NCBI RefSeq assembly: GCF_000504285.1
Contig: NZ_KI632511.1
Span: forward strand, 3,221,372 to 3,285,371
Source of the DNA: Actinospica robiniae DSM 44927
GTDB lineage: Bacteria; Actinomycetota; Actinomycetes; Streptomycetales; Catenulisporaceae
Length of the DNA: 64,000 nucleotides
Direction of reading: 5' to 3'
Every line of letters begins with the position of its first letter. The stretch's first letter is position 1. Below, in pieces: positions 1 to 64,000 of this stretch. The translations under genes were made by a program, and so were the position numbers. The notes under the pieces were generated by a model. The model worked only from the letters and a program-made list of their open reading frames with translations, had not been told where the DNA came from and ran no database searches.

Positions 1-650
1 TCGCCGCGAAGCTGGTTTCCGGAGGCCGCGGCGGCTACTGCTACGAGCACAACCTGCTGTTCGCGGCGGTGCTGCGCGAGCTCGGCTACACGGTGAGCCT
101 GCACTCCGGGCGCGTGTTGTACGGCGCGCGGGGCGACGCGGTGCGGCCGCGTTCGCACACGATGCTCCTCGTCCACTTCGACGACGAGCCCCAGCCCTAC
201 CTGACCGACGTCGGCTTCGGCACCGTGGGCTGCCTCCTCGCGCCGATCCCGCTGATCGCCGACGCCGAACTGCGGGACGAGCCGCGCCGCCACCGCCTTG
301 TGCGCGAGACCGGCCCGAATCCGCTACCGACCTGGACGCTGCAGGCTCACACGGACGGCGAGTGGGTGAATCAGTACATGTTCACCGAGGAGACGTTCCT
401 GCCGGTCGACTACCAGATGCTCAACTGGTACACCTCGACGTTCCCGCGCTCGCCGTTCAAGCTGGCGCCGTTCATCCAGCACAACAGCCCCGAGCGCCAC
501 CTCGAGTTGACCGGCAAAACCCTGACCGAGCGGCACGTCGACGGCACCCGCGCGGTCCGCGAGATCGAGGACCGCGCGGAACTGATTCGCCTGCTGCGCA
601 CGGAGTTCGGCATCGACGTGCCGCAGTACTTCGTCGAGAGCGCGTCTTAG
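1..650 (+). CDS. Arylamine N-acetyltransferase, 3' part (start lies before the window)
   Basis: The reading frame is open from base 3 and ends at TAG 648-650, so the N-terminus is missing. All three elements of the NAT catalytic triad are visible: the cysteine in GGRGGYCYEHN (bases about 27-53), the histidine in RSHTMLLV, and the aspartate in YLTDVGFG. Enzymes of this family transfer the acetyl (or other acyl) group of acyl-CoA to arylamines and hydrazines through a cysteine thioester; some actinobacterial members act as amide synthases in ansamycin pathways. No polyketide genes are nearby, so a xenobiotic or general NAT role is more likely, but this is inference. About 215 residues are visible, consistent with a family length near 260-280. 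It converges with the next gene, the two stops being one base apart. An internal GTG at 69 lies after the catalytic Cys and is not the start. Confidence 0.9.
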   Translation, partial: AAKLVSGGRGGYCYEHNLLFAAVLRELGYTVSLHSGRVLYGARGDAVRPRSHTMLLVHFDDEPQPYLTDVGFGTVGCLLAPIPLIADAELRDEPRRHRLVRETGPNPLPTWTLQAHTDGEWVNQYMFTEETFLPVDYQMLNWYTSTFPRSPFKLAPFIQHNSPERHLELTGKTLTERHVDGTRAVREIEDRAELIRLLRTEFGIDVPQYFVESAS

Positions 651-651
651 A

Positions 652-1506
652 TCACGGCTTGCGACCGACCGCGCCCGCGATGCACCGCTGCGCTGCGGTG
701 AGCGGCCGCAGCCGGGGGCCGTCCGGCCACCAGTCGGCGCAGCGGACCAGGCCGGGCTCGACGAGCTCGAGCCCCGCGAACAGCTCGAGGAGCTGGGCCT
801 GGGTGCGGAAGGTGCCGGATCCCATCGGGCTGTGCAGGAAGGCCTGCTCGGCGTCGCGCGCGGTGGAGCTGTACTCGTTCTCCGGGTCGAAGAAGTGGGA
901 GAGCACGACGAAGGAGCCGGAAGGGAGCGCCTCGATGTACTCGCGCATGATCTGCGCGGGACGGTCCTTCGGGCCCGAGTAGTGGTGCAGGGTACCGCTC
1001 TGCACGAGCGCGAGCGGACGGGTGAAGTCGATCTTACGCGTGATCACCTCGTTGGACAGGATGGCCTTCGGCTCGAAGATGTCCTCCGCGATGAAGCGGC
1101 AGTGCTCGTTCGCTTCGAGCAGCGCGCGGCCGTGCGCGAGCACCACCGGGTCGTTGTCCACGTACACGACTTCGGCTTCCGAGTTGATGCGCTGCACCAC
1201 CTGGTGCACGTTCTCGGCCGTGGGCAGGCCGGAGCCGAGGTCGAGGAACTGGTCGATCTTGGCCTCCAGGACCAGGAACCGGCAGGCCCGGGTGAGGAAG
1301 CCGCGGTTCTCGAAGGCCAGTTCCTGCGCTGTCGGCATGTGCTCTTGCACCTGCGCGAGGACCGCGCGGTCGATGGCGTAGTTGTCCTTGCCGTTAAGGA
1401 AGGCGTCGTAGACCCTGGCGATGCTCGCCCGCGTGGGGTCCACCCCGACCGGTGGCTTCGGCTCCGCGACGAGGGGAGAAACGGCAACCTCTGGACTGTC
1501 CGACAT
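652..1506 (-). CDS. SAM-dependent methyltransferase, DUF574 family
   Basis: This 284-residue protein matches the actinobacterial DUF574 / S-adenosyl methyltransferase family. It opens with the characteristic DPTRASIARVYDAFLNGKDN segment and has a SAM-binding glycine loop FLDLGSGLPTAENVH, an acidic strand end VVYVDNDPVV, and a late strand with SHFFDPEN. The family is expanded in Streptomyces-type genomes, often next to regulators, and its substrates are unknown. The ATG at 1506 is preceded on the minus strand by GAAGGAGAG at a suitable distance. The C-terminus includes the WWPDG signature seen in many members. It stands alone, convergent with the acetyltransferase, and no pathway can be inferred from the neighbours. 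Confidence 0.9.
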   Translation of the reverse strand: MSDSPEVAVSPLVAEPKPPVGVDPTRASIARVYDAFLNGKDNYAIDRAVLAQVQEHMPTAQELAFENRGFLTRACRFLVLEAKIDQFLDLGSGLPTAENVHQVVQRINSEAEVVYVDNDPVVLAHGRALLEANEHCRFIAEDIFEPKAILSNEVITRKIDFTRPLALVQSGTLHHYSGPKDRPAQIMREYIEALPSGSFVVLSHFFDPENEYSSTARDAEQAFLHSPMGSGTFRTQAQLLELFAGLELVEPGLVRCADWWPDGPRLRPLTAAQRCIAGAVGRKP

Positions 1507-1765
1507 GAAAACCGACTCTCCTTCGCAGGCGAGATCTTCCGGCGGCTCGACGCTCCCGTGTGGACGCGCGGTAACTCAGCGTAGGCCGCCGTGCCGGAAT
1601 AGTAAATCGATGTGAGGTGCGAGTCGCGTGACGGATCAGCATCCGCGAGCCTCGCAGTTCCCTGACCGTCCTAAACGTCCGGTCGGCCGACCGGCATCTC
1701 ACCGCGGAAGCGGACTTTTAGCGGACATGGGCTTGAGGAGGCGCGGAAGCGCAGGTAGACGACGG

Positions 1766-1797
1766 CCCGCCCGGCCGAGGGTACACGGCCGGGCGGG
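1766..1797. terminator. Hairpin terminator downstream of the GH2 operon
   Basis: A perfect 12-bp stem CCCGCCCGGCCG (1766-1777) pairs with CGGCCGGGCGGG (1786-1797) around an 8-base loop. It lies about 50 bases past the stop of the minus-strand GH2 gene, so it probably ends that operon. There is no long U-tract, as is common in actinobacteria. The rest of the 338-base gap 1507-1844 shows no gene. Confidence 0.6.
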
Positions 1798-1844
1798 TTC
1801 AGCAGCACCCTGACTCAGAGCATTGCTTGAATGTACGAGTCCTG

Positions 1845-3950
1845 TCAGCGCGAGGACGTCACGTCCAGCAGCGTGCGGCCCACGACACGGCCCGCGGCGA
1901 CGAACAGCAGGTGCAGGCGCGCCGAGACGGCGCCCGCGGGCAGGGACGTGCAAACGCGGACCGGCTCGCTCAGCCGGAACGGCTGCGCCTTCACCGACTC
2001 CGTCGCGGCCGGCTCGTCGGCGGAACCGGCCACGGCGTCGCGCTCCGCATCCAGCGCGAACGGCGCGCTCCAGACCGGAAGCACGTACCCCTCGACCGGC
2101 TCGTCACCGTGGTGCGAGACCCGCACGACGAACGCGATCTCGCCGCCCCTGCCCGCGACCAGGTCGCGGCCCGGCGCGAGCGGCTCGACCTCGGGAATCA
2201 GGACCGTGACTGCGTTCGTCAGCGCGGGCGGATTGGCGCCGGTGTCCTTGAGCTTGCGGTCGAAGGAGTAGATGCCGGCGGTCTCGTGCTCGATGTCGTA
2301 CAGCTCGGTCCACACGTAACCGGAGAGCTGGTCGTAGCGGCGCAGTTCCTGAGTCTGCCAACGCAGATTCCAGCCGCGCTCGACGCTGGTGATGCCGCCG
2401 CCGAACTCGCTGTTGAGGTTCGGCACGTCGGCCGGGGCGCCTGCGCCGACCTCGGCCATCAGATGCTTGTCGACCACCCAGTCCGGGCCGAGGCCCACCG
2501 GGAAGGTCGCCTCGTTGCGCTCAAGCAGAGCCCTGACCTTCTCCGCCCAGCCACGCGGGGTCTCGTCGTAGATGTGCCAGTCCACCAGGTCGGTGGCCAC
2601 GTGCGACCAGCCGGAGTCATCCACCGCCGGGCGGGTCGGGTCGAGCGCCTTGAGCAGGTCGTAGGCGCGGCGCACGGCCTCCTGCTTGGCCGGGTCGGCG
2701 GCCACGTCCCAATCCAGGCCCCACTCCTCGTTGTACAGGCCCCACACCACGACGCTCGGGTGGTTGCCGTCGCGGCGCACCATCGGCTCGATCTGCGCCT
2801 CGAAACGGGCCACCGCCGCCGGGGTGAACACACCGGTGCTGGCGGGCTCGGCCCACACCAGCATGCCGAGCCGGTCGGCGTGGTACAGGAACCGCGGGTC
2901 CTCGAGCTTGAGGTGCTTGCGGACCAGGTTGAAGCCGGCTTCCCGGGCGATCTCGATGTCGGTGACGAACGCCTGGTCGTCCGGCGCGGTGATGCCGGTG
3001 CGCGGCCAGTAGCCCTGATCCAGCACGCCGCGCAGGTACACCTGCTGCCCGTTGAGCAGGATCTGCGAGCCGCGCGTCTCGATCCGGCGCAGTCCGGTCG
3101 AGGCGCCGACGGTGTCCTCGCCGTCAGCCGACTCCAGGCGCACGCGCACCGGGTAGAGGTGCGGGTCTTCGGGGCTCCACAGCCGCGGTTCGCTGATCGG
3201 CACGGTCACGGCGACCTCGACGCGGGCGCCGTCGGAGGAATCGACGTTCTCTGCGATCGCCTGCACACTGCGGCCTGCGACCTCGACCGTCACCCGGGCG
3301 CCGTTCGCGTTCGGGCCGGCCACGGCGATCCGCGCCACGACGGCGTCGAGCGAATCCGCGGGGGTGAGCGCGACCTCGGCCAGGTGGGTGGCCGGACGTG
3401 CTTCGAGCCAGACCGGCTGCCAGATACCGCTGCTCGGGGTGAAGGCGCAGATGTCGTAGACGTCGCGCGGGATGCTGCGTTGCTTGCCGTGCACGATCTC
3501 GCGCTTGTCGGCCGGCGAGTACACCTTGACCAGCACAGTGGCTTCCGCCGTCCCCTCCGCGGCGGCAGCCAGGGCGCCGGTGACGTCGAACTCGAACGGA
3601 GTGTTGCCGCCCTCGTGCTCGCCGACGAACGCGCCGTTCACCCAGACCCGCGCCTGGTGGTGTACGGCGCCGAAGTGCAGTACCACGCGCTGCCCGGCCC
3701 ACTCCGCCGGGACCGGCAGGGAGCGCCGGTACCAGCCGTGCTCGAGCCACTGCGCCTCGACCGTCGAGGCCTCGCTCTCCCAGGCGAACGGCACCACGAT
3801 CCGCTCGGACCACTGCTCCGCGGCGGCCATCCGCTCGGGGGAGGCCGAACCAGCCGGGTCCCGCGCGAAGTCCCACTCGCCGTTGAGGCTGAGCCAGGCG
3901 TGCGAACGGTCGAAGTGCGGCCGAGGGTATTCGGGACGTACGGATGACAC
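1845..3950 (-). CDS. Glycoside hydrolase family 2 (beta-galactosidase/glucuronidase type)
   Basis: The protein has GH2 layout: a jelly-roll sugar-binding domain starting at LNGEWDF, an immunoglobulin-like domain, and a TIM barrel. The acid/base glutamate is in GLYNEEWG (about residue 407) and the nucleophile glutamate in NSEFGGG (about residue 514). There is no signal peptide, so it is probably cytoplasmic and acts on imported oligosaccharides. I chose the GTG at 3950 because GGGAGA sits 6 bases upstream; an in-frame GTG at 3989 would add 13 residues but has a poor ribosome site. It is the last gene of a minus-strand set (binding protein, two permeases, GH2), 93 bp after the permease. The substrate could be a beta-galactoside, beta-glucuronide, beta-mannoside or arabinoside; motifs alone do not decide. 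Confidence 0.92.
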   Translation of the reverse strand: MSSVRPEYPRPHFDRSHAWLSLNGEWDFARDPAGSASPERMAAAEQWSERIVVPFAWESEASTVEAQWLEHGWYRRSLPVPAEWAGQRVVLHFGAVHHQARVWVNGAFVGEHEGGNTPFEFDVTGALAAAAEGTAEATVLVKVYSPADKREIVHGKQRSIPRDVYDICAFTPSSGIWQPVWLEARPATHLAEVALTPADSLDAVVARIAVAGPNANGARVTVEVAGRSVQAIAENVDSSDGARVEVAVTVPISEPRLWSPEDPHLYPVRVRLESADGEDTVGASTGLRRIETRGSQILLNGQQVYLRGVLDQGYWPRTGITAPDDQAFVTDIEIAREAGFNLVRKHLKLEDPRFLYHADRLGMLVWAEPASTGVFTPAAVARFEAQIEPMVRRDGNHPSVVVWGLYNEEWGLDWDVAADPAKQEAVRRAYDLLKALDPTRPAVDDSGWSHVATDLVDWHIYDETPRGWAEKVRALLERNEATFPVGLGPDWVVDKHLMAEVGAGAPADVPNLNSEFGGGITSVERGWNLRWQTQELRRYDQLSGYVWTELYDIEHETAGIYSFDRKLKDTGANPPALTNAVTVLIPEVEPLAPGRDLVAGRGGEIAFVVRVSHHGDEPVEGYVLPVWSAPFALDAERDAVAGSADEPAATESVKAQPFRLSEPVRVCTSLPAGAVSARLHLLFVAAGRVVGRTLLDVTSSR

Positions 3951-4043
3951 GAGAGTTCTCCCAGGGTCGGTGACAGAGCGCGCGGGCACTCGGAGTGCCC
4001 CGCACTGCGGAGGAAGGATCGAGGTGGGCGGGCGCCGGCGAGG

Positions 4044-4976
4044 TCAGCTGGTGAGGCTGCCCTGCAGCGCGCCGCCGCGGAAGTAGCGTTCGAGCAGGAG
4101 GAAGAGGGCGATCAGCGGCAGCACGGTGACCAGGCCACCGGCGATCAGGACGGGTATGTCCTGGCTCTGCGTCCCGGTCTGGGCGGCCTGGGAGAGGGCG
4201 GACAGGCCCACGGTCAGCGGGTAGAGGCTGCTGCGGCTGAACAGGATCAACGGCAGGAAGTAGTTGTTCCACACCGCGACCACGGTCAGCAGCAGCACCG
4301 TGACCAGGCCGGGCACGGTCAGCGGCAGCACGATCCGGCAGAAGATGCGCAGCTCGCCCGCGCCGTCGATGCGCGCCGCGTTGATCAGGTCGGACGGCAC
4401 CGAGGCGTCGATGTAGGAGCGCATCAGGTACACGCCGATCGGCGAGACCATGCTCGGCAGAATCATGCCCCAGATCGAGTTGACCAGGCCGACCTTGGCG
4501 TAGACCAGGAACAGCGGCAGCGCCACGGCGCTGATCGGCACCAGCAGGGTCGACATCACCACGGAGAAGAGCGCGTTCGAGCCGCGGAACCGGAACCGGG
4601 CGAAGCCGTATCCGGCCAGCGCCGAGATGATCGTGGAGCCGACCCCGCCGAGGACGGCGTAGAGCATCGTGTTCCACAGCCAGGTCAGGTAGGTGCCCGC
4701 GCCGCTGACGTCCTGGCCGAGCGCCCTGATGTTCTGGAAGAGCCGGAACGGGCCGGCGAACCAGAATCCGGAGCTGTAGTAGACGTAGGTCTGCGACTTG
4801 GTCGAGGCGATGAGCAGCCAGACCAGCGGCGCCAGGATGAACAGCGCGAACAGCACGCTGATCAGCGTCATCACCGAGGTCGTGGTGCGGCTCAGGCCGT
4901 ACAGTCGGACCGGGACCTCGTCGGGCCGGACGGCGGGGCGCCCGGAGCGGGAGCGCCGGGAACGAAGCAGGCTCAT
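4044..4976 (-). CDS. Carbohydrate ABC importer permease (MalG/CUT1 type)
   Basis: 310 residues with about six membrane segments, starting with a cytoplasmic basic tail and a first helix MTLISVLFALFILAPLVWLL. The EAA-loop that docks the ATPase is recognisable as NAARIDGAGELRIFCRIVLPL. The C-terminus ends LLERYFRGGALQGSLTS, typical of MalG-type CUT1 permeases. The ATG at 4976 overlaps the stop of the upstream permease as ATGA, so translation is coupled. It forms the membrane channel with the next gene and receives sugar from the binding protein at 5962-7419. No ATPase gene is present in the operon. In related actinobacteria a shared MsiK-type ATPase drives such importers. Confidence 0.93.
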   Translation of the reverse strand: MSLLRSRRSRSGRPAVRPDEVPVRLYGLSRTTTSVMTLISVLFALFILAPLVWLLIASTKSQTYVYYSSGFWFAGPFRLFQNIRALGQDVSGAGTYLTWLWNTMLYAVLGGVGSTIISALAGYGFARFRFRGSNALFSVVMSTLLVPISAVALPLFLVYAKVGLVNSIWGMILPSMVSPIGVYLMRSYIDASVPSDLINAARIDGAGELRIFCRIVLPLTVPGLVTVLLLTVVAVWNNYFLPLILFSRSSLYPLTVGLSALSQAAQTGTQSQDIPVLIAGGLVTVLPLIALFLLLERYFRGGALQGSLTS

Positions 4977-5959
4977 CGGAACTCTCCGTTTCTGCGGCGC
5001 ACCGCGAACCCGGCCAGCGAGATCAGGCCGATGATGACGGCGAGCAGGACCGCGGCCGCGGCGCCGAGACTGTATTCGCTGCTGCCGATCGCGGTGTTGT
5101 AGACGTACAGCGTCGGGGTGAACCCGAAGGAGACCGCCTGCGGCTCGAACGACTCGATGATGGACGGCTCGGTGAAAAGCTGCAGCGCGCCCACGGTGTT
5201 GATGAACACCAGCATCACCAGGGTCGGGCGCACCATCGGCAGTTTCAGCCGCAGGATGATCGTGCGCAGCGACGCCCCGCTGACGACGGCGGCCTCGGTG
5301 ATCTCGCGCGGGATCGTCTTGAGCGAGGTGTAGAGGATCGTCATGTTGTAGCCGGTCCACTCCCACACCACGATCAGCACGATCGTCGGCATGATCAGGC
5401 TCGAGGAGAAGAAGTCCACGTGCCCGAGGCCCAGCGTCGCCAGCACCCGCGAATAGGGCCCGAAGGTCGGCTCCAGCAGGAACGAGAACATCACCGCGGC
5501 GACCACGCCGGGCACCGCGAACGGCATGAAGAACACCGTGCGCAAGAAGCGGCTGTGCTTGACCACTCCGGCGTCGAAGATCGCCGCGAAGAAGAAGGCG
5601 AGCGCCAGCGTGAGCGGCACCTGGATCGCGGCGAAGATCAGCACCTCGCGCACGCCGGTCCAGAACTCCGAGGAGGCCAGCACCGTGCGGTAGTTCGCCA
5701 GGCCGGAGTAGCGGGTGCCGCCGATGAGCTTCGTGGTGTACAGGCTCATGTAGACCGCGTAGCCGATCGGCAGGAGCATGAACAGGGCGAGCACCAGCAT
5801 GTGCGGGGCGATGAACGCCGCCCCGGGCCACCGGGGCAGCCCGCGGCGGCGTCCGGCGGCGCGGGCGGGCGCGGGGTGCGGCCCGGCCGCCCGGCCGGCC
5901 CGGAGGACGGGCGGCACGGCCGTCTCGACCGTGCCGCCGTTGCTCTGACGGCTCGTCAC
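4973..5959 (-). CDS. Carbohydrate ABC importer permease (MalF/CUT1 type)
   Basis: 328 residues with a long basic, Pro/Arg/Ala-rich N-terminal tail and about six membrane helices. The first helix is around FIAPHMLVLALFMLLPIGYA and the EAA-loop is EAAVVSGASLRTIILRLKLP. This is the MalF-type partner of the permease at 4044-4976. I place the start at GTG 5959, two bases after the stop of the binding-protein gene. Reading further upstream would run inside that gene. The operon order of binding protein, MalF, MalG and then glycosidase is standard for CUT1 oligosaccharide uptake. Confidence 0.92.
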   Translation of the reverse strand: MTSRQSNGGTVETAVPPVLRAGRAAGPHPAPARAAGRRRGLPRWPGAAFIAPHMLVLALFMLLPIGYAVYMSLYTTKLIGGTRYSGLANYRTVLASSEFWTGVREVLIFAAIQVPLTLALAFFFAAIFDAGVVKHSRFLRTVFFMPFAVPGVVAAVMFSFLLEPTFGPYSRVLATLGLGHVDFFSSSLIMPTIVLIVVWEWTGYNMTILYTSLKTIPREITEAAVVSGASLRTIILRLKLPMVRPTLVMLVFINTVGALQLFTEPSIIESFEPQAVSFGFTPTLYVYNTAIGSSEYSLGAAAAVLLAVIIGLISLAGFAVRRRNGEFR

Positions 5960-5961
5960 CG

Positions 5962-7419
5962 TCAGCTCCCGACCTCGACGGTGAAGCCCTGGTCCTTCGC
6001 GTAGGCCACCATCTGCGACTGGAACGTGGTGAACGCCTGCTCCATCGTCTCCGAGCCCTTGCTCACCCCGGCGAACGTGGAGGTCCACTGGGTCAGCGCG
6101 GCGGTCATGATCGGGGGCCACTGGGCGCCGCTCGCCTGGCCCTCCGCGGTCGCGAACACCTTGTTGTAGGTGGAGTCACCGGAGATCTTCAGCGTGGAGT
6201 TCAGGAACGCGTCGGAGTCAAGCAGCGGGGTGTAGGCCGGGTACGCGCCGGCGGTGTCGCCGCTCAGGATCTTCCAGGCGTCGTCCGAGCCGCCGAACCA
6301 CTGGACGAAGGTGGCCGCGGCCGCCGCGTTCTTGGAGCCCTTGACCACCGCGAGAGTGGAGCCGCCCCAGTTGCCCTGCAGCGTCGCGCCGGCCGTCGTC
6401 TCCGGCAGCGCCGCGGCGCGCCAGTCGCCGAGCGTCTTGGAGATGCTGCCCTGCATGCCGACCGGACCCCAGGCGGGGCTGAGCCGGGAGGCGGCGGCGC
6501 CGCTGTCGAAGCCGTCCCACTGCGCCTGCGAGAAGTCGGTGGCGGTGGTCGCCTCCTTGGCGTCGATCAGGCCCTGCCAGTAGTCGGCGAAAGCCTTCTC
6601 GGCCTTGCCGGTGAAGTTGATGCCGACCGTCGTGCCGCCGGTGTAGGTGAACGGGAAGGCCCCGTACTCCTGCATCAGGGCTAGCACGTCCTGGGTGCTC
6701 TCCGGGTCGAAGTTGGTGATCGCCTGGCTGGAGTTCTTCGCCTTGAGCTTGGCGGCGTCCGAGGCGAACTCGGCCCACGTGGTCGGGGCCGTGGTGATCC
6801 CGGCGGCGGTGAACTCCTTCTCGTTGTAGTACAGCGCCATCGTGCCGGCGTCGACGGGCATCGCGTAGACGCCGGAGCCGCTGCTCACCTGGTCCCAGGC
6901 CCAGCCGGCCTCGTTGCTCTTGGCCGAGTTGATCCCGTACTGGGTCAGGTCGACCAGGCTGTTGGTGACCTCGAACGAAGGCAGTTCGAAGTACTCGATC
7001 TGCGCGACGTCCGGCGTGCCGCTCTTCGCGGTCAGCGCGTTGGTCAGCTTGGTGTACTCGGTGGTCGTGGCACCCGCGTTGTCGAGTTCGACGCAGATGT
7101 CCGGGTGCGTCTTGTTGAACTCGTCGACGACCAGGTTGTATCCGGCCGACCAACCCCAGAAGGTAACGACCGTGGCACCCGCCTTGCAGCCGGCGGCGGT
7201 GGCGCTCGCGGCCACGGTGCTGCCGGCCGACCCGCCGGCCGGCAGGCCCGAGCTGCCGCAGGCGGTGGCGGTGAGCGCCACCGCGGCGGCTATCATCGGC
7301 AGACCGAATATGCGCCGGCGCCGGAGAGCGCGGCCGGTTCGTGGGCGGGCGCTCGCCTCCGCCGGGCTCGCACCGTCTGTGCGACGGACGTTGCCGACGT
7401 CGCTGTGGGACGTAGCCAT
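5962..7419 (-). CDS. Sugar-binding lipoprotein of ABC importer (family 1 solute-binding protein)
   Basis: 485 residues beginning MATSHSDVGN. A basic stretch RRRRIFGLPM is followed by a hydrophobic helix and a lipobox-like cysteine (ATACGSS), so the mature protein should be lipid-anchored outside the membrane. The body has family 1 sugar-binding features, including VVTFWGWSAG, the hinge region around VYAMPVDAGTMALYYNEKEF, and the WAEFASDAAKLK helix. The ATG at 7419 has AGAGG upstream with good spacing; an upstream in-frame start at 7470 has none. It is the first gene of the operon and lies about 135 bp downstream of three TGCAACGTTGCA-like palindromes, so the LacI regulator at 9824 probably represses it. 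The ligand is an oligosaccharide of unknown type. Confidence 0.93.
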   Translation of the reverse strand: MATSHSDVGNVRRTDGASPAEASARPRTGRALRRRRIFGLPMIAAAVALTATACGSSGLPAGGSAGSTVAASATAAGCKAGATVVTFWGWSAGYNLVVDEFNKTHPDICVELDNAGATTTEYTKLTNALTAKSGTPDVAQIEYFELPSFEVTNSLVDLTQYGINSAKSNEAGWAWDQVSSGSGVYAMPVDAGTMALYYNEKEFTAAGITTAPTTWAEFASDAAKLKAKNSSQAITNFDPESTQDVLALMQEYGAFPFTYTGGTTVGINFTGKAEKAFADYWQGLIDAKEATTATDFSQAQWDGFDSGAAASRLSPAWGPVGMQGSISKTLGDWRAAALPETTAGATLQGNWGGSTLAVVKGSKNAAAAATFVQWFGGSDDAWKILSGDTAGAYPAYTPLLDSDAFLNSTLKISGDSTYNKVFATAEGQASGAQWPPIMTAALTQWTSTFAGVSKGSETMEQAFTTFQSQMVAYAKDQGFTVEVGS

Positions 7420-7554
7420 CGCAACCTCTGCTTTCTCTTCGCAGTGTGGGGCTGATCTTAACTGGCTCATCTTCGGGGCCTGGCGGTACCGCGGGGATCA
7501 GGTTCCGCGGTCCGGCCCGCCGCCGGCCTGCCCGACGCGGGCCGGGGGCCGTCT

Positions 7555-7610
7555 TGCAACGTTGCACTGCAACGTTGCAAGACGATATCCCGGCGTCGTG
7601 CATCGTTGCA
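7555..7610. promoter_or_regulatory. Three LacI-type operators upstream of the importer operon
   Basis: TGCAACGTTGCA occurs perfectly at 7555-7566 and again at 7568-7579, and a one-mismatch copy TGCATCGTTGCA is at 7599-7610. The same perfect 12-mer occurs twice upstream of the secreted enzyme at 7742-9448. Palindromes with a central CG are classical LacI-family operators, and a LacI-type gene is at 9824. The assignment to that regulator is inference. Confidence 0.75.
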
Positions 7611-7650
7611 AGACGGCCCGTCATCACGGTTTGATGTCAGCCGAGACGAA

Positions 7651-7698
7651 GCCCGGCTCCGCCGGCCCGCCGAACACGGCGGGTTGGCGGAGCCGGGC
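7651..7698 (-). terminator. Terminator of the sialidase-fold gene
   Basis: GCCCGGCTCCGCC (7651-7663) pairs with GGCGGAGCCGGGC (7686-7698). Inside it a second stem of CCCGCCG with CGGCGGG extends the hairpin. It begins about 44 bases after the stop codon at 7742 of the minus-strand gene. Confidence 0.65.
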
Positions 7699-7741
7699 GC
7701 TATTCCTCGGTCTTCCTCGTCTTCCTTCGTACAGGCAGCCG

Positions 7742-9448
7742 CTACACGGCCGTGGACCAGTCCTGCGTCCACAGGCCGTTGCAGTCGTAGATCTGCAGCA
7801 CCGTGCCCTCGGCCGTCGCACCGGCCGGATCATCCAGACAGCGCCCGGACTGCGGGTTGTAGAGCGCGCCGTTCGACTGCTCGCGCCACTGCTGGCCACC
7901 GGCGTTGTCACACGGCCACAGCTCGACCTTGGTGGAGTTCGCAGTGCCGTTGCCGTCGATGTCGAGGCACTCGCCGAAAGCACGGATGGTTCCATCCGGC
8001 TCGATCGACCACTGCTGGCCGGTCGCGGTGCCGCAGTTCCAGAGCTGGACGGCGTTGCCCTCGGTCGACGTGTTCGTGTTCACGTCGAGGCACTCACCGG
8101 AGATGCTGGGATTCGTGATGGCACCGGTAGCGCCCGGCGCCACGTCAGTGCCGAAAGTGACCTCACACTTGCCGTTGCTGATGTGAGTTCCGGCGAGATA
8201 CAGGATGGTCGAGCCCGACACTGACGGCAGGATCGGCGAACTGTACCCCGCGCACGAGGTCTCGCCCGAGTCGTAGCCACCCGTCGGGTTGGTGTTGACC
8301 GGCGCGGTCGTCTCGGTCCAGGACCCGACGCCGAGATTCGTGTTGGCCAGAAGCACCGTGCCGGATTCGTCCTGCACCATGAGAGATCCGTCGGACCCGG
8401 CGACCACCCGCTGCCCGGATATCAGCAGCGTTCCATTCGCGCCGCCGATCGGAGACCAGGCCAGATAGGGCGTGTGGAGCAGATGCCTTCCATCGGCCGT
8501 CTGAACCAGCGTGCCGAGGCTGGAAGCGTTCCAGCTCACGCCATCCGTCGAGGTCTTGATGTAGACCGAGCAGGCCTCGTCGGGGTCGTATCCGGCCTTG
8601 CAGTCCTCGTAGGACATGGCGTAGCTGCCGTTGGGCAGATTGACAACAGTCGCCATGCCGGGACGCTGCACGCCGTCCTGTACCGCGACGTCGTAGACCT
8701 CGCTCCCCCAGGTGGCACCGCCGTCAGTGCTGACCACGTGCGCGAGGACCTGGTTGTAGCTGTCACTCGAAGGCCGCTCGTCGGAGAAGTAGCAGACCAG
8801 GCTCCCATTGGAGGCCACGTCGAACTCCGGCTCCCAGATGCCGTGGCCCTGGGTGTTCGCCGTGCCGGACTCTGAGGCGCACGAGCTGCGATAGCTCCAG
8901 GTCACGCCGTCGTCGGTGCTGGAGAAGACCTCAATGGCCTGCTGGGTGTAGTCACCGTGGTTCCACGCCGTGCCGGCCGCCAGCAGGGTACCCGCGGGCA
9001 GCGAGCCCTCGGCCCGCGGCAGTTCGTAGAGCGTCGGTCCGTCCAGGTCCCAGCCGTGCACAGTGTCGGTGACGGTGCCGATCGGGGATGAGGTCCAGGT
9101 CTTGCCGTCATCGGTGGGCTTGTAGATCGGGAAGTTCGCCTTCGTGCCGTTGACGCCCGAGTGGGCGAACGTCGCCAGCAGGTCCCCGTTCTCGGTGGAG
9201 CTGTGCGCAAGGCGGATCACCCGCGAATAGCTGGCGTCCTCGCTCGCGTTGACGCTCGTGTTGGGGGCGTAAAGCGTGCCGGTGGTGGCGGCAGCGGCGG
9301 CCGGCGCGGCCGCCATCACGGACTGCAGGCCGGCCAGAGCCAGGCCGAGCATGAGCACCGCCCCGAGCCCGGCACTGCCGCGCGACACGGGACCCCGCGG
9401 TTTCCCGCGTCTCGGGCGGAGGTCGAAGGGACGTCCTGTGCGAGTCAT
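7742..9448 (-). CDS. Secreted sialidase-fold glycosidase with C-terminal ricin-type lectin domain
   Basis: 568 residues. The N-terminus is a long export signal with a basic start (MTRTGRPFDLRPRRGKPRG) and a hydrophobic core GAVLMLGLALAGL, cut probably after the Ala-rich stretch. The catalytic half is a beta-propeller of the sialidase superfamily with Asp-box repeats (SSTDDGVTWSY, STDGGATWGS, STDGVSW) and a WEPEFDVASNGSLVCYFSDE segment. The last 130 residues form a ricin-B/CBM13 module with repeated QxW motifs (GQQWS, GQQWR). The ATG at 9448 is preceded by AAGGAG at 6 bases. It may be a sialidase (GH33-like) or an exo-arabinanase (GH93-like), both of which share this fold. The lack of an obvious FRIP motif and the linkage to GH2 and a plant-sugar-type importer make the arabinanase option attractive but unproven. 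Confidence 0.85.
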   Translation of the reverse strand: MTRTGRPFDLRPRRGKPRGPVSRGSAGLGAVLMLGLALAGLQSVMAAAPAAAAATTGTLYAPNTSVNASEDASYSRVIRLAHSSTENGDLLATFAHSGVNGTKANFPIYKPTDDGKTWTSSPIGTVTDTVHGWDLDGPTLYELPRAEGSLPAGTLLAAGTAWNHGDYTQQAIEVFSSTDDGVTWSYRSSCASESGTANTQGHGIWEPEFDVASNGSLVCYFSDERPSSDSYNQVLAHVVSTDGGATWGSEVYDVAVQDGVQRPGMATVVNLPNGSYAMSYEDCKAGYDPDEACSVYIKTSTDGVSWNASSLGTLVQTADGRHLLHTPYLAWSPIGGANGTLLISGQRVVAGSDGSLMVQDESGTVLLANTNLGVGSWTETTAPVNTNPTGGYDSGETSCAGYSSPILPSVSGSTILYLAGTHISNGKCEVTFGTDVAPGATGAITNPSISGECLDVNTNTSTEGNAVQLWNCGTATGQQWSIEPDGTIRAFGECLDIDGNGTANSTKVELWPCDNAGGQQWREQSNGALYNPQSGRCLDDPAGATAEGTVLQIYDCNGLWTQDWSTAV

Positions 9449-9473
9449 GCAGACTCCTTCGTGGAATGACTGC

Positions 9474-9518
9474 TGCAACGTTGCAGATTGGGCCGTGCAT
9501 GGGTCCTGCAACGTTGCA
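9474..9518. promoter_or_regulatory. Paired LacI-type operators upstream of the sialidase-fold gene
   Basis: Two perfect TGCAACGTTGCA palindromes, at 9474-9485 and 9507-9518, are centred 33 bp apart (about three helical turns). They begin 26 bases upstream of the start codon at 9448. The spacing favours cooperative binding of a LacI-family dimer or tetramer over the promoter. Confidence 0.75.
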
Positions 9519-9779
9519 GAAGGACATCCGTTAAGGTAGCGACTGCGCAAACCCCCGACAACCACTTGCCGACAGGCAAATCCACGACCTCGCCTTCACT
9601 CCCGCCGACGCTGCCGCAGAAACGGCCCGGATCCCTGCGCTGAACAGCAAATACTTCCTCTCGCTCGTCCTGCCTTCGACCCGGCCTTGCCCGCCGCCGC
9701 GGCGCTTCGCCGCGTTGCCGAGCGTCGGACAAGCAGCATCCGCACACCCCTTCCGCCACGAAGGCCGCCTGATATGCTC

Positions 9780-9791
9780 TGCATCGTTGAA
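9780..9791. promoter_or_regulatory. Weak operator-like site in front of the LacI gene
   Basis: TGCATCGTTGAA differs at two positions from the perfect 12-mer operator and ends about 32 bases before the regulator's ATG, which suggests autoregulation. The rest of the 305-base gap 9519-9823 shows no gene. Confidence 0.35.
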
Positions 9792-9823
9792 ATAACCCGC
9801 ACCCGCCCCTCGGAGGCCCGAAG

Positions 9824-10840
9824 ATGAGCACCCCTCGCCTGCGCGACGTCGCCGAGCGCGCCGGGGTCTCGATCCGCACAGTCTCCAACGTGGTCAACGG
9901 ATACGCCCGGGTGTCCGACGAACGGCGCGCCCGCGTCGAGGCCGCCGTCGCAGAACTCGGCTACCAGCCGAACCTGATGGCCCGCAACCTGCGCCAAGGC
10001 CGCACCGGCATGATCGCGCTGGTGGTGCCGGAACTCGACGTCCCCTACTTCGCCGAGCTCAACCGCGCCATCGTGACCAAAGCCCGCCAGCACGGCTACA
10101 CCGTCGTCGTCGACCAGACCGACGGCGAGCCGGACCGAGAGCGCGAGATCGTGATGGGCGGCTCGATGGCCGCGATGTTCGACGGCGTGATCCTCAGCCC
10201 GCTCGCGCTCTCCCAAGCCGACCTCGCGCACCGCGACCCCTCGCGGCCCCTGGTCCTGCTCGGCGAGCGCATCGCCGGCAGCACCTACGACCACGTGGCC
10301 ATCGACAACGTAGCCGCCGCCCGCGCCGCCACCGAGCACCTGTTCGACATCGGCCGCAACCGCGTCGCCGCGATCGGCGACCAGCCCTGGGAAAGCGGCG
10401 AGACCGCGCAACTGCGCACCGCAGGCTTCCGCCAAGCGCACGAGGCACGCCGACGCAAGCTGGACGAGTCGCTGATCGTCACCAACCGCCGCTTCCACCA
10501 CTCCGAGGGCGCCGAAGCGATGGCCGCGCTGCTGGACCACCCCAAAGGCCCGCCGGACGCAGTGTTCTGCTACAACGACCTCCTCGCCCTCGGCGCCATC
10601 CGCACCCTGCTCAGCCGCGGCGTGCGCGTCCCCGAGGACGTGGCCGTCGTCGGATTCGACGACATCGAAGCCGGCCGCTACAACACCCCGTCACTCACCA
10701 CCATCTCCCCCAACAAATCCACCATCGCCTGGCTCGCCGTCGACCGCCTGATCGCCCGCCTCGGCGACCGCGCCGACGACGAGCCGATCGAGCTGTGGGC
10801 CCCCTACGAACTGGCGATCCGCGAGAGCACCGCCGGCTGA
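9824..10840 (+). CDS. LacI-family transcriptional repressor
   Basis: 338 residues. The N-terminal helix-turn-helix reads LRDVAERAGVSIRTVSNVVN, followed by the hinge helix ELGYQPNLMARNLRQGRTG. The rest is a periplasmic-binding-protein-like effector domain ending with VAVVGFDDIEAGRYNTPSLT. Such proteins bind a sugar or phosphosugar inducer and release palindromic operators. Its divergence from the minus-strand glycosidase and importer genes, with four perfect TGCAACGTTGCA copies upstream of those two units, makes it the likely local repressor. It overlaps no neighbour and converges on the TetR gene 16 bases away. Confidence 0.93.
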   Translation: MSTPRLRDVAERAGVSIRTVSNVVNGYARVSDERRARVEAAVAELGYQPNLMARNLRQGRTGMIALVVPELDVPYFAELNRAIVTKARQHGYTVVVDQTDGEPDREREIVMGGSMAAMFDGVILSPLALSQADLAHRDPSRPLVLLGERIAGSTYDHVAIDNVAAARAATEHLFDIGRNRVAAIGDQPWESGETAQLRTAGFRQAHEARRRKLDESLIVTNRRFHHSEGAEAMAALLDHPKGPPDAVFCYNDLLALGAIRTLLSRGVRVPEDVAVVGFDDIEAGRYNTPSLTTISPNKSTIAWLAVDRLIARLGDRADDEPIELWAPYELAIRESTAG

Positions 10841-10856
10841 TCGGCAGCGCGTGAAC

Positions 10857-11474
10857 TCATCGCTGATGCACGGTCGCGCCCTCGCGCAGAAGGGCGAGGC
10901 AGCGGTCTGCTTGCGCGGCGTTCGCTGTGGACAGGGCGATGCCGCTCGCGAGTGCGAGCAGGTCGGCGGGATCGAGCGTGCCATGGACGGTGCCCTCAGC
11001 CTGTGCGCGTGCTAGTAGTGCAGCTGCGGTCGCGTGCATCGCCGCATGCCAGCGGTCGAACAAAGCCGAACGCTCACCCGCGTGATCGCTGGGGATGGCG
11101 AGGGCAAGGTCCCGCTTGGTGGCCACGTGCGTGATGAAGGCGCGCAGCCAGGTGAAGAGAGCATCGGGCGACGAGGGTTCGGAGAGCAGTGATGCCCCCT
11201 CGGCGCTCAGGGCCTCCACCTCGTCGGTGTAGACGGCGATGAGCAGCTCGCGCCGGTCGGGGAAGTGCCGGTACATCGTGGCATTGCCAATGCCAGCTCG
11301 ACGAGCGACTTCGTCGAGGGGGGCGTCAGTGCCCTGTTCACTGAAGAGCGCGCGAGCGGCAGCGATCAGCAACTCTCGATTCCGCTGCGCATCGGCGCGC
11401 AGCGGGCGCGGGCCCGGGCCCGCTTTGCGAGGTGCCGCGGGGTCGGAGTCGTGGGCGGCTGTGGGGTGTGGCAC
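10857..11474 (-). CDS. TetR-family transcriptional regulator
   Basis: 205 residues with an N-terminal TetR helix-turn-helix: LLIAAARALFSEQGTDAPLD, then VARRAGIGNATMYRHFPDRR. The C-terminal ligand domain is typical of the SbtR-like group found with small oxidoreductases and cyclases. It starts at GTG 11474 with AAGGAG about 9 bases upstream. It is divergent from the SnoaL-like gene, and the 99-bp space between them carries two palindromes, so it probably represses both itself and that gene. The inducer is unknown. Confidence 0.92.
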   Translation of the reverse strand: MPHPTAAHDSDPAAPRKAGPGPRPLRADAQRNRELLIAAARALFSEQGTDAPLDEVARRAGIGNATMYRHFPDRRELLIAVYTDEVEALSAEGASLLSEPSSPDALFTWLRAFITHVATKRDLALAIPSDHAGERSALFDRWHAAMHATAAALLARAQAEGTVHGTLDPADLLALASGIALSTANAAQADRCLALLREGATVHQR

Positions 11475-11491
11475 GTATGCGACTCCTTGCT

Positions 11492-11549
11492 AACCGGGGT
11501 GATCCCCATTTAGTCTACGGGTAGTTCAGAACCGGGGAGTTCCCCGGTT
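11492..11549. promoter_or_regulatory. Two palindromic operators between the TetR and SnoaL-like genes
   Basis: A perfect 20-bp palindrome AACCGGGGAGTTCCCCGGTT lies at 11530-11549 (9-bp arms, GT centre). A related, shorter site AACCGGGG-TGA-TCCCC is at 11492-11507. Both lie between the divergent starts at 11474 and 11574, the expected position for a TetR-family operator. Confidence 0.7.
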
Positions 11550-11573
11550 TCCGCGACGTCCGTGGGAGGAAGC

Positions 11574-12062
11574 ATGACAACGGGGGCAATCACCAGCGAG
11601 GCCGAGTCCAGGTCCGAGGCAGAGTCCGAGCCCGCGGCCGGGTGCGAGGCCGGGTCCGAGGCCGGGTCCGAGGCCGACGCGGCACAGGTGCACCGACGGA
11701 TCGTCGAACTCGGGCAAGCCGGCCAAGGTGAGGAGGCGCTCGCGCTCATCGACCCTGCGGTCATCGACCACCGCGGCGGCGTCTCGGGCGATCACATCGG
11801 AATCGCGGCGTGGGCGGAGAAGTGGGAGCACATGTACGACGGCCTGCGCGACGTCACAGCGACGATCGAGCAGAACGTCAGCTCCGATGAGCTCTCCACA
11901 AACCGCTACACCATCCGCGGCACCCACATCGATTCAGGACGCTGCTACGAAGTCACCGGCCTCGACATGGTCCGTGTACGCAACGGTCGGATCATCGAGC
12001 ACTGGGCACTGCTGGACACAGCGGCGCTGCAGCACCAACTGACAGCCGGGACACTGGCCTGA
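11574..12062 (+). CDS. SnoaL-like / NTF2-fold protein with acidic repeat N-terminus
   Basis: 162 residues. The C-terminal 125 residues have the SnoaL-like (ester cyclase, NTF2-superfamily) pattern: an N-terminal helix, a DPAVIDHRGG segment, an amphipathic helix region, and the closing strands VTGLDMVRVRNGRIIEHW. The first 35 residues are low-complexity, with repeats of SEAES and AGSEAGSEA, and are probably disordered. The ATG at 11574 follows GGAGGA at 5 bases. Members of this family range from polyketide cyclases to stress proteins. With no polyketide genes nearby, the function is open. Divergent TetR control is likely. Confidence 0.85.
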   Translation: MTTGAITSEAESRSEAESEPAAGCEAGSEAGSEADAAQVHRRIVELGQAGQGEEALALIDPAVIDHRGGVSGDHIGIAAWAEKWEHMYDGLRDVTATIEQNVSSDELSTNRYTIRGTHIDSGRCYEVTGLDMVRVRNGRIIEHWALLDTAALQHQLTAGTLA

Positions 12063-12322
12063 TCGCCAGAACCCGCTACCCCACTCTGGCTCCGGCCCTC
12101 ACGGACCAAGACCCGGCCGCCGACCGCCAGGGCCGCAACGAGCTGCGTCTTCGAAATTGGCCAGACGTCCGGAGACGACCGACGTCACCCCTTTCCTGAC
12201 CAGCCAGACCGCGCGCGCCCTCCGGAACGTCAAGCACATTCATCCAGCCGTCCGGCTTGTTCGTGTAGACAAGCGAGTCTCAGGCTCACCGCTGGCGTTA
12301 ATGCTGATTGATGCTCGGGTCG

Positions 12323-12665
12323 TCGATCGGCTGGTGTTTGGTTGGGCTTGCGGTCTGGCTCTTCGGTTTGGGTTTTTTGTCTCTCCGAGGGGCCCTTCGC
12401 TCGGAGAGGGGGTTGCTGGTGGGTTGGGGTTTTCCGGGTGGGTGGGTGGGGTGCGGGGTGGTTCCTCTCCTCGCTCGGTCACCGGAGGACATCAGGGACC
12501 TGCCGGGGGTGCAAGCGGCGGTGGTTTGGGCTGGTGGGGTGGTTGTCGTTGCGCCGCTTGCGCCCCCGGCAGAACCCTGATCTGGCTTCGCCTGCCCGAG
12601 CGAGGAGAGGATCCACCCCTTCCGGGCCGGGTGTGCGCTGCGCTCGGGCCGGGCGCCGGTGCGGG
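12323..12665 (+). repeat. Left long inverted repeat of the DUF222 element
   Basis: This arm contains nested internal palindromes. CCTCTCCTCGCTCGG (12464-12478) pairs with CCGAGCGAGGAGAGG (12596-12610). Inside it, CCTGCCGGGGGTGCAAGCGGCG (12499-12520) nearly pairs with the block at 12552-12572. The arm could therefore fold into a long hairpin as DNA or RNA. Open frames across it are by-products of the repeat. The rest of the 906-base gap 12063-12968 holds only a tandem repeat and an AT-richer promoter-like stretch (TATACT at 12924). Confidence 0.85.
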
Positions 12666-12795
12666 ATTGTGCCGGTCGGTGCTGCTGCGGATGGTGGGCG
12701 TGTGCGTGCGGGATTGTGCCGGTCGGGACGTCATCCCGGTCCGGTGCTGCTGCGGATGGGTGGCGTGTGCGTGCGGGATTGTGCCGGGGGTCCGG
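12659..12795. repeat. Short tandem repeat inside the element, 2.4 copies
   Basis: Units begin GTGCGGGATTGTGCCGG at 12659, 12706 and 12771. The first two continue with GTGCTGCTGCGGATG and GGCGTGTGC. The second unit carries an 18-base insertion relative to the first (65 versus 47 bp). Confidence 0.75.
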
Positions 12796-12968
12796 CCGGG
12801 TGGCGCGGGCTCGTTTGTCTTCTGCCTGTAGACGCGTGGCGTGGCTGCCGGGTTGCGGATTATTCGTCCTCTTTCGTGTGGGAACGAGTGGCCGTATATG
12901 CGTCTTTTGTCGGAACCCTGTCTTATACTTGAGGTAGCAGGTTGAACACGGGTGGCTAGGGGGAGTGG

Positions 12969-14576
12969 GTGGGGTCGATGACGGACATCGCGGACGCGCT
13001 AGAGGTGCCGGATGTGGCAGGGCTCGAGCAGATGGCCGTGGTGCTGCGCGCGAGTGTGGCCCGGCAGCTGGAGGCCTTGGCCGCGGCGGGGCCGGAGGAT
13101 CGGGAGGCGGCCGCGGCGAGCCTGGAGCTGGCGGCGGCGATCGGGCGGATCGAGCAGGTCGCGCACGGCCTGCACCTGCAGGCGCTCGCGCAGGCGGACC
13201 GGGTCAAAGCGGCGCGCGGGGGGATCGGGCCCTGGCTCGCGGCACGGCAGGGCTATGCCACCGGTCACGCCCGCGCCCTGGCCCGAGACGCCCGGCTCCT
13301 CGCCTGCGTCCCGGACCTCGCCCCACACCTGACCGCCGGCGAGCTCACGGCGGACGCCACCCGGCTGCTGGCCCGCACCGTCAAAGCCTGCAAAGACACC
13401 AGCATCGACCCCGCCGAAGCGACCAGCGCGATCCTGCACCTGGTGAAGCAGGACGGGGTCAGCGCCGCGGCCGGACACGTCCGGGCACTCGAGCACCGGC
13501 TCGACCCGGACAAGGCCAAGTCGGATCATGAGCGGCATCGGCAGCGCAGCAAAGCGGAATCGTGGAGGCTCGAGAACGGGCTGTGGCGCTTCGAGATCCT
13601 GCTCGACCCCGCCCGGGCCGCCGTCGTGAAAGCCGCGCTCGAGGCCCTGACCGCGCACTGGATGCGCGTCAACGGCCGCGACGGCATCCAGATCCTGCCC
13701 GAAGACGTGAAAACCACCGAGCAGATCACCGCCCACGCCTTCTACCACCTCGCGAAAGTCTGCCTCAACGCACCACCCCGCCTACGCCAAGCAGCCTTCA
13801 CCCCGCCCGTCATCTTCACCGCCCCCCTCCCGGACACAGACACCGACGCGGAACCGACGACCACTTCCGGGCCGATGCATAATCCGGCAGCGGCCACCGC
13901 CGGCACAGCCGCCACCGCAGTGACGCAGGATCCGGTAGCGCCCCCGGCCACCGTTGCGGCCGCCGCGAACGCAGCGGCGGGCACGCATCATCACACACCG
14001 GCCACTGCCACCCCCGCCACCGCAGTGCTGCCGGATCCGGTATCGGGCACCATGGGCCCCACGATCGCGGTGATGCGGGATCCGGCATCGGATACGGTCC
14101 TCGAGGAGCGCTCCGGCGGCGCTCGTGGCGGCCGGATCCCGGACGGATGCGCGCTGAGCGCCTACGACGACGTCATCCCCCTCGCCGCTCTCGTCCGCAC
14201 ACCTCCGACCCGCCTGGCACCACTGCGAGATTCCGCACGGCCGCGCGATCGCGCACGGCTGCATGATCCGGCATGGCTGGAGGATCACGCGCGCCACCGG
14301 ATCCTGCACCACGACCGCGACCACCGCCCCGTCCTGCTCGACGGGCAGCCGATCGACCAGAACCCGCACGCCCGCCTGGCCAGCGCCGCCCAGCGCACCG
14401 CCCTCGCCGTACGCGACCGCACCTGCACCTACGCCGGGTGCGACCGACCCTTCCCCTGGTCCCTCGAAGCCCACCACCTCACCCCCTACTCCGAAGGCGG
14501 GGCCACGACCCTGACGAACCTCACCTCCCTCTGCGCCGAACACCACCGCACCCTCCACCACCCCGACCCCCACTGA
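12969..14576 (+). CDS. DUF222 / 13E12-family protein with C-terminal HNH nuclease domain
   Basis: 535 residues. The N-terminal 260 form an alpha-helical DUF222 domain (Ala/Glu-rich, with IGRIEQVAHGLHLQALAQAD and WRLENGLWRFEILLDP). A Pro/Ala/Thr-rich linker, about 290-430, follows, built partly from DNA-level repeats around GGATCC. The C-terminus is an HNH motif: CTYAGCD, then EAHHLTPYSEGGATTLTNL and CAEHHRTLHH, with paired cysteines for metal. The family is predicted to be a DNA endonuclease and in mycobacteria it is repeated around the genome. The gene starts at GTG 12969 or ATG 12978, both close to GGGGGAG. A candidate -10 is at 12924. The 344-bp inverted repeats either side imply transfer as a unit. 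Confidence 0.9.
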   Translation: MGSMTDIADALEVPDVAGLEQMAVVLRASVARQLEALAAAGPEDREAAAASLELAAAIGRIEQVAHGLHLQALAQADRVKAARGGIGPWLAARQGYATGHARALARDARLLACVPDLAPHLTAGELTADATRLLARTVKACKDTSIDPAEATSAILHLVKQDGVSAAAGHVRALEHRLDPDKAKSDHERHRQRSKAESWRLENGLWRFEILLDPARAAVVKAALEALTAHWMRVNGRDGIQILPEDVKTTEQITAHAFYHLAKVCLNAPPRLRQAAFTPPVIFTAPLPDTDTDAEPTTTSGPMHNPAAATAGTAATAVTQDPVAPPATVAAAANAAAGTHHHTPATATPATAVLPDPVSGTMGPTIAVMRDPASDTVLEERSGGARGGRIPDGCALSAYDDVIPLAALVRTPPTRLAPLRDSARPRDRARLHDPAWLEDHARHRILHHDRDHRPVLLDGQPIDQNPHARLASAAQRTALAVRDRTCTYAGCDRPFPWSLEAHHLTPYSEGGATTLTNLTSLCAEHHRTLHHPDPH

Positions 14577-14588
14577 CCCGTGCGGAAA

Positions 14589-14932
14589 CCCGCACCGGTC
14601 GCCCGGCCCGAGCGCAGCGCACACCCGGCCCGGAAGGGGTGGATCCTCTCCTCGCTCGGGCAGGCGCAGCCAGATCAGGGTTCTGCCGGGGGCGCAAGCG
14701 GCGCAACGACAACCACCCCACCAACCCAAACCACCGCCGCTTGCACCCCCGACAGGTCCCTGATGTCCTCCGGTGACCGAGCGAGGAGAGGAACCACCCC
14801 GCACCCCACCCACCCACCCGGAAAACCCCAACCCACCAGCAACCCCCTCTCCGAGCGAAGGGCCCCTCGGAGAGACAAAAAACCCAAACCGAAGAGCCAG
14901 CCCGCAAGCCCAACCAAACACCAGCCGATCGA
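14589..14932 (-). repeat. Right long inverted repeat of the DUF222 element
   Basis: Reverse complement of the arm at 12323-12665, starting 12 bases after the stop codon of the HNH gene. It carries the same nested hairpin blocks. Confidence 0.85.
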
Positions 14933-15175
14933 TCAGTAGCAGAGCAGTCGGCGGGACGTCCGCTCCGACCAGTTGCACTCTCGCACAGAGGATGGGCCTG
15001 TTATCCGCGCGTGGCTGCGGCGATCGAACACTAATCAACGATTCTCAAAGCACTGTTGACGGTAAAAGGCTCAAGAGCTACACATATCAGACAGGACCGC
15101 ACGCACATGGCGGTGCGTGCGTCAGGCCGCTCCCACCGTCCCCAGCCCTCGAATCGACCAACGGAGGTCGATACC

Positions 15176-16840
15176 GTGCGACACCCACGCGCACCACACT
15201 CAGAACCCGGCTCCGCCCGCTCCTTCCGCTTCCCCCGCCCCGCGCGCTCGCTGCGCCTGCTCTTGGTCTGCTCGCTGGCGCTCGCTGCCGCTCCCGTCCT
15301 CGCTGCCGCGACCGCTGCGCCGGCGTCTGCGCTGGCCAATGGGCTGGCTACGACGCCACAGATGGGCTTCAACGACTGGAACGCTTATGGCTGCAACGTT
15401 TCCGCGTCGCTGATCGAGTCCACCGCGTTGGCCATGCACAACGACGGGATGCAGGCTGCGGGCTACCAGTACGTCAACATCGATGACTGCTGGATGAGCT
15501 CGAGCCGCAACTCGGCCGGCCAGCTTGTGCCCGATCCGACCAAGTTCCCGGCCGCTTCCAACGGCGAGAACGGCATCCAGGTTGTCGCCGACTACGTCCA
15601 CTCGCTCGGCCTCAAGCTCGGCATCTACGAGGACGCCGGCACCGCGACCTGCGCCGGGTACCCGGGCAGCCTTGGGCACGAGAGCACCGACGCGGCCAGT
15701 TTCGCTGCCTGGGGCGTGGACTACCTCAAGTACGACAACTGCAACAACACTGGCGTCAGTGCCCAGACCCGCTACACGACGATGCGCGACGCTCTCGCCG
15801 CTACCGGGCGTTCGATCCTGTTCAGCCTGTGCAACTGGGGGCAGGAGAACGTCTGGACCTGGGGTGCGAACGACGGCAACAGCTGGCGTACCACTGGTGA
15901 CATCAACGCGAGCTTCTCCAGCATGCTCTCGAACTTCCACCAGAACGTCGCGCTGGCGTCGTACGCCGGGCCGGGGCACTGGAACGACCCGGACATGCTG
16001 GAGATCGGCAACGGGATGTCCGCCACCGAGGACCAGAGCGAGTTCAGCCTCTGGGCGCTGATGGCCGCGGCGCTGATCTCCGGCACGAACATCGCGGGCG
16101 CGAGCAGCGCCACGCTCTCCACCCTGACCAACAAGAACCTGATCGCCATCGACCAGGACTCCGCCGGCAAGCAAGGGGTCGAAGTCGCCGCATCCGGCGG
16201 CTTGGACGTGATCGCCAAGCCTTTGGCGAATGGCGATGTCGCTGTCGCGCTGTTCAACGAGACCGGTTCGAGCGCGACCATCTCGACCACGGCCGCGGCC
16301 GTAGGCAAGTCCGGTGCGTCGAGTTATGGTCTCGTCAACCAGTGGACCGGCGCCTCATCCACTACCTCGGGCGCGATCAGCGCGTCGGTGCCCGCCCACG
16401 GCACCGTCGTCTACCGCGTCTCCGGTGGCAGCGGCGCGACCGTGTATCCGACCGGCGAGGTCAACGCGGTAGGCGCCGGCAAGTGCCTCGACGTGAACAA
16501 CAACACCACGACCGCGGGCACCCAGCTCGAGATCTGGGATTGCAACGGCGGCGCGAACCAGATCTGGACGCAGACCGCTTCCAAGCAGCTCACGGTCTAC
16601 AGCGGCAGCAGCCAGATGTGCTTGGACGCCTACAACAACCAGACCACGGCCGGAACGAAGGTCGAGATCTGGCCTTGCAACGGCGGGGCGAACCAGCAGT
16701 GGGTACTGAACTCGAACGGCACCATCACCGGCGTGCAATCGGGATTGTGCCTGGACGTCACCGGCGGCGACACGGGTGACGGCACGCTCGTCGAGCTGTG
16801 GACGTGCAACGGCGGCAGCAACCAGCAGTGGACGCTGTGA
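15176..16840 (+). CDS. Secreted GH27 alpha-galactosidase with ricin-type CBM13
   Basis: 554 residues. A signal peptide with RFPRPARSLRLLLVCSLALA leads to the catalytic domain at ANGLATTPQMGFNDWNAYG. GH27 hallmarks are the nucleophile aspartate in YLKYDNCN (about residue 186) and the acid/base aspartate in HWNDPDMLEIG (about residue 271), followed by the all-beta C-domain. The last 125 residues are a ricin-B trefoil with three QxW-type repeats ending NQQW. It should remove terminal alpha-galactosyl (or beta-arabinopyranosyl, another GH27 activity) residues from plant galactomannans outside the cell. The GTG at 15176 has GGAGG 8 bases upstream. A TTGACG at 15055 may be a -35 element, but no convincing -10 follows. 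The 243 bp between the element end and the gene holds nothing else. Confidence 0.94.
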   Translation: MRHPRAPHSEPGSARSFRFPRPARSLRLLLVCSLALAAAPVLAAATAAPASALANGLATTPQMGFNDWNAYGCNVSASLIESTALAMHNDGMQAAGYQYVNIDDCWMSSSRNSAGQLVPDPTKFPAASNGENGIQVVADYVHSLGLKLGIYEDAGTATCAGYPGSLGHESTDAASFAAWGVDYLKYDNCNNTGVSAQTRYTTMRDALAATGRSILFSLCNWGQENVWTWGANDGNSWRTTGDINASFSSMLSNFHQNVALASYAGPGHWNDPDMLEIGNGMSATEDQSEFSLWALMAAALISGTNIAGASSATLSTLTNKNLIAIDQDSAGKQGVEVAASGGLDVIAKPLANGDVAVALFNETGSSATISTTAAAVGKSGASSYGLVNQWTGASSTTSGAISASVPAHGTVVYRVSGGSGATVYPTGEVNAVGAGKCLDVNNNTTTAGTQLEIWDCNGGANQIWTQTASKQLTVYSGSSQMCLDAYNNQTTAGTKVEIWPCNGGANQQWVLNSNGTITGVQSGLCLDVTGGDTGDGTLVELWTCNGGSNQQWTL

Positions 16841-16861
16841 CCCAACCCTGAACAGCACCGC

Positions 16862-16893
16862 GTGCGTCCCGCCGCCCACCCGGCGGGACGCAC
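16862..16893 (+). terminator. Terminator after the GH27 gene
   Basis: GTGCGTCCCGCCG (16862-16874) pairs perfectly with CGGCGGGACGCAC (16881-16893) around a 6-base loop, 21 bases after the stop. It also argues against an upstream start for the next gene at 16862. Confidence 0.75.
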
Positions 16894-16930
16894 TCTGCTC
16901 CGTCGTACATCTGGCGTAGGGTTTCGAACC

Positions 16931-19672
16931 ATGTCCCCACGCTCGGCCGACGTACGGCACTCCAGTTCCCGTTTCGCCGCCACCGTCTGGCCGGAGGGCT
17001 TCCGCGCATATCAAAGCGAGACGCTGGCCCAGGTCGATGCGGTGTTCGCGGCGGGACGGTCACGTTGCTGGGCCGTGCTGCCGCCGGGCGCGGGTAAGAC
17101 GCTCGTAGGCTTGGAGTCGGCGCGGCGGCTGGGACGCCGGATCGTGGTGTTGGTTCCGAACACGGCGATCCAGGGCCAGTGGGTGCGCACCTGGCAGCGG
17201 TTCGCGGCGTCGGATCAGGATCCTGCCAACGGCACCGTCCCCCTGCTGGAGGTGGGGACGGAGCGCGACCTGCGGCATCCCGTGACGGTGCTGACCTATC
17301 AGTCGCTCGCGGTCTTCGATGACGAGCACGGCGGTCGCGGGGTGAAATCGACCGGGCCGCTGCTGGAGCAACTGCACGAGAACGGCCGCGCGCTGGTCGC
17401 CGCGATGCACTCCGTCGGGCCGCTGACGATCGTGCTCGACGAATGCCATCACCTGCTGGAGGTCTGGGGCCGGCTGGTCGTCGAGCTGTTGGACGAACTC
17501 GACGACGCGGCAGTGCTTGGTCTGACCGCGACGCCGCCGGAGACACTCACTCACACCCAGGCGCAGCTGGTGGAACGGCTTTTCGGAGCACCGCTGCGCG
17601 GCGCGAGCCTGCCCGCCGTCGTGCGGCAGGGCTATCTGGCCCCCTTCGCCGAGCTGGCGTTCCTGACCCCGCCCACGCCGGTCGAGGCCGACTACATCCG
17701 GGGGCAGGCCGAGCGTTTCGTCGAGTTTCGCAGTGGCCTGATGGATCCGGAGTTCGCCTCGACCGGGTTCCTGGCGTGGTGCGACACACGGTTCATCGAG
17801 CGGGCCGCGGCGACCGGCGGCGAGGTGGCGGTCGAAGCCGGAACCGTGCCGTGGAGCCGTCTCGAGCAGCAGGAGCCGGCCCTCGCCGCGGCCGCGCTGC
17901 GTATGCACCACGTCGGTCTGCTCTCGCTGCCGCCCGGATCGCGCGTGCGCGAGGAACATCGGCGCGAGCCGTCCGCGGAGGACTGGGTGACGCTGCTCGA
18001 CGACTACGTCGGCAACTGCCTGAGCCGTTCCGCGGATCCGCAGGACGCCGCAGCGGTGGCCGCGATTCGGGCCGCGCTGCCGTCGATCGGGTACCGGCTC
18101 ACGACCAACGGCGTGCGTGCGGCGTCTTCGCCGGTAGATCGCGTGCTCGCTCGCAGCGACGCCAAGACCCACAGCACTATCGAGATCCTCGCCGTGGAAG
18201 CGGGCGAGCTCGGCCCAGCTCTCAGAGCCCTGATTCTTTGCGACTTCGAGTCCGCTACGGCCACGGTCTCCGCCAGCCTTGCGGACGTGCTCAAGCCGGA
18301 GACGGGCGGGGCCGTGCACGTGCTACGCCAGCTCGTCGAGGACGAACGCACGGCGGACCTCGCACCGATTCTGGTGACCGGCCGTACGGTCGCGGCCGCA
18401 CCGGAGACCGCTGCCGCGTTCGCTCGGTGGGCGCATGAGCAAGATTCGGCGCTGGCCCTCGACGTCGAGCTCCGGGACGGTCTCGCGCATCTGCGCGGGG
18501 CCTGGAGTTCGCGCACCTGGGTCGCGTTGGCGACGAGGTTCTTCGAGGCCGGCCACACCCGCGTGCTGGTGGGGACGCGCGCGCTGCTGGGCGAAGGCTG
18601 GGATGCGCACGGCGTGAACGTGGTCGTCGATCTGACCACCGCGACCACGACCGGGTCGGTAGTGCAGATGCGCGGACGGGGCCTGCGGCTGGATCCTTCG
18701 TGGCCGGAGAAGGTCACGAACAACTGGACGGTCGTGTGCGTGGCAGAGGGCCATCCGAAGGGCGCCGCGGACTGGCACCGGTTCGTCCGCAAGCACGAGG
18801 GCCATCTGGCGGTCAGGGCCGCGGGTGAGATCGTCTCCGGGATCGGCCACGTGGACCCGGCTTTCTCGCCGTACGGACCGCCGGAATCAGCAGTCTTCGA
18901 CGCCTCCAACGTCGCGATGCTGCTGCGGGCCGGACAACGCGTCGATACGCGGCGCGACTGGTCGATCGGCGAGCCGTACACCGATGAACTGGTCCACACG
19001 ATCCGGGTGACGGCACGCCGCGCGCCGTTGCGAACGACGACCGGCGAGACGATTCCTGTCCGCCGCGCGCTTCCGGGCCCGAGCGGCGCCGCTCTGAGCG
19101 GGCGAAGCCGGATGCTGCTGTGGCTTACGCCCGGACGCGCGGCCCGGCTGCTGGCTGAGGCTGCGGGCGAGCCGCCGATCGCGTCGCTCGGCGGTGCCGT
19201 CGCGGATGCGCTGAAGCAGTGCGGCATCTCGCCCGTCGGGGCCGAGGCGCTGGACGCGGTGGTCGAGCCGAGCGGGACCTACCGGCTGCAGCTGAGCGGC
19301 GTGGATCCGGCCACGTCGCTGGCGTTCGTCCAGGCGCTGGACGAACTGGCCGGCCCGATCGCCGAGCCGCGGTGGCTGATGCCGCGCTACCACCTGGCCA
19401 GTCTGCCCGCGGCGGGCCGGGAGCGCCGAGCCGTCGTGCGCGCCTGGCTGCTCGGCTCGGCGCCGGGCAACGCAGTGGTCTACCACGCCGTGCCGGCGGT
19501 GTTCGCCCGCAGCGCGCGGCGGGTCGAGGCTTTCACGGCGGCCTGGAACCGGCACATCTGCGCCGGCCGCCCGGTCGCCGCGTCCTCGCCGGAGGGCGAG
19601 GGCATCCTCGTCACCCACCGCGGCGCGAGCCCGCTCGAGGCGACCACAGCGTTGCGGGTCGCCTGGAGCTGA
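16931..19672 (+). CDS. Superfamily 2 DEAD/DEAH-type helicase
   Basis: 913 residues. Helicase motifs are Q-like FRAYQSETLAQVD, Walker A PPGAGKT (about residue 54), Walker B VLDECHHL (about 170), motif III GLTATPPE, motif V VLVGTRALLGEGWD, and motif VI QMRGRGLRLDP (about 582). About 220 residues separate the motif III region from the second RecA core, and the C-terminal 300 residues have no motif I can name. The ATG at 16931 lies after the upstream hairpin; an in-frame GTG at 16862 would sit in that hairpin. Proteins of this size are found alone in actinobacteria and may act in DNA repair or phage defence. The neighbours give no support for either, so the role is unknown. Confidence 0.88.
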   Translation: MSPRSADVRHSSSRFAATVWPEGFRAYQSETLAQVDAVFAAGRSRCWAVLPPGAGKTLVGLESARRLGRRIVVLVPNTAIQGQWVRTWQRFAASDQDPANGTVPLLEVGTERDLRHPVTVLTYQSLAVFDDEHGGRGVKSTGPLLEQLHENGRALVAAMHSVGPLTIVLDECHHLLEVWGRLVVELLDELDDAAVLGLTATPPETLTHTQAQLVERLFGAPLRGASLPAVVRQGYLAPFAELAFLTPPTPVEADYIRGQAERFVEFRSGLMDPEFASTGFLAWCDTRFIERAAATGGEVAVEAGTVPWSRLEQQEPALAAAALRMHHVGLLSLPPGSRVREEHRREPSAEDWVTLLDDYVGNCLSRSADPQDAAAVAAIRAALPSIGYRLTTNGVRAASSPVDRVLARSDAKTHSTIEILAVEAGELGPALRALILCDFESATATVSASLADVLKPETGGAVHVLRQLVEDERTADLAPILVTGRTVAAAPETAAAFARWAHEQDSALALDVELRDGLAHLRGAWSSRTWVALATRFFEAGHTRVLVGTRALLGEGWDAHGVNVVVDLTTATTTGSVVQMRGRGLRLDPSWPEKVTNNWTVVCVAEGHPKGAADWHRFVRKHEGHLAVRAAGEIVSGIGHVDPAFSPYGPPESAVFDASNVAMLLRAGQRVDTRRDWSIGEPYTDELVHTIRVTARRAPLRTTTGETIPVRRALPGPSGAALSGRSRMLLWLTPGRAARLLAEAAGEPPIASLGGAVADALKQCGISPVGAEALDAVVEPSGTYRLQLSGVDPATSLAFVQALDELAGPIAEPRWLMPRYHLASLPAAGRERRAVVRAWLLGSAPGNAVVYHAVPAVFARSARRVEAFTAAWNRHICAGRPVAASSPEGEGILVTHRGASPLEATTALRVAWS

Positions 19673-19688
19673 GCGCGAGCAAGTACTG

Positions 19689-20573
19689 CTATCCCTTGAC
19701 TGCTCCGGTGAGTCCGCCGACGATGCGCTTCTGGAAGATGGAGAAGAAGATCAGGGCGGGGAGCATGGCGAGGGAGGTGAACGCGAGGACTTTCGCGGTG
19801 TCGGTGGAGTACTGGGAGGAGAACTGCTGGACTCCGAGCGGGAGGGTGAAGTTGCGCTGGGAGTTGATCACGTAGAGCGGTAGGACGTAGTTGTTCCAGC
19901 TGCCGATGAACGCGAGGATCCCGGTGGTGACCACCCCGGGCAGCGAGAGCGGCAGGACCATGCGGGCGAAGAACCCGAGGCGGCTGGCGCCGTCGAGCGC
20001 GGCGGCCTCCTCGATCTCCTTGGGGATCGCGCGCAGGAACGGCACCAGGATGATCACCGTGGTCGGCAGGCCGAACGCGATCTGCGGGATGATGATCCCG
20101 AACAGGTTGTCGATCAGCCCGAGATCCTTGATCACGATGTAGAGCGGGGTGATCGCGATCACGAGGGGGAACATCAGGCCCGCGGCGAACAGCGAGTACA
20201 TCGCGCCCTTGAGCTTGAAGTCGTAACGCGCGATCACGAACGAGACCATCAGCCCGAGGGCCACGATCCCCACCGAGCTGACCAAGGCCACCACAGTGGA
20301 GTTAGCGAACTCGCCCCAGAACGTGGAGGACTTCAGGATCCCGGTGTAGTTCGACAGGACCCAGGGGTGGGGCAGTCCGGCGGGGCTGGTGGTGATCTGG
20401 GAGTTGGTACGGAACCCGCCCAGGACGAGGTAGAGCACCGGGGCGATACACACCGCGATGAAGATCAGCGCGATGAAGTAGGTGACCGGGTTGCCCCACT
20501 GCTCCTTCTGGCGGCGCCGGTCCCGGTTGCGTCCGGCCGGGGTCCAGACCCGGGTACTGGAGGCGGCGGCCAT
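19689..20573 (-). CDS. Carbohydrate ABC importer permease (MalG/CUT1 type), second system
   Basis: 294 residues beginning MAAASSTRVWTP, with six predicted helices (first one YFIALIFIAVCIAPVLYLVL). The EAA-loop is EEAAALDGASRLGFFARMVLPL and the C-terminus is FFSIFQKRIVGGLTGAVKG, all typical of MalG-type CUT1 permeases. The ATG at 20573 overlaps the preceding gene's stop as TGATG. It is the last gene of the binding protein-MalF-MalG set at 19.7-22.9 kb, which lacks its own ATPase. Confidence 0.94.
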   Translation of the reverse strand: MAAASSTRVWTPAGRNRDRRRQKEQWGNPVTYFIALIFIAVCIAPVLYLVLGGFRTNSQITTSPAGLPHPWVLSNYTGILKSSTFWGEFANSTVVALVSSVGIVALGLMVSFVIARYDFKLKGAMYSLFAAGLMFPLVIAITPLYIVIKDLGLIDNLFGIIIPQIAFGLPTTVIILVPFLRAIPKEIEEAAALDGASRLGFFARMVLPLSLPGVVTTGILAFIGSWNNYVLPLYVINSQRNFTLPLGVQQFSSQYSTDTAKVLAFTSLAMLPALIFFSIFQKRIVGGLTGAVKG

Positions 20574-21595
20574 CACACGGTCCCTTCGGTAACGGCCCCG
20601 CGCAGGTCGCGGCGTAGCACGAAACGCTGGTAGATCAGGGCGACCACGAGCGAGATCAGGAACATCACCACGGCCACGGCCGAGCCGTACCCGTAGTTGC
20701 CCGCGTCGCGGCCCTGGGCGACCATGTAGATCGCCATGGTCGAGGTCCCGGCGGTACCCGAGACGTACTGGCCCCAGATGATGTAGACCAGGTCGAACAG
20801 CTGGAGCGAACCGATGATCGAGAGGAACGCCCAGATCCGGATCGTGGGCCCGAGCAGCGGCACCGTGATACGCCGCTGCATCTGCCAGAACGAGGCCCCG
20901 TCGATCGCGGCGGCCTCGTAGATCTCGTCCGGGATCGACTGCAGCCCGGCGAGCATCAGGATCACCGCGAACCCGATGTACTTCCACGAGATGATCGCCA
21001 TCAGCGTCCACAGCGCCAGGTTCGGATCCGCGAGCCAGTCCGACTGCAGCGCGCCGAGCCCGATGTGCCCGAGCAGGTCGTTCATCGCGCCGTTGGCCTG
21101 GAGCATGAGCGACCAGCCGGTCCCGACGATGACCTCGGAGATGACGTAGGGCACGAAGATGAGCACCCGGATCAGCCCGCGCCCGCGCATCTTCTGGTTC
21201 AACAACAGCGCCATGATGATCGCGAGCGGGCCCTGGATCACCAGGGAGAGCACCACGATCAGCAGGTTGTGCCACAGCACCTGCTGGAACGCCGGGTCGG
21301 TGAAGATGAGCTTGTAGTTGTTCAGGCCCACCCAGTCGGTGGCCGGACCGTACCCGTGCCACCGGTAGAAGCCGTAGTACGCGGCGACGGCGACCGGGAA
21401 GATCACGAACGCGAGGAACATGATGATCGCCGGCCCGGACAGCAGGGTGATCTCCAACCGCATCCGGGCACGCCCGCGGCGGCGCGCGGCCGCTCGCGGC
21501 GGAGCCGGAGACGCGGTCACACCCGCGCCCCCGGCCCCGAACGTGCCCTGCGACTGGCTCCCACTCACGGTGTCAGTACCCAGGGACTCACTCAT
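20573..21595 (-). CDS. Carbohydrate ABC importer permease (MalF/CUT1 type), second system
   Basis: 340 residues with a flexible Gly/Ala/Pro/Arg-rich N-terminal tail of about 45 residues and then six helices. The EAA-loop is EAAAIDGASFWQMQRRITVPLL. It pairs with the MalG-type protein downstream and takes substrate from the lipoprotein encoded 11 bases upstream. The start ATG at 21595 follows closely on the binding-protein stop, so the three genes are one operon. Confidence 0.94.
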   Translation of the reverse strand: MSESLGTDTVSGSQSQGTFGAGGAGVTASPAPPRAAARRRGRARMRLEITLLSGPAIIMFLAFVIFPVAVAAYYGFYRWHGYGPATDWVGLNNYKLIFTDPAFQQVLWHNLLIVVLSLVIQGPLAIIMALLLNQKMRGRGLIRVLIFVPYVISEVIVGTGWSLMLQANGAMNDLLGHIGLGALQSDWLADPNLALWTLMAIISWKYIGFAVILMLAGLQSIPDEIYEAAAIDGASFWQMQRRITVPLLGPTIRIWAFLSIIGSLQLFDLVYIIWGQYVSGTAGTSTMAIYMVAQGRDAGNYGYGSAVAVVMFLISLVVALIYQRFVLRRDLRGAVTEGTV

Positions 21596-21606
21596 AATCT
21601 AACTAC

Positions 21607-22905
21607 TCAGCCCTTCGCGGCAGCAGCGTTGGTCTGCGAGACGATGTCGGCAGCGCTGCCCTTGCCCGCCATCATGTTCACCACCGCGGTGTTCAGGGCG
21701 TTACCCACGTTCTGGCCGTACTCCGTGTCGAGGAACTGTATGGAGTAGGCGGCCTTGTTGAACGCGTTCATCGAGGAGATGTTGAACGAGTCCGTCACGA
21801 CCGACTGAGCGGCCGCGTTGACCGGGATCGAGTCGTACGCCTTGGCGTAGAGCTCCTGCTGGTCCTTGGTCTCGAGGAACTCGAGGAACTGGAAGGCCTC
21901 CTTGGGCGCGTTCTTGGACACCGAGTATCCGTCGCTACCGCCCATGATCGCGCTCGGGTCGCCCTGGCCGCCCGGAACCGCGGGGAACGGGAACCAGCCG
22001 AGGTCCGGCAGCTGCTTCTGGTCCGGGGTGAGGCTGGCGATCACTCCGGGGTCCCAGTTGCCCATGAGCTCCATGCCCGCCTTGTGGTTGGCGACCATGC
22101 CGGCCGAGGAGCCGGCGCCCTGCTGCGCCGAGGTGGTGAGGAAGCCGTTCTGGAAGGGGCTGACCTTCAGGAACGCGGCCAGGTCGTCACCGGCCTTGGT
22201 CCAGCACGGGTCGGTGAACTGCAGCGATTTGGCGGTGCTGGCCAGAGTGGCCTGGCTGCACTCGCGCAGCGCGAAGTTGTAGTACCAGTGCGCCGCGGGC
22301 CACGCGTCCTTGGCACCGACCGCGATCGGCGCGACGTTGATCTTCTTCAGCAGCGCGACGTCGGCCTCGAGCTCGGGAATGGTCGTCGGCGGCGCGGCGA
22401 TGCCGGCCTGCTGGAACAGGTCCTTGCTGTAGTAGAAACCCTCGGGCTGGGTGTCGAAGGGCATCGCGTAGACCTGGCCGTCGATCGTGTTGCCGGCCAG
22501 CGCGGCAGCGCCCGCGTTCGCCTTGTCGGTGGCCGTGAGCGGGAGCGCCTGGATCTCGTTCGCGTCGACCATCGCCTGCATCTTGCCGCCGCCGCGCTGC
22601 AGGAAGAGGTCCGGCGCGGAGTTCGAGTTGAGCGCGGTCTGCAGCTTGCCGTCCAGATCCTCGTTCTGCACCGTCTGGATCTTGATCGTCACGTTCGGGT
22701 GCAGCTTGTGGTACGCGGCCGCGGCGTTCGTGAAGAAGGCGACGCCCGGTCCGGTCGACGCGTTCTCCCACAGCGTCAAGGTGACCGCGCCGTCCGCCGA
22801 ACCGCCGCCGCCGCCACCGCTGCTGCCGCCGGCGCAGCCGCTGGCAGCCAGTGCGATGCCCAAGCCGAAGGCCACGGCCGTCGCGCCGCGTGCTTTCCTC
22901 GTCAT
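21607..22905 (-). CDS. Sugar-binding lipoprotein of ABC importer, second system
   Basis: 432 residues. The N-terminus MTRKARGATAVAFGLGIALA leads to a lipobox-type cysteine in AASGCAGG, followed by a Gly/Ser linker, so the mature protein is tethered to the outer face of the membrane. The family 1 fold is seen in VTLTLWENAST, the Asp/Asn-rich QTALNSNSAPDLFLQ, the hinge VYAMPFDTQPEGFYYSKDLF, and AIMGGSDGYSVSKNAPKEAF. First gene of its operon. The LacI-type palindrome at 23002-23021 lies about 97 bases upstream and probably controls it together with the divergent regulator. The adjacent intracellular GH3 suggests a beta-linked oligosaccharide ligand such as cello- or xylo-oligosaccharides (inference). 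Confidence 0.94.
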   Translation of the reverse strand: MTRKARGATAVAFGLGIALAASGCAGGSSGGGGGGSADGAVTLTLWENASTGPGVAFFTNAAAAYHKLHPNVTIKIQTVQNEDLDGKLQTALNSNSAPDLFLQRGGGKMQAMVDANEIQALPLTATDKANAGAAALAGNTIDGQVYAMPFDTQPEGFYYSKDLFQQAGIAAPPTTIPELEADVALLKKINVAPIAVGAKDAWPAAHWYYNFALRECSQATLASTAKSLQFTDPCWTKAGDDLAAFLKVSPFQNGFLTTSAQQGAGSSAGMVANHKAGMELMGNWDPGVIASLTPDQKQLPDLGWFPFPAVPGGQGDPSAIMGGSDGYSVSKNAPKEAFQFLEFLETKDQQELYAKAYDSIPVNAAAQSVVTDSFNISSMNAFNKAAYSIQFLDTEYGQNVGNALNTAVVNMMAGKGSAADIVSQTNAAAAKG

Positions 22906-23001
22906 CGTGGAAACTCCCTGATCTTATCGTCATGGTCGCACCTGGACCCCGAGGGCACTGGGGGCTGGCGATGAGTTTGCGCGTGAGTTTCCAGACTTGT
23001 C

Positions 23002-23021
23002 AATCGTTGTCGATAACGATT
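23002..23021. promoter_or_regulatory. LacI-type operator between importer operon and regulator
   Basis: AATCGTTGTCGATAACGATT is a 20-bp palindrome with one mismatched pair around a TCGA centre. It resembles the CGTTATCGATAACG class of operators of LacI-family sugar repressors. It lies 20 bases before the regulator's GTG and 97 bases before the binding-protein start. Confidence 0.75.
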
Positions 23022-23041
23022 TCTAACGCTAGGGTGACGCC

Positions 23042-24061
23042 GTGCATCAGCCCAGAGCCCGAGCCACCATCCGCGACGTCGCCGAACACGCCGGCGTCTC
23101 GGTCGCCACCGTGTCCAAGGTCATCAACCAGCGCTACGGCGTGGCCGCGGACACCACGGCACGCGTGCAAGCCGTCATCAGCGAGCTCGGATACGAGGCG
23201 AGCCTGGTCGCGCAGAGCCTGCGCAACCACCGCACCAACGTGATCGGCATCCTGGTCGCCGACCTGGAGCCGTTCAGCACCGAGCTGCTCAAGGGCGCGG
23301 CGGACGCGATCCGGGGCAGCGGCTTCGAGCTGGTGGTCTACAGCGCGGGCGGGGGCACCAGCGACATGGTGGGCTGGGAACGCCGCTACCTCTCGCGCCT
23401 GAGCGGCACGCTGGTGGACGGCGCCGTACTGGTCACGCCCACGGTGGTGGAGGTGCAGCAGGGCGCGCCGGTGGTCGCGGTCGATCCGCACACCGGCCCC
23501 TCGGACTTCCCGACCGTGGACGCGGACAGTCTGCGCGGCGCGCGGGTGGCGACGGAATACCTGCTCGGCCTCGGGCACCGGCGGATCGCGCTGCTGGCCG
23601 GCCGCGAGGACCTGCAGTCCGCGAAGCTGCGCGAGCAGGGCTACCGCGAGGCGCTCGACGTGGCGGGCGTGCCCTTCGTCGACTCGCTGGTGCGCATCGG
23701 CGGGTACGACGCGGAGCTGGCCACCTCCGCGGCCCGGGAACTGCTCGACAGTCCGGAGCGGCCGAGCGCGGTGTTCGCGGCCAACGACATCACCGCGATC
23801 GCCACGATCGCGGTCGCCCAGGAGCTCGGTCTGCGGGTGCCCGAGGACCTGTCGGTGGTCGGCTTCGACAACATCCCCGAGTCGGCGCTGTGCAACCCGC
23901 CGCTGACCACGGTCAACCAGCCCATCCGCACCATGGGCCACCGCGCGGTGGAGATGCTGATCCGGCTCATTCGCGAGCAGCCGGTGGAGCTGACCCATCT
24001 CACCCTGGACACGGAGCTGGTGGTGCGCGGCTCGACCGCGCCGCCCGCGTCCGCACCCTGA
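23042..24061 (+). CDS. LacI-family transcriptional repressor, second system
   Basis: 339 residues with helix-turn-helix IRDVAEHAGVSVATVSKVIN, hinge ELGYEASLVAQSLRNHRTN, and a sugar-binding effector domain closing with LSVVGFDNIPESALCNPPLT. The start is GTG 23042 with AGGGTG 5 bases upstream. It is divergent from the importer operon and directly upstream of the GH3 gene, and the only clear operator is in the shared intergenic space. It probably represses the importer and itself, and perhaps GH3 by read-through, and is released by an imported oligosaccharide or its product. Confidence 0.94.
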   Translation: MHQPRARATIRDVAEHAGVSVATVSKVINQRYGVAADTTARVQAVISELGYEASLVAQSLRNHRTNVIGILVADLEPFSTELLKGAADAIRGSGFELVVYSAGGGTSDMVGWERRYLSRLSGTLVDGAVLVTPTVVEVQQGAPVVAVDPHTGPSDFPTVDADSLRGARVATEYLLGLGHRRIALLAGREDLQSAKLREQGYREALDVAGVPFVDSLVRIGGYDAELATSAARELLDSPERPSAVFAANDITAIATIAVAQELGLRVPEDLSVVGFDNIPESALCNPPLTTVNQPIRTMGHRAVEMLIRLIREQPVELTHLTLDTELVVRGSTAPPASAP

Positions 24062-24224
24062 ACCCGATGACGGGCCGGGGCAGCGCCGCCCCGGCCGGCC
24101 CGACTTCGCAGTACTCGGATATTCGGCGCCCCGCCGCCCTGTTCGCCGACGCCCGCCCCGCCGGGGCCGACCGGCACCACCTCCCAGACGGGAAGCCACG
24201 TCTCCCGATTAAGGACGGCCGCAC

Positions 24225-26645
24225 ATGGCTATAGAGAACTCCACGCCCGCCGAGCTCTGGCGCGACGCGGCCGCCCCGTCCGCCGAACGCGTCAAAGACC
24301 TGATCTCGCGCATGACAGTGCGCCAGAAGGTGGCGCAGCTCTACGGGATCTGGGTCGGCGCCGACGCCTCGGGCCAGGTCGCGCCGTTCCAGCACTCCAA
24401 CGACCTGCCCGCCGCGGACTGGTCGCAGGTGCGGCGCGACGGCGTCGGGCAGCTGACCCGCCCGTTCGGCACCGCGCCGGTGGATCCGGTGGCCGGGGCG
24501 CGCGCGATAGCCAACACCCAGCGGGAGCTGGCCGAGGCGGGCCAGGGCATACCGGCGCTCGTGCACGAGGAGTGCCTGACCGGCCTCGGCGCCTGGCAGG
24601 CCGCGATCTACCCGTCGCCGCTGTGCTGGGGCGCGAGCTTCGATCCGGAGCTGGTGCGCCAGGTCGGCGAGCAGATCGGCACGACCATGCGTCGCCTCGG
24701 CGTGCACCAGGGCCTCGCGCCGGTGCTGGACGTCGCGCGGGACCTGCGCTGGGGCCGGGTCGAGGAGACCATCGCGGAAGACCCGTACCTCGTAGGAACG
24801 CTCGGCTCGGAATACGTCCGGGGCCTCGAGTCCACCGGAATCGTCGCGACGCTCAAGCACTTCGCCGGCTACAGCGCCTCGCGGGCGGGACGCAACCTCG
24901 CCCCCGTATCGATCGGGCCGCGCGAACTGGCAGACGTGATCCTGCCGCCGTTCGAGATGGCGCTGCACGCCGGGGCCCGCTCGGTGATGAACTCCTACGC
25001 GGACAACGACGGAGTGCCGGTCGCCGGCGACCCGACGCTGCTGACGGACCTGCTGCGCGAGACGTACGGCTTCGACGGCACGGTCGTGTCGGACTACTTC
25101 GCGGTGGTCTTCCTCCACCGCCTGCACCGCACCGCCGGCTCGAAGGGGCAGGCCGCCACGCAGGCCCTGGCCGCGGGCATCGACGTCGAACTGCCGACCG
25201 TGGACTGCTTCGGCGCGCCGCTGATCGAGGCGCTCGAATCCGGCGAGGCGGACATGGCGCTGGTCGATCGGGCGCTGGAGCGGGTGCTGATCCAGAAGTG
25301 CGAGCTCGGACTGCTCGACGCAGACTGGTCGCCCGAGCCCGCCATCCTCGGCGAAGCCGACCAGCGACTCGACAACGACGAGACCCGCGCGCTGGCCGGC
25401 CGTCTGGCGAGGCGCGCGATCGTGTTGCTGCGCAACGAGAACGGCGCGCTGCCGCTGGCTCCCGGCAAGCGGCTGGCGGTCGTCGGGCCGCGCGCGCACG
25501 TCGCCGACGCCGTCTTCGGCTGCTACTCCTTCCCCCGGCACATCCTCGTGCACCACCCGGACGTCGCGATCGGCGTCGAGACCCGCACGGTTCTCGAGGC
25601 GCTGCAAGCCGATCCGGCCGGGTATCAGATCTCGTATGCACAGGGCTGCCCGGTCCCGGACGCCGAGGGCTCCATCCGGCTGCGGGCCGAGCGCGCGATG
25701 GCCGAGGGCGCGGCACCCGAAGACCTCGGGGACGAAGAAGTGCTGCGGGAGCTGGGCGATCGGCAGATCGCCGAGGCGGTCGCGGCGGCCCGCGAGGCCG
25801 AGGTGTGCGTCACCGTGCTCGGCGACGTCTCGGGCCTGTTCGGCAACGGCACCTCGGGAGAGGGCTGCGACACCTCCGACCTGCGCCTGCCCGGGCGGCA
25901 GGGCGAGCTGCTCGAAGCGCTGCTGGAGACCGGAACGCCGGTCGTCCTGGTGCTGCTGGTGGGCCGCCCGTACGAGCTCTCCCGCTACGCCGACCGGCTC
26001 GCGGCCGTGGTCTGCGGCTTCCTGCCCGGCGAGGAGGGCGCGAACGCGCTGGCCGACGTGCTCTCCGGGCGCGTCGATCCGGCCGGCCGGCTGCCGGTGG
26101 GCTTCCCGGCCGAGGGCGCGAACCAGCCTTCGACCTACCTCGCCGCGACCCTCGCCCAGCGCAGCGACGTCAGCACGGTCGACCCGACGCCGCTCTACCC
26201 CTTCGGCCACGGCCTGTCCTACAACCCGGCGGCGTGGACGGACATCGCGCTGACGGCGGGCGAGGGCTGGCCGACCGGCGGCACGCTCCGGCTCGCCGTG
26301 ACGCTGCGCAACGACGGCGCGTCGGCCACCAGCGAAGTGGTCCAGGTCTACCTGCACGACCCGCAGGCCGAAGTGGCGCGCCCGCTCCAGCAGCTGATCG
26401 CCGCCCCGCGCGTCGACCTCGAGCCGGGCACGACCCGCACGGTGCTGATCGACCTGCCGGCCGACGCGACCTCGTACACCGGCCGGGCCGGCCGCCGCAT
26501 CGTCGAGCCGGGCGAGGTGGAGCTGTGGGTCGGCGCCTCCAGCCGCGACATCCGCGCCCGCCTCGGCGCGACCCTGACCGGCCCGCGCCGCGAGGTCGGG
26601 TTCGACCGCGCGTTCCAGCCGACAGTGAGCATCACCGAGGGCTGA
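24225..26645 (+). CDS. Glycoside hydrolase family 3 (beta-glucosidase/xylosidase type), intracellular
   Basis: 806 residues without a signal peptide. The GH3 N-domain includes PALVHEECLTGLG, the substrate-binding KHFAGYSASRAGRN, and the nucleophile aspartate in GTVVSDYF (about residue 289). The GH3 C-domain follows, with VLGDVSGLFGNGTSGEG and LLVGRPYELSRYADRL, and a fibronectin-III-like end with LYPFGHGLSY and VQVYLHDPQAEVARP. The ATG at 24225 has AAGGACGG about 9 bases upstream. It would hydrolyse oligosaccharides brought in by the adjacent importer. Motifs do not separate beta-glucosidase from beta-xylosidase/arabinosidase. The 163 bp between the regulator and this gene contains no second clear operator. 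Confidence 0.93.
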   Translation: MAIENSTPAELWRDAAAPSAERVKDLISRMTVRQKVAQLYGIWVGADASGQVAPFQHSNDLPAADWSQVRRDGVGQLTRPFGTAPVDPVAGARAIANTQRELAEAGQGIPALVHEECLTGLGAWQAAIYPSPLCWGASFDPELVRQVGEQIGTTMRRLGVHQGLAPVLDVARDLRWGRVEETIAEDPYLVGTLGSEYVRGLESTGIVATLKHFAGYSASRAGRNLAPVSIGPRELADVILPPFEMALHAGARSVMNSYADNDGVPVAGDPTLLTDLLRETYGFDGTVVSDYFAVVFLHRLHRTAGSKGQAATQALAAGIDVELPTVDCFGAPLIEALESGEADMALVDRALERVLIQKCELGLLDADWSPEPAILGEADQRLDNDETRALAGRLARRAIVLLRNENGALPLAPGKRLAVVGPRAHVADAVFGCYSFPRHILVHHPDVAIGVETRTVLEALQADPAGYQISYAQGCPVPDAEGSIRLRAERAMAEGAAPEDLGDEEVLRELGDRQIAEAVAAAREAEVCVTVLGDVSGLFGNGTSGEGCDTSDLRLPGRQGELLEALLETGTPVVLVLLVGRPYELSRYADRLAAVVCGFLPGEEGANALADVLSGRVDPAGRLPVGFPAEGANQPSTYLAATLAQRSDVSTVDPTPLYPFGHGLSYNPAAWTDIALTAGEGWPTGGTLRLAVTLRNDGASATSEVVQVYLHDPQAEVARPLQQLIAAPRVDLEPGTTRTVLIDLPADATSYTGRAGRRIVEPGEVELWVGASSRDIRARLGATLTGPRREVGFDRAFQPTVSITEG

Positions 26646-26655
26646 GCTCGAACGC

Positions 26656-26691
26656 CCCCGGATCCCGCTGACCTGTTCGCGGGATCCGGGG
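26656..26691 (+). terminator. Terminator after the GH3 gene
   Basis: CCCCGGATCCCGC (26656-26668) pairs with GCGGGATCCGGGG (26679-26691), a 13-bp perfect stem with a 10-base loop, 10 bases past the stop codon. Confidence 0.7.
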
Positions 26692-26767
26692 ACGTCACCC
26701 GCGCCGGGCCCGACACGCAGCGAGGCGGTGCCGGGCCGAAGCGGACGGACCGGGCGAAAATGATCCC

Positions 26768-28195
26768 GTGTCACAAAGCACCGACCCGCCGCCACGCCCG
26801 CCCGCCGATGCGGGCAGGGCTCTCGTACCGCTGGCACTGGCCCAGTTCGTCTGCAGCTTCGCCGGGTCCAACATGAACGTGATGATCACCGACATCAGCC
26901 ACGACCTGGGCACCACGGTGCACGGCGTGCAGAGCGCGATCACGCTGTTCCTGCTGATCATGGCCGCATTCATGATCCCCGGCGGCAAGCTGACCGAACG
27001 CCACGGCCGGGTCCGGCTGTTGCGGATCGGCCTCGGCGTCTACGGCGTCGGCGCGGTGCTGAGCGCGGTGGCGCCGGGGTTGGGCGTGCTCATCCTCGGC
27101 AACTCGGTGTTCGCGGGCATCGGCACCGCCCTGCTGATCCCACCGGTCTACATCCTGGCCACGCTGCTGTTCACCGGCACCGTCGCGCGGGCCCGCGCGT
27201 TCGGCGTGATCAGCGCGGCGGGCGGGGTGGGGGCCGCGGCCGGTCCGCTGATCGGCGGGCTGATCACCTCCGGCATCAGCTGGCGGGCCGCCTTCGGCTT
27301 CCAGGCGCTGATCGTCGTGCTGATCCTCGCGCTCAGCCGGCGCCTCGTCGATCCCGAGCCGGCCGACCCGCGCTCGCGGCTCGACCTGCTCGGCGTCGTG
27401 CTGTCCGCGGCCGGGCTGATCCTGCTGGTCTCCGGCATCCTCGCGGCCGGCCGGAACTGGTGGGTCTGCCTGGGTCTGATGGTCGGGGGCGCGCTCGTGC
27501 TCGTCGCGTTCTTCGGGCACGTGCGGCGGGCCGAACGGGCCGGCCGCGCGCCGCTGCTCTCGCCCGCGCTGCTGCGCAACCGGGTGTCCAACCTCGGGCT
27601 GGTGACCCAGAACATCCAGTGGATGATGCTGCTCGGATCCTCCTTCACCGTCTCCGCGTACCTGCAGGTGGTGCGCGGCTACAGCGCGATCGGGACCGGC
27701 GTGATCTTCACCGCCGCCACCGTCGGCCTGCTGGCCTCCTCGCTCGCCGCGGCGAGCTTCGCCCGGCGCCGACGGCAGCGCACGCTGATCATGACCGGGT
27801 TCTGCGTCACCATCGTGGGCATCGGTGTACTGATCGGCCTGGTGTACCTCACATCGAAGGCGTGGGCTTTCGCGCCCGGGCTGCTGCTGATCGGGTTCGG
27901 GCTCGGCCTGATGCTCACGCCCTCGGTCAACCTCGTGCAGTCCGCGTTCGGCGAGAGCGAGCAGGGCGAGATCTCCGGCCTCTCGCGCAGCGTGTCCAAC
28001 CTCGGCTCCTCGCTCGGCACCGCGATCGCCGGGACGATCCTCGCCGCGAACCTCGTGCGCGGCGGCTACGCCGCGGCGATGATCGTCCTCGGCGGCTTCG
28101 GCCTGCTCGGCCTCGCCGCCGCGGCCCGGCTGCCCGCGGGCGAACGGCCCGGTGCGGCTGAGGGCGCGTCAGCTCCGGCGCACGGCCCGGGCTGA
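26768..28195 (+). CDS. MFS transporter, DHA2 (14-helix drug exporter) type
   Basis: 475 residues, nearly all membrane. The N-terminal half shows DHA2 features: an acidic residue in TM1 after NMNVMITDISHDLG, the motif A-like GGKLTERHGRVRLLRIG, and the motif C-like GGVGAAAGPLIGGLI. About 14 helices can be counted. The family exports drugs, dyes or small metabolites using the proton gradient. The GTG at 26768 is the first plausible start after the GH3 terminator. It converges on the FAD oxidase gene, with a strong bidirectional hairpin between. No regulator is adjacent, so the substrate cannot be suggested. Confidence 0.92.
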   Translation: MSQSTDPPPRPPADAGRALVPLALAQFVCSFAGSNMNVMITDISHDLGTTVHGVQSAITLFLLIMAAFMIPGGKLTERHGRVRLLRIGLGVYGVGAVLSAVAPGLGVLILGNSVFAGIGTALLIPPVYILATLLFTGTVARARAFGVISAAGGVGAAAGPLIGGLITSGISWRAAFGFQALIVVLILALSRRLVDPEPADPRSRLDLLGVVLSAAGLILLVSGILAAGRNWWVCLGLMVGGALVLVAFFGHVRRAERAGRAPLLSPALLRNRVSNLGLVTQNIQWMMLLGSSFTVSAYLQVVRGYSAIGTGVIFTAATVGLLASSLAAASFARRRRQRTLIMTGFCVTIVGIGVLIGLVYLTSKAWAFAPGLLLIGFGLGLMLTPSVNLVQSAFGESEQGEISGLSRSVSNLGSSLGTAIAGTILAANLVRGGYAAAMIVLGGFGLLGLAAAARLPAGERPGAAEGASAPAHGPG

Positions 28196-28298
28196 GGTAG
28201 CCCGTTCGGCCGAACGGGGGAAGCGGGCCTTCCCGCCGCGGAGCCGGGCAGAGCGTCGTCAGCGGCCCGGCGTTCCCGCGTGGCCGGAGCCTGGTGGG

Positions 28299-28342
28299 AA
28301 AGCGCGCCGCCCGGCCGATCTCTCGGCCGGGCGGCGCGCTTT
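28299..28342. terminator. Bidirectional terminator between MFS and FAD oxidase genes
   Basis: A perfect 20-bp stem, AAAGCGCGCCGCCCGGCCGA (28299-28318) with its complement at 28323-28342, and a 4-base loop. It has T-tracts in the correct place on each strand, so it serves both convergent genes. Confidence 0.85.
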
Positions 28343-28364
28343 TCCGTTCGTCACACGCGGCCGG

Positions 28365-29855
28365 TCACGCCGGCGGGACGCTCTGCTCGTACTGGAAGAT
28401 GTTGCTGGGGTCGTACTTCGCCTTGAGCTGGCGCAGCCGGCGGTAGTTCGGACCCCAGTACGCCGTCTCCCAGTCCTGCATCCCGATGTTCGGCACGTTG
28501 ACGTAGGCGCCGTCGACGTACTTCCGCATGGCCTGGCTGAACTCGGCGATCCAGGCCTGGGCCTGCGGGGTGAGCGGGTCGCAGACGCCTGGCTGGGTGC
28601 CGCCGCGCTTGCCCCAGCCGGCGCCGGGCTCGGAGTAGAAGAGCGCGTCGCGGTGCGGGAAGGAGGTGCCGCCCTTGGGCTTGCGCTTGACCGCCCCGCC
28701 GAATGCCTGGGTGAAGAAATTGCTGTCGTCGTTGGGGGCCTTCGCCATGAAGGTGCCGATGACGTCGATCGCCTCCTTGGGGAACGGCTTGCGGGTGAAC
28801 TGGGAGAAGAACTTCCAGTTCGCCGGGTCGTCCTGGGTCGGCACCTGGAATCCGGTGTATACGTCGCCCCAGTTGCCCTCCTGCACGGTGATCTGAGGGC
28901 TGCCGACCGACAGGATCGGAGCCAGCATCTGCCGCGCCTGCGCCGGCGTCCCCTCGGCCAGCACCGCGAACAGCAGGATCTGGTTCTTGTGCACCTCGAC
29001 CTGGGTGCCGAGGCGGTCGTCGGCGTGCGGGGCCGTGCTCTGCCAGGCGTCGAAGACCCCGTGCAGGTCTCCCATGCCGGTCCACGTCGCCTGCAGATAG
29101 GTGACGCTGCGCAGCGGGGCGAGCCGGTAGCTGAGCGAGGTGACGATGCCGAAGTTGCCGTTGCCGGCGCCGCGCAGGGCCCAGAGCAGGTCCGCGTTCT
29201 CGTTCAGGGAGGCCGTGACCACCTTCGCGCAGCCGGTGCCGGCCGGGACGACGACCTCGGCTTCCACGAGACTGTCGCAGGCCATGCCGAGCCAGCGGGT
29301 GAGGAAGCCGAAACCGCCGCCGAGGGTCGCGCCGGACAGGCCGACGGTGCCCTCCGTTCCGGTCGTCACGGCGAAATTCTGCTTGGCCAGAGCGGTCACC
29401 GCCTCCAGCTGGCTGAGCCCGGCGCCGACCTTCGCGATCTTGGCGGCCGCGTCGATCCGGACCGACTTCAGCTCGCTGACGTCGATGACCAGGCCGTTGT
29501 CGACGTTGGACCAGCCCTCCAGGCTGTGCCGGCCGCTGCGGACGCGGAAGGCGACGTCGTTCTGCCGGGCCCAGGTGAGGGCGTTGACCACGTCCTGGGT
29601 GTTCTGGGCGAACGAGATGACCAGCGGATAGTGCGCGAAGAGCTCGTCCCAGCCGAGGCTGTCCTGCGCGTAGCCGGCGTCGTCGGGGCGCACGATGCGG
29701 CCGGTCAGCTCGGCCGGCGGGCACGGGCAGCGCGGGCAGGGCGTCGCGGTGCTCGCGCTTGCGACGTCCGCGGCCGTGGTGCCGGGCACGACGACCGCGC
29801 CGAGACCGGCTACGGCCGTCGACCTGAGCAGGCCGCGGCGAGAGAGTTTGTCCAT
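28365..29855 (-). CDS. Tat-exported FAD-linked oxidase, berberine-bridge-enzyme-like
   Basis: 496 residues. The N-terminus MDKLSRRGLLRSTAVAGLGA is a twin-arginine signal. The FAD domain (PP-loop and VAO/PCMH fold) shows AFRVRSGRHSLEGWS, whose histidine is the usual 8-alpha-FAD attachment point, and GLSGATLGGGFGFLTRWLGM. A BBE domain ends with YWGPNYRRLRQLKAKYDPSNIF. In bicovalent members a cysteine lies in the Gly-rich loop before the VG motif. Here that segment reads TGTEGTVGLSG, so a single covalent link is likely. Such enzymes oxidise oligosaccharides or secondary metabolites using oxygen. The signal CPRCPCPP after cleavage is unusual, with three cysteines near the mature start. The gene stands alone, and the 295 bp upstream shows only the nitrate reductase promoter zone. 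Confidence 0.92.
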   Translation of the reverse strand: MDKLSRRGLLRSTAVAGLGAVVVPGTTAADVASASTATPCPRCPCPPAELTGRIVRPDDAGYAQDSLGWDELFAHYPLVISFAQNTQDVVNALTWARQNDVAFRVRSGRHSLEGWSNVDNGLVIDVSELKSVRIDAAAKIAKVGAGLSQLEAVTALAKQNFAVTTGTEGTVGLSGATLGGGFGFLTRWLGMACDSLVEAEVVVPAGTGCAKVVTASLNENADLLWALRGAGNGNFGIVTSLSYRLAPLRSVTYLQATWTGMGDLHGVFDAWQSTAPHADDRLGTQVEVHKNQILLFAVLAEGTPAQARQMLAPILSVGSPQITVQEGNWGDVYTGFQVPTQDDPANWKFFSQFTRKPFPKEAIDVIGTFMAKAPNDDSNFFTQAFGGAVKRKPKGGTSFPHRDALFYSEPGAGWGKRGGTQPGVCDPLTPQAQAWIAEFSQAMRKYVDGAYVNVPNIGMQDWETAYWGPNYRRLRQLKAKYDPSNIFQYEQSVPPA

Positions 29856-30084
29856 GATCGTCTCCTGGAGACCGGAGGGGGCCGGCCGGGACCACCGGCT
29901 TATCTCAGCGATTTGCTATGAACTCCCGGGCTCAGAGAGTAGCGAGCGGCGGCGCCGATGGGGACGGACACGCCCGGCGGCGCGCGGGACCGGATAAGTC
30001 CGATGAACATTTCGTCCGGACGTCGCCGCACCGGCACGGGGAGATCCTCCGGTCTGCGCGCGGCGAAACCTCGCACGCGATCAG

Positions 30085-30111
30085 GCGTCACCCGCGTGTC
30101 ACAGCCGTTTC
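30085..30111. promoter_or_regulatory. Possible GlnR-type box upstream of nitrate reductase
   Basis: On the minus strand, GAAAC, GACAC and GACGC are spaced 6 bases apart (plus strand GCGTC 30085, GTGTC 30096, GTTTC 30107). The 11-bp periodicity and the GAAAC half-site resemble GlnR boxes that control nitrogen-assimilation genes in streptomycetes. The other half-sites are imperfect, so this is only a candidate. Confidence 0.3.
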
Positions 30112-30150
30112 CTACCGTCGTGGCCAGACAGCTTCGGGAGGGGAGCCACC

Positions 30151-33100
30151 ATGGCCGGCACCACGCGATCGGACGGCACGGTCCGGACCGTCTGCTCGTA
30201 CTGCGGGGTGGGCTGCGGCATCGTGCTGGAGATCGGGGCCGGCCCGGACGGCCGGCGCGTCGTGCGCAAGGCCTCGGGCGACAAGGACCACCCGGCGAAC
30301 TTCGGGAAGCTGTGCACCAAGGGCGCGACCACCGCCGACCTGCTCGCCGCGCCGGGCCGGCTGGACACCGCGCTCGTCCGCCCCGAGCGCGGCGTCGAGC
30401 CGGTGCCCGCCGAGCTCGACGCGGCGATCCGGGAGACGGCGCGCCGCTTCCGGTCGATCGTGGACGAGCACGGCCCGGACGCCTTCGCCCTCTACGTCTC
30501 CGGCCAGATGAGCCTCGAGGCCCAGTACCTGGCGAACAAGCTGGCCAAGGGCTTCATCGGCACCAACCAGATCGAGTCGAACTCCCGGCTGTGCATGGCC
30601 AGCGCCGGCACCGGCTACAAGCTCTCGCTGGGCGCGGACGGACCGCCCGGCTCGTACACCGACTTCGAGCAGGCGGAGGTCTTCTTCGTCATCGGCTCGA
30701 ACATGGCCGACTGCCACCCGATCCTGTTCTCCCGCATGATGACGCGGGTCAAGGCCGGGGCGAAGCTCATCGTCGTCGACCCGCGCCGTTCCGCCACGGC
30801 CGACAAAGCAGACCTCTTCCTCCCGATCAAGCCCGGCGCCGACCTCGCCCTTCTCAATGGCCTGCTGCACCTGCTGGTGGCGGGCGGGCACACCGATCCG
30901 GCCTTCATCGCCGAGCACACCGAGGGCTGGGAGGCGATGGCGCAGCTGCTGGCCGACTACCCGCCCGCCGCGGTCGCCGAGCTCACCGGCCTGCCCGAAG
31001 CCGACATCCGCACCGCTGCGGACTGGATCGGCGAGGCCGGCGCGTGGATGTCGTGCTGGACCATGGGCCTGAACCAGTCCACCCACGGCACCTGGAACAC
31101 CAATGCCCTGATCAACCTGCACCTGGCCACCGGCGCGATCTGCCGGCCGGGCAGCGGGCCGTTCTCGCTGACCGGCCAGCCCAACGCCATGGGCGGACGC
31201 GAGATGGGCTACATGGGCCCGGGCCTGCCCGGACAGCGCTCGGTCCTGGTCGCCGAGGACCGCGCCTTCGTCGAGGAGCTGTGGCGCCTGCCCGCCGGAA
31301 CGCTGCGGGAGGACGGCGTGGGCAAGGGCACGATCGAGATGTTCGAGCAGATGGCCGAGGGCCGGATCAAGGCCTGCTGGATCATCTGCACCAACCCGGT
31401 CGCCTCGGTGGCCAACCGCAAGACCGTGATCGCAGGGCTCGAACGCGCCGAGTTCGTGGTCACCCAGGACGTCTTCGCCGACACCGAGACCAACGGCTAC
31501 GCCGACGTGGTGCTGCCCGGGGCGCTGTGGGCCGAGACCGAAGGCGTCCTGATCAACAGCGAACGCAACCTCACCCTGGCCCGGCCTGCCGTCGACCCGC
31601 CCGGGCAGGCCATCGCCGACTGGCTGATCATCGCGCGCGTCGCGCAGGCCATGGGCTACACCGAAGCCTTCGCCTACACCAGCGCGGAAGAGATCTTCGA
31701 GGAGATCAAACGCGCCGCCAACCCCCGGACCGGCTACGACCTGACCGGCGTGAGCTACGACCGGCTGCGCCTGACGCCGGTGCAGTGGCCCGCAGCGCCC
31801 GACGGCCCCGACCGCAACCCGATCCGCTACCTGGACCAGGAGGGACGCCCGCGCTTCCCCACCGCCTCCGGCCGCGCCGTCTTCCTCCCCCGGCCGCACA
31901 TCCCCGCCCGGGAGATGCCCGACGACGACTACCCCTTCGTCCTCAACACCGGCCGGCTCCAGCACCAGTGGCACACCCTGACGAAGACCGGCAAGGTCGA
32001 GAAACTCAATAAGCTGAATCCTGGCCCGTTCATCGAGATCCATCCCGACGACGCGCGTGAGCTCAACCTGGTCGACGGCGACTCGGTGGAGGTCGCCTCG
32101 CGCCGTGGCAAGGCGGTGCTGCCCGCCGTCGTCACCGACCGGGTGCGTCCCGGAAACTGCTTCGCGCCCTTCCACTGGAACGACCTTTTCGGCGAGTACC
32201 TCAGCGTCAACGCCGTCACGAACGACGCCGTCGATCCGCTTTCGTTCCAGCCCGAGTTCAAGGTGTGCGCGGTTTCGCTGACCAGGTCGGCGATTCCGGT
32301 CCGCGTGACCGCGCCGGAGAGCGAGCCGGTGGCCGTGCCTACCGTCGTGGCCGTGCCTGCCGAAGTGGATCAGAGCCTTGCGGTGCGGCTTGGTATCAGT
32401 GGCCTGCAACCTCCGGAATTGGATCAGAACGAACGCCGTTACCTGGCCGGATTCCTCGCCGGCGTCGGGACGGAGCCCGTCGGAGTGCCGGTCCTGCCCG
32501 CCTTCGCTCCCCTGTCCGCCGACAGCCGCCTGTGGGTGGACGGCCTGTTGGCGGGCCGCTTCTCCCGCGCACCGATCGCGAGCCCGGCCGGTCGAGCCGT
32601 GACCGTGCTGTGGGCGTCGCAGACCGGCAACGCCGAAGGCTTCGCCACCACCACAGCGCAGCGCCTGACCGCCGCAGGGCACGTCGTCACGCTCCAAGGC
32701 ATGGACAAGGCCGACGTCGCCGCCCTCCCCGCCGCCGACACCCTCCTGATCACCAGCACGTTCGGCGACGGCGACGCACCCGACAACGGAGGCGACTTCT
32801 GGGATGCCCTCGCTCAGACGACCACCCGGCTCGATCACCTGCGCTACGCCGTCCTGGCCTTCGGAGACTCCTCCTTCGACGACTTCTGCGGCCACGGCCG
32901 ACGCCTCGACGAGCGCCTCGAAGAGCTCGGCGCCACCCGGCTGGCCCCTCGCGCCGACTGCGAACCAGACTTCGAACCCGACGCCACCGGCTGGCTCGAC
33001 CGTGTCCTGGCCGCCCTCACCGACTCCCCCGGCCCGCTCACCGCCGCCTCAGCGCGTCCCACTGCCACGCCTGCTGCGGACGCGGCAGGGGACCGTCCCG

Positions 33101-34212
33101 GCCCGGTCACCGCGACCGCACTCCTCGTCGGGAACCGGCTGCTGAGCCGCCCCGGCGCCACCAAGGAGGTCCGGCAGTTCACCTTCGACCTCACCGGCAC
33201 ACCCCTGACCTACCGCGCGGGCGACGCACTGAGCGTCCGGCCCGCCAACGACCCGGCCCTCGTCGCCGAATGGCTCGCCCTCACCGGCATCGATGCCGAC
33301 ACCCCTGTCGGCATCGACGGCCGAGGCACCCTCGGTTTCGCCGAAGCGCTCCAGCGCCACCTCGACATCACCAAGATCAGCAGCGGGCTGCTGAAGTTCC
33401 TCGCCGAGCGCACCGGCGACCGCCACCTGCTCAAGCTGCTGCGCCCGGACAACAAAGGCGAGCTGTCCCAATGGTCCTGGGGACGCCAGGCCGCCGACGT
33501 CCTGGCCGAACACCCCGTCCGCGCGACGGCGCAGGAATGGGCCCACACCCTGGCGAAACTCCAGAACCGCCTCTACTCCATCTCCTCGAGCCCCCGCACC
33601 GACCCGTCCAAGGTCAGCCTCACCGTTTCCGTCATCCGCTACGAAAGCCCGCTCGGCAGGATCCGCAAGGGCGTCTGCTCGACCCACCTCGCCGACGCCG
33701 AGCCCGACACACCCGTCCCGCTGCACATCCAGCCCTCGCCGCACTTCCACCCGCCGGCCGACCCCGCGGCCTCCGCCATCATGATCGGCCCCGGCACCGG
33801 CGTCGCGCCCTTCCTCGGCTTCCTGGACGACCGCCGCGCCCAAGGCCACCGGGGCGCCAACTGGCTCTTCTTCGGCGAGCAGCACCAGGCGACCGACTTC
33901 TACTACCGCGACGAGCTCGCCGCAATGCACGAAGACGGCACCCTCACCCACCTCGACACCGCCTTCTCCCGCGATCAACGCGCCAAGGTGTACGTCCAGG
34001 ACCGCATGCGCGAACACGGCCACCGACTGTGGACCTGGCTCGAGAACGGCGCGCACCTCTATATCTGCGGCGACGCCTCCCGGATGGCCAAAGACGTCGA
34101 TCAAGCGCTGCGCGAGGTCGCCACCACCCACGGGGGCCTCACCCCCGAAGCCGGCGCGGCGTACCTCAAGCGCCTGTCGAACGAGAAACGCTACGTCCGC
34201 GACGTCTACTGA
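30151..34212 (+). CDS. Fusion protein: molybdopterin nitrate reductase plus CysJ-like diflavin reductase
   Basis: 1353 residues in three parts. Residues 1 to about 720 form an assimilatory (NasA-type) nitrate reductase. A 4Fe-4S site is made by Cys15, Cys18, Cys22 and Cys55, followed by molybdopterin-guanine-dinucleotide binding segments ([44 protein letters not shown]). Residues about 815-960 are a flavodoxin domain ([40 protein letters not shown]). The rest is an FAD/NADPH reductase, with RLYSISSSP (about 1140) for FAD and [11 protein letters not shown] for NADPH, ending KRYVRDVY as in CysJ. One chain can thus pass electrons from NADPH through FAD and FMN to the Fe-S cluster and Mo centre. 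The ATG at 30151 has GGGAGGGGAG upstream. No nitrite reductase gene is in the window. Confidence 0.95.
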
Positions 34213-34419
34213 GCCAGTACTGAGCGAGCCGGGGCCGCCGTGGCGGGGCCGCACGAGCGCCGACACGCCGTCCGGCGCTAGATCCAACCGGGCCCGCGCA
34301 GCGCCCGCAGGCGCCGTTGTCACAATCTTGATCACGATTCTGTGCCTGTTTACCACCCAATGTGGGCGGCCCATGGCACACTAGCGTGGAAGATTTCTCG
34401 TTCACGAAGGGCAGTACCA

Positions 34420-34623
34420 GTGGCATCAGGCACCGTGAAGTGGTTCAACTCCGAAAAGGGCTTCGGTTTCATCGAGCAGGACGGGGGCGGCCCGGACGTG
34501 TTCGCCCACTACTCGAACATCGCCGCCACGGGCTACCGTGAGCTGACCGAGGGCCAGAAGGTCCAGTTCGACGTCACCCAGGGCCAGAAGGGCCCGCAGG
34601 CCGAGAACATCCGGCCGGCCTAG
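34420..34623 (+). CDS. Cold-shock protein, CspA family
   Basis: A 67-residue OB-fold nucleic-acid chaperone. The start GTG gives [25 protein letters not shown]-1 is KGFGFI and RNP-2 is VFAHYSN. The remainder, [20 protein letters not shown], is the usual C-terminal strand region. The ribosome site GAAGGGCAG lies upstream of 34420. As in most Csp genes, the upstream region is long (about 200 bases from the nitrate reductase stop). A hairpin terminator follows directly. Confidence 0.95.
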
Positions 34624-34632
34624 CAAGGCTCA

Positions 34633-34668
34633 GCGATGTCCGGGGCGCCTTGGTGCCCCGGACATCGC
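34633..34668 (+). terminator. Terminator after the cold-shock gene
   Basis: GCGATGTCCGGGGC (34633-34646) and GCCCCGGACATCGC (34655-34668) form a perfect 14-bp stem with an 8-base loop, 10 bases past the stop. Confidence 0.8.
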
Positions 34669-34894
34669 ACACCGGCAGGCTCGGCCGCGCGGTATTCCGA
34701 GCTGCTCATCGGCTTAAGACGGCCGTGCTCGCCGTCGGCTCCCCCAAGCCGGCCAGGTGCCGGCGCCGATCCCTTCGTGGATCCGCCACCTGTTGGCATT
34801 TCCGCCCACCTGGGCGTTTCCCCTTCTCCCCGGCCTTCGACGGCCTGAGACTGGCCTCGAGGCGAGGACATCGCCGGAAGAGGAGAGGCCGCTC

Positions 34895-36685
34895 ATGCCG
34901 GAATCGAACGACGGCACCATCGAGTCCGAACCGACGGCGGATCCGGCCGTCACCACGGAGGTCGTGGTCGTGGGTTCCGGGCCGGCGGGCGCCACCGCCG
35001 CACTACTGCTGGCGACGCTCGGAATCGACTGCGTCATGATCACCAAATACCGGTGGACGGCCAACACGCCGCGTGCGCACATCACCAACCAGCGCGCGAT
35101 GGAGGTCTTCCGCGATCTCGGCATCGAGCAGCAGATCCTCGCCGACGCCACCGAGCACGGCCTGGTCGGCGACACCGTGTTCTGCACCAGTATCGCGGGC
35201 GAGGAGATCGGCCGGATCCGCACTTGGGGGACGCGGCCGGACCGGGAGGCCGATTACCGGCTCGCCTCCCCCTGCCTCACCGTCGACATCCCGCAGACCT
35301 ACCTCGAGCCGATCCTGGTCCGCAACGCCGCCCAACGCGGCGCCCGAGTCCGTTTCTCCACCGAGTACCTGTCTCACCGTCAGGACGAGGACGGGGTGAC
35401 GGTCGAGGTGCTGGACCGGCTCACCGGGCAGCGCCAGCACATCCGCGCCCGCTACCTGATCGGCGCGGACGGGGCCCGGTCGAAGGTGGCCGCGGACATC
35501 GACCTGCCGTTCGTGGGCGCGATGGACATCGCCGGGTCGATGAACATCACCTTCAAGGCCGACATCAGCGGACACGTCGCGCACCGGCCGTCGGTGCTGT
35601 ACTGGGTGATCCAGCCCGGCTCGAACGTCGGGGGCATCGGGGCCGGACTGGTCCGGATGGTGCGGCCGTGGGACGAGTGGCTGATCGTGTGGGGTTACGA
35701 CATCGCCGAGGAGCCCCCGGTGGTCGACGAGGCCGCCGCGATCCAGATCGTGCGCAGCCTGTTGGGTATGCCGGATCTGGAGGTGGAGATCACCGGCACC
35801 AGCCTGTGGGGCAACAACGAGATGTACGCGACCCGGCTGCACCAGAGCCGGGTGTTCTGCGCCGGCGACGCCGTGCACCGGCATCCGCCGAGCAACGGCC
35901 TGGGCTCGAACACCTCGGTCCAGGACGCCTACAACCTGGTCTGGAAGCTGGCGGCCGTGCTTCGGGGCCAGGCCGGGCCCGCGTTGCTGGAGACGTACAC
36001 CGAGGAGCGCGCGCCGGTCGCCGAGCGGATCGTCACCCGGGCCAACAAGTCCAGCCGCGAGTTCGTGGACATCTTCGAGGCCCTCGGCGTGCTCGGTGCG
36101 GACAGCGAGGCCGAGATGGCCGCGGCGATCGAGGAGCGCAAGGCCAACACCGCCGCCGGAGCGGCCAAGCGGGCCGCGCTGGTGCGGGCGATGGAGCTGA
36201 AGAACTACGAGTTCAACGCGCACGGGGTGGAGCTGGGCCAGCATTACGCCTCCGCGGCCGTGATCTCCGACGGCACGGCGCCGCCGGAGTCCGCTGACGC
36301 AGACCTCTACTACGCGATGTCCACCGTGCCGGGCGCGCACCTGCCGCACGCCTGGGTCGGAGACCACGCGCACCGGCTCGCGATGATGGACCTGGCCCCC
36401 TACAGCCGCTGGACGCTGCTGACCGGTATCGCCGGCGAGGCCTGGCAGGCGGCTGCGGAGACGGTCGGGCGGGAGCTCGGCGTGCCGCTCGAGACCGTCG
36501 TCATCGGGCCGGGCCGCGAGGTGACCGACTTGTACTACGACTGGGCCAAATTGCGCGAGGTTGAGGAGAGCGGCGTCCTGCTGGTGCGCCCGGACAAGCA
36601 CATCGCCTGGCGCGCGGCTACGCTGCCGCAGGACCCTGAAGCCCAGCTGCGCCGCGCGCTGCTGTCCGTGCTGGGAAGGAGCTGA
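34895..36685 (+). CDS. FAD-dependent aromatic hydroxylase (phenol/resorcinol monooxygenase type)
   Basis: 596 residues of the class A flavin monooxygenase family close to 2,4-dichlorophenol hydroxylases. There is an N-terminal dinucleotide fold VVVVGSGPAGATAALLLATL, an RYLIGADGARSKVA (DG-type) motif for FAD and NADPH, and VFCAGDAVHRHPPSNGLGSN (GD motif) for the FAD ribityl, followed by a thioredoxin-like C-domain. The ATG at 34895 follows GAGGAGAGG; upstream starts would add about 46 residues unlike the family. It is the first gene of an operon with maleylacetate reductase (6 bp gap) and an intradiol dioxygenase. The context suggests that it makes hydroxyquinol from resorcinol, a hydroxybenzoate or a related phenol. 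Substrate identity is inference. Confidence 0.9.
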   Translation: MPESNDGTIESEPTADPAVTTEVVVVGSGPAGATAALLLATLGIDCVMITKYRWTANTPRAHITNQRAMEVFRDLGIEQQILADATEHGLVGDTVFCTSIAGEEIGRIRTWGTRPDREADYRLASPCLTVDIPQTYLEPILVRNAAQRGARVRFSTEYLSHRQDEDGVTVEVLDRLTGQRQHIRARYLIGADGARSKVAADIDLPFVGAMDIAGSMNITFKADISGHVAHRPSVLYWVIQPGSNVGGIGAGLVRMVRPWDEWLIVWGYDIAEEPPVVDEAAAIQIVRSLLGMPDLEVEITGTSLWGNNEMYATRLHQSRVFCAGDAVHRHPPSNGLGSNTSVQDAYNLVWKLAAVLRGQAGPALLETYTEERAPVAERIVTRANKSSREFVDIFEALGVLGADSEAEMAAAIEERKANTAAGAAKRAALVRAMELKNYEFNAHGVELGQHYASAAVISDGTAPPESADADLYYAMSTVPGAHLPHAWVGDHAHRLAMMDLAPYSRWTLLTGIAGEAWQAAAETVGRELGVPLETVVIGPGREVTDLYYDWAKLREVEESGVLLVRPDKHIAWRAATLPQDPEAQLRRALLSVLGRS

Positions 36686-36691
36686 GGAACC

Positions 36692-37747
36692 GTGCGCTTC
36701 GTGCACGACACCCTGCCGCAACGGGTGCGCTTCGGCTCCGGCGAGGCCGCCGAGCACCTGGCCGCGGAGGTCGCCGAGCTCGGCGCCGGCCGGGTGTTGG
36801 TGATCGCGTCCGGGTCCAGCCGGGAGCTCGCCGAGCGGATCACGGCCGGACTGCCCGTCGTCCACCGCCACGACGAGGTCGTCATGCACGTACCCGTCGA
36901 GGTGGCGCAGCGGGCCCGGGAGGCGGCGGCGGCGCACGCTGCGGACGTCTTGGTCGCGGTCGGCGGCGGCTCGGCCACCGGCCTGGCCAAAGCCGTCGCG
37001 CTGACGACGTCGCTGCCGATCGTCGCCGTGCCCACGACGTACGCGGGCTCCGAGGCGACCCCGGTGTGGGGCATGACCGAGGCCGGGTCTAAGACCACTG
37101 GCACAGATCACAGGGTCCTGCCACGCGTGATCGTCTACGATGCCTCACTCACCCTCGATCTGCCGATGGACCTGAGCGTCGCGTCCGGCCTCAATGCCCT
37201 GGCTCACTGCGTAGACTCGATGTGGGCTCCGCGTACCGATCCGATCAACCAGGCTCTGGCCGTCGAGGGCGTGCGCGCACTGCGGGACGGACTGTCTCTT
37301 ATCGCGGACGAGCCGCGCGCGTTGCCAGGTCGAGAGCAAGTACTTTATGGCGCCTACCTGTCCGCGGCGGCGTTCGCGTCCGCCGGATCGGGGCTGCACC
37401 ACAAGATCTGCCACGTGCTCGGCGGCATGTTCAACCTGCCGCATGCCCAGACCCACGCCGTGATCCTGCCGCACGTGCTCGCCTTCAACGCGCCCGACGC
37501 GCTGGCTGCCGCAGCACGTCTGGCCAGGGCGTTCGACGCGCGCACAGCCGCGGAGGGCCTGGCCCTGCTGCGCGAGCGCCTCAACGCTCCCCGCTCGCTG
37601 CGCGATCTCGGCATGCCCCGCGAGGGCGTGCGGCCGGCGGCCGAAGCCGTCGTGGCCGCGGCGCCGCCGGGCAACCCGCGTCCCGTCACCGTGGACGAGA
37701 TCGCCGCGCTCCTCGACGCCGCCTGGGAAGGAAACGAACCCCGATGA
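36692..37747 (+). CDS. Maleylacetate reductase
   Basis: 351 residues of the iron-containing alcohol dehydrogenase superfamily. The NAD(P)-binding part includes [15 protein letters not shown]. The diagnostic [17 protein letters not shown] segment is that of maleylacetate reductases. Metal-site residues lie in [12 protein letters not shown] and [13 protein letters not shown] plus the histidines of [13 protein letters not shown]. It reduces maleylacetate to 3-oxoadipate, the last step before the beta-ketoadipate route. GTG start at 36692, 6 bases after the hydroxylase stop. Its stop overlaps the dioxygenase start as ATGA. Confidence 0.93.
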
Positions 37748-38622
37748 CCGACGAGCAGCAAGACCGCGAGGCCGCGGTGACCGCGCAGGTCCTGCGCTCC
37801 TTCGCCGACTGCGCCGATCCGCGCCTGCGCGAGGTGATGGAATCGCTGGTCCGGCACCTGCACAGCTTCGTCCGCGAGGTCCGCCTGACCGAGGCGGAGT
37901 GGAACGCCGGCATCGAATTCCTCACCCGCACCGGCCACATCACCGACGAGCGCCGACAGGAGTTCATCCTGCTCTCCGACGTCCTCGGCGTGTCCATGCA
38001 GACCGTCGCGGTGAACAACGAGGCCTACGGCGACGCCACCGAAGCCACCGTCTTCGGGCCCTTCTTCGTGCAGAACAGCCCGGAGATCGGCCACGGCGAG
38101 GACCTCGCGTTCGGCGCCGTCGGCGAACCGTGCTGGGTGGAGGGAACCGTCGCCGACGCCGACGGAGCGCCGGTCGCGGGCGCGCGCATCGAGGTGTGGG
38201 AGGCGGACGAAGACGGGTTCTACGACACCCAGTACGGCGACGATCGCGTCGCCGCGCGCGGGCACCTTTTCAGCGACACGGACGGCCGCTACCGATTCTG
38301 GGCCCTGACTCCGACCCCGTACCCGATTCCGCACGACGGTCCGGTCGGCCGGTTGCTGGCGGCGACCGGCCGTTCGCCGATGCGCGCCTCGCACCTGCAC
38401 TTCATGGTCAGCGCCCTGGGCCGGCGCACCCTCGTCACGCACATCTTCGTGCGCGGCGACGAACTGCTCGCGAGCGACGCCGTCTTCGGCGTGAAGGACT
38501 CGCTGGTCAAGGACTTCCAGCCGCAGGATGGCGGCGCGCCGACGCCGGACGGCCGAGACTTGGGCGGGCGCAGTTGGTCGAGGGTCGATTTCGACATCGT
38601 GCTGGCCCCGGACGGCGCCTGA
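37744..38622 (+). CDS. Hydroxyquinol 1,2-dioxygenase (intradiol ring cleavage)
   Basis: 292 residues. The N-terminal helical dimerisation domain ([20 protein letters not shown]) and the beta-sandwich core are typical of catechol/hydroxyquinol dioxygenases. Iron ligands are expected at the tyrosines in FYDTQYG and in [13 protein letters not shown] and at the two histidines of RASHLHFMV. The [19 protein letters not shown] segment is characteristic of the hydroxyquinol subgroup. It opens hydroxyquinol to maleylacetate, the substrate of the overlapping upstream gene. Hydroxylase, maleylacetate reductase and this enzyme together make a complete route to 3-oxoadipate. Confidence 0.93.
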
Positions 38623-38628
38623 ACCGAA

Positions 38629-39625
38629 TCAGCCCTCGATCTTACCTCCGCGCAGCAGGTCCGCCGCCCGCACCCCGTACCGCTCCCGGAACGTATGCGA
38701 GAAGTGCGAGGCGGAACCGAACCCGCAGGCCGCCGCCGTCCACGCCACGGTCTCCGGCGTGCCCGCGAGCAGCAGCACCCGGGCACGTTCGAGCCGGCGG
38801 CCGAGCAGGTACTGCGGGAAACCCTCGCCGCCGGAGGCGAAGACCCGGGACAGATGCCGCTCGCTCACGCCGATCCCCCGCGCGACCCGGGCCGCGGTCA
38901 GGCCCGCGTCGGCCAGGTGCTCGTCCACGAAGGCCTTCGCCGTGGCCAGATGCACCGCGGCGGACATCGAGGCCCGCCCCGACACCACGCTGCCGAGCAA
39001 CTCCAGCAGCACGCCCTCCTCGACCGCCCCCGCGGCCGCCTGCGGCAGCACCGCACGCCCCACCATCCGAGCCAGCGCGCGGGCCTGGGCGGTGCCCTCG
39101 TCCACGTCGAACACCAGCGGCTGCGTCAACGAAGGCCCATCGAGCGCTTGCCACACCTCGCGCGGCACCTTCACCGCGAGCTCCTCCAGCCCCTGCGAAA
39201 ACCCGCGCATGAACGGCCGGTCCGCATCGCACACGATCAGCTGCCCCGGCCGCAGCACCCGCACCCCGTCGTCGTGGTAGAAGAACGCCTCCCCGGCCAG
39301 CGCCAAGTAGCACGCCACCGCCTCCGACGGCAGCCGCCGCACCACCGACCGCGTCCGCTCCACCACATGCGGCGTACCGGTGACCCGCGCCAGATGCACG
39401 CGCGGGAGCTGCAGGTTGATCTCGGTGGCCTCGAGCTCCAGCGCGTCGTCCTCCAGCGACCGGCACCTGAGCCCGATCAGCGCCTGCGCGTTGTGCTGCT
39501 CCCACAGCGCGACCCGCTCCGCCTCGGCCAGACCGGCCGTGCTGAAGAGCACCGGCCCCGCCGGCGCCGCCGGAGGCGGAGCCACCGGAGACGGAGCCGA
39601 AGCCGGGGGCACCGCGACTGTCATC
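38629..39625 (-). CDS. AraC-family transcriptional regulator of the aromatic operon
   Basis: 331 residues from ATG 39625. The N-terminal half is an AraC-binding-like sensor region (FSTAGLAEAERVALWEQHN to VLRPGQLIVCDADRPFMRG). The C-terminal 100 residues hold two helix-turn-helix units (GLTAARVARGIGVSERHLSR and WTAAACGFGSASHFSHTFRE). It converges on the dioxygenase gene, 6 bases apart, so it is probably the activator of the hydroxyquinol operon. The sensor matches the layout of regulators of aromatic degradation, which bind phenolic inducers. An in-frame GTG at 39660 is a possible longer start. The 206 bp beyond (39661-39866) shows no gene. Confidence 0.9.
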
Positions 39626-39866
39626 TGCCCAGCATAAGCCGCGGAACTTCCGTGCCCCACTGCCGCGTTTGGCCTGAGGAGGCACGTGGGCGAGTCCCGT
39701 GAGGGAGTCGCCGTGTGGGGATCGCCGTGGGAGGCACCGTGAAGCGGACGCGGCAGCGGGACCGAGAGGTCTCAGGACCGCAGTCGCCACGGGCCTCGAC
39801 GTTGCCTGCCTGTTGACTGGGCTCCAGAGCTGAGGGTCCCGGCGAGAGTCCCCTGCGGCGCAGGGC

Positions 39867-40226
39867 CTACTCGTCGCTGATCCGATTTCCCTCTTCATCC
39901 CACTGCTGCTCGGAAAGCTTGTTCAGAACGAAGCCATCGCCCGAGAAGACCGTTCGCTGACGCAGCCGCCCGTTCGCGTGCCAGGTCGTCCACTCCCCGA
40001 CCGGGATGCTCGCCCGCGTCTGCCCCTGCTCCTCGAGAGTCCCGTCCCGGAACCACTGCATCGTGGGCCCGTTCTTGTAGCCCTCGGTGTAGGTCTCCAG
40101 CGTCCACAGGCTGCCGTCCTCGAAGTACTCCACGGCCTCGCCGGTGAACAGCTCGCCCCGGTAGAGAAGGAGGCCTGAAGGGGTCAGATCCACGTCCGGC
40201 CCGTCGATGTCGATCCGCTGCGGCAT
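39867..40226 (-). CDS. Small YwqK/MORN-variant repeat protein
   Basis: 119 residues built of repeated beta-hairpin units: LLLYRGELFTGEAVEYFEDG, TYTEGYKNGPTMQWFRDG, and then SIPVGEWTTWHANGRLRQ. This is the MORN-variant pattern of proteins named YwqK-type antitoxins in Gram-positive bacteria. ATG at 40226 with GGGGAG upstream. No toxin-like gene with a coupled start lies on either side, so an antitoxin role is doubtful here. The next gene upstream (40250-40741) encodes a membrane protein, 23 bases away, and the two may be cotranscribed. Confidence 0.75.
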   Translation of the reverse strand: MPQRIDIDGPDVDLTPSGLLLYRGELFTGEAVEYFEDGSLWTLETYTEGYKNGPTMQWFRDGTLEEQGQTRASIPVGEWTTWHANGRLRQRTVFSGDGFVLNKLSEQQWDEEGNRISDE

Positions 40227-40249
40227 CCGGCCACTCCCCTGTCCTGCCG

Positions 40250-40741
40250 TTAGCCGGCGGATTCTTGAACGTCCCGGTCCTGCGGCTCTTGCGGCTCGGC
40301 CGGGGCTTCAGCCGCTGAGCCCGGATCCGGTGATTCCGCCGGTCCGAAGGCCATTGACGCCGCGCCGAGCACCAGGTAACAGGCAGCCGTCCAAAGGCCG
40401 AGATAAAGCAGCATGCGGATCGAGTCGTGCGATGTGACGATGCCGTAGGCATAGGCCCCGAGCCCGAGCAGCGCGCCCACGAGAAACGGCGCTGCTACCG
40501 CCTCCTCGCCCAGAACTCCGCAGAAACCGATGATTCCGCCGCCGGCGATCAGCAGCGTCACCCAACCGCTGTAGTGGCTTGCCCATTCGAGCCACGCGCC
40601 CGCCATCAGCCAGGGGGTGCCGAAAGTCGCCAGGAGGAGGTGGCCATCCCTCTTGCCGGTCGTGTTCGCGGCCTCGGCGGGCTCCGGCTCGTAACCGGCG
40701 GGTACGGCGTCTTCAGGCTCGGCAGGCATTGGATCGAACAT
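40250..40741 (-). CDS. Small membrane protein of unknown function
   Basis: 163 residues. A hydrophilic acidic N-terminus of about 30 residues (PAEPEDAVPAGYEPEPAEAA) precedes about four membrane helices: LLATFGTPWLMAGAWL, VTLLIAGGGIIGFCGVLG, APFLVGALLGLGAYAYGIV and MLLYLGLWTAACYLVLGAA. It ends with an acidic Pro/Glu tail. I do not recognise the family. ATG 40741 and an alternative ATG at 40729 are possible, and neither has a strong ribosome site. Confidence 0.7.
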   Translation of the reverse strand: MFDPMPAEPEDAVPAGYEPEPAEAANTTGKRDGHLLLATFGTPWLMAGAWLEWASHYSGWVTLLIAGGGIIGFCGVLGEEAVAAPFLVGALLGLGAYAYGIVTSHDSIRMLLYLGLWTAACYLVLGAASMAFGPAESPDPGSAAEAPAEPQEPQDRDVQESAG

Positions 40742-40847
40742 ATCAGGGCATTCCCTTATCCGCTCAGGTCAGGATCCTGACCCGACCGCTTTAGTCGAGT
40801 TCCGCGGCGATCAAGCACGCAGCCGGCGTCGGCTGGCGCGCCGGAGT

Positions 40848-41270
40848 TCAACGTGGCGGTCGGGCCCGCCAGAAGGTGGGACGCCACCAGTAAAGTCTGG
40901 TCATCTCCTCCGGCCAGGGCTCCAGGTCTTCGGCAACCGGCTCGAAGTGGACGAGGTCGGCCGGACCGAGCGGGAACCAGCCGTCCTCGATCGGCTCGTC
41001 GTCCGCAGCCGGCCGCACGTACTTGAGCACGCGCGTCTGCACGGCCCCGAGGGCCCGGTAATTGCGCTGGCACTCGATCAGCGACAGCTGGTTGGGGCCG
41101 CCTTCGAAGTCGGGCCAGCGAGTCTGCACGAGATCGTCCTCCCAGAAGCACACCGGGCAGATCTCGAACGAGCCGACGCGCTGCTCGAAGACCAGGTGGC
41201 CACAGCAAACACAGGGGAACCGCGGCACCTTGGGCGCCGGATTCTCTGTCGTACCATCGACTTCAGGCAT
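40848..41270 (-). CDS. CPCC-family cysteine-rich protein
   Basis: 140 residues. The N-terminal half carries two CxxC pairs, PCVCCGH and EICPVCFWEDD, which match the cysteine-rich CPCC family of probable zinc-ribbon proteins. PDFEGGPNQLSLIECQRNY follows as usual. The C-terminal part, rich in Trp and Pro (FEPVAEDLEPWPEEMTRLYW), has no known motif. ATG 41270. The function of the family is not known; members are common in Gram-positive genomes near small accessory genes. Confidence 0.8.
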   Translation of the reverse strand: MPEVDGTTENPAPKVPRFPCVCCGHLVFEQRVGSFEICPVCFWEDDLVQTRWPDFEGGPNQLSLIECQRNYRALGAVQTRVLKYVRPAADDEPIEDGWFPLGPADLVHFEPVAEDLEPWPEEMTRLYWWRPTFWRARPPR

Positions 41271-41303
41271 GGCGGTCAGCCTCTCACGGCGCGACGCAGA
41301 GGC

Positions 41304-42242
41304 CTACTTCGCGGCGCGTCCGAGAAGCCCGCTCAGTTCGCGGGCGAGGGCCACCGAGGCTTCGATCTCGACCTTGCGGATCGACACGCTCTCGACGAGG
41401 AAGCCGAACGGCATGTCGAGCTTGCGGCAGAAGGCGATCAGATCGCGGGCGTTGGCCAGGCAGTGCTCGTACGATTCGGCGAGGGTGTCCTCAGCGTGGC
41501 AGAGGGAGTTCTCGAGCCAGCGCGGGACGTCGACGCCGAGCCATTTGAGGAACGCCAGCGTCTTCACCGAGCCGCACACCGAGAGCGTGAAGAGGACGGG
41601 ATTCGGCGCGAGCTGCCGATCACGGCAGGTGTAGTAGTAGTCGGAGACCATGTTCTTGGCCGCGTCGACGTTGTAGATGACCTGCGAGATGAAGTAGCCG
41701 CATCCCGCCTCCTGCTTGGCTATCAGCCGCAGGTGCTCGTCCGGGCGTTCGGCGATGGCGACGCCGCCGAGCTGCAGACTCGGGCAGTATTCGCGGCGCA
41801 GCGCGTGCGCCTGCGGCAGAAGGGTCTGGACCGCCTTGCTCTTCGAGGACGCGCCCACGAAGACGCTGAGCACGCGCTCGGCGTCGGCCTCTTGCAGCCA
41901 GGCCCGTATCTGAGCCTCGGAGTACTTGCCGACGCACCGGTAGATGACCGTCGGGCGCTTCCACTCACCGAGGTAGTCCGCATGGTAGGCGGCGGGGTCC
42001 AGCGTCGGCAGGTAGGGGAACGGCCGTTCCTCCGGGTTGCGGTCGCTCTCATCGTCGATGTCGTACAGCGCCAGGCCGTCCACGTCGACGGTCGCGAGCC
42101 GCGCCAGGGTGGCGGCGGTGATCTCGCGGATCCGCTCGGTCGGGATGCTCACGCGCGGCGGCGTGATGCCGAACAGGAGGATGCCGCTCTTGCTGTCCGC
42201 CCCGAGCGTCCGGAGGGCCGTGCTGTCGCTGTCATCCACCAT
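41304..42242 (-). CDS. Methylenetetrahydrofolate reductase-like protein
   Basis: 312 residues resembling the MTHFR TIM barrel. Recognisable parts are GILLFGITPPRVSIPTERIR at strand 1, VDGLALYDIDDESDRNP (in place of the usual T-DI segment), AGCGYFISQVIYNVDAAKNM (the AGADFIITQ-like flavin segment), and NPVLFTLSVCGSVKTLAFLKW. Sequence details differ from canonical MetF, so it may use folate differently or act on another one-carbon carrier. It stands alone, 142 bp after the GntR gene end, and no methionine-synthesis gene is adjacent. Confidence 0.75.
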   Translation of the reverse strand: MVDDSDSTALRTLGADSKSGILLFGITPPRVSIPTERIREITAATLARLATVDVDGLALYDIDDESDRNPEERPFPYLPTLDPAAYHADYLGEWKRPTVIYRCVGKYSEAQIRAWLQEADAERVLSVFVGASSKSKAVQTLLPQAHALRREYCPSLQLGGVAIAERPDEHLRLIAKQEAGCGYFISQVIYNVDAAKNMVSDYYYTCRDRQLAPNPVLFTLSVCGSVKTLAFLKWLGVDVPRWLENSLCHAEDTLAESYEHCLANARDLIAFCRKLDMPFGFLVESVSIRKVEIEASVALARELSGLLGRAAK

Positions 42243-42383
42243 GAGGCGGAAATTAGCAGGTCATCGAGCAGGCGGCAGGCGAGAACCACTCTGTGAGATC
42301 ACCTGACCCCGCCCGCGGCTCGGCGTTCTTCCGTGCGTCGGCGTCGGCGGTCAGCATCCGCGTCGGCGTCGGTGTCGGCGGGC

Positions 42384-43151
42384 TCACGGCCTCGTGCCGG
42401 CGCCCTTGCCCGAGTGAGCCTGCGGCCGGGTGATGTGCGCGACGAACGAATACCGGTCGCCGCGGTACCAGGTCTGGACCCACTCCACCGGCTCGCCCTG
42501 CGCCGTGTGGCCGTGCTGGGTGACCAGCAGCATCGGCGTACCGATCTCCGTGCCGAGCAGCGCGGCCTCCCTGGGCGCGGCAGGCACGGTCTCGATCGTC
42601 TCGACGGCGTGCGCGACCCGGTCGCTGATCTTCTCGCGCAGGACGTCGTAGACGTAGTCGCTCGATTCGATCTCGGCTTCGAGTCCGCCGTAGCGGCGGC
42701 CGGAGACGTGCACGCACTCCAGCGCCATCGGGGCGTCGTTGACGGAGCGCAGCAGCTGCAGCGACAGGATCTCGGCGCCCGGCTGCGTGCCGAGACGGTC
42801 GGCGAGCTCGGCGGAAGCCGCGACCCGCTCGGTCCCGATCAGGGTCGTGCAGGTGCGCAGACCCTCGGTCTCGGCCTCGGCGTGGCCGCTGAAGCCGGAG
42901 ACGGACAGCGGCCAGGCCAGCTTCGGCTCGGCCACGTACGTGCCCGACCCCTGGCGGCGGACCAACCGGCCCTCGGTGACGAGTTCGGCGACCGCCTTGC
43001 GGACGGTGGTGCGCGAGGTCCGGTACGCGACGGCGAGGTCCCGCTCCGGGGGGATCAGCACACCGGGCCGCAGCTGCGCGATCCGCTCGACGATCTGGCC
43101 CTTGACCCTGAGGTAAGGGCGCTCGCGCACGCCTTCCAGCGTGGCCTCCAT
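42384..43151 (-). CDS. GntR/HutC regulator closely resembling DasR (GlcNAc-responsive repressor)
   Basis: 255 residues. The N-terminal winged helix includes LIPPERDLAVAYRTSRTTVR and KAVAELVTEGRLVRRQGSGT. The UTRA effector domain ends with ETIETVPAAPREAALLGTE, PVEWVQTWYRGDRYSFVA and HITRP. These match, from memory, the layout and signature segments of Streptomyces DasR, which binds dre sites and is released by glucosamine-6-phosphate. I chose ATG 43151, 8 bases after GGGGGAG; ATG 43157 overlaps the ROK stop but is too close to the ribosome site. It is cotranscribed with the ROK repressor. A perfect dre lies at 47696-47707. Whether this protein or a distant true DasR binds it is unknown. Confidence 0.88.
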   Translation of the reverse strand: MEATLEGVRERPYLRVKGQIVERIAQLRPGVLIPPERDLAVAYRTSRTTVRKAVAELVTEGRLVRRQGSGTYVAEPKLAWPLSVSGFSGHAEAETEGLRTCTTLIGTERVAASAELADRLGTQPGAEILSLQLLRSVNDAPMALECVHVSGRRYGGLEAEIESSDYVYDVLREKISDRVAHAVETIETVPAAPREAALLGTEIGTPMLLVTQHGHTAQGEPVEWVQTWYRGDRYSFVAHITRPQAHSGKGAGTRP

Positions 43152-43153
43152 GG

Positions 43154-44317
43154 TCATTCTCTCCCCCTGTTCACCGTTGCGGCCAACGACCAGAACAGCC
43201 CGAGCTCCAGGTGCGCGGCGGTGGCCGCGGCGCCGAGCAACGTGCCGTTCCAGCCGAGCTTGGAGTACTCGACGGTGATGTGGCCGCCGAGATAGGGCCT
43301 GCTGTCATGCAGCGCGGCCCGGATGTGGTCGAGCAGGCCGGGCCCGAGCGCGCAGACCGGCCCGCACACGACCGTCCGGCGCACGTCGATCAGTTCGTGG
43401 ACGAGTTCGAGCAGCGCCGCGATGTTGCGGCCGGCCCGCTCCGCGGCGACCTCGTCGAGTTGCCCCGTCGCCTGCTGGCCCTGCGGGGTCAGCTGCAGCG
43501 ACTGCGGCCGGCCGGTGAGCACGCTGATACGCGCCGCGGCTTCCAGGCAGCCGGCCCGCCCGCACTCGCACCGGAGGTCGTGTGTACGAAGATTGAGATG
43601 ACCGACCTCGCCGGCGCCGAAGGTCTCGCCCTGGAACAGCGCTCCGGACAGGACCAGGCCCGCCCCGACGCCGTCGCCGACGTAGAGCGCCAGCAGCGTG
43701 GGTTCGGGCTCTTCGCTCATCGCCACTTCGGCGAGAGCGCACGCGTCGCTGTCGTTGACCAGGTGCACCGGATAGCCGAGCCGTCGGCCGAGGACGCCGC
43801 CGAGGTCGAAATCATTGCGCTGGAGCAGGACCGAGCGCGCTATCAGGCCTCGATGGTCGACGATTCCGGGCACTGCGACGCCTACGGCGAGCACGGTCCG
43901 TCCGAGGGCGTCAGCCATCGTCTTCACCGCGACCACGAGGTCGTCGATCACCTGTTCGGGCGTGCAGATCTGGTCGTGCCGCTCGATGATCTCGCCGCGC
44001 AGCGAGACCGCCGCGACGCGGAAGCCGTCGCGGATCAGCTGCACGCCGAGCACCGCGAAGGACTGCTGGTCGAGGTCCAGCAGGATCGGGGGCTTGCCGC
44101 CGATGGACGGGCCGAAGCCCACCTCGCGGATCAGGCCCTGCTCGAGCAGCTCCGCGACCAGGCCGGAGACGGTGGCCGTGTTCAGTCCTGCCAACCGGAC
44201 CAGGTCCGCCCGCGAGATCCGCCCGTGCCCCTCGCCGACGTGCTGAAGCAGCAGCCGGCGGTTCGCGGCGCGCACATCGGCCGGAGACGCCTTCGCGATG
44301 GTGCGCAGCGACTTCAT
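43154..44317 (-). CDS. ROK-family transcriptional repressor
   Basis: 387 residues from ATG 44317. An N-terminal MarR-like helix-turn-helix (ISRADLVRLAGLNTATVSGL) leads to a ROK sugar-kinase fold: the phosphate loop region VGVAVPGIVDHRG, VHLVNDSDACALAE, GVGAGLVLSGALFQGETFGA and GEVGHLNL. The zinc-binding CECGRAGCLE is intact. ROK repressors sense sugars or sugar phosphates. It lies directly upstream of the DasR-like gene and overlaps it, and a bipartite inverted repeat in its promoter suggests autoregulation. Together they look like a two-regulator carbon-sensing unit, with no transporter next to it. Confidence 0.9.
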   Translation of the reverse strand: MKSLRTIAKASPADVRAANRRLLLQHVGEGHGRISRADLVRLAGLNTATVSGLVAELLEQGLIREVGFGPSIGGKPPILLDLDQQSFAVLGVQLIRDGFRVAAVSLRGEIIERHDQICTPEQVIDDLVVAVKTMADALGRTVLAVGVAVPGIVDHRGLIARSVLLQRNDFDLGGVLGRRLGYPVHLVNDSDACALAEVAMSEEPEPTLLALYVGDGVGAGLVLSGALFQGETFGAGEVGHLNLRTHDLRCECGRAGCLEAAARISVLTGRPQSLQLTPQGQQATGQLDEVAAERAGRNIAALLELVHELIDVRRTVVCGPVCALGPGLLDHIRAALHDSRPYLGGHITVEYSKLGWNGTLLGAAATAAHLELGLFWSLAATVNRGRE

Positions 44318-44355
44318 GATCCGCTTCTGATTCGGCGGCCGCGCACGGCCGGTTC

Positions 44356-44395
44356 GACTTTCCTTGGAAAGTACCGTTACCCTCCAAGGAAAGTC
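44356..44395. promoter_or_regulatory. Bipartite inverted-repeat operator upstream of the ROK gene
   Basis: GACTTTCCTTGG (44356-44367) is repeated inverted as CCAAGGAAAGTC (44384-44395), with a 16-base spacer. The first arm also begins an internal near-palindrome CTTTCCTTGGAAAG. It ends 39 bases before the ROK start, as expected for an autoregulated ROK repressor with separated half-sites. Confidence 0.65.
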
Positions 44396-44489
44396 AATGG
44401 TCTCGACCAATTCGACGTCGACCGCCGCGCCGCCCCGCTCCGACCAGGACCCCGCCGATCGGGCCCGGGCGATCTGCGACACTTGCCCG

Positions 44490-44678
44490 ATGATCCGCTT
44501 TCGATTCGATCTGCGGCTGTTGCAGGAGGTTGAGCCGTGGGGTCGGGATGAGCCGGCACTGCACTGGTTCGCGCTGGTTGCAGCGGCGGCGGGCGCAGCG
44601 GGCGGGCACCGCCTGGGCGGCCGTGCGGGCGGGGGCGCGCGAGTTGCTCGCGGCCGAGGACGCGTGAAGCGACAGTGA
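44490..44678 (+). pseudogene. Remnant resembling the start of a DUF5984-type gene
   Basis: The frame opens MIRFRFDLRLLQEVEPWGRD and then EPALHWFAL, which resembles the conserved N-terminus of a small actinobacterial family (DUF5984, from memory). After that it dissolves into Gly/Arg/Ala-rich sequence. Another frame nearby reads TAWAAVRAGARELLAAEDA before a stop, as if the end of the gene survives out of frame. It is probably a deletion relic. Nothing else is seen between the ROK start and the permease at 44744. Confidence 0.35.
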
Positions 44679-44694
44679 ACCGCAAGAGGTTCAC
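44675..44694. promoter_or_regulatory. Inverted repeat upstream of the FtsX-type permease
   Basis: GTGAACC (44675-44681) and GGTTCAC (44688-44694) flank a 6-base spacer, 50 bases before the permease start. It could be an operator or a small hairpin, and no cognate regulator is obvious. Confidence 0.4.
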
Positions 44695-44743
44695 GTCATA
44701 GTGGGCAGCCGAGACGGCGGCGCGGACGGGTGGATGTGGCTCG

Positions 44744-47683
44744 ATGCTCAGGATGACGTGGGGGCGGCTGCGCCGGCAGCGCGGACGGACGTTGGCCGTG
44801 CTCGCCGGGATCCTCACCGCGGTGACCGGCTTCGTCGTGCTCACCGGCTCGGTCTCGACGCAGCAGGCCAGGCTCACCAGTTTTGTGCAGGCCAACAGCG
44901 TCGGCGCGTACGACATCCTGGTCCGGCCCGCGGGCAGCGAATCAGAGCCCGAGCGCAACAGCGACCTCGTCCGGGGCAACTTCCTGGCCGGGCAGTACGG
45001 CGGCATCGGTCTGGCGCAGTGGCACCGGATCCAGCAGCTCACCGGTGTGCGCACGGCCGCGCCGGTCGCCATGCTCGGGTATGTGCCGATCGGGATGACG
45101 GCGGACGTCGACGTCACCGCTCAGGTGGACCCGTCGCTTCAGCAGCAGTTGATCAAGGTCTCGCGCTCGTGGCTCACCGACCGCGGTCTGACGAAGATCG
45201 ACGATCCCGGTGCCGACTACGTCTACGTCACACGGAACCCGGTGATCTGGCCGACCTTCGTCGGCACCCAGGACGGCAGTGTCTTCCTGAACTCTTCGAT
45301 CGAGTACATATATCAGGGCCGTAAGGTGCATATCCCCGCGGACTCGTGCGGCACAGAGCCTGCCCCGGGAGGCCAGGGCACGGTCGGCGTGCTCGTCGGC
45401 ACGGGCGTGCCGGTCGAGGCGTTGCCGGACGGGACGTTCCGGCCGATATGCGCGGCGATCGGGAACACGGCGGTGACGGCGACCGACCGGTTCTCCGTGG
45501 CGAATCGCAGCGACTTCCTGGTCGCACACCTCGGCGCCGACGGTGGCTTCACCATCGACCATCCGTTTCCCGGGCAGCAGCCGGTGTCTTCGAAGCGCCT
45601 CGACGTCCTGGTGAACTGGAACGTCATGGTGCAGCTCGCGGCGATCGATCCGACCGCCGAGGACGCGCTGGTCGGGCTCGACTCGGCGACGGAGCGCGGA
45701 TCCGCCTTGGCCGACGCGATGAAGCCGGCGCTCGGCCAGAGCTCGGCCGGCGTGCGGGGCGGTGCCTCGGCCACGGTGCCGGTGGTGCTCTCCGACGACT
45801 CAGGGCTCGATGAGCAACTTGCGTCCACATCCGGGCGCATCGAGGGCGATCTGTCCGGCGTCTATGAGCAGACCGCCGCTGCCGCCACGGCTTATGCCGG
45901 CGCGAGCGAGGCGAGCGGCGCCGGCCACACGACGCTCGACGTACAGAGCGTCTATGCGTCCACTGTGCGGCAGCAGCCTTTGGTGAAGTATTCCGGTTCT
46001 TACGATCAGGACTCCTCCGCCATGGTCGCCACTCTCAATCCCCGGTACGTCGCGCAGGAACCGACCTACCACGCGAACGCGGACGGCAGCCTGAGTGCCG
46101 TGGATCTCGGCGCGCCGAATCAGAACACGTGGAATATCGCGACGTACGGCGAGAGCGCCGACGTGCCGGCGTACGTCACCGACGACGCCTTCCGGTCCGT
46201 CTCGGTCAAGGGCGATACGCCAGGCGTCAGCAACGCCGTCGAGGGCGTGGCGGTGGGCACCTTCAATCCGGCCGAGCTCAAGCAGTTCTCCTCGCTCTCG
46301 GCCGTCGCCATGGAGACCTTCCAGTCCACTTCGGCAGCCGGCGCCGACGCGGCGAGCCGGCAGTCGCTCGGCGGCCGATCCTTGACCGGCAACTCGAGTC
46401 CGGGCTCTTACGTCGCCACGCCGCCCCAGCTGCTGACCACGATGGACGCGCTCCCCTACATCCTCGACACGGGCGATCCGAGCACCACGGCGCCCATCTC
46501 CGAGATCCAGGTCAAGGTCGCCGACGTCACCGGCGTCGACCAACGCTCGCGCAACCGGGTGGCCGCGGTGGCCGCCGAGATCCGCAAGGACACCGGTCTG
46601 CAGGTCGACATCGTGGCCGGGTCCTCGCCCTCACCCGTCACCGTGCGCCTGCCCGCGGGGAATCACGGCCGGCCCGCGCTGACGCTGGCCGAGCTCTGGT
46701 CGCGCGAGGGGGTCGCGGTCGCGCTGATCTCCGCGGTCGATCGCAAGAGCCTGTTTCTGTTCGTACTGGTGCTCATCGTGTGCATTCTGTTCGTGGGCAA
46801 CGCGGTCTCCTCCTCGGTCCGCTCGCGGCGCAACGAACTGGCGGTGCTGGCCTGCCTCGGCTGGCGGTCGCGGCGCATCGCTCTGCTCGTGCTCGGCGAG
46901 GTCCTGCTGGTGGCGCTGGCGGCCGGTGTCGCCGGCGGTGTGCTGGCGCGCCCGCTCGGCGCGGCGCTGGGCCTGCACGTCGGTCTCGTCCGCGCTGCCC
47001 TCGCGATCCCGGTCGCGCTGAGTGTCGCGCTCGCGGCAGCCGTCAAGCCCGCGATCGGAGCCGGCCGAACGCACCCCGGCGCGGGTCTCACTCCCGACGT
47101 CGTCGCCGCGCGCCGGCGCCGCGGCGGGAATGTGTCCGGCATCAGGACGCTGGCATGGACCGCCGCAGGGCGCACCCGATGGCGCACGGCTGCCGCCGTG
47201 CTGGCCCTGACGCTCGGCATCGGGGCGACGGCGCTGCTGGTCTGCATCGAGGCGGCGTTCCACACCGCCGCGTCTCAGTCGCTCCTGGCCGACGCGGTCG
47301 GCGTGAAGGTACGCGGAGCCGACGTCGTCGCAGCCGTCCTCACCCTGACCCTCGCCATAGCCGCCACGGCCGACGTCCTCTACCTCGGCATCGTCGAGCG
47401 GCTCGGGGAACTGGCTTCCCTGCGCGCGGCCGGGTGGCGTGATGCTGATATACGTAGACTGGTTCTATGGGAAGGTGCGCTGATCTCGGCGCTGGGCGCG
47501 GTTTTCGGCGGCCTGCTCGGCCTGGCGGGTACAAGGCTGCTGCTCGGCGAGGTCCCGGCAGCCGTCTATCCGGCGCTGGTGGTGCTCGGCCCGCTCGGCT
47601 TCGCCGCCACCGGGGCCGCCTGCCTGGCGCCCGCCCGGCTCGCCGCGCGGGCGCCCATCGCGCGAACACTGAGTGAATGCTGA
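44744..47683 (+). CDS. FtsX/MacB-type ABC transporter permease, first gene of the peptide locus
   Basis: 979 residues. There is one N-terminal helix (TLAVLAGILTAVTGFVVLTG), a large extracellular domain of about 600 residues, three helices around FLFVLVLIVCILFVGNAVSS, a further group around ALALTLGIGATALLVCIEAA, and a final FtsX core near GWRDADIRRLVLWEGALISA. This duplicated FtsX layout is that of macrolide- or lipoprotein-type exporters and of antimicrobial-peptide resistance transporters. Its ATPase is most likely the gene at 48606, which is of the LolD/MacB class. A predicted role is export or self-protection for the Cys-rich peptide encoded downstream. Start ATG 44744; ATG 44753 is also possible. 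Confidence 0.88.
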   Translation: MLRMTWGRLRRQRGRTLAVLAGILTAVTGFVVLTGSVSTQQARLTSFVQANSVGAYDILVRPAGSESEPERNSDLVRGNFLAGQYGGIGLAQWHRIQQLTGVRTAAPVAMLGYVPIGMTADVDVTAQVDPSLQQQLIKVSRSWLTDRGLTKIDDPGADYVYVTRNPVIWPTFVGTQDGSVFLNSSIEYIYQGRKVHIPADSCGTEPAPGGQGTVGVLVGTGVPVEALPDGTFRPICAAIGNTAVTATDRFSVANRSDFLVAHLGADGGFTIDHPFPGQQPVSSKRLDVLVNWNVMVQLAAIDPTAEDALVGLDSATERGSALADAMKPALGQSSAGVRGGASATVPVVLSDDSGLDEQLASTSGRIEGDLSGVYEQTAAAATAYAGASEASGAGHTTLDVQSVYASTVRQQPLVKYSGSYDQDSSAMVATLNPRYVAQEPTYHANADGSLSAVDLGAPNQNTWNIATYGESADVPAYVTDDAFRSVSVKGDTPGVSNAVEGVAVGTFNPAELKQFSSLSAVAMETFQSTSAAGADAASRQSLGGRSLTGNSSPGSYVATPPQLLTTMDALPYILDTGDPSTTAPISEIQVKVADVTGVDQRSRNRVAAVAAEIRKDTGLQVDIVAGSSPSPVTVRLPAGNHGRPALTLAELWSREGVAVALISAVDRKSLFLFVLVLIVCILFVGNAVSSSVRSRRNELAVLACLGWRSRRIALLVLGEVLLVALAAGVAGGVLARPLGAALGLHVGLVRAALAIPVALSVALAAAVKPAIGAGRTHPGAGLTPDVVAARRRRGGNVSGIRTLAWTAAGRTRWRTAAAVLALTLGIGATALLVCIEAAFHTAASQSLLADAVGVKVRGADVVAAVLTLTLAIAATADVLYLGIVERLGELASLRAAGWRDADIRRLVLWEGALISALGAVFGGLLGLAGTRLLLGEVPAAVYPALVVLGPLGFAATGAACLAPARLAARAPIARTLSEC

Positions 47684-47687
47684 GGAG

Positions 47688-47707
47688 TTGACATTTGGTC
47701 TAGACCA
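47688..47707 (+). promoter_or_regulatory. Promoter -35 region with a perfect DasR box (dre) upstream of the SARP gene
   Basis: TGGTCTAGACCA at 47696-47707 equals the core of the DasR-responsive element of streptomycetes (ACTGGTCTAGACCACT). It lies 3 bases after a perfect TTGACA (47688-47693), so a bound repressor would block the promoter. The SARP start is 93 bases downstream. A convincing -10 was not found. Confidence 0.75.
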
Positions 47708-47799
47708 TTAACCGCGCCCCCTGCTATGTTCGTCGGCACCGGGCCCTTTTTCTTTGCGTGAGCGGCAGGGCCCTGTGATACCACGGGAGGGGATGCTCG

Positions 47800-48564
47800 A
47801 TGCTGCGGTTCGGACTGCTCGGGCCGGTGGAGGTGTTCGTCGACGGCCGCGAGTTACGCCTCGCCCACGGCAAACAACGCGATCTGCTCGCCCTGTTGTT
47901 GCTGCGTCCGAATCGCGTCCGCACCACCGACGAGCTGATCCAGCGGCTTTGGCCGGCCAGCCGTCCGGACAACGCTGTCAATGCCCTGCATACCCATGTG
48001 CTGCGACTGCGTCGGCAGCTGGGGAACGTCGCCGGCGAACGCATCGAGACCCGGGCGCCCGGTTATCGCATCCTCGTCGCGCCGGGTGAATTAGACCTCG
48101 ATGAGTACCGCCGATGGCACGAGATGTGCGAGAGCGACGCGAAGAGCGCCGATTGGAGCTCATTGCTCGATCATGCGCAGAGCGCTCTGCGCCTGTGGCG
48201 CGGCAATCCGTTCCTGGATGTCTCGACCGAGATCGGCGACAGTTCGGACGCGGCGCTCCTGCGTGAGGAACGGCTTTGCACGGAACTGCTCCGCATCCGT
48301 GCGCTCGTCGAACTCGGCAGTTTCGCCTCGGCCGCAGCCCGCGCGCGCCCGCTGCTCGACGAGCATCCGTTCCACGAGCGCCTGGCAGGCCTCTACATCT
48401 CTGCGCTCGCTCAAGACGGGCGCCGCACCGAGGCACTCGAGGCGTATCAGCGCACGAGCAGCACGTACTTCGAGCATCTGGGCGTGGCGCCGGGTGCGGA
48501 CCTGCAGCGCCTGCACCGCACGGTCCTCGATGGCGCGGTCTCGCCGGCGCCCGCCCTGTCCTGA
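47800..48564 (+). CDS. SARP-family pathway activator with two TTA codons
   Basis: 254 residues with the standalone SARP layout. A winged-helix OmpR-like DNA-binding domain (LRLAHGKQRDLLALLLLRPN and ERIETRAPGYRILVAPGELD) is followed by a bacterial transcriptional activation domain (LLEEHPFHERLAG-like LLDEHPFHERLAGLYISALA). Family members switch on antibiotic gene clusters. Two leucine codons are TTA (47854-47856, codon 19; 48091-48093, codon 98), which in streptomycetes make translation depend on the bldA tRNA. The dre site 93 bases upstream adds likely GlcNAc control, as known for actII-ORF4 of S. coelicolor. It lies between the permease and ATPase genes and probably activates the peptide operon that follows. 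Confidence 0.92.
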   Translation: MLRFGLLGPVEVFVDGRELRLAHGKQRDLLALLLLRPNRVRTTDELIQRLWPASRPDNAVNALHTHVLRLRRQLGNVAGERIETRAPGYRILVAPGELDLDEYRRWHEMCESDAKSADWSSLLDHAQSALRLWRGNPFLDVSTEIGDSSDAALLREERLCTELLRIRALVELGSFASAAARARPLLDEHPFHERLAGLYISALAQDGRRTEALEAYQRTSSTYFEHLGVAPGADLQRLHRTVLDGAVSPAPALS

Positions 48565-48605
48565 CTCCGGGCTGCCCGCCGGCCGCCTCAACACGGAAGA
48601 GAGCC

Positions 48606-49286
48606 ATGTCGGATTTCCCTGCTCCCATCGTCGTGCGCGAACTGAGGAAGGCGTTCGGATCCGGCTCGAACGCCGTCCGCGCGGTGGACGGCGTCGACCT
48701 GGACGTCGAGGCCGGCTCGCGCGTGGCGCTGACCGGCGCGTCCGGCTCGGGCAAGTCCACGCTGCTGCACCTGATCGGCGCGATCGAGAAGGCCGACTCG
48801 GGGCGGATCACGGTCGGCACGACCGAGGTGACGCAGCTTCGGCGTACTGCGGCCGCGGACTACCGGCAGACGGTGGGCTTCGTCTTCCAGCGCTTCCACC
48901 TGCTGCCGGCGCTCACCGCACTGGACAACGTGGTGGCCGCGGTGCTGCCGCGGAAGGTCGACTTCGACAAGGCCGAGCGGGCCGCCGAACTACTCGACGC
49001 GGTGGGCCTGAGCGGACGCCACGACGCCCTGCCCTCGCAGCTGTCCGGCGGCCAGCAGCAGCGCGTGGCCATCGCGCGGGCCCTCATCGGGCGCCCCTCG
49101 CTCTTCCTCGCCGACGAGCCGACCGGCGCCCTCGACTCCGCCACTGGCACAGCCGTCGTCGACCTCATCCTCGAACTCGCCGAGGCCCACGGATTCACCG
49201 CCGTCATCGCCACCCACGAGCAGTCCGTCGCCGCCCGTTGCGACCGGGTGATCCGGGTCTCTGACGGGAAGATCGTCGTGGACTGA
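48606..49286 (+). CDS. ABC transporter ATPase (LolD/MacB class)
   Basis: 226 residues: Walker A GASGSGKST (about residue 43), Q-loop VGFVFQRFHLL, signature LSGGQQQR, Walker B LFLADEPTGALD, and H-loop ATHEQSVAARC. The DEPTGALD and the length are typical of ATPases that pair with FtsX-type permeases. The likely partner is the permease at 44744. ATG 48606 has GGAAGAGAG upstream, and it lies 41 bp after the SARP stop. Confidence 0.92.
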   Translation: MSDFPAPIVVRELRKAFGSGSNAVRAVDGVDLDVEAGSRVALTGASGSGKSTLLHLIGAIEKADSGRITVGTTEVTQLRRTAAADYRQTVGFVFQRFHLLPALTALDNVVAAVLPRKVDFDKAERAAELLDAVGLSGRHDALPSQLSGGQQQRVAIARALIGRPSLFLADEPTGALDSATGTAVVDLILELAEAHGFTAVIATHEQSVAARCDRVIRVSDGKIVVD

Positions 49287-49304
49287 GCAGCCTTCTGGCG
49301 TCCG

Positions 49305-49334
49305 GCTGGCGCCGGGCGCCACGGCGGCGCCAGC
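49305..49334 (+). terminator. Hairpin between ATPase and peptide genes
   Basis: GCTGGCGCC (49305-49313) pairs with GGCGCCAGC (49326-49334) around a GC-rich 12-base loop. It may end the SARP-ATPase transcript, or act as a partial barrier before the peptide promoter. Confidence 0.5.
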
Positions 49335-49354
49335 GGGCTCGGCCATGCTCTGAC

Positions 49355-49366
49355 AGGTCCAGACCA
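49355..49366 (+). promoter_or_regulatory. dre-like site upstream of the Cys-rich peptide gene
   Basis: AGGTCCAGACCA matches 10 of 12 bases of the dre core found at 47696 and again directly follows a TGACA (49351-49355). It ends 43 bases before the peptide start codon. Confidence 0.5.
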
Positions 49367-49409
49367 ATCGCGCCGAAGCCGCGGCGCCGATCCGCTGAGA
49401 GGCCCCAAC

Positions 49410-49622
49410 ATGGTCAAAGCACTGATGAAGCTCGCCGACCGTACCGCCGGCCTTCTGCTCCCCGAGGTCAAGGCCTCCGCGAGCTGCACCCCGGCGACGT
49501 ACACGACCTGCACCTGCGACCACAACAACGGCACGCGGGCGCCGTGGCTCGACTGCACCGTCTACCACGTCGCCGGCAACTGTGCCAGCTCGACGACCTA
49601 CTACAACGGCGGCTCCTGCTAG
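49410..49622 (+). CDS. Precursor of a small secreted six-cysteine peptide
   Basis: 70 residues in two parts. Residues 1-24 (MVKALMKLADRTAGLLLPEV plus KASA) look like a leader that ends in an AxA signal-peptidase motif. The remaining 46 residues begin SCTPATYTTCTCDHNNG and hold six cysteines (Cys26, 34, 36, 49, 58, 70), the last being the C-terminal residue. The core is rich in Thr, Tyr, Asn and Gly. No lanthipeptide or other modification enzyme is adjacent. Instead, thiol-redox, exporter and signal-peptidase genes follow, so three disulfides are the likely modification. The leader is amphipathic rather than a classic Sec signal, which suggests dedicated export. ATG 49410 follows GAGAGG at 7 bases. 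I do not recognise the peptide family; it could be an antimicrobial, a signal or an enzyme inhibitor. Confidence 0.85.
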   Translation: MVKALMKLADRTAGLLLPEVKASASCTPATYTTCTCDHNNGTRAPWLDCTVYHVAGNCASSTTYYNGGSC

Positions 49623-49762
49623 GCAGCCGGCTGCCAGCCGGTAGGTCCCGCGACCGGAGCGGCGGCCGACTTCCGCCGCTCCGGTCCCGCCCGAAACCTG
49701 CCGACGCCGCCACACCTGCGCAGACTCCGCTCACCACGAGACTCCGAGACCATCGCGGACGG

Positions 49763-50308
49763 ATGCCGATGTTCTATGTCATAGCCCTGTCACGTTGGTC
49801 GCTGGCGCTGGTGTTCGCGGTCGCGGTGGCCGGCAAGTTCCGCAGCCGCGCCGGGTTCGCGGCCTCGGTGCGGGACATGGTCGGCGTCACCGACCGGGCC
49901 GCCGGGCGATTGGCCGTCGCCTCGATCGGCGCCGAAGCGCTCGCCGCGATCCTGCTGCTCATCCCGGCGACCGGCCGCGTCGGTGCCGCGCTCGCCGGGG
50001 TCTTGCTGCTGTCCTTCACCTTGCTGATCCTCCGGCTGATCCTGCGCCGCGAGACCGTCGCGTGCTCGTGCTTCGGGGCTTCGACCGAGCCCGCCGGGTG
50101 GCTCCAGGTCGGGCGCAACACCTTCCTGCTGGCGCTGGCCGTGCTGAGCGGCCTGGCCTGGAGCCCGAACGGGATGCGGTCCGGGCTGGTGACGGTCGCG
50201 TTCGCGGCGGTCGCTGTCGCCACCGTCGTGGCGTCGCTCGACGACGTCGTCTTCCTCTTGTCGCCGGCCGAGAGCCGGCGGCAGCCGCTGACAGGAGTAG
50301 GCCGATGA
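49763..50308 (+). CDS. MauE/DoxX-type redox membrane protein
   Basis: 181 residues with four or five helices: SRWSLALVFAVAVAGKF, GAEALAAILLLIPATG, LAGVLLLSFTLLILRLIL, and then FLLALAVLSGLAWSP. A CSC motif (Cys101, Cys103) follows the third helix at RRETVACSCFGAS, as in MauE proteins. MauE-like proteins help form disulfides in exported proteins together with a thioredoxin-fold partner. The next gene, with overlapping ATGA, encodes exactly such a partner. Start ATG 49763 or ATG 49769; the second has better ribosome-site spacing. Confidence 0.88.
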   Translation: MPMFYVIALSRWSLALVFAVAVAGKFRSRAGFAASVRDMVGVTDRAAGRLAVASIGAEALAAILLLIPATGRVGAALAGVLLLSFTLLILRLILRRETVACSCFGASTEPAGWLQVGRNTFLLALAVLSGLAWSPNGMRSGLVTVAFAAVAVATVVASLDDVVFLLSPAESRRQPLTGVGR

Positions 50309-50895
50309 CTGTGCTCGCCATTGCCGTGACACTCTTCGGGGTGCTCTCGCTGTTCAATCTCCTGCTGGCCCTCGGCCTGGCCAGGAAGCTGCGCCAGGGA
50401 TCCGCCGAACCGGCGCACGCCCACGCGCCCTTCCCCGCGGGCGCATTCGCCTCGACCGGCGGCGGGAGCAGCAAGGCGCCGGCGCTGAGCGCGGGCACGC
50501 CCCTCCCCCATGCCTCTGAGCTCGGCCACGACGGCCGCCCGCTCCTCGTCGGTTTCTTCTCCTCGACCTGCAAGGCGTGCCCCGAACACCTGCCGCGCTT
50601 CCGCGAATTCGCCGAGACCTTCCCCGGTGACGCAGTGGCGGTGCTCAACGGCGATCCGGACGCGCTGAAGTCGTACGTCGCGGCGCTGGGCCCCGGCATC
50701 CGGAACGTCTCCGACACCACGGCGCACGGGCTGCTCAGCGACGCCGTCGAGCTGCGCGCCTGGCCCTCCTTCGTCATCGCCGATGCGGGCGGCGGCGTGC
50801 GCACGACCGGCCTGGACGTGCGGCTACTCGATCTGTCCGGCGTTCACGCGCCGCAAGTCGTCAGCGAGATCGCTGCCGGAGCCGGCAGCCGATGA
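50305..50895 (+). CDS. Membrane-anchored TlpA-like thiol-disulfide protein
   Basis: 196 residues. One N-terminal anchor helix (MTVLAIAVTLFGVLSLFNLL), a Pro/Ala/Ser linker, then a thioredoxin fold with FFSSTCKACPEHLPRF holding the CxxC pair Cys89 and Cys92, and a cis-proline region ELRAWPSFVIADAGG. It probably oxidises or isomerises disulfides outside the cell, with MauE as electron partner. The likely client is the six-cysteine peptide. It overlaps both neighbours by four bases. Confidence 0.9.
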   Translation: MTVLAIAVTLFGVLSLFNLLLALGLARKLRQGSAEPAHAHAPFPAGAFASTGGGSSKAPALSAGTPLPHASELGHDGRPLLVGFFSSTCKACPEHLPRFREFAETFPGDAVAVLNGDPDALKSYVAALGPGIRNVSDTTAHGLLSDAVELRAWPSFVIADAGGGVRTTGLDVRLLDLSGVHAPQVVSEIAAGAGSR

Positions 50896-52727
50896 AGCGC
50901 GCCGACCGGACCCGCCGCTGGTGCCGGCTGGTCGCGCGGGCCCTGGCGCTGGCCGTCTCCGTCGCGCCGGTCGCAGTCCTCGTCCAGATCGTCTTGTCGA
51001 TAGCGAGCGGCCTGGTGGGGGCCGCGGCGTCGCTCATCCTCCGCGACATCATCGACGACGTCGTGCGGCACCGTCCGACGTCGTCGATCGCCGAGCTCGT
51101 CGTGCTGCTCGCCTTGGTCGGAGCCGCGACCGCGCTGCTGCCCATCCTGGTCCAGTACTGCCGATCGCAGATCCGCCGGGCACTCGGCCTGACGGTGCAG
51201 GACCGCATCTTCCACGCCGTCAACGGTTTCCACCGCACGGACCGCTTCGAGGACCCGCGCTTCCTCGACCAGCTCCGCATGGCACAGCAGGCCACTACTC
51301 AGGGACCTGATCAGGCGGTGTCAGCTCTCTTCATCCTTGGCCAGTCGCTCGTGACGATCACCTCGTTCGTCCTCTTCCTCGGCTCGCGCGCCCCGCTGCT
51401 GGCCGCGGCGGCCCTCGCGGCCGGCGTCCCTGGCCTCGTCGTGCAGTTGCGGCTGAGCGCCGAACGCAACCAGGTGATGGCCTCGACGAGCCAGACCGCC
51501 CGTCGCCAGCTGACGGCCCGCAGCCTGATGTCCGACCCCGTGGCAGTCAGGGAGCTGCGACTGTTCGGCCTCGGTGACTTCTTCCGGTCGCGGGTGGCCG
51601 CCGACACCGCCACCGTGAACCACGCCGAGCGCCGGACCGATCTGCGCACCGTGCTGTTCAACGCGCCGCTGGCGATCCTCGGCGCGTCGATCGCCGGGAT
51701 CGGGCTGCTGTGGGCGGCGGACGCGGCGTCGCGCGGCGCGATCACGGTCGGCGACGTGTCAGTGTTCGTAGCGGCGCTCGCCGCCATCCAGGGCGGCCTG
51801 GCCACCATCAGCACCTCTGCCGGGACGCTCAACCAGGCTGTCGGCTGCTTCGGCTACTACACCGACATCGTCGACCTCGCGGACGACCGTCCGGCCGCGG
51901 TTGCCGGCTGTCCGGCGCTCGTCGAGGGCATTGAACTGCGCGACGTCTGGTTCCGCTACAGCCCGGATGGACCCTGGGTCCTGAAGGGGGTGAGCATGAC
52001 GATCGCGCGCGGCCAGTCGACCGCGATCGTCGGGCTGAACGGCTCGGGCAAGAGCACGCTCGTCAAGCTGCTGTGCGGCTTTCACGAGCCGGAGCGCGGC
52101 TCGATTCGCTGGGATGGGCTGGATGCGCGCGAGATCGACCCGGAGAGCCTGCGCCGCAGAATCGGGGCGATCTTCCAAGACCACATGCGCTACGACCTGA
52201 CGGCCGGTGAGAACGTCGGGGTCGGTGACCTGCCTGCGCTGGACGATCGGGAGCGGGTCGTGGCGCGGGCCGTGCAGGCCGGGGTCGACGCCGCGGTGAG
52301 CGCCTTGCCGTCAGGCTACGACACGCTGCTCAGCCGACTGTTCTTCGTGGACGCGGCACCAGGCGTCGGCCCGCAGCGCGGGGTCCAGCTCTCCGGCGGC
52401 CAGTGGCAGCGGCTGGCCCTCGCTCGAGGATTGATGCGCGACCAGGCCGACCTGCTGATCCTGGACGAGCCCAGTTCGGGCCTGGATGCCGAGGCCGAGC
52501 GCGATGTCCACGAGCGACTCCGGACCCTGCGGGACGGCCAGACGAACCTGCTGATCTCGCACCGGCTGAGCGCCGTGCGCGCGGCCGAGCAGATCTACGT
52601 CCTGTCCGAAGGGGTCATCATCGAGGACGGCGACCATGTCGGGCTGATGGCGGTCGGCGGCCAGTACGCACGGCTCTTCGAGGCTCAGGCGGCCGGATAT
52701 CAGGACACGATGGCGGCGGCCCAATGA
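50892..52727 (+). CDS. ABC exporter, fused membrane and ATPase domains
   Basis: 611 residues. An N-terminal six-helix exporter domain (first helix ALALAVSVAPVAVLVQIVLS) precedes an ATPase domain with Walker A GLNGSGKST (about residue 381), signature LSGGQWQR (about 501), Walker B LLILDEPSSGLD and a switch histidine in LLISHRLSAVR. There is no C39 peptidase domain, so leader removal must be done by another protein, and the next gene encodes a signal peptidase. It is a half-transporter that would act as a homodimer and export the Cys-rich precursor. It overlaps the TlpA and S26 genes (ATGA at both ends). Confidence 0.92.
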   Translation: MKRADRTRRWCRLVARALALAVSVAPVAVLVQIVLSIASGLVGAAASLILRDIIDDVVRHRPTSSIAELVVLLALVGAATALLPILVQYCRSQIRRALGLTVQDRIFHAVNGFHRTDRFEDPRFLDQLRMAQQATTQGPDQAVSALFILGQSLVTITSFVLFLGSRAPLLAAAALAAGVPGLVVQLRLSAERNQVMASTSQTARRQLTARSLMSDPVAVRELRLFGLGDFFRSRVAADTATVNHAERRTDLRTVLFNAPLAILGASIAGIGLLWAADAASRGAITVGDVSVFVAALAAIQGGLATISTSAGTLNQAVGCFGYYTDIVDLADDRPAAVAGCPALVEGIELRDVWFRYSPDGPWVLKGVSMTIARGQSTAIVGLNGSGKSTLVKLLCGFHEPERGSIRWDGLDAREIDPESLRRRIGAIFQDHMRYDLTAGENVGVGDLPALDDRERVVARAVQAGVDAAVSALPSGYDTLLSRLFFVDAAPGVGPQRGVQLSGGQWQRLALARGLMRDQADLLILDEPSSGLDAEAERDVHERLRTLRDGQTNLLISHRLSAVRAAEQIYVLSEGVIIEDGDHVGLMAVGGQYARLFEAQAAGYQDTMAAAQ

Positions 52728-53218
52728 GATTCCTGCGACGCTACCTCGTGGTGGTCGTCGAGGGCTGGAGCATGTATCCGACCTACGCGGACGGCGACCG
52801 GCTCCTGGCCCGGCGGGCGAAGCAGGGCACGAATCAGCAGCCTGCGTCGCCATCCGTGGGCGCCATTGTGGTGGTGCCTCGGCCGGACGAGCGCAATGGG
52901 TGGTGCCAGCCGCTGCCGGCAGAACTCGCCGCGGGTGCCGGCCTGTTCGTCAAGCGCGTCGCCGCCTCCGCTGGTGACGAGGTTCCGGCTGCCTTCCGAG
53001 AGGCGGTGGGCGCCGCGGGTCCGGAGTTCCGGGTGCCGCCGGGCATGCTCTTGCTGGTCGGGGATCATCCGGGCAGCCGCGACTCGAAGCAGCACGGCTA
53101 CTGTCCGGTCGACCAGGTTGTCGCACGGGTGGTCAGGCGGATCTCGGTATCAGGCCACGTCGTCCCACCCTCGGTGCTCGACCCCGATATCCCGCACCGC
53201 AGCATCGGGGTCGCGTGA
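52724..53218 (+). CDS. S26-family signal peptidase
   Basis: 164 residues. Catalytic serine Ser16 is in VEGWSMYPTYADGDRLL (the SxMxP box), and catalytic lysine Lys77 is in FVKRVAASAGDEVP. The third conserved block is LLVGDHPGSRDSKQHGYCPV. The N-terminus before the serine is only 15 residues and weakly hydrophobic, so it lacks the usual full membrane anchor and may dock on the ABC exporter. The AxA site in the peptide leader (ASA before SC) is a fitting target. Last gene of the coupled set. Confidence 0.92.
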   Translation: MRFLRRYLVVVVEGWSMYPTYADGDRLLARRAKQGTNQQPASPSVGAIVVVPRPDERNGWCQPLPAELAAGAGLFVKRVAASAGDEVPAAFREAVGAAGPEFRVPPGMLLLVGDHPGSRDSKQHGYCPVDQVVARVVRRISVSGHVVPPSVLDPDIPHRSIGVA

Positions 53219-53228
53219 GAGCGCTCTC
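53217..53228. promoter_or_regulatory. GAGAGCGCTCTC palindrome at the end of the S26 gene
   Basis: Perfect 12-bp palindrome overlapping the stop codon. The same 12-mer occurs in front of the big GH3 gene (56784) and of the permease at 61661. Here no promoter is evident; it may be a leftover from a lost glycosidase gene. Confidence 0.4.
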
Positions 53229-53284
53229 TCAGCCCTAAGGCCGCACGGCCCGGACGCGCCGGGCCGCGCGGTCGTCTCGTGAGG

Positions 53285-53395
53285 TCAGGGCATGTGCCAC
53301 TGCTGATTGGAGGTGTCCCCGCACGTCCAGATCTGCACCTGGGTGCCGGAGCCGCCGTAGCCGGTCGAGTCGGCCGACTCCGTTGCCGGCAGCCC
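53285..53395 (-). pseudogene. C-terminal scrap of a ricin-type lectin domain
   Basis: Read on the minus strand, the last 30 codons give STGYGGSGTQVQIWTCGDTS followed by NQQWHMP and a stop. This is the final QxW repeat of a CBM13 domain like those at 7742 and 16840. Sequence upstream soon loses similarity, so only the tail of a former secreted enzyme remains, cut off by the neighbouring repeat element. Confidence 0.6.
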
Positions 53396-53781
53396 AACTT
53401 GCCACCGTGGAGGCGTCGAAGAGGCTAAAGGTGGCCTACTGCGAGCTGATGATCGGCTGAGTGGTCGTCAGGGTGTGGGCGGGCGCTTCGCGCCACCTGC
53501 GGTTTCGTCTGACCGCCCGCCCACCCGTTGCGTGGCGGGGCGGGCTGGGGTTTCAAGATTTCGCCTCCGGCGCGGGCCCTTCCTCGGAGAGAGCTGCCGG
53601 GGTCGTGTAGGTGCTGGCGTTGGTGGGGCGGGCTGTGGTCCGGGGTGGTCGGGTGCCGGGGGTGTGCTCTCTCCTCGGTCGGTCCCCGGAGGCAATCAGG
53701 AACCTGCCGGGAGGTCAAGCGGCGGCGGCTTCCGCTCATGCTCGATCTTGCATCGCGCCGCTTGACCTCCCGGCAGAACCC

Positions 53782-55573
53782 CAATGCCGCGTAGTTAAGG
53801 GTTTCCCGGCCCTGTCAAGTGGTGCTTTTCAGGGCATGTCGGTCTTGGTCGGGGTGGTGGACGCGCGAACGGGACGAGACCTCTGATACACCGGTGCGGT
53901 CTGCCAGGACTGCCCGGGAAATCAGAGGTCTCGTTGCCTGCCAAGTCTGCCATGCCCGCTCTCACCCGCGCCATCACGCGCGCCTGTGGTTCCTTCGCCG
54001 CGGGCCATCTCGGTCCTTTGACACAGGTGATCCCGTTCGAGCTGGTCGACGCGGTACTCGCCGAGACCGGCCGCACCGAGCGGCGAGTGCGCCGGCTGCC
54101 CTCACGCGTCGCGCTCTACCTCGTGCTGGCGATGGCGCTGTTCGAGAAGGCCCCGATATCCGGGGTGTTCTCCGTGCTGAGCGCGGGACTGAGGGCACCG
54201 GCGGTCTCGGAGAAGGCGTTGCGCGACGCACGCCGGCGGATCGGGCCGGAACCGGTCAAAGCGCTCTTCGACGTGCTCGCCGGCCCGATCGCGCAACCAC
54301 ACACCCCCGGAACGCGCTACCGCAGGTGGCGCACGGTCGCGTTCGACGGCTGCTCCTCCACCAAGATCCCCGACACCCCGGACAACCGGGCCGTCTACGG
54401 CCGCGCACCGGTACGCCACGGACACGCCGGCTACCCGATGCTGATGCTCATGACCCTGGCCGAGACCGGCACCCGCGCACTGGCCGCAGCGGTGTTCGGA
54501 CCGAGTGGCACCGGGGAGATCGCCTACGCCGAGAAACTCCTTGCCCACCTCGACGCGAGCATGCTGCTACTGGCCGACCGCGGCTTCGACGCCGCCGGTT
54601 TCCTGGCCAAAGCCGCCGGCACCGGGGCACACCTGCTCGTGCGCGCCACCGCCAACCGCCGCCCGCCCGTGCTCGCACACCTACCCGACGGCTCCTACCT
54701 CACCCTGATCGGCACACTCAGGATGCGGGTGATCGAAGCCGAGGTCACCGTCACCGCCACCGACGGCTCCACCCACACCGGCACCTACCGGCTGATCACC
54801 ACCCTGCTCGAACACCGGTCCGACCCCGCACCCACACTCCTCGCCCTCTACCACGAACGCTGGGAGACCGAGACCGCGTTCCTCGCCATCCGCCACACCC
54901 TGCTCGACGGACGCGTCCTACGCTCACGCGACCCCGCGGGCCTGGCCCAGGAGATGTGGGGCATCCTCACCGTCTACCAGGCCCTACGCACCCTCATGTG
55001 CGAAGCAGCCGAAACAATCCCCGGCACCGACCCCGACCGGATGTCCTTCACCCTCGCCCTGCACACCGCCCGCACCCACACCATCCTCGCCGACCTCGGC
55101 AACCCCACCGACCGGCCCGGGCCCATCGGCCACGCCGTCCTGGCCCCACCCCAACCCCGCCCGCCGCCCCCGCCACAGCACCCGCAAACTCAAATCCCCC
55201 GGCCAGCGCTACACCTACAAAGACCCCACCAGACCCACCCACAGCACCACGATCACCGGCATCACCCTCACGATCCACCCGCCCACCATCACCCCGCCAC
55301 CCGCCCCACCCCCCGGCCAACCCGGCCAACCCGGCCGAGCACCCGAGAAAAACCACGTCCTGAACCTCCTCCGACAGACCCCCGACCAGCCCCGACGCAT
55401 CCCCGAGATCGCCGCCGCCCTCGGTATCAGCGGCCGAAAACACACCAACAACCTGGGCGTCAGAATCAACCGCTGGGCCCACCAAGGACTCCTGACCAAA
55501 ACAGCCCCCGGCACCTACACGATCAAGAAACAGCCCTTGACAGACCACCAGAACCCTTAACTACGCGGCATTG
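53782..55573 (+). mobile_element. IS4-family insertion sequence, 1.79 kb
   Basis: Terminal inverted repeats begin CAATGCCGCGTAGTTAAGGG on both ends (left 53782, right end 55573), are perfect for 22 bp, and then are partly conserved (CTGTCAAG). A perfect 10-bp target duplication GGCAGAACCC lies at 53772-53781 and 55574-55583. The IS has split the left arm of the surrounding repeat element; joining the flanks restores the intact arm sequence CCCGGCAGAACCCTGATCGG, seen also in the right arm. Confidence 0.9.
53934..55560 (+). CDS. IS4-family transposase, probable frameshift near 55150
   Basis: It starts MPAKSAMPALTRAITRACGS with an IS4 N-terminal domain (GPLTQVIPFELVDAVLAETG). Catalytic DDE residues lie in AFDGCSSTKIPDTPDN, LLADRGFDAAGF and YHERWETETAFLAIRH. 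In the starting frame the protein turns into Pro/His/Arg-rich nonsense after about residue 400 and would end at 55586. From about 55160 the +1 frame carries the natural end (RKLKSPGQRYTYKDPT, then a helix-turn-helix-like IPEIAAALGISGRKHTNN) and stops at 55560, inside the right repeat. The switch lies in the C-rich stretch 55144-55160. It may be an inactivating indel, a sequencing error or programmed +1 frameshifting. Confidence 0.85.
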
Positions 55574-55705
55574 GGCAGAACCCTGATCGGGCTTCGCCTG
55601 CCCGACCGAGGAGAGAGCACACCCCCTGAGGGTCCGGTGCGAGCTGCGCTCAGGCCGAGCCCCGGCCCGCGGCCCGGCCGCGATCGATCCGGCAAAATCC
55701 TGCAT

Positions 55706-56169
55706 CGCCGTCCTGAGCTGCCCTTCCTCTCTACTCCTTCAACGCCGGGGAACGTCGCCGAGTGCCCGGAAATAGCCTGAATTTTCTTTATCTGGTAAAC
55801 GCCGGATACGCGGTTTTTGTCGGTGGCGGCGTCTAGCATGGAAGAGTACGGGGATCGGGACTTGCGACGGGAGGGGTGGTGGGCGCGGTGGCTGGGCAGA
55901 TGGCGTCAGGGGTGTGGCTGAAGGCGGTGCAGGATTTCCCTCGGGGTGCGACCGAGCCACGCGATCGTGCGCATCGCGTGAGCACCGGGTGGATCGGACC
56001 GGGGCGCTGCAGAATCCTTCCGCATCGGGCGCGGCTGGCCGCGGGATTCTGCCGCGAGATCTGGGATCGGGATGCTCGGATCAGGGTGATGTAAGATCCG
56101 ACATGAGGTGCGACCGGCCCACGGGACCCTTCGCGCGGATCGATGATCGGGATGGTCGGATCAGGGTGG
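55706..56169. other. Non-coding centre of the second inverted-arm element
   Basis: No gene is visible. The stretch has a promoter-like AT-richer part (55775-55850) resembling the region in front of the HNH gene at 12890-12950 (both contain TTTTGTCGG). It also has degenerate copies of a GATGC-GGATCC-GCAT-like unit (around 55930, 56010, 56090, 56170). It looks like the remains of a DUF222-type element whose gene has been deleted. Confidence 0.5.
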
Positions 56170-56747
56170 TGCAGGTTTCTTCCGGATCGGGCGCGGCCGG
56201 GCCGCGGGCCGGGGCTCGGCCCGAGCGCAGCTCGCACCGGACCCTCAGGGGGTGTGCTCTCTCCTCGGTCGGGCAGGCGAAGCCCGATCAGGGTTCTGCC
56301 GGGAGGTCAAGCGGCGCCATGCAGAATCAAGCACCAGCCACAGCCACCGCCGCTTGACCTCCCGGCAGGTCCCTGATTGCCTCCGGGGACCAACCGAGGA
56401 GAGAGCACACCCCCGCAACCTCACCATCCCGAACAACAGCCCGCCCCGCCACGCCGGCACCCACGCAACCCCGGCATCTCTCTCCGAGGAAGGGCCCCAG
56501 CCGGAGGCGAGATCTTGAAACTCCAGCCCACCCCACCAACGCAACGGGTGGGCGGGTGGACAGAAGAACCGTGGGCGACGCGAAGCGGCCGCCCCGCCGA
56601 CTACCCCGACCCGACAAGCCACTACACCCCATCAGCACCCAGTCGGTCATCAATCCGTATTGAACGATCCGCATGTCAAGAGTTCTGCCGGGTTCCGGAA
56701 CCCATGGGGTGAATCCGTGATCGATTCCCGGAACCTGTCGCATGGGA

Positions 56748-56795
56748 TTGACACCGCCCGGGAATTCCCGTACACCTCCCTCGGAGAGCGCTCTC
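56748..56795 (+). promoter_or_regulatory. Promoter and operators of the large GH3 gene
   Basis: TTGACA (56748-56753) is followed after 17 bases by TACACC (56771-56776). A palindrome CGGGAATTCCCG (56759-56770) fills the spacer, and GAGAGCGCTCTC (56784-56795) covers the expected transcription start. The latter resembles the GGGAGCGCTCCC class of LacI-type operators of actinobacterial cellulase genes. Confidence 0.6.
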
Positions 56796-56919
56796 ACAGG
56801 TTTCACCAGCCATCGCGCGCGCTCCGATGCCGACGAGACGCGGGCACGTATATGTGCTCTGCGACCGCTGGCACGCGCCCGGAATTCGGGCCGCGGATCA
56901 GGTAATCGAAGGGAATGTC

Positions 56920-59900
56920 ATGAGTCCTCGCCCACTCCCACGGCCCCCGGCGCCCGCGCGCGGCGGACCCCGCCGCCGGCCCGCGCTGCGTGCGCTGCTC
57001 GCGGTCACGGCGCTCTTCTCGCTGTCCATGGCCGCCAGCGCCAACTCCCCGGCGTCCGCCGCGGCGGAGGCGCCCTACGGCGGCACGGCGGCCCCGGTGC
57101 CCGGCACCGTCTTGGCGGCCAACTACGACACCGGCGGGCAGGGCACGGCCTACAACGTGGCCTCCACCAACGGAAGCGCCAACAGCTACCGGGCCGACGG
57201 GATCGACGTCGAGACCACCGCCGACACCCAGAACAACACCGGCGGCGGAGCCTACGACATCGGCTGGACCAACGCCGGCCAGTGGTTCAAGTACACCGTC
57301 AACGTCGCCGCTGCCGGAACCTACAGCGTCGCGCTGCGCGTCTCCTCGCCCTACGGGATCACCGACGCGCTGCACATCGCCAACTCGTCCGGCACCAACC
57401 TGAGCGGCTCGGTCGCGGTGCCCAACACCGGCGGATACGAGACCTGGGCCACGGTGACCGCCAACGTCACCCTACCGGCCGGCACCCAGACCCTCACCGT
57501 CGATCAGGACTCGAACGGCTTCAACTTCCACTACATGGCCTTCACCCAGACTTCGGGCGGCGGGGGCGGCGGAGGCACGGGTTCAGGCTCGTCGGGCAAT
57601 GACCAGCCGTTCGGCGGCACCCCGACCGCCGTCCCGGGCACGCTCCCGGTCGCCAACTACGACACCGGTGGCCAGGGCACGGCCTACAACGTGGCCTCCA
57701 CCAACGGAAGCGCCAACAGCTACCGAAGCGACGGCGTCGACCTCGAGACCACAGCCGACACCCAGAACAACACTGGCGGCGGAGCCTACGACATGGGCTG
57801 GACCAACCCCGGCCAGTGGTTCAAGTACACCGTCAACGTCGCGAGCGCCGGGGCGTACACCGTGGGCTTCCGGGTCGCCTCGCCGTACGGAATCGCAGAT
57901 GCCTTACACATCGTGAACTCCTCCGGCACCAACCTGACCGGCTCGGTCGCGGTGCCCAACACCGGCGGATACGAGACCTGGACGACCGTCACCGTCAGCG
58001 TCACGCTGCCGGCCGGCACCCAGACCCTCACCGTCGATCAGGACTCGAACGGCTTCAACTTCCACTACATGGCGTTCTCTCAGGGCTCGAGCAGCGGAGG
58101 CGGCGGGGGCGGAGGTGGAAGCGGCGGGACCAGCCCGACCGAGTACTGCGGGATTCAGGATCTTGCGATGGGCCAGCCGACCACGGCCTCCTCGACCTAT
58201 TCCGCCACCGGCAACCCGGCCTACGCCGCCACCGACGGCGACCCGGGCACCCGGTGGGAGAGCGCGTACAGCGACCCGCAGTGGCTCGATGTGGACCTCG
58301 GGTCCAAGACGCAGATCTGCAGCATAGGCCTGCTCTGGGAATCCGCCTACGCCTCCGCGTTCCAGATCCAGGTGTCCAACGACAACGCGACCTGGACCAC
58401 GGTGTACTCCACCACGACCGGCGCCGGCGGGCAGGAGACGTACCCCGTCTCCACCACCGCGCGGTACGTCCGCGTCTACGCCACGACGAGGGCGACCCAG
58501 TGGGGCGACTCGATCTTCGAGCTCGATGTCTACGGCTTGACGACGACCGCGCCGCTCACCGGCGGGACCGGCAACGGCGGCAACGGCAGCTGCCCCTGGG
58601 TCGGGTCCACCGCGCCGGTCTCCCAGCGGGTACAGCAGGTGCTCAACACCATGAACCAGTCCGAGGAGGCCAGCCTGCTCTCCGGTGACGGCACCTCGAG
58701 CTACATCGGCCAGGTCCCGGCCATTCCGAACCTGTGCATCCGCTCGATCAACATGGAGGACGGCCCGTCCGGAGTCGGCGACGGCAACGGCGGCGTCACC
58801 GCGTTCCCGGACGGCGAGAACGCCGCCGCGACCTGGGACCCGGCATTGGTCCAGCAAGAAGGCACGGCCAAGGGCGCCGAGTTCGCCGGCAAGGGCGCGA
58901 ATGTCTCGCTCGGCCCGACGGCCAACCTGGTGCGCGACCCGCGCTGGGGCCGGACCTACGAGACCTACGGCGAGGACCCGTACCTTGCCGGCCAGATCAC
59001 CACGGCCGAGGTCGACGGCCTGCAGAGCCAGGACGTGATGGCCATGGTCAAGCACGTCGCCGCCTACGACCAGGAGCAGTACCCCAACGGCAGCAACAAT
59101 GAGACGGTCAGCCAGCAGGCGCTCGAAGAGCTCTACCTGGCACCCTTCCAGGCCGCGGCCGAGCAGTCCGCGCCCGCCTCGATGATGTGCTCCTACGCGG
59201 TGGTCAACAACGCCGCCTCGTGCGCCAGCGCCGAGATGCTGCAGGACGGTCTGGACAACCAGGCGAACTACGGCGGCTTCATCACCTCCGACTGGGGTGG
59301 CGCCGGTTCCGCCGTCGGCGACCTCGAGGGCGGCATGAACGTGGCGATGCCGTTCTCCAACGCAGGCGACGTCACCGCGGCCTTGTCCGCGGGCACCCTG
59401 AGCCCCGCGATCGTCAACGAGCGGGTCGCCCAGATCCTCACTCAGATGTTCGCGTTCGGCATGTTCGACAACCCCGCGTCCGGATCCCTCTCCAACACCG
59501 TCACCAACGCGGCACACGTGCAGACCGCGCTGCAGATGGGCGAGGAGGGCACGGTCCTGCTCAAGAACAGCGGCCTGCTCCCGCTCAACCCCAACCCGAC
59601 CACCAAGCAGACGATCGCGGTCATCGGCACCGACGGCGGCGCCGGGGTCGAGCTCGCCGGCGGCGGCAGCGGCGGGGTCGACAGCTCGAACACGATCTGG
59701 CCGCTGACCGGCATCCAGAACGCGGTCGGGCCGAACGTCACCGTGACCTACACCCAGGGCGACGACAACGGCACCGCGGACATCCCGCAGGCGGTCGCCG
59801 CCGCGCAGGCCGCCACCGACGCGATCATCTACGTCAACCTGCCCGAGGGCGAGGAGAGCGACCTGACCTCCATCGACCTCTCCAGCGCCGACGAGACGAT

Positions 59901-60969
59901 GATCGCGGATGTGGCCGCGGCCAACCCGCACACCATCGTCGTGATCAACAGCGGCGGCCCGGTCGTCATGCCGTGGCTGGGCTCGGTCGCCGGCGTGTTC
60001 GAGAACTGGTACGGCGGCGGCGAGACCGGCGCGGCGACGGCGGCGCTGATCTTCGGCACCGCGGACCCGTCCGGCAAGCTGCCGGTCACCTTCCCGTCCA
60101 GTCTGAGCCAGGTTCCCGCGCAGACGACCGCGCAGTGGCCGGGCACGCCGACCGGGCCGATCTACAGCGAGGGCGTGAACATCGGCTACCGCTGGTACCA
60201 GTCGCAGAACATCACGCCATTGTTCTCGTTCGGATACGGGCTCTCCTACACGAAGTTCTCGTTCTCCAACCTCAGCGTCGGCGCCTTCAACGCCGACGGC
60301 AACGCCACCGTGACCGCGACGATGACCAACACCGGTTCGGTCGCCGGAGCCGACGTCGCCCAGATGTACGTGGGCGATCCCGCCGCCAGCGCCGACCCGC
60401 CGCTCCAGCTCAAGGGCTTCGACCGGGTCAGCCTCAACCCCGGCCAAAGCGCCACCGTGAGTTTCCCCCTCAACATCCACGACCTCGCCTCCTGGGCGCA
60501 GACGGACAACCAGTGGGAGGCGCAGGCCGGCACGTACTCGATCAAGGTCGGGGACGCGTCGAACAACCTGCCGCTGACCGGCTCGACCAGCCTGGCCCAG
60601 ACCCTGACCGGCCAGATCGCGGCGGGAGCGTCCGCCGCCGGCGTCTCGAGCGCCAACGCTGCCGTGAGCGCGAACGTCACCGCCAACTCCGGCGTGCCGG
60701 GCGCGGAGACAGTGGGCGTGGTCAACCCGTTCGGCTACAGCAGCCCGAAGGGCGCCTCGGCCTCCTTCACCATGCAGGCCGTGGACTCGAACGCGTCCCA
60801 GACGCTCACCTACACCGCGACCGGACTGCCGCCAGGCTTCTCGATCGCAGCCAACGGCACGGTCTCCGGAACCGGCACCACACTCGGGACTTACACCGTG
60901 ACCATCACCGCGACCGATACGAAGGGGGTGTCCGGCTCGGCCACCTTCGTGTGGACCGTCGCGCAATAA
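56920..60969 (+). CDS. Large secreted multidomain GH3 glycosidase (CBM6-CBM6-discoidin-GH3-Ig)
   Basis: 1349 residues. A signal peptide (RPALRALLAVTALFSLSMAA) is followed by two nearly identical CBM6-like modules (about 50-215 and 228-387, each with GGQGTAYNVASTNGSANSYR), with Gly-rich linkers. A discoidin/F5-8C module follows (ASSTYSATGNPAYAATDGDP to SIFELDVYG). The GH3 catalytic part then starts at RVQQVLNTMNQSEEASLLSG, with KHVAAYDQEQYPNGSNNETV and nucleophile aspartate in FITSDWGGAGS (about residue 790), a GH3 C-domain, an fn3-like part (FSFGYGLSYTKFSFSNL) and an Ig-like terminal domain (TATGLPPGFSIAANGTVSGT). It should release sugars from beta-linked plant polymers outside the cell. ATG 56920 has GAAGGGA 6 bases upstream. 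Confidence 0.94.
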   Translation: MSPRPLPRPPAPARGGPRRRPALRALLAVTALFSLSMAASANSPASAAAEAPYGGTAAPVPGTVLAANYDTGGQGTAYNVASTNGSANSYRADGIDVETTADTQNNTGGGAYDIGWTNAGQWFKYTVNVAAAGTYSVALRVSSPYGITDALHIANSSGTNLSGSVAVPNTGGYETWATVTANVTLPAGTQTLTVDQDSNGFNFHYMAFTQTSGGGGGGGTGSGSSGNDQPFGGTPTAVPGTLPVANYDTGGQGTAYNVASTNGSANSYRSDGVDLETTADTQNNTGGGAYDMGWTNPGQWFKYTVNVASAGAYTVGFRVASPYGIADALHIVNSSGTNLTGSVAVPNTGGYETWTTVTVSVTLPAGTQTLTVDQDSNGFNFHYMAFSQGSSSGGGGGGGGSGGTSPTEYCGIQDLAMGQPTTASSTYSATGNPAYAATDGDPGTRWESAYSDPQWLDVDLGSKTQICSIGLLWESAYASAFQIQVSNDNATWTTVYSTTTGAGGQETYPVSTTARYVRVYATTRATQWGDSIFELDVYGLTTTAPLTGGTGNGGNGSCPWVGSTAPVSQRVQQVLNTMNQSEEASLLSGDGTSSYIGQVPAIPNLCIRSINMEDGPSGVGDGNGGVTAFPDGENAAATWDPALVQQEGTAKGAEFAGKGANVSLGPTANLVRDPRWGRTYETYGEDPYLAGQITTAEVDGLQSQDVMAMVKHVAAYDQEQYPNGSNNETVSQQALEELYLAPFQAAAEQSAPASMMCSYAVVNNAASCASAEMLQDGLDNQANYGGFITSDWGGAGSAVGDLEGGMNVAMPFSNAGDVTAALSAGTLSPAIVNERVAQILTQMFAFGMFDNPASGSLSNTVTNAAHVQTALQMGEEGTVLLKNSGLLPLNPNPTTKQTIAVIGTDGGAGVELAGGGSGGVDSSNTIWPLTGIQNAVGPNVTVTYTQGDDNGTADIPQAVAAAQAATDAIIYVNLPEGEESDLTSIDLSSADETMIADVAAANPHTIVVINSGGPVVMPWLGSVAGVFENWYGGGETGAATAALIFGTADPSGKLPVTFPSSLSQVPAQTTAQWPGTPTGPIYSEGVNIGYRWYQSQNITPLFSFGYGLSYTKFSFSNLSVGAFNADGNATVTATMTNTGSVAGADVAQMYVGDPAASADPPLQLKGFDRVSLNPGQSATVSFPLNIHDLASWAQTDNQWEAQAGTYSIKVGDASNNLPLTGSTSLAQTLTGQIAAGASAAGVSSANAAVSANVTANSGVPGAETVGVVNPFGYSSPKGASASFTMQAVDSNASQTLTYTATGLPPGFSIAANGTVSGTGTTLGTYTVTITATDTKGVSGSATFVWTVAQ

Positions 60970-61082
60970 GCAGTCACACGATAGGCAACAGGACGGATGA
61001 GCGTGCCGTCGCGGGGTACGAGGGGCCAGCGCGGCTCCGAAGGCGCCGCGACGACACGACAGACGCCAGAGGGATGCAGAGC

Positions 61083-61424
61083 ATGAGCGAGACGACGTTC
61101 GATGTGGCAGTCACAGCTGACACGGCCGACTATGCAGTGGTGTCGGTCCACGGCGACCTGGACCTACTGGGCGCGACGAAGCTGCACCGTCCGCTGAGCG
61201 ACGCGCTCAGCCGGCCGGTGGCCGTACTCGACCTGACCAAGTGCGAGTTCTGTGACTCCTCGGGCCTGCGCACCATCCTGGAGGCGATGCAGCGGGCGCA
61301 CGGCGCCGGCCGCGCCTTCCGCATCGCCGGCGCGGGCAAGGCGGTGGTCCGCGTCTTCGAGACCGCGGGCCTGCTCACAGAACTGAGTCTCTACCCGAGT
61401 GTGGAGGCCGCGGTCGAAGGCTGA
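61083..61424 (+). CDS. STAS-domain protein (anti-sigma-factor antagonist type)
   Basis: 113 residues: a STAS fold with VSVHGDLDLLGATKLHRPLS and the phosphorylatable-serine region VLDLTKCEFCDSSGLRTILE. Proteins of this class bind anti-sigma kinases when unphosphorylated and so free a sigma factor. ATG 61083 is preferred, with ATG 61074 as an alternative. No anti-sigma or sigma gene is in the window. It follows the GH3 gene by 113 bp and ends at a strong terminator. Confidence 0.9.
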   Translation: MSETTFDVAVTADTADYAVVSVHGDLDLLGATKLHRPLSDALSRPVAVLDLTKCEFCDSSGLRTILEAMQRAHGAGRAFRIAGAGKAVVRVFETAGLLTELSLYPSVEAAVEG

Positions 61425-61451
61425 GCAGGTCGGCCGGAAGTTCACTGCCCA

Positions 61452-61486
61452 AGGACGCGAGGAGGTCATCGACCTCCTCGCGTCCT
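61452..61486 (+). terminator. Terminator after the STAS gene
   Basis: AGGACGCGAGGAGGTC (61452-61467) pairs perfectly with GACCTCCTCGCGTCCT (61471-61486), a 16-bp stem with a 3-base loop, followed by GCTTGTT. Confidence 0.85.
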
Positions 61487-61507
61487 GCTTGTTCCGCACG
61501 ACGGGGG

Positions 61508-61554
61508 TTGACACCGTGGAGTTCATTCCTCCAGGCTTTGGGAGAGCGCTCTCC
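61508..61554 (+). promoter_or_regulatory. Promoter with LacI-type operator before the last permease
   Basis: TTGACA (61508-61513) and, 18 bases on, CAGGCT (61532-61537) as a -10 candidate. GGAGAGCGCTCTCC (61541-61554), a perfect 14-bp palindrome, sits over the likely start, as in the GH3 promoter at 56748-56795. Confidence 0.55.
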
Positions 61555-61610
61555 TGCGCGCTCACCGCGCGACTTTTCGGTACATACAGTTCCATCTCAG
61601 GGGGAGTCGT

Positions 61611-61664
61611 ATGCACGTCGGAGTGCCCGCGACAGATGTCTGCTGCGCACGGCGTGCTGGATGA
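61611..61664 (+). CDS. 17-codon leader ORF with adjacent cysteine codons
   Basis: ATG 61611 has a very strong ribosome site (GGGGGAG, 5 bases upstream) and encodes MHVGVPATDVCCARRAG, then TGA. The stop overlaps the start of the permease gene as ATGA, so the two are translationally coupled. Two tandem TGC codons near the end recall cysteine-responsive leader peptides of actinobacteria. It is too short to judge conservation. Confidence 0.5.
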   Translation: MHVGVPATDVCCARRAG

Positions 61665-64000
61665 CCGCACTGCGGGAGCTGCGGACCCGGCACTGGGCCC
61701 TGGCGGCGCTGGCGGCCGCGGTGGCGGTCGCCGCGGGGTTGGCCGCACTGTTCGCCACCGCTTGGGGCACGGGGTTGTCGGAGGGGGCGCAGCGCGACCT
61801 GCGTGCCTCGTCGGCGGACGCTGTCGTGATCTCCCGGCCGGCTCAGGATTTCGCCGACAACGCCGCCAGCGCTCAACGCGTTCGGGATGCTGTGGCGCAT
61901 GCGGGTTCCGCGTTGTGGCACGTCGACGCGCTCACCGTGTCAGAGATTTTCGATCTTCCATCCGAGAGCAACGACGCTTCGACCGAGCAGACCTACGCGG
62001 TCTCGTCGGCTGCGGTGCGGCCGCACGCCATTCTGACTGCAGGCACGTGGCCGATCTTCGTTCCCGGCAAGGCGATCGGCGTGGCGGTGCCGGAATCAGC
62101 CCTCGAAGCCATGGACCTGCGCGTCGGCGCCAGCGTGAGCCTGACCGATCCGAATTCCCACTCCAGCGTCGCCTTCGTGGTGACCGGCTCCTTCCGGTAT
62201 GCCGACGACGATCCGGGTGCTCTGACGTGGAACCAGATCGGCATGTCGGGTGTGGAGCCGAGCGGCCCCACGACCTACTTCGGTCCGCTGGTCGCCAATC
62301 CTGCGGCCTTCGCGGCCGGTGCCCTCAGTACCGCGAGTGGCACGTGGGTGCTCACTCCCGCAACGGGAGATCAGGACTCGGCGACGCTCGCGGCGCAGGC
62401 CAGCGCTCTTCTACACTCCGCGGATTTGGCGCCGCAGAACGGATTCACGGTCTCCTCGGGCCTACCCGGGCTCGTCGCCGGCATCGCGGCGCGGACAGCT
62501 GCGGGCCGGGCTCAACTCCTGGCGGGCGCGATCCTGCTCGGGGTGTTGGCGGGGGTCGCGCTCGCGGCCGCGGCAGGGAGCCTGGTCGCACGGAGCAGAG
62601 TCCAGGCCGCGCTGCTGTGTTCGCGCGGGGCGCCGCGGCGAACCCTCGTCTCCTTCTACGTGGTGGACGTCGCGATCGTCTTCCTGTTCGCCGTGGGTGG
62701 AGTGCTGACGCAGTCGGAGTTGTGGGGCGAGGACTTCGGGCGCGCGATTCCGAGCGTAGCTTGGGTATCAGGGCTCGCGGTCGCACTGGTGGCCTCGCTG
62801 TTGCTCTGCGGCCGCGCGGCCCGGACCGCCGAGCCCGCGGACGTCGCCATCGCCTCCGGCCGGCAGTCTTCGGTCCCCGGAATCATCCGCGCGGGCGGCG
62901 ACATCGCGTTGATCGCCCTTGCGGGCGTGGCAGTGTGGCAGGCCGGTGAGGTCGGGCTCTCCACCCGCGCGGCGAACGGGAGCGGCGCCACCCCGGTGCT
63001 GATCGTCGCCGCCGCGCCTGCTCTGGCCGTCGCCGCCGGTGCCGCGCTGTGCGGACGGCTGGTGGGCGGCGGCGCCCGGGTCGCGGAGTTCGTCGCCCGC
63101 CGGGTCCGCAGCGCACCGGTGCGGCTGGCGACCTGGGAACTGGCGCGCACACCTCTGCGGTACTTCGTTCCGGCGTTGCTGTGCGTCGCGTCGGTCGCCG
63201 GCTGCGGATCCTTGGCCGCGCAGCATGCCAGCCGACTCCGATCCGCGCACGACCAAGCCGCGTTCGTCAATGGCGCGCAGGTCGCGGTCGCGCTGCGCCA
63301 GACCCTGCCGCCTGGTGAGGTGGCCTCGGTCGCTTCCGCTCCCGGAGTCATCGCCGCCACTCCCGTCGACGAGATCGACATCGGGACCGGCACGCTCGTG
63401 GCGCTCGACGCGGCGAACGCCGCTTCGACGGTCGCGCTCCGTGCCGATCTGGTGGACGGGTCCGCGGCGAAGCTGTGGGCTGGGCTGACACCGAGCAGTT
63501 CACAGCATCCTGTGATGTCCGGTATCTCCGTGCCAGGACGGCCGGTCGCGCTCGGCCTCACCGGCACGCTGACCGCGACCGGCCACGCTTCCAACATCAG
63601 GGGGGATACGGTCTCCGTGGCTCTGACCATCCAAGACGCGGTCGGCCTGACGTATTCGATCCCTGTCGGGCAACTCGCACCCGACGAGGCCGAGCACGCC
63701 CTGAGCGCACAGATCGCACCCGATGCCAAAGCCGACTATCCGTTGCGCATCATCGGCGTCACGCTCGGAACCGCCGACAAGGCCTACAAACTCGCCATCT
63801 CCGGGTTGACCGAGCAGGTCGCGGGAGGCGGCGGCACCATCTCGTTCCCAGGCGCGGCGGCCATGGCCAAGTGGACCCGGCACAACCAGTCGACCGACGT
63901 CATGCTGGCGCCGGCGGCCGGACCCGGGCTCGTGGTTCCTGCCCTGGCCACGGATGACTACCTCAGCGCCAACGGCGTGCACATCGGGTCGACGGTCCAG
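61661..64000 (+). CDS. FtsX-type ABC transporter permease, 5' part (runs off the window)
   Basis: 780 codons are open to the window end without a stop. The N-terminal helix ALAALAAAVAVAAGLAALFA is followed by an extracellular domain of about 270 residues, then helices LLAGAILLGVLAGVALAAAA, VVDVAIVFLFAVGGVL and AWVSGLAVALVASLLLCG, and a second FtsX group with RYFVPALLCVASVAGC. The layout matches large actinobacterial FtsX-like permeases that work with LolD-type ATPases. The ATPase gene is presumably beyond 64000. The start ATG 61661 has no ribosome site of its own but overlaps the leader ORF. It is not closely similar to the permease at 44744. Confidence 0.85.
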   Translation, partial: MTALRELRTRHWALAALAAAVAVAAGLAALFATAWGTGLSEGAQRDLRASSADAVVISRPAQDFADNAASAQRVRDAVAHAGSALWHVDALTVSEIFDLPSESNDASTEQTYAVSSAAVRPHAILTAGTWPIFVPGKAIGVAVPESALEAMDLRVGASVSLTDPNSHSSVAFVVTGSFRYADDDPGALTWNQIGMSGVEPSGPTTYFGPLVANPAAFAAGALSTASGTWVLTPATGDQDSATLAAQASALLHSADLAPQNGFTVSSGLPGLVAGIAARTAAGRAQLLAGAILLGVLAGVALAAAAGSLVARSRVQAALLCSRGAPRRTLVSFYVVDVAIVFLFAVGGVLTQSELWGEDFGRAIPSVAWVSGLAVALVASLLLCGRAARTAEPADVAIASGRQSSVPGIIRAGGDIALIALAGVAVWQAGEVGLSTRAANGSGATPVLIVAAAPALAVAAGAALCGRLVGGGARVAEFVARRVRSAPVRLATWELARTPLRYFVPALLCVASVAGCGSLAAQHASRLRSAHDQAAFVNGAQVAVALRQTLPPGEVASVASAPGVIAATPVDEIDIGTGTLVALDAANAASTVALRADLVDGSAAKLWAGLTPSSSQHPVMSGISVPGRPVALGLTGTLTATGHASNIRGDTVSVALTIQDAVGLTYSIPVGQLAPDEAEHALSAQIAPDAKADYPLRIIGVTLGTADKAYKLAISGLTEQVAGGGGTISFPGAAAMAKWTRHNQSTDVMLAPAAGPGLVVPALATDDYLSANGVHIGSTVQ

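Follow-up and report, generated by a model that had tools for sequence, protein, structure and literature searches.

A single gene enclosed by two long inverted repeats in Actinospica robiniae DSM 44927 raises the question of whether gene and repeats form one mobile unit and, if so, what moves it. The window, by which we mean the whole stretch of 64,000 nucleotides that was analysed (NZ_KI632511.1, positions 3,221,372 to 3,285,371), was reported in an earlier note to contain one gene between near-identical repeats of about 343 bp with nested palindromes in each arm, and both descriptions hold. Segments 12323-12655 and 14600-14932 form a gap-free inverted repeat of 333 nt that is 99% complementary, with 1944 nt between the copies and a length of about 343 nt when small gaps are allowed, and an inner and an outer stem were located on both sides. 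The unit delimited there at 12323-14932 is also real, but these limits are slightly short, since the element extends from TA to TA over 12299-14938. By comparison with a second copy, read by eye, the left end was moved outward to the TA at 12299-12300; the right end has a TA at 14937-14938 but lacks, again by eye, about 18 bp of terminal sequence relative to the other three type-A ends. The ends follow the pattern TANNGCG..TTGATGATCGGCTG, a T precedes the left TA and a G follows the right TA (a YTAR context), and the copy is intergenic. The features are as follows.

12299..14938, no strand: whole armed element, TA to TA, from the alignment of the four ends of two type-A copies and the sequence
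12301..12655, plus strand: left arm, from the inverted-repeat search and comparison with the second copy
14600..14936, minus strand: right arm, short at its outer terminus as described above
12381..12408, no strand: small palindrome CTCTCCGAG..CTCGGAGAG close to the left arm's outer end, with its counterpart at 14847-14874 (family D14)
12491..12581, no strand: left-arm inner hairpin, 30-nt stem halves 12491-12520 and 12552-12581, with a counterpart in other aligned arms
12455..12619, no strand: left-arm outer stem of the same palindrome, halves 12455-12481 and 12593-12619
14674..14764, no strand: right-arm inner hairpin, stem halves 14674-14703 and 14735-14764
14636..14800, no strand: right-arm outer stem, halves 14636-14662 and 14774-14800
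12630..12787, plus strand: three 46-nt repeats with TGCGGGATTGTGCCGG-type sequence (repeat family D2)
12900..12935, plus strand: upstream block CTTTTGTCGG...
12969..14576, plus strand: DUF222-HNH gene, 535 aa, DUF222 at residues 50-329 and HNH at residues 490-531
13870..14275, plus strand: variable gene linker with short palindromic sites, for example 13872-13891, 14027-14046, 14074-14088 and 14260-14274
53461..56645, no strand: second family member in the window, a gene-less type-B element whose left arm is split by an insertion
53934-55586: IS4-type transposase gene within that insertion

The encoded protein has the architecture of the DUF222-HNH (13E12) family, a DUF222 domain followed by an HNH domain (PF02720, 34.2 bits against a cut-off of 24.4, E 2e-8; PF01844, 34.8 bits against 21.4, E 2e-8). 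The HNH residues were invariant across 12 aligned copies, and dN/dS values of 0.15-0.28, calculated for 15 pairs from six type-B gene copies, indicate that the six type-B proteins are under purifying selection. An AlphaFold model predicted the DUF222 region to be helical (mean pLDDT 66), and a Foldseek search of the predicted structure against the PDB gave no match at E <= 0.001. Among HNH sequences of solved structure, the nearest include IscB, Cas8f-HNH and McrA (E 0.003-0.01, only the HNH region covered); the likeness to IscB/OMEGA lies in this region, while the IscB model scored 23.2 bits against a cut-off of 175. A casposon-like mobiliser, as suggested in the earlier note, was not borne out. 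Casposons carry a Cas1 integrase and usually a polymerase; here, none of the ten other ORFs overlapping the unit (106-418 aa) matched Pfam at E <= 0.01, and neither these nor the DUF222-HNH gene contained a Cas1 match or a HUH/Y1 domain. We also rejected a restriction or defence gene, for which PADLOC gave only weak HNH matches, the strongest being with a type IV restriction model (E 2e-4). For a structured RNA, such as the omega guide RNA of OMEGA systems, Rfam gave only two mir-H1 matches between 11500 and 15700, both far below the gathering score (26.8 and 25.7 against 97 bits).

In an alignment of arms that included those of the window twice, two-sided compensatory changes were observed at 9 of the 30 stem pairs; the arm hairpin is kept by compensatory change. 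Short GATGCAGGATCC..GCATC-like palindromes were found in the element interior, the arm loops and the gene. With a pattern chosen after reading the elements, gene-less interiors contained 94 such sites over 17.2 kb and arms 37 over 27.5 kb, compared with 0 over 63.5 kb of flanks; a matrix for these sites was trained on the same 32 elements. The three 46-nt repeats resemble these sites by eye. The block at 12900..12935, which has a by-eye likeness in type-A, type-B and 8248 elements, is possibly a promoter or operator, and gene-less derivatives match the corresponding part of full type-B elements.

A second copy of the unit, at genome positions 311045-313633 and 2.9 Mb away, was 99.3% identical over 2189 bp (99% in the gene block) and had unrelated flanks. 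Arms and gene thus represent, by sequence comparison, one repeated unit present at two places, and the sharing of both between unrelated flanks suggests that the whole unit moved. Searching the genome with an arm-core pattern gave 97 forward and 94 reverse matches, against none in either direction for the reversed control, so that the arms are not a product of chance. These counts rest on the pattern search because the unit-similarity search scored only 40 of 296 first-look candidates. From the 191 matches we estimate that the genome contains about 95 paired-arm elements, most of them gene-less. We fetched 75 arm groups from among the matches listed, covering 569 kb, and 74 of them were inverted pairs (plus followed by minus); 12 of 13 DUF222-HNH genes lay inside such pairs, the gene at 4366762 having no left arm that we could find, and 62 pairs had no gene. 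The arms are thus widespread without the gene, an outcome that the earlier note had weighed against its reading if they were never paired, but they do occur in pairs.

Arms in the family are 340-450 bp long, and the elements, unless insertions have enlarged them, measure about 1.1-2.6 kb. Transposase genes of several kinds occur in long elements (L147, L149 and L159 were read, by eye except for IS4 and DDE_3) and look like later insertions. The gene-less elements had a median of 1.41 kb between arm matches (n=32), and in all 32 tested the interior matched sequence that, in full elements, borders the coding region on its upstream side, its downstream side or both. Short, multicopy, non-coding, with inverted ends and apparently derived from a gene-bearing element, they have the characteristics of MITEs, and those tested are, on sequence grounds, MITE-like internal deletion derivatives of the gene-bearing ones. 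Element 8248 is a mosaic with arms 88-95% identical to type B and a gene whose product is about 40% identical to the B protein, which suggests that gene and arms are exchangeable. In a weak, unresolved arm tree, gene-bearing and gene-less elements were intermixed.

The joined ends showed YTAR in all 21 two-ended elements and CTAG in 14 of these, compared with CTAG at 2.8% of 3440 background TAs; an end was accepted only if a TA lay 7-11 bases outside the terminus motif, so that the end-finder itself required TA, and both ends were located in 21 of 56 elements, leaving the other 35 outside the YTAR count. The two bases just inside the TA were variable. We saw this TA-type terminus in types A and B alone, which are the multicopy arm types. 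Types C and 8248 and the G002 arms end in TCAA-rich sequence, and gene plus hairpin arms therefore exist without a TA-type terminus.

Sites lacking the element, which the earlier note had expected in relatives, were found in a genus-mate for three of ten tested (two genus-mates lack it at 6442494, and one at 9225384 and 9244807). All three look intergenic, with junctions in diverged intergenic DNA, and at 9225384 the flanks are 837 bp apart in the genus-mate G002, with no arms or DUF222 between them. At the remaining seven joined sites one flank or none was matched. For the site of the window copy, no element-free counterpart was present among the matches listed, of which only those of the right-hand gene (alpha-galactosidase) included strong relatives in the family.

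Within the genus, one of three DUF222-HNH genes in G002 lay between arms, a second had an adjoining arm at a contig end, and contig C364 carried a solo arm. Genome G001 gave no PF02720 match, but its 3.4-kb contig C406 carries HNH-coding relics and one arm. DUF222 genes are common and multicopy in the phylum (48 of 119 sampled genomes), and dispersed multicopy genes of the same architecture are known from actinobacteria as 13E12/REP13E12. Unlike the genes studied here, such loci outside the genus had no long flanking inverted repeats: none longer than 61 nt surrounded the gene in sets of 30 and 20 loci (three shared), five loci of the larger set being shortened by contig ends and 7 of its 33 mismatched control pairs giving matches of up to 77 nt. 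Four copies in genome G070 share a unit of about 1.43 kb that has no arms. A search for related loci in a genome-contig database found nothing, and a plasmid search returned one record with a weak HNH match.

The reading we prefer, though we give it no better than an even chance, is that the unit is an autonomous-looking IS-like mobile element whose own gene is the DUF222-HNH gene, with the HNH protein as the putative mobiliser. The protein would recognise the arms by way of the hairpin, the short palindromes or both, and make breaks that release or copy the element, which would insert at CTAG/YTAR with duplication of the TA; the gene-less elements would be moved in trans by the same protein. 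Several observations fit this mechanism poorly: targeting of TA/CTAG has been published as the hallmark of IS630-type DDE transposases, gene and hairpin arms also occur with TCAA-rich ends, DUF222 genes in other genomes reach multiple copies with no such arms, and the arm tree fails to separate gene-bearing from gene-less elements. The 8248 mosaic, the one-armed gene at 4366762 and the solo arm in G002 also count against it.

The main rival, which we regard as possible but clearly less probable, is that the elements owe their amplification, as MITE-like passengers, to an IS630/Tc1-type DDE transposase that acts in trans or has since been lost, with the DUF222-HNH gene as captured cargo or regulator. 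The YTAR ends, mostly CTAG, and the many gene-less derivatives resemble IS630/Tc1-mariner elements and their MITEs, and this would fit the restriction of TA-type outer ends to the multicopy types A and B. Furthermore, DDE_3 genes are present in the genome, all four ends of a two-copy IS630-type element have CTA on their outer side, and a shortened terminus pattern matched in 29 of 30 relatives (<=2 mismatches, often above the reversed control, as a count of matches). According to PMC2170065, TA is the sequence into which IS630-type elements insert and which they duplicate, and the title of a reference therein names a preference of IS630 for TA in CTAG. However, IS630/Tc1-mariner elements have their own DDE transposase, whereas in the window unit only the DUF222-HNH gene matches Pfam, and the arms here are long and contain a conserved internal hairpin. 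None of the five DDE_3 loci in the genome had the element terminus as its own ends; at one of them, L134, the terminus is that of an armed element surrounding it, and the two-copy element has a different 31-nt terminal repeat. Adjoining arms were present in 18 of 19 stretches fetched for a terminus match, and the exception, a solo terminus, had no transposase gene nearby by eye. The variable bases inside the TA are also unusual for IS630 ends.

We consider it improbable that the family spread in a homing-like manner, with the DUF222-HNH protein cutting arms or gene-less elements at the short palindromes and the gene being copied in by recombination through pre-existing repeats. HNH enzymes are a common type of homing nuclease, and the type-B arms around a divergent gene in 8248, the frequency of short sites in interiors and arms but not in flanks, and the mixing of arms in the weak tree are consistent with such a process. 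However, all 32 gene-less elements retain sequence from beside the coding region and so appear to have lost the gene rather than to be recipients that never received it, and the occurrence of the same arms and gene between unrelated flanks in the two type-A copies argues for transfer of the whole unit. Homing endonuclease elements, moreover, sit in an intron or intein of a conserved gene, whereas the window copy lies between genes and the three element-free sites look intergenic. That a static DUF222 (13E12) gene by chance has a copy of an unrelated, dispersed palindromic repeat on either side is most improbable, common as these genes are in the phylum, and is already contradicted by the paired arms (12 of 13 genes, although the elements cover an estimated few per cent of the genome), by the gene-flanking remnants in gene-less derivatives and by the arms of the second copy.

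The earlier interpretation is partly supported, being right on arms and gene as one repeated unit. The arrangement has an analogy in REP/RAYT systems, in which a nuclease gene is flanked by inverted hairpin repeats and many hairpin copies are gene-less. RAYT (REP-associated tyrosine transposase) proteins are HUH/Y1 enzymes, whereas the nuclease here is of the HNH type, and unlike REP palindromes the elements are bounded units. We tentatively suggest, as a bolder proposal less probable than the preferred reading itself, that DUF222-HNH takes the place of a transposase in a new class of mobile DNA element. Such an HNH nuclease would, without a DDE, HUH, serine or tyrosine recombinase, recognise paired hairpin arms, move the unit into YTAR sites and mobilise about 80 gene-less derivatives in trans, and the armless 13E12 repeats of other actinobacteria would be related to it but lead a simpler life.

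A 2026 preprint (PMC13061034) describes REP13E12 of M. tuberculosis as being without a defined biological function. Here is a lineage in which a DUF222-HNH gene belongs to a bounded, amplified element with ends, gene-less derivatives and element-free sites, which allows DNA mobilisation by DUF222-HNH proteins to be tested directly on defined substrates. Should movement depend on the HNH protein, transposition would have a new enzymatic route; should it depend on an IS630-type enzyme, this would be a striking capture of a nuclease gene by a MITE.

The unit in the window is delimited by a 333-nt inverted repeat with 99% identity between the arms, and the sole gene between them encodes a DUF222-HNH protein of 535 aa:

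12323-12655, left arm, two nested stems within
14600-14932, right arm (inverted), two nested stems within

Ten further ORFs (106-418 aa) overlapping the unit matched nothing in Pfam at E <= 0.01. The limits of the unit, placed by alignment with a second copy, are the TA dinucleotides 12299-12300 and 14937-14938, the right end being devoid of about 18 bp of the terminus (the outer arm end at the TA) found at the other three ends of this arm type, type A. The second full copy, at 311045-313633 of the host genome (9.92 Mb, a single contig in which the window covers 3221372-3285371), is 99.3% identical across a 2189-bp block, with arms of 94-98% identity and unrelated flanks. Another, gene-less member of the family is located at 53461-56645 of the window, where inserted DNA that carries an IS4-type transposase gene (53934-55586) interrupts the left arm.

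A pattern for the arm core (27 positions, at most 3 mismatches) matched the host genome 191 times, 97 forward and 94 reverse, while the reversed-pattern control yielded 0 and 0. In 569 kb of sequence, made up of 75 segments picked for arm, gene or terminus matches, 74 of 75 arm groups formed inverted pairs, all in + ... - order, a count in which the element at 8305289-8308628 may appear twice owing to an insertion. The long inverted repeats enclosing the gene and the palindromes nested inside each arm, both described in an earlier note, were borne out, and its question of whether arms occur in pairs was answered in the affirmative. The host contig starts at or within an armed element (positions 1-4528; L114/L163), and the repeat may have caused the assembly to break off there.

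The DUF222-HNH gene goes with the arms. Of 13 loci that a protein search identified in the host genome, two are interrupted (2059308, 4075491); 12 of the 13 genes are located inside inverted pairs and the one at 4366762 has right-arm pieces only. Independently of this, a search for inverted repeats in the flanks recovered long repeats at 12 of the 13 loci (best piece 153-571 nt) but at none of 20 DUF222 loci in other genomes, where the longest match was 61 nt (six genomes, five genera). Among 33 loci examined with at most 1.5 kb of flank, three of them shared with the set of 20, a long repeat was present only in the genus-mate G002 (191 nt, 88%), at one of its three loci, the remaining two being at contig edges. 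The 30 loci from other genera, five of them shortened by contig ends, had no repeat longer than 41 nt; in the control, 7 of 33 mismatched pairs matched, up to 77 nt. The three G002 genes are found between arms, next to an arm at a contig end, and cut by a contig end, and further arms occur alone on contig C364 and at the end of contig C19. No PF02720 match was obtained in the other genus-mate, G001, of which a small contig (C406, L203) contains one arm and HNH-coding relics; these relics are inverted on either side of a transposase-like ORF, and the arm adjoins. In a search of 13 genomes for DUF222 one was positive, eleven genomes of two other genera being without a match, and in a sample of the phylum the domain was present in 48 of 119 genomes. 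A genome from another genus, G070, contains armless DUF222 genes in four places (L179-L182), 83-90% identical across units of about 1.43 kb, which represents dispersal of the bare gene.

To search for element-free sites, we compared the joined flanks of ten elements with the genus-mates. In both G001 (84%) and G002 (72%) the site of the element at 6442494 is contiguous without it and lies between a pair of conserved genes, one probably nuoN. G001 has the sites at 9225384 and 9244807 in element-free form, longer near the junction by a net 71 and 31 bp, respectively; in G002, 837 bp containing neither arms nor gene separate the flanks of 9225384. Element-free sites in close relatives, which the earlier note had proposed to look for, thus exist for three of the ten, and for the other seven one flank or none was found. 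The intergenic DNA has diverged so that exact junctions are unreadable, and duplication of the TA is therefore not proven.

Arm pairs without the gene numbered 62 in the 569 kb. The 32 gene-less elements measured between outer arm matches have a median size of 1.41 kb (range 1.14-1.65), and all 32 interiors match gene-flanking sequence of seven full elements at about 68-98% identity, either just upstream of the coding sequence (reaching about 30 nt into it), from the stop codon to the right arm, or both. They therefore look like MITEs formed by loss of the coding region. The longer arm pairs, in those inspected, hold transposase genes. Fourteen arms split by insertions in the host genome cluster at few positions, and the hairpin region looks like an insertion hot spot. 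The split positions, in arm-B coordinates, are:

97-98, one arm
315-344, four arms
354-366, four arms
375-381, one arm
393-404, three arms
arm of another type, one type-C arm

The 30-bp stem of the arm was paired at most positions in an alignment of 103 rows: 95 are distinct anchored cores, and the remaining eight come from types A, C and G002. Both window arms were entered twice, and counts refer to sequences rather than events, the type-B arms being closely related. Two-sided changes occurred at nine pairs, such as G-C to C-G, T-A to C-G and T-A to G-C, and two to three mismatched bases within the stem were retained as such in most rows and are paired in type C. It thus appears that the hairpin is constrained, in its DNA or its RNA form. 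For the motif TGCA[GAC][GA]AT[CT]C, 94 occurrences were counted in the gene-less interiors (17.2 kb) and 37 in the arms (27.5 kb), with 0 in 63.5 kb of flanks. A matrix for a longer site (like GATGCAGRATYCTTCCGCAYC) yielded 6.5 matches per gene-less element, 0 in the flanks and none in type C. Copies of the short site are also found in the loops of the arms and in the gene itself, where they encode, within its variable linker, peptide repeats such as MKDPAVHA. We suggest that the site may be bound by a protein.

The histidines, asparagine and cysteines of the HNH motif are invariant across 12 aligned copies. The dN/dS ratios were 0.15-0.28 in all 15 pairs of six type-B copies, indicating that the protein was selected during the spread of the elements. 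Ratios within two further clades were 0.41 and 0.35; the type-A pair (dN 0.003, dS 0.002) differs too little to tell selection, and comparisons between types, with high dS values of 0.56-2.0 and ratios of 0.3-1.0, are little informative. Element 8248 (L053, 8248140-8251533) combines B-type arms (88-95%) with a protein only about 40% identical to B, the similarity changing at the inner arm edges, and this mosaic shows that gene and arms can be reshuffled. A transposase-like gene, resembling IS30 by eye, has entered its right-arm loop as part of an insertion. Weak matches identified IscB, Cas8f-HNH and McrA as the nearest HNH relatives of known structure, and a whole-protein structural model gave no significant structural match.

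Whether the HNH protein catalyzes the movement is, in our estimate, about evenly balanced. The main rival is an IS630-type enzyme acting in trans. Elements of this type insert into TA, which is duplicated (PMC2170065), and IS630 itself favours CTAG as the context of the TA, according to the title of a reference in that paper. We located 71 ends in 56 elements with an end-finder that required TA, so that only the neighbouring bases are informative: the preceding base was C in 55, T in 14 and G in 2, as compared to G 51%, C 30%, A 13% and T 7% for background TAs. Joined ends read YTAR in 21 of 21 two-ended elements and CTAG in 14, versus 2.8% CTAG among 3440 background TAs, in line with the IS630 preference. 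In the terminus, the TA and the conserved GCG are separated by two bases that vary (mostly CT, GA, AC, AT) and are unequal at the two ends in 20 of these 21 elements. Also counted against the HNH protein, the TA-type terminus was found in arm types A and B only; types 8248 and C and the G002 arms end TCAA-rich (L053, L060, L126, L130), some with (GTCAAC)n repeats. We infer that the gene and hairpin arms predate the TA ends that accompany amplification.

However, the five DDE_3 matches in the host genome all lack the element terminus as an end of their own. An IS630-type element present there in two copies is bounded by a 31-nt terminal repeat of another sequence, and CTA is found on the outer side of each of its four ends. 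Its copies are L134 (8182296) and L135 (8461885), one of them inside an armed element. The terminus pattern matched the host genome 140 times (68 + 72; control 0/0). Of 20 stretches fetched, 19 for a terminus match and the twentieth (L165) an IS630 copy, arms adjoin the match in 18 of the 19, the exception being L153. A DDE partner is therefore disfavoured within a search that covered DDE_3 and terminus matches. A shortened terminus pattern (at most 2 mismatches) matched in 29 of 30 relatives, often exceeding the reversed control, in counts taken irrespective of surroundings and with the matches listed being 1-2 bases off the pattern.

We found no description of armed DUF222 elements in a search confined to open-access full text. 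Nor did this text yield anything for DUF222 together with 'inverted repeat', or for HNH with 'miniature inverted', 'terminal inverted repeat' and 'actinobacteria'. None of the papers naming DUF222 was about such arms, as judged by title and start of abstract, some matches being to other DUF numbers. REP13E12/HNH/DUF222 is listed among repetitive elements in one paper (PMC10589994), and REP13E12 is referred to in another as gene-conversion hotspots without defined function (PMC13061034). The elements are a real, bounded, multicopy family with an uncommon gene; there is good support for their anatomy and for their having moved in the past.
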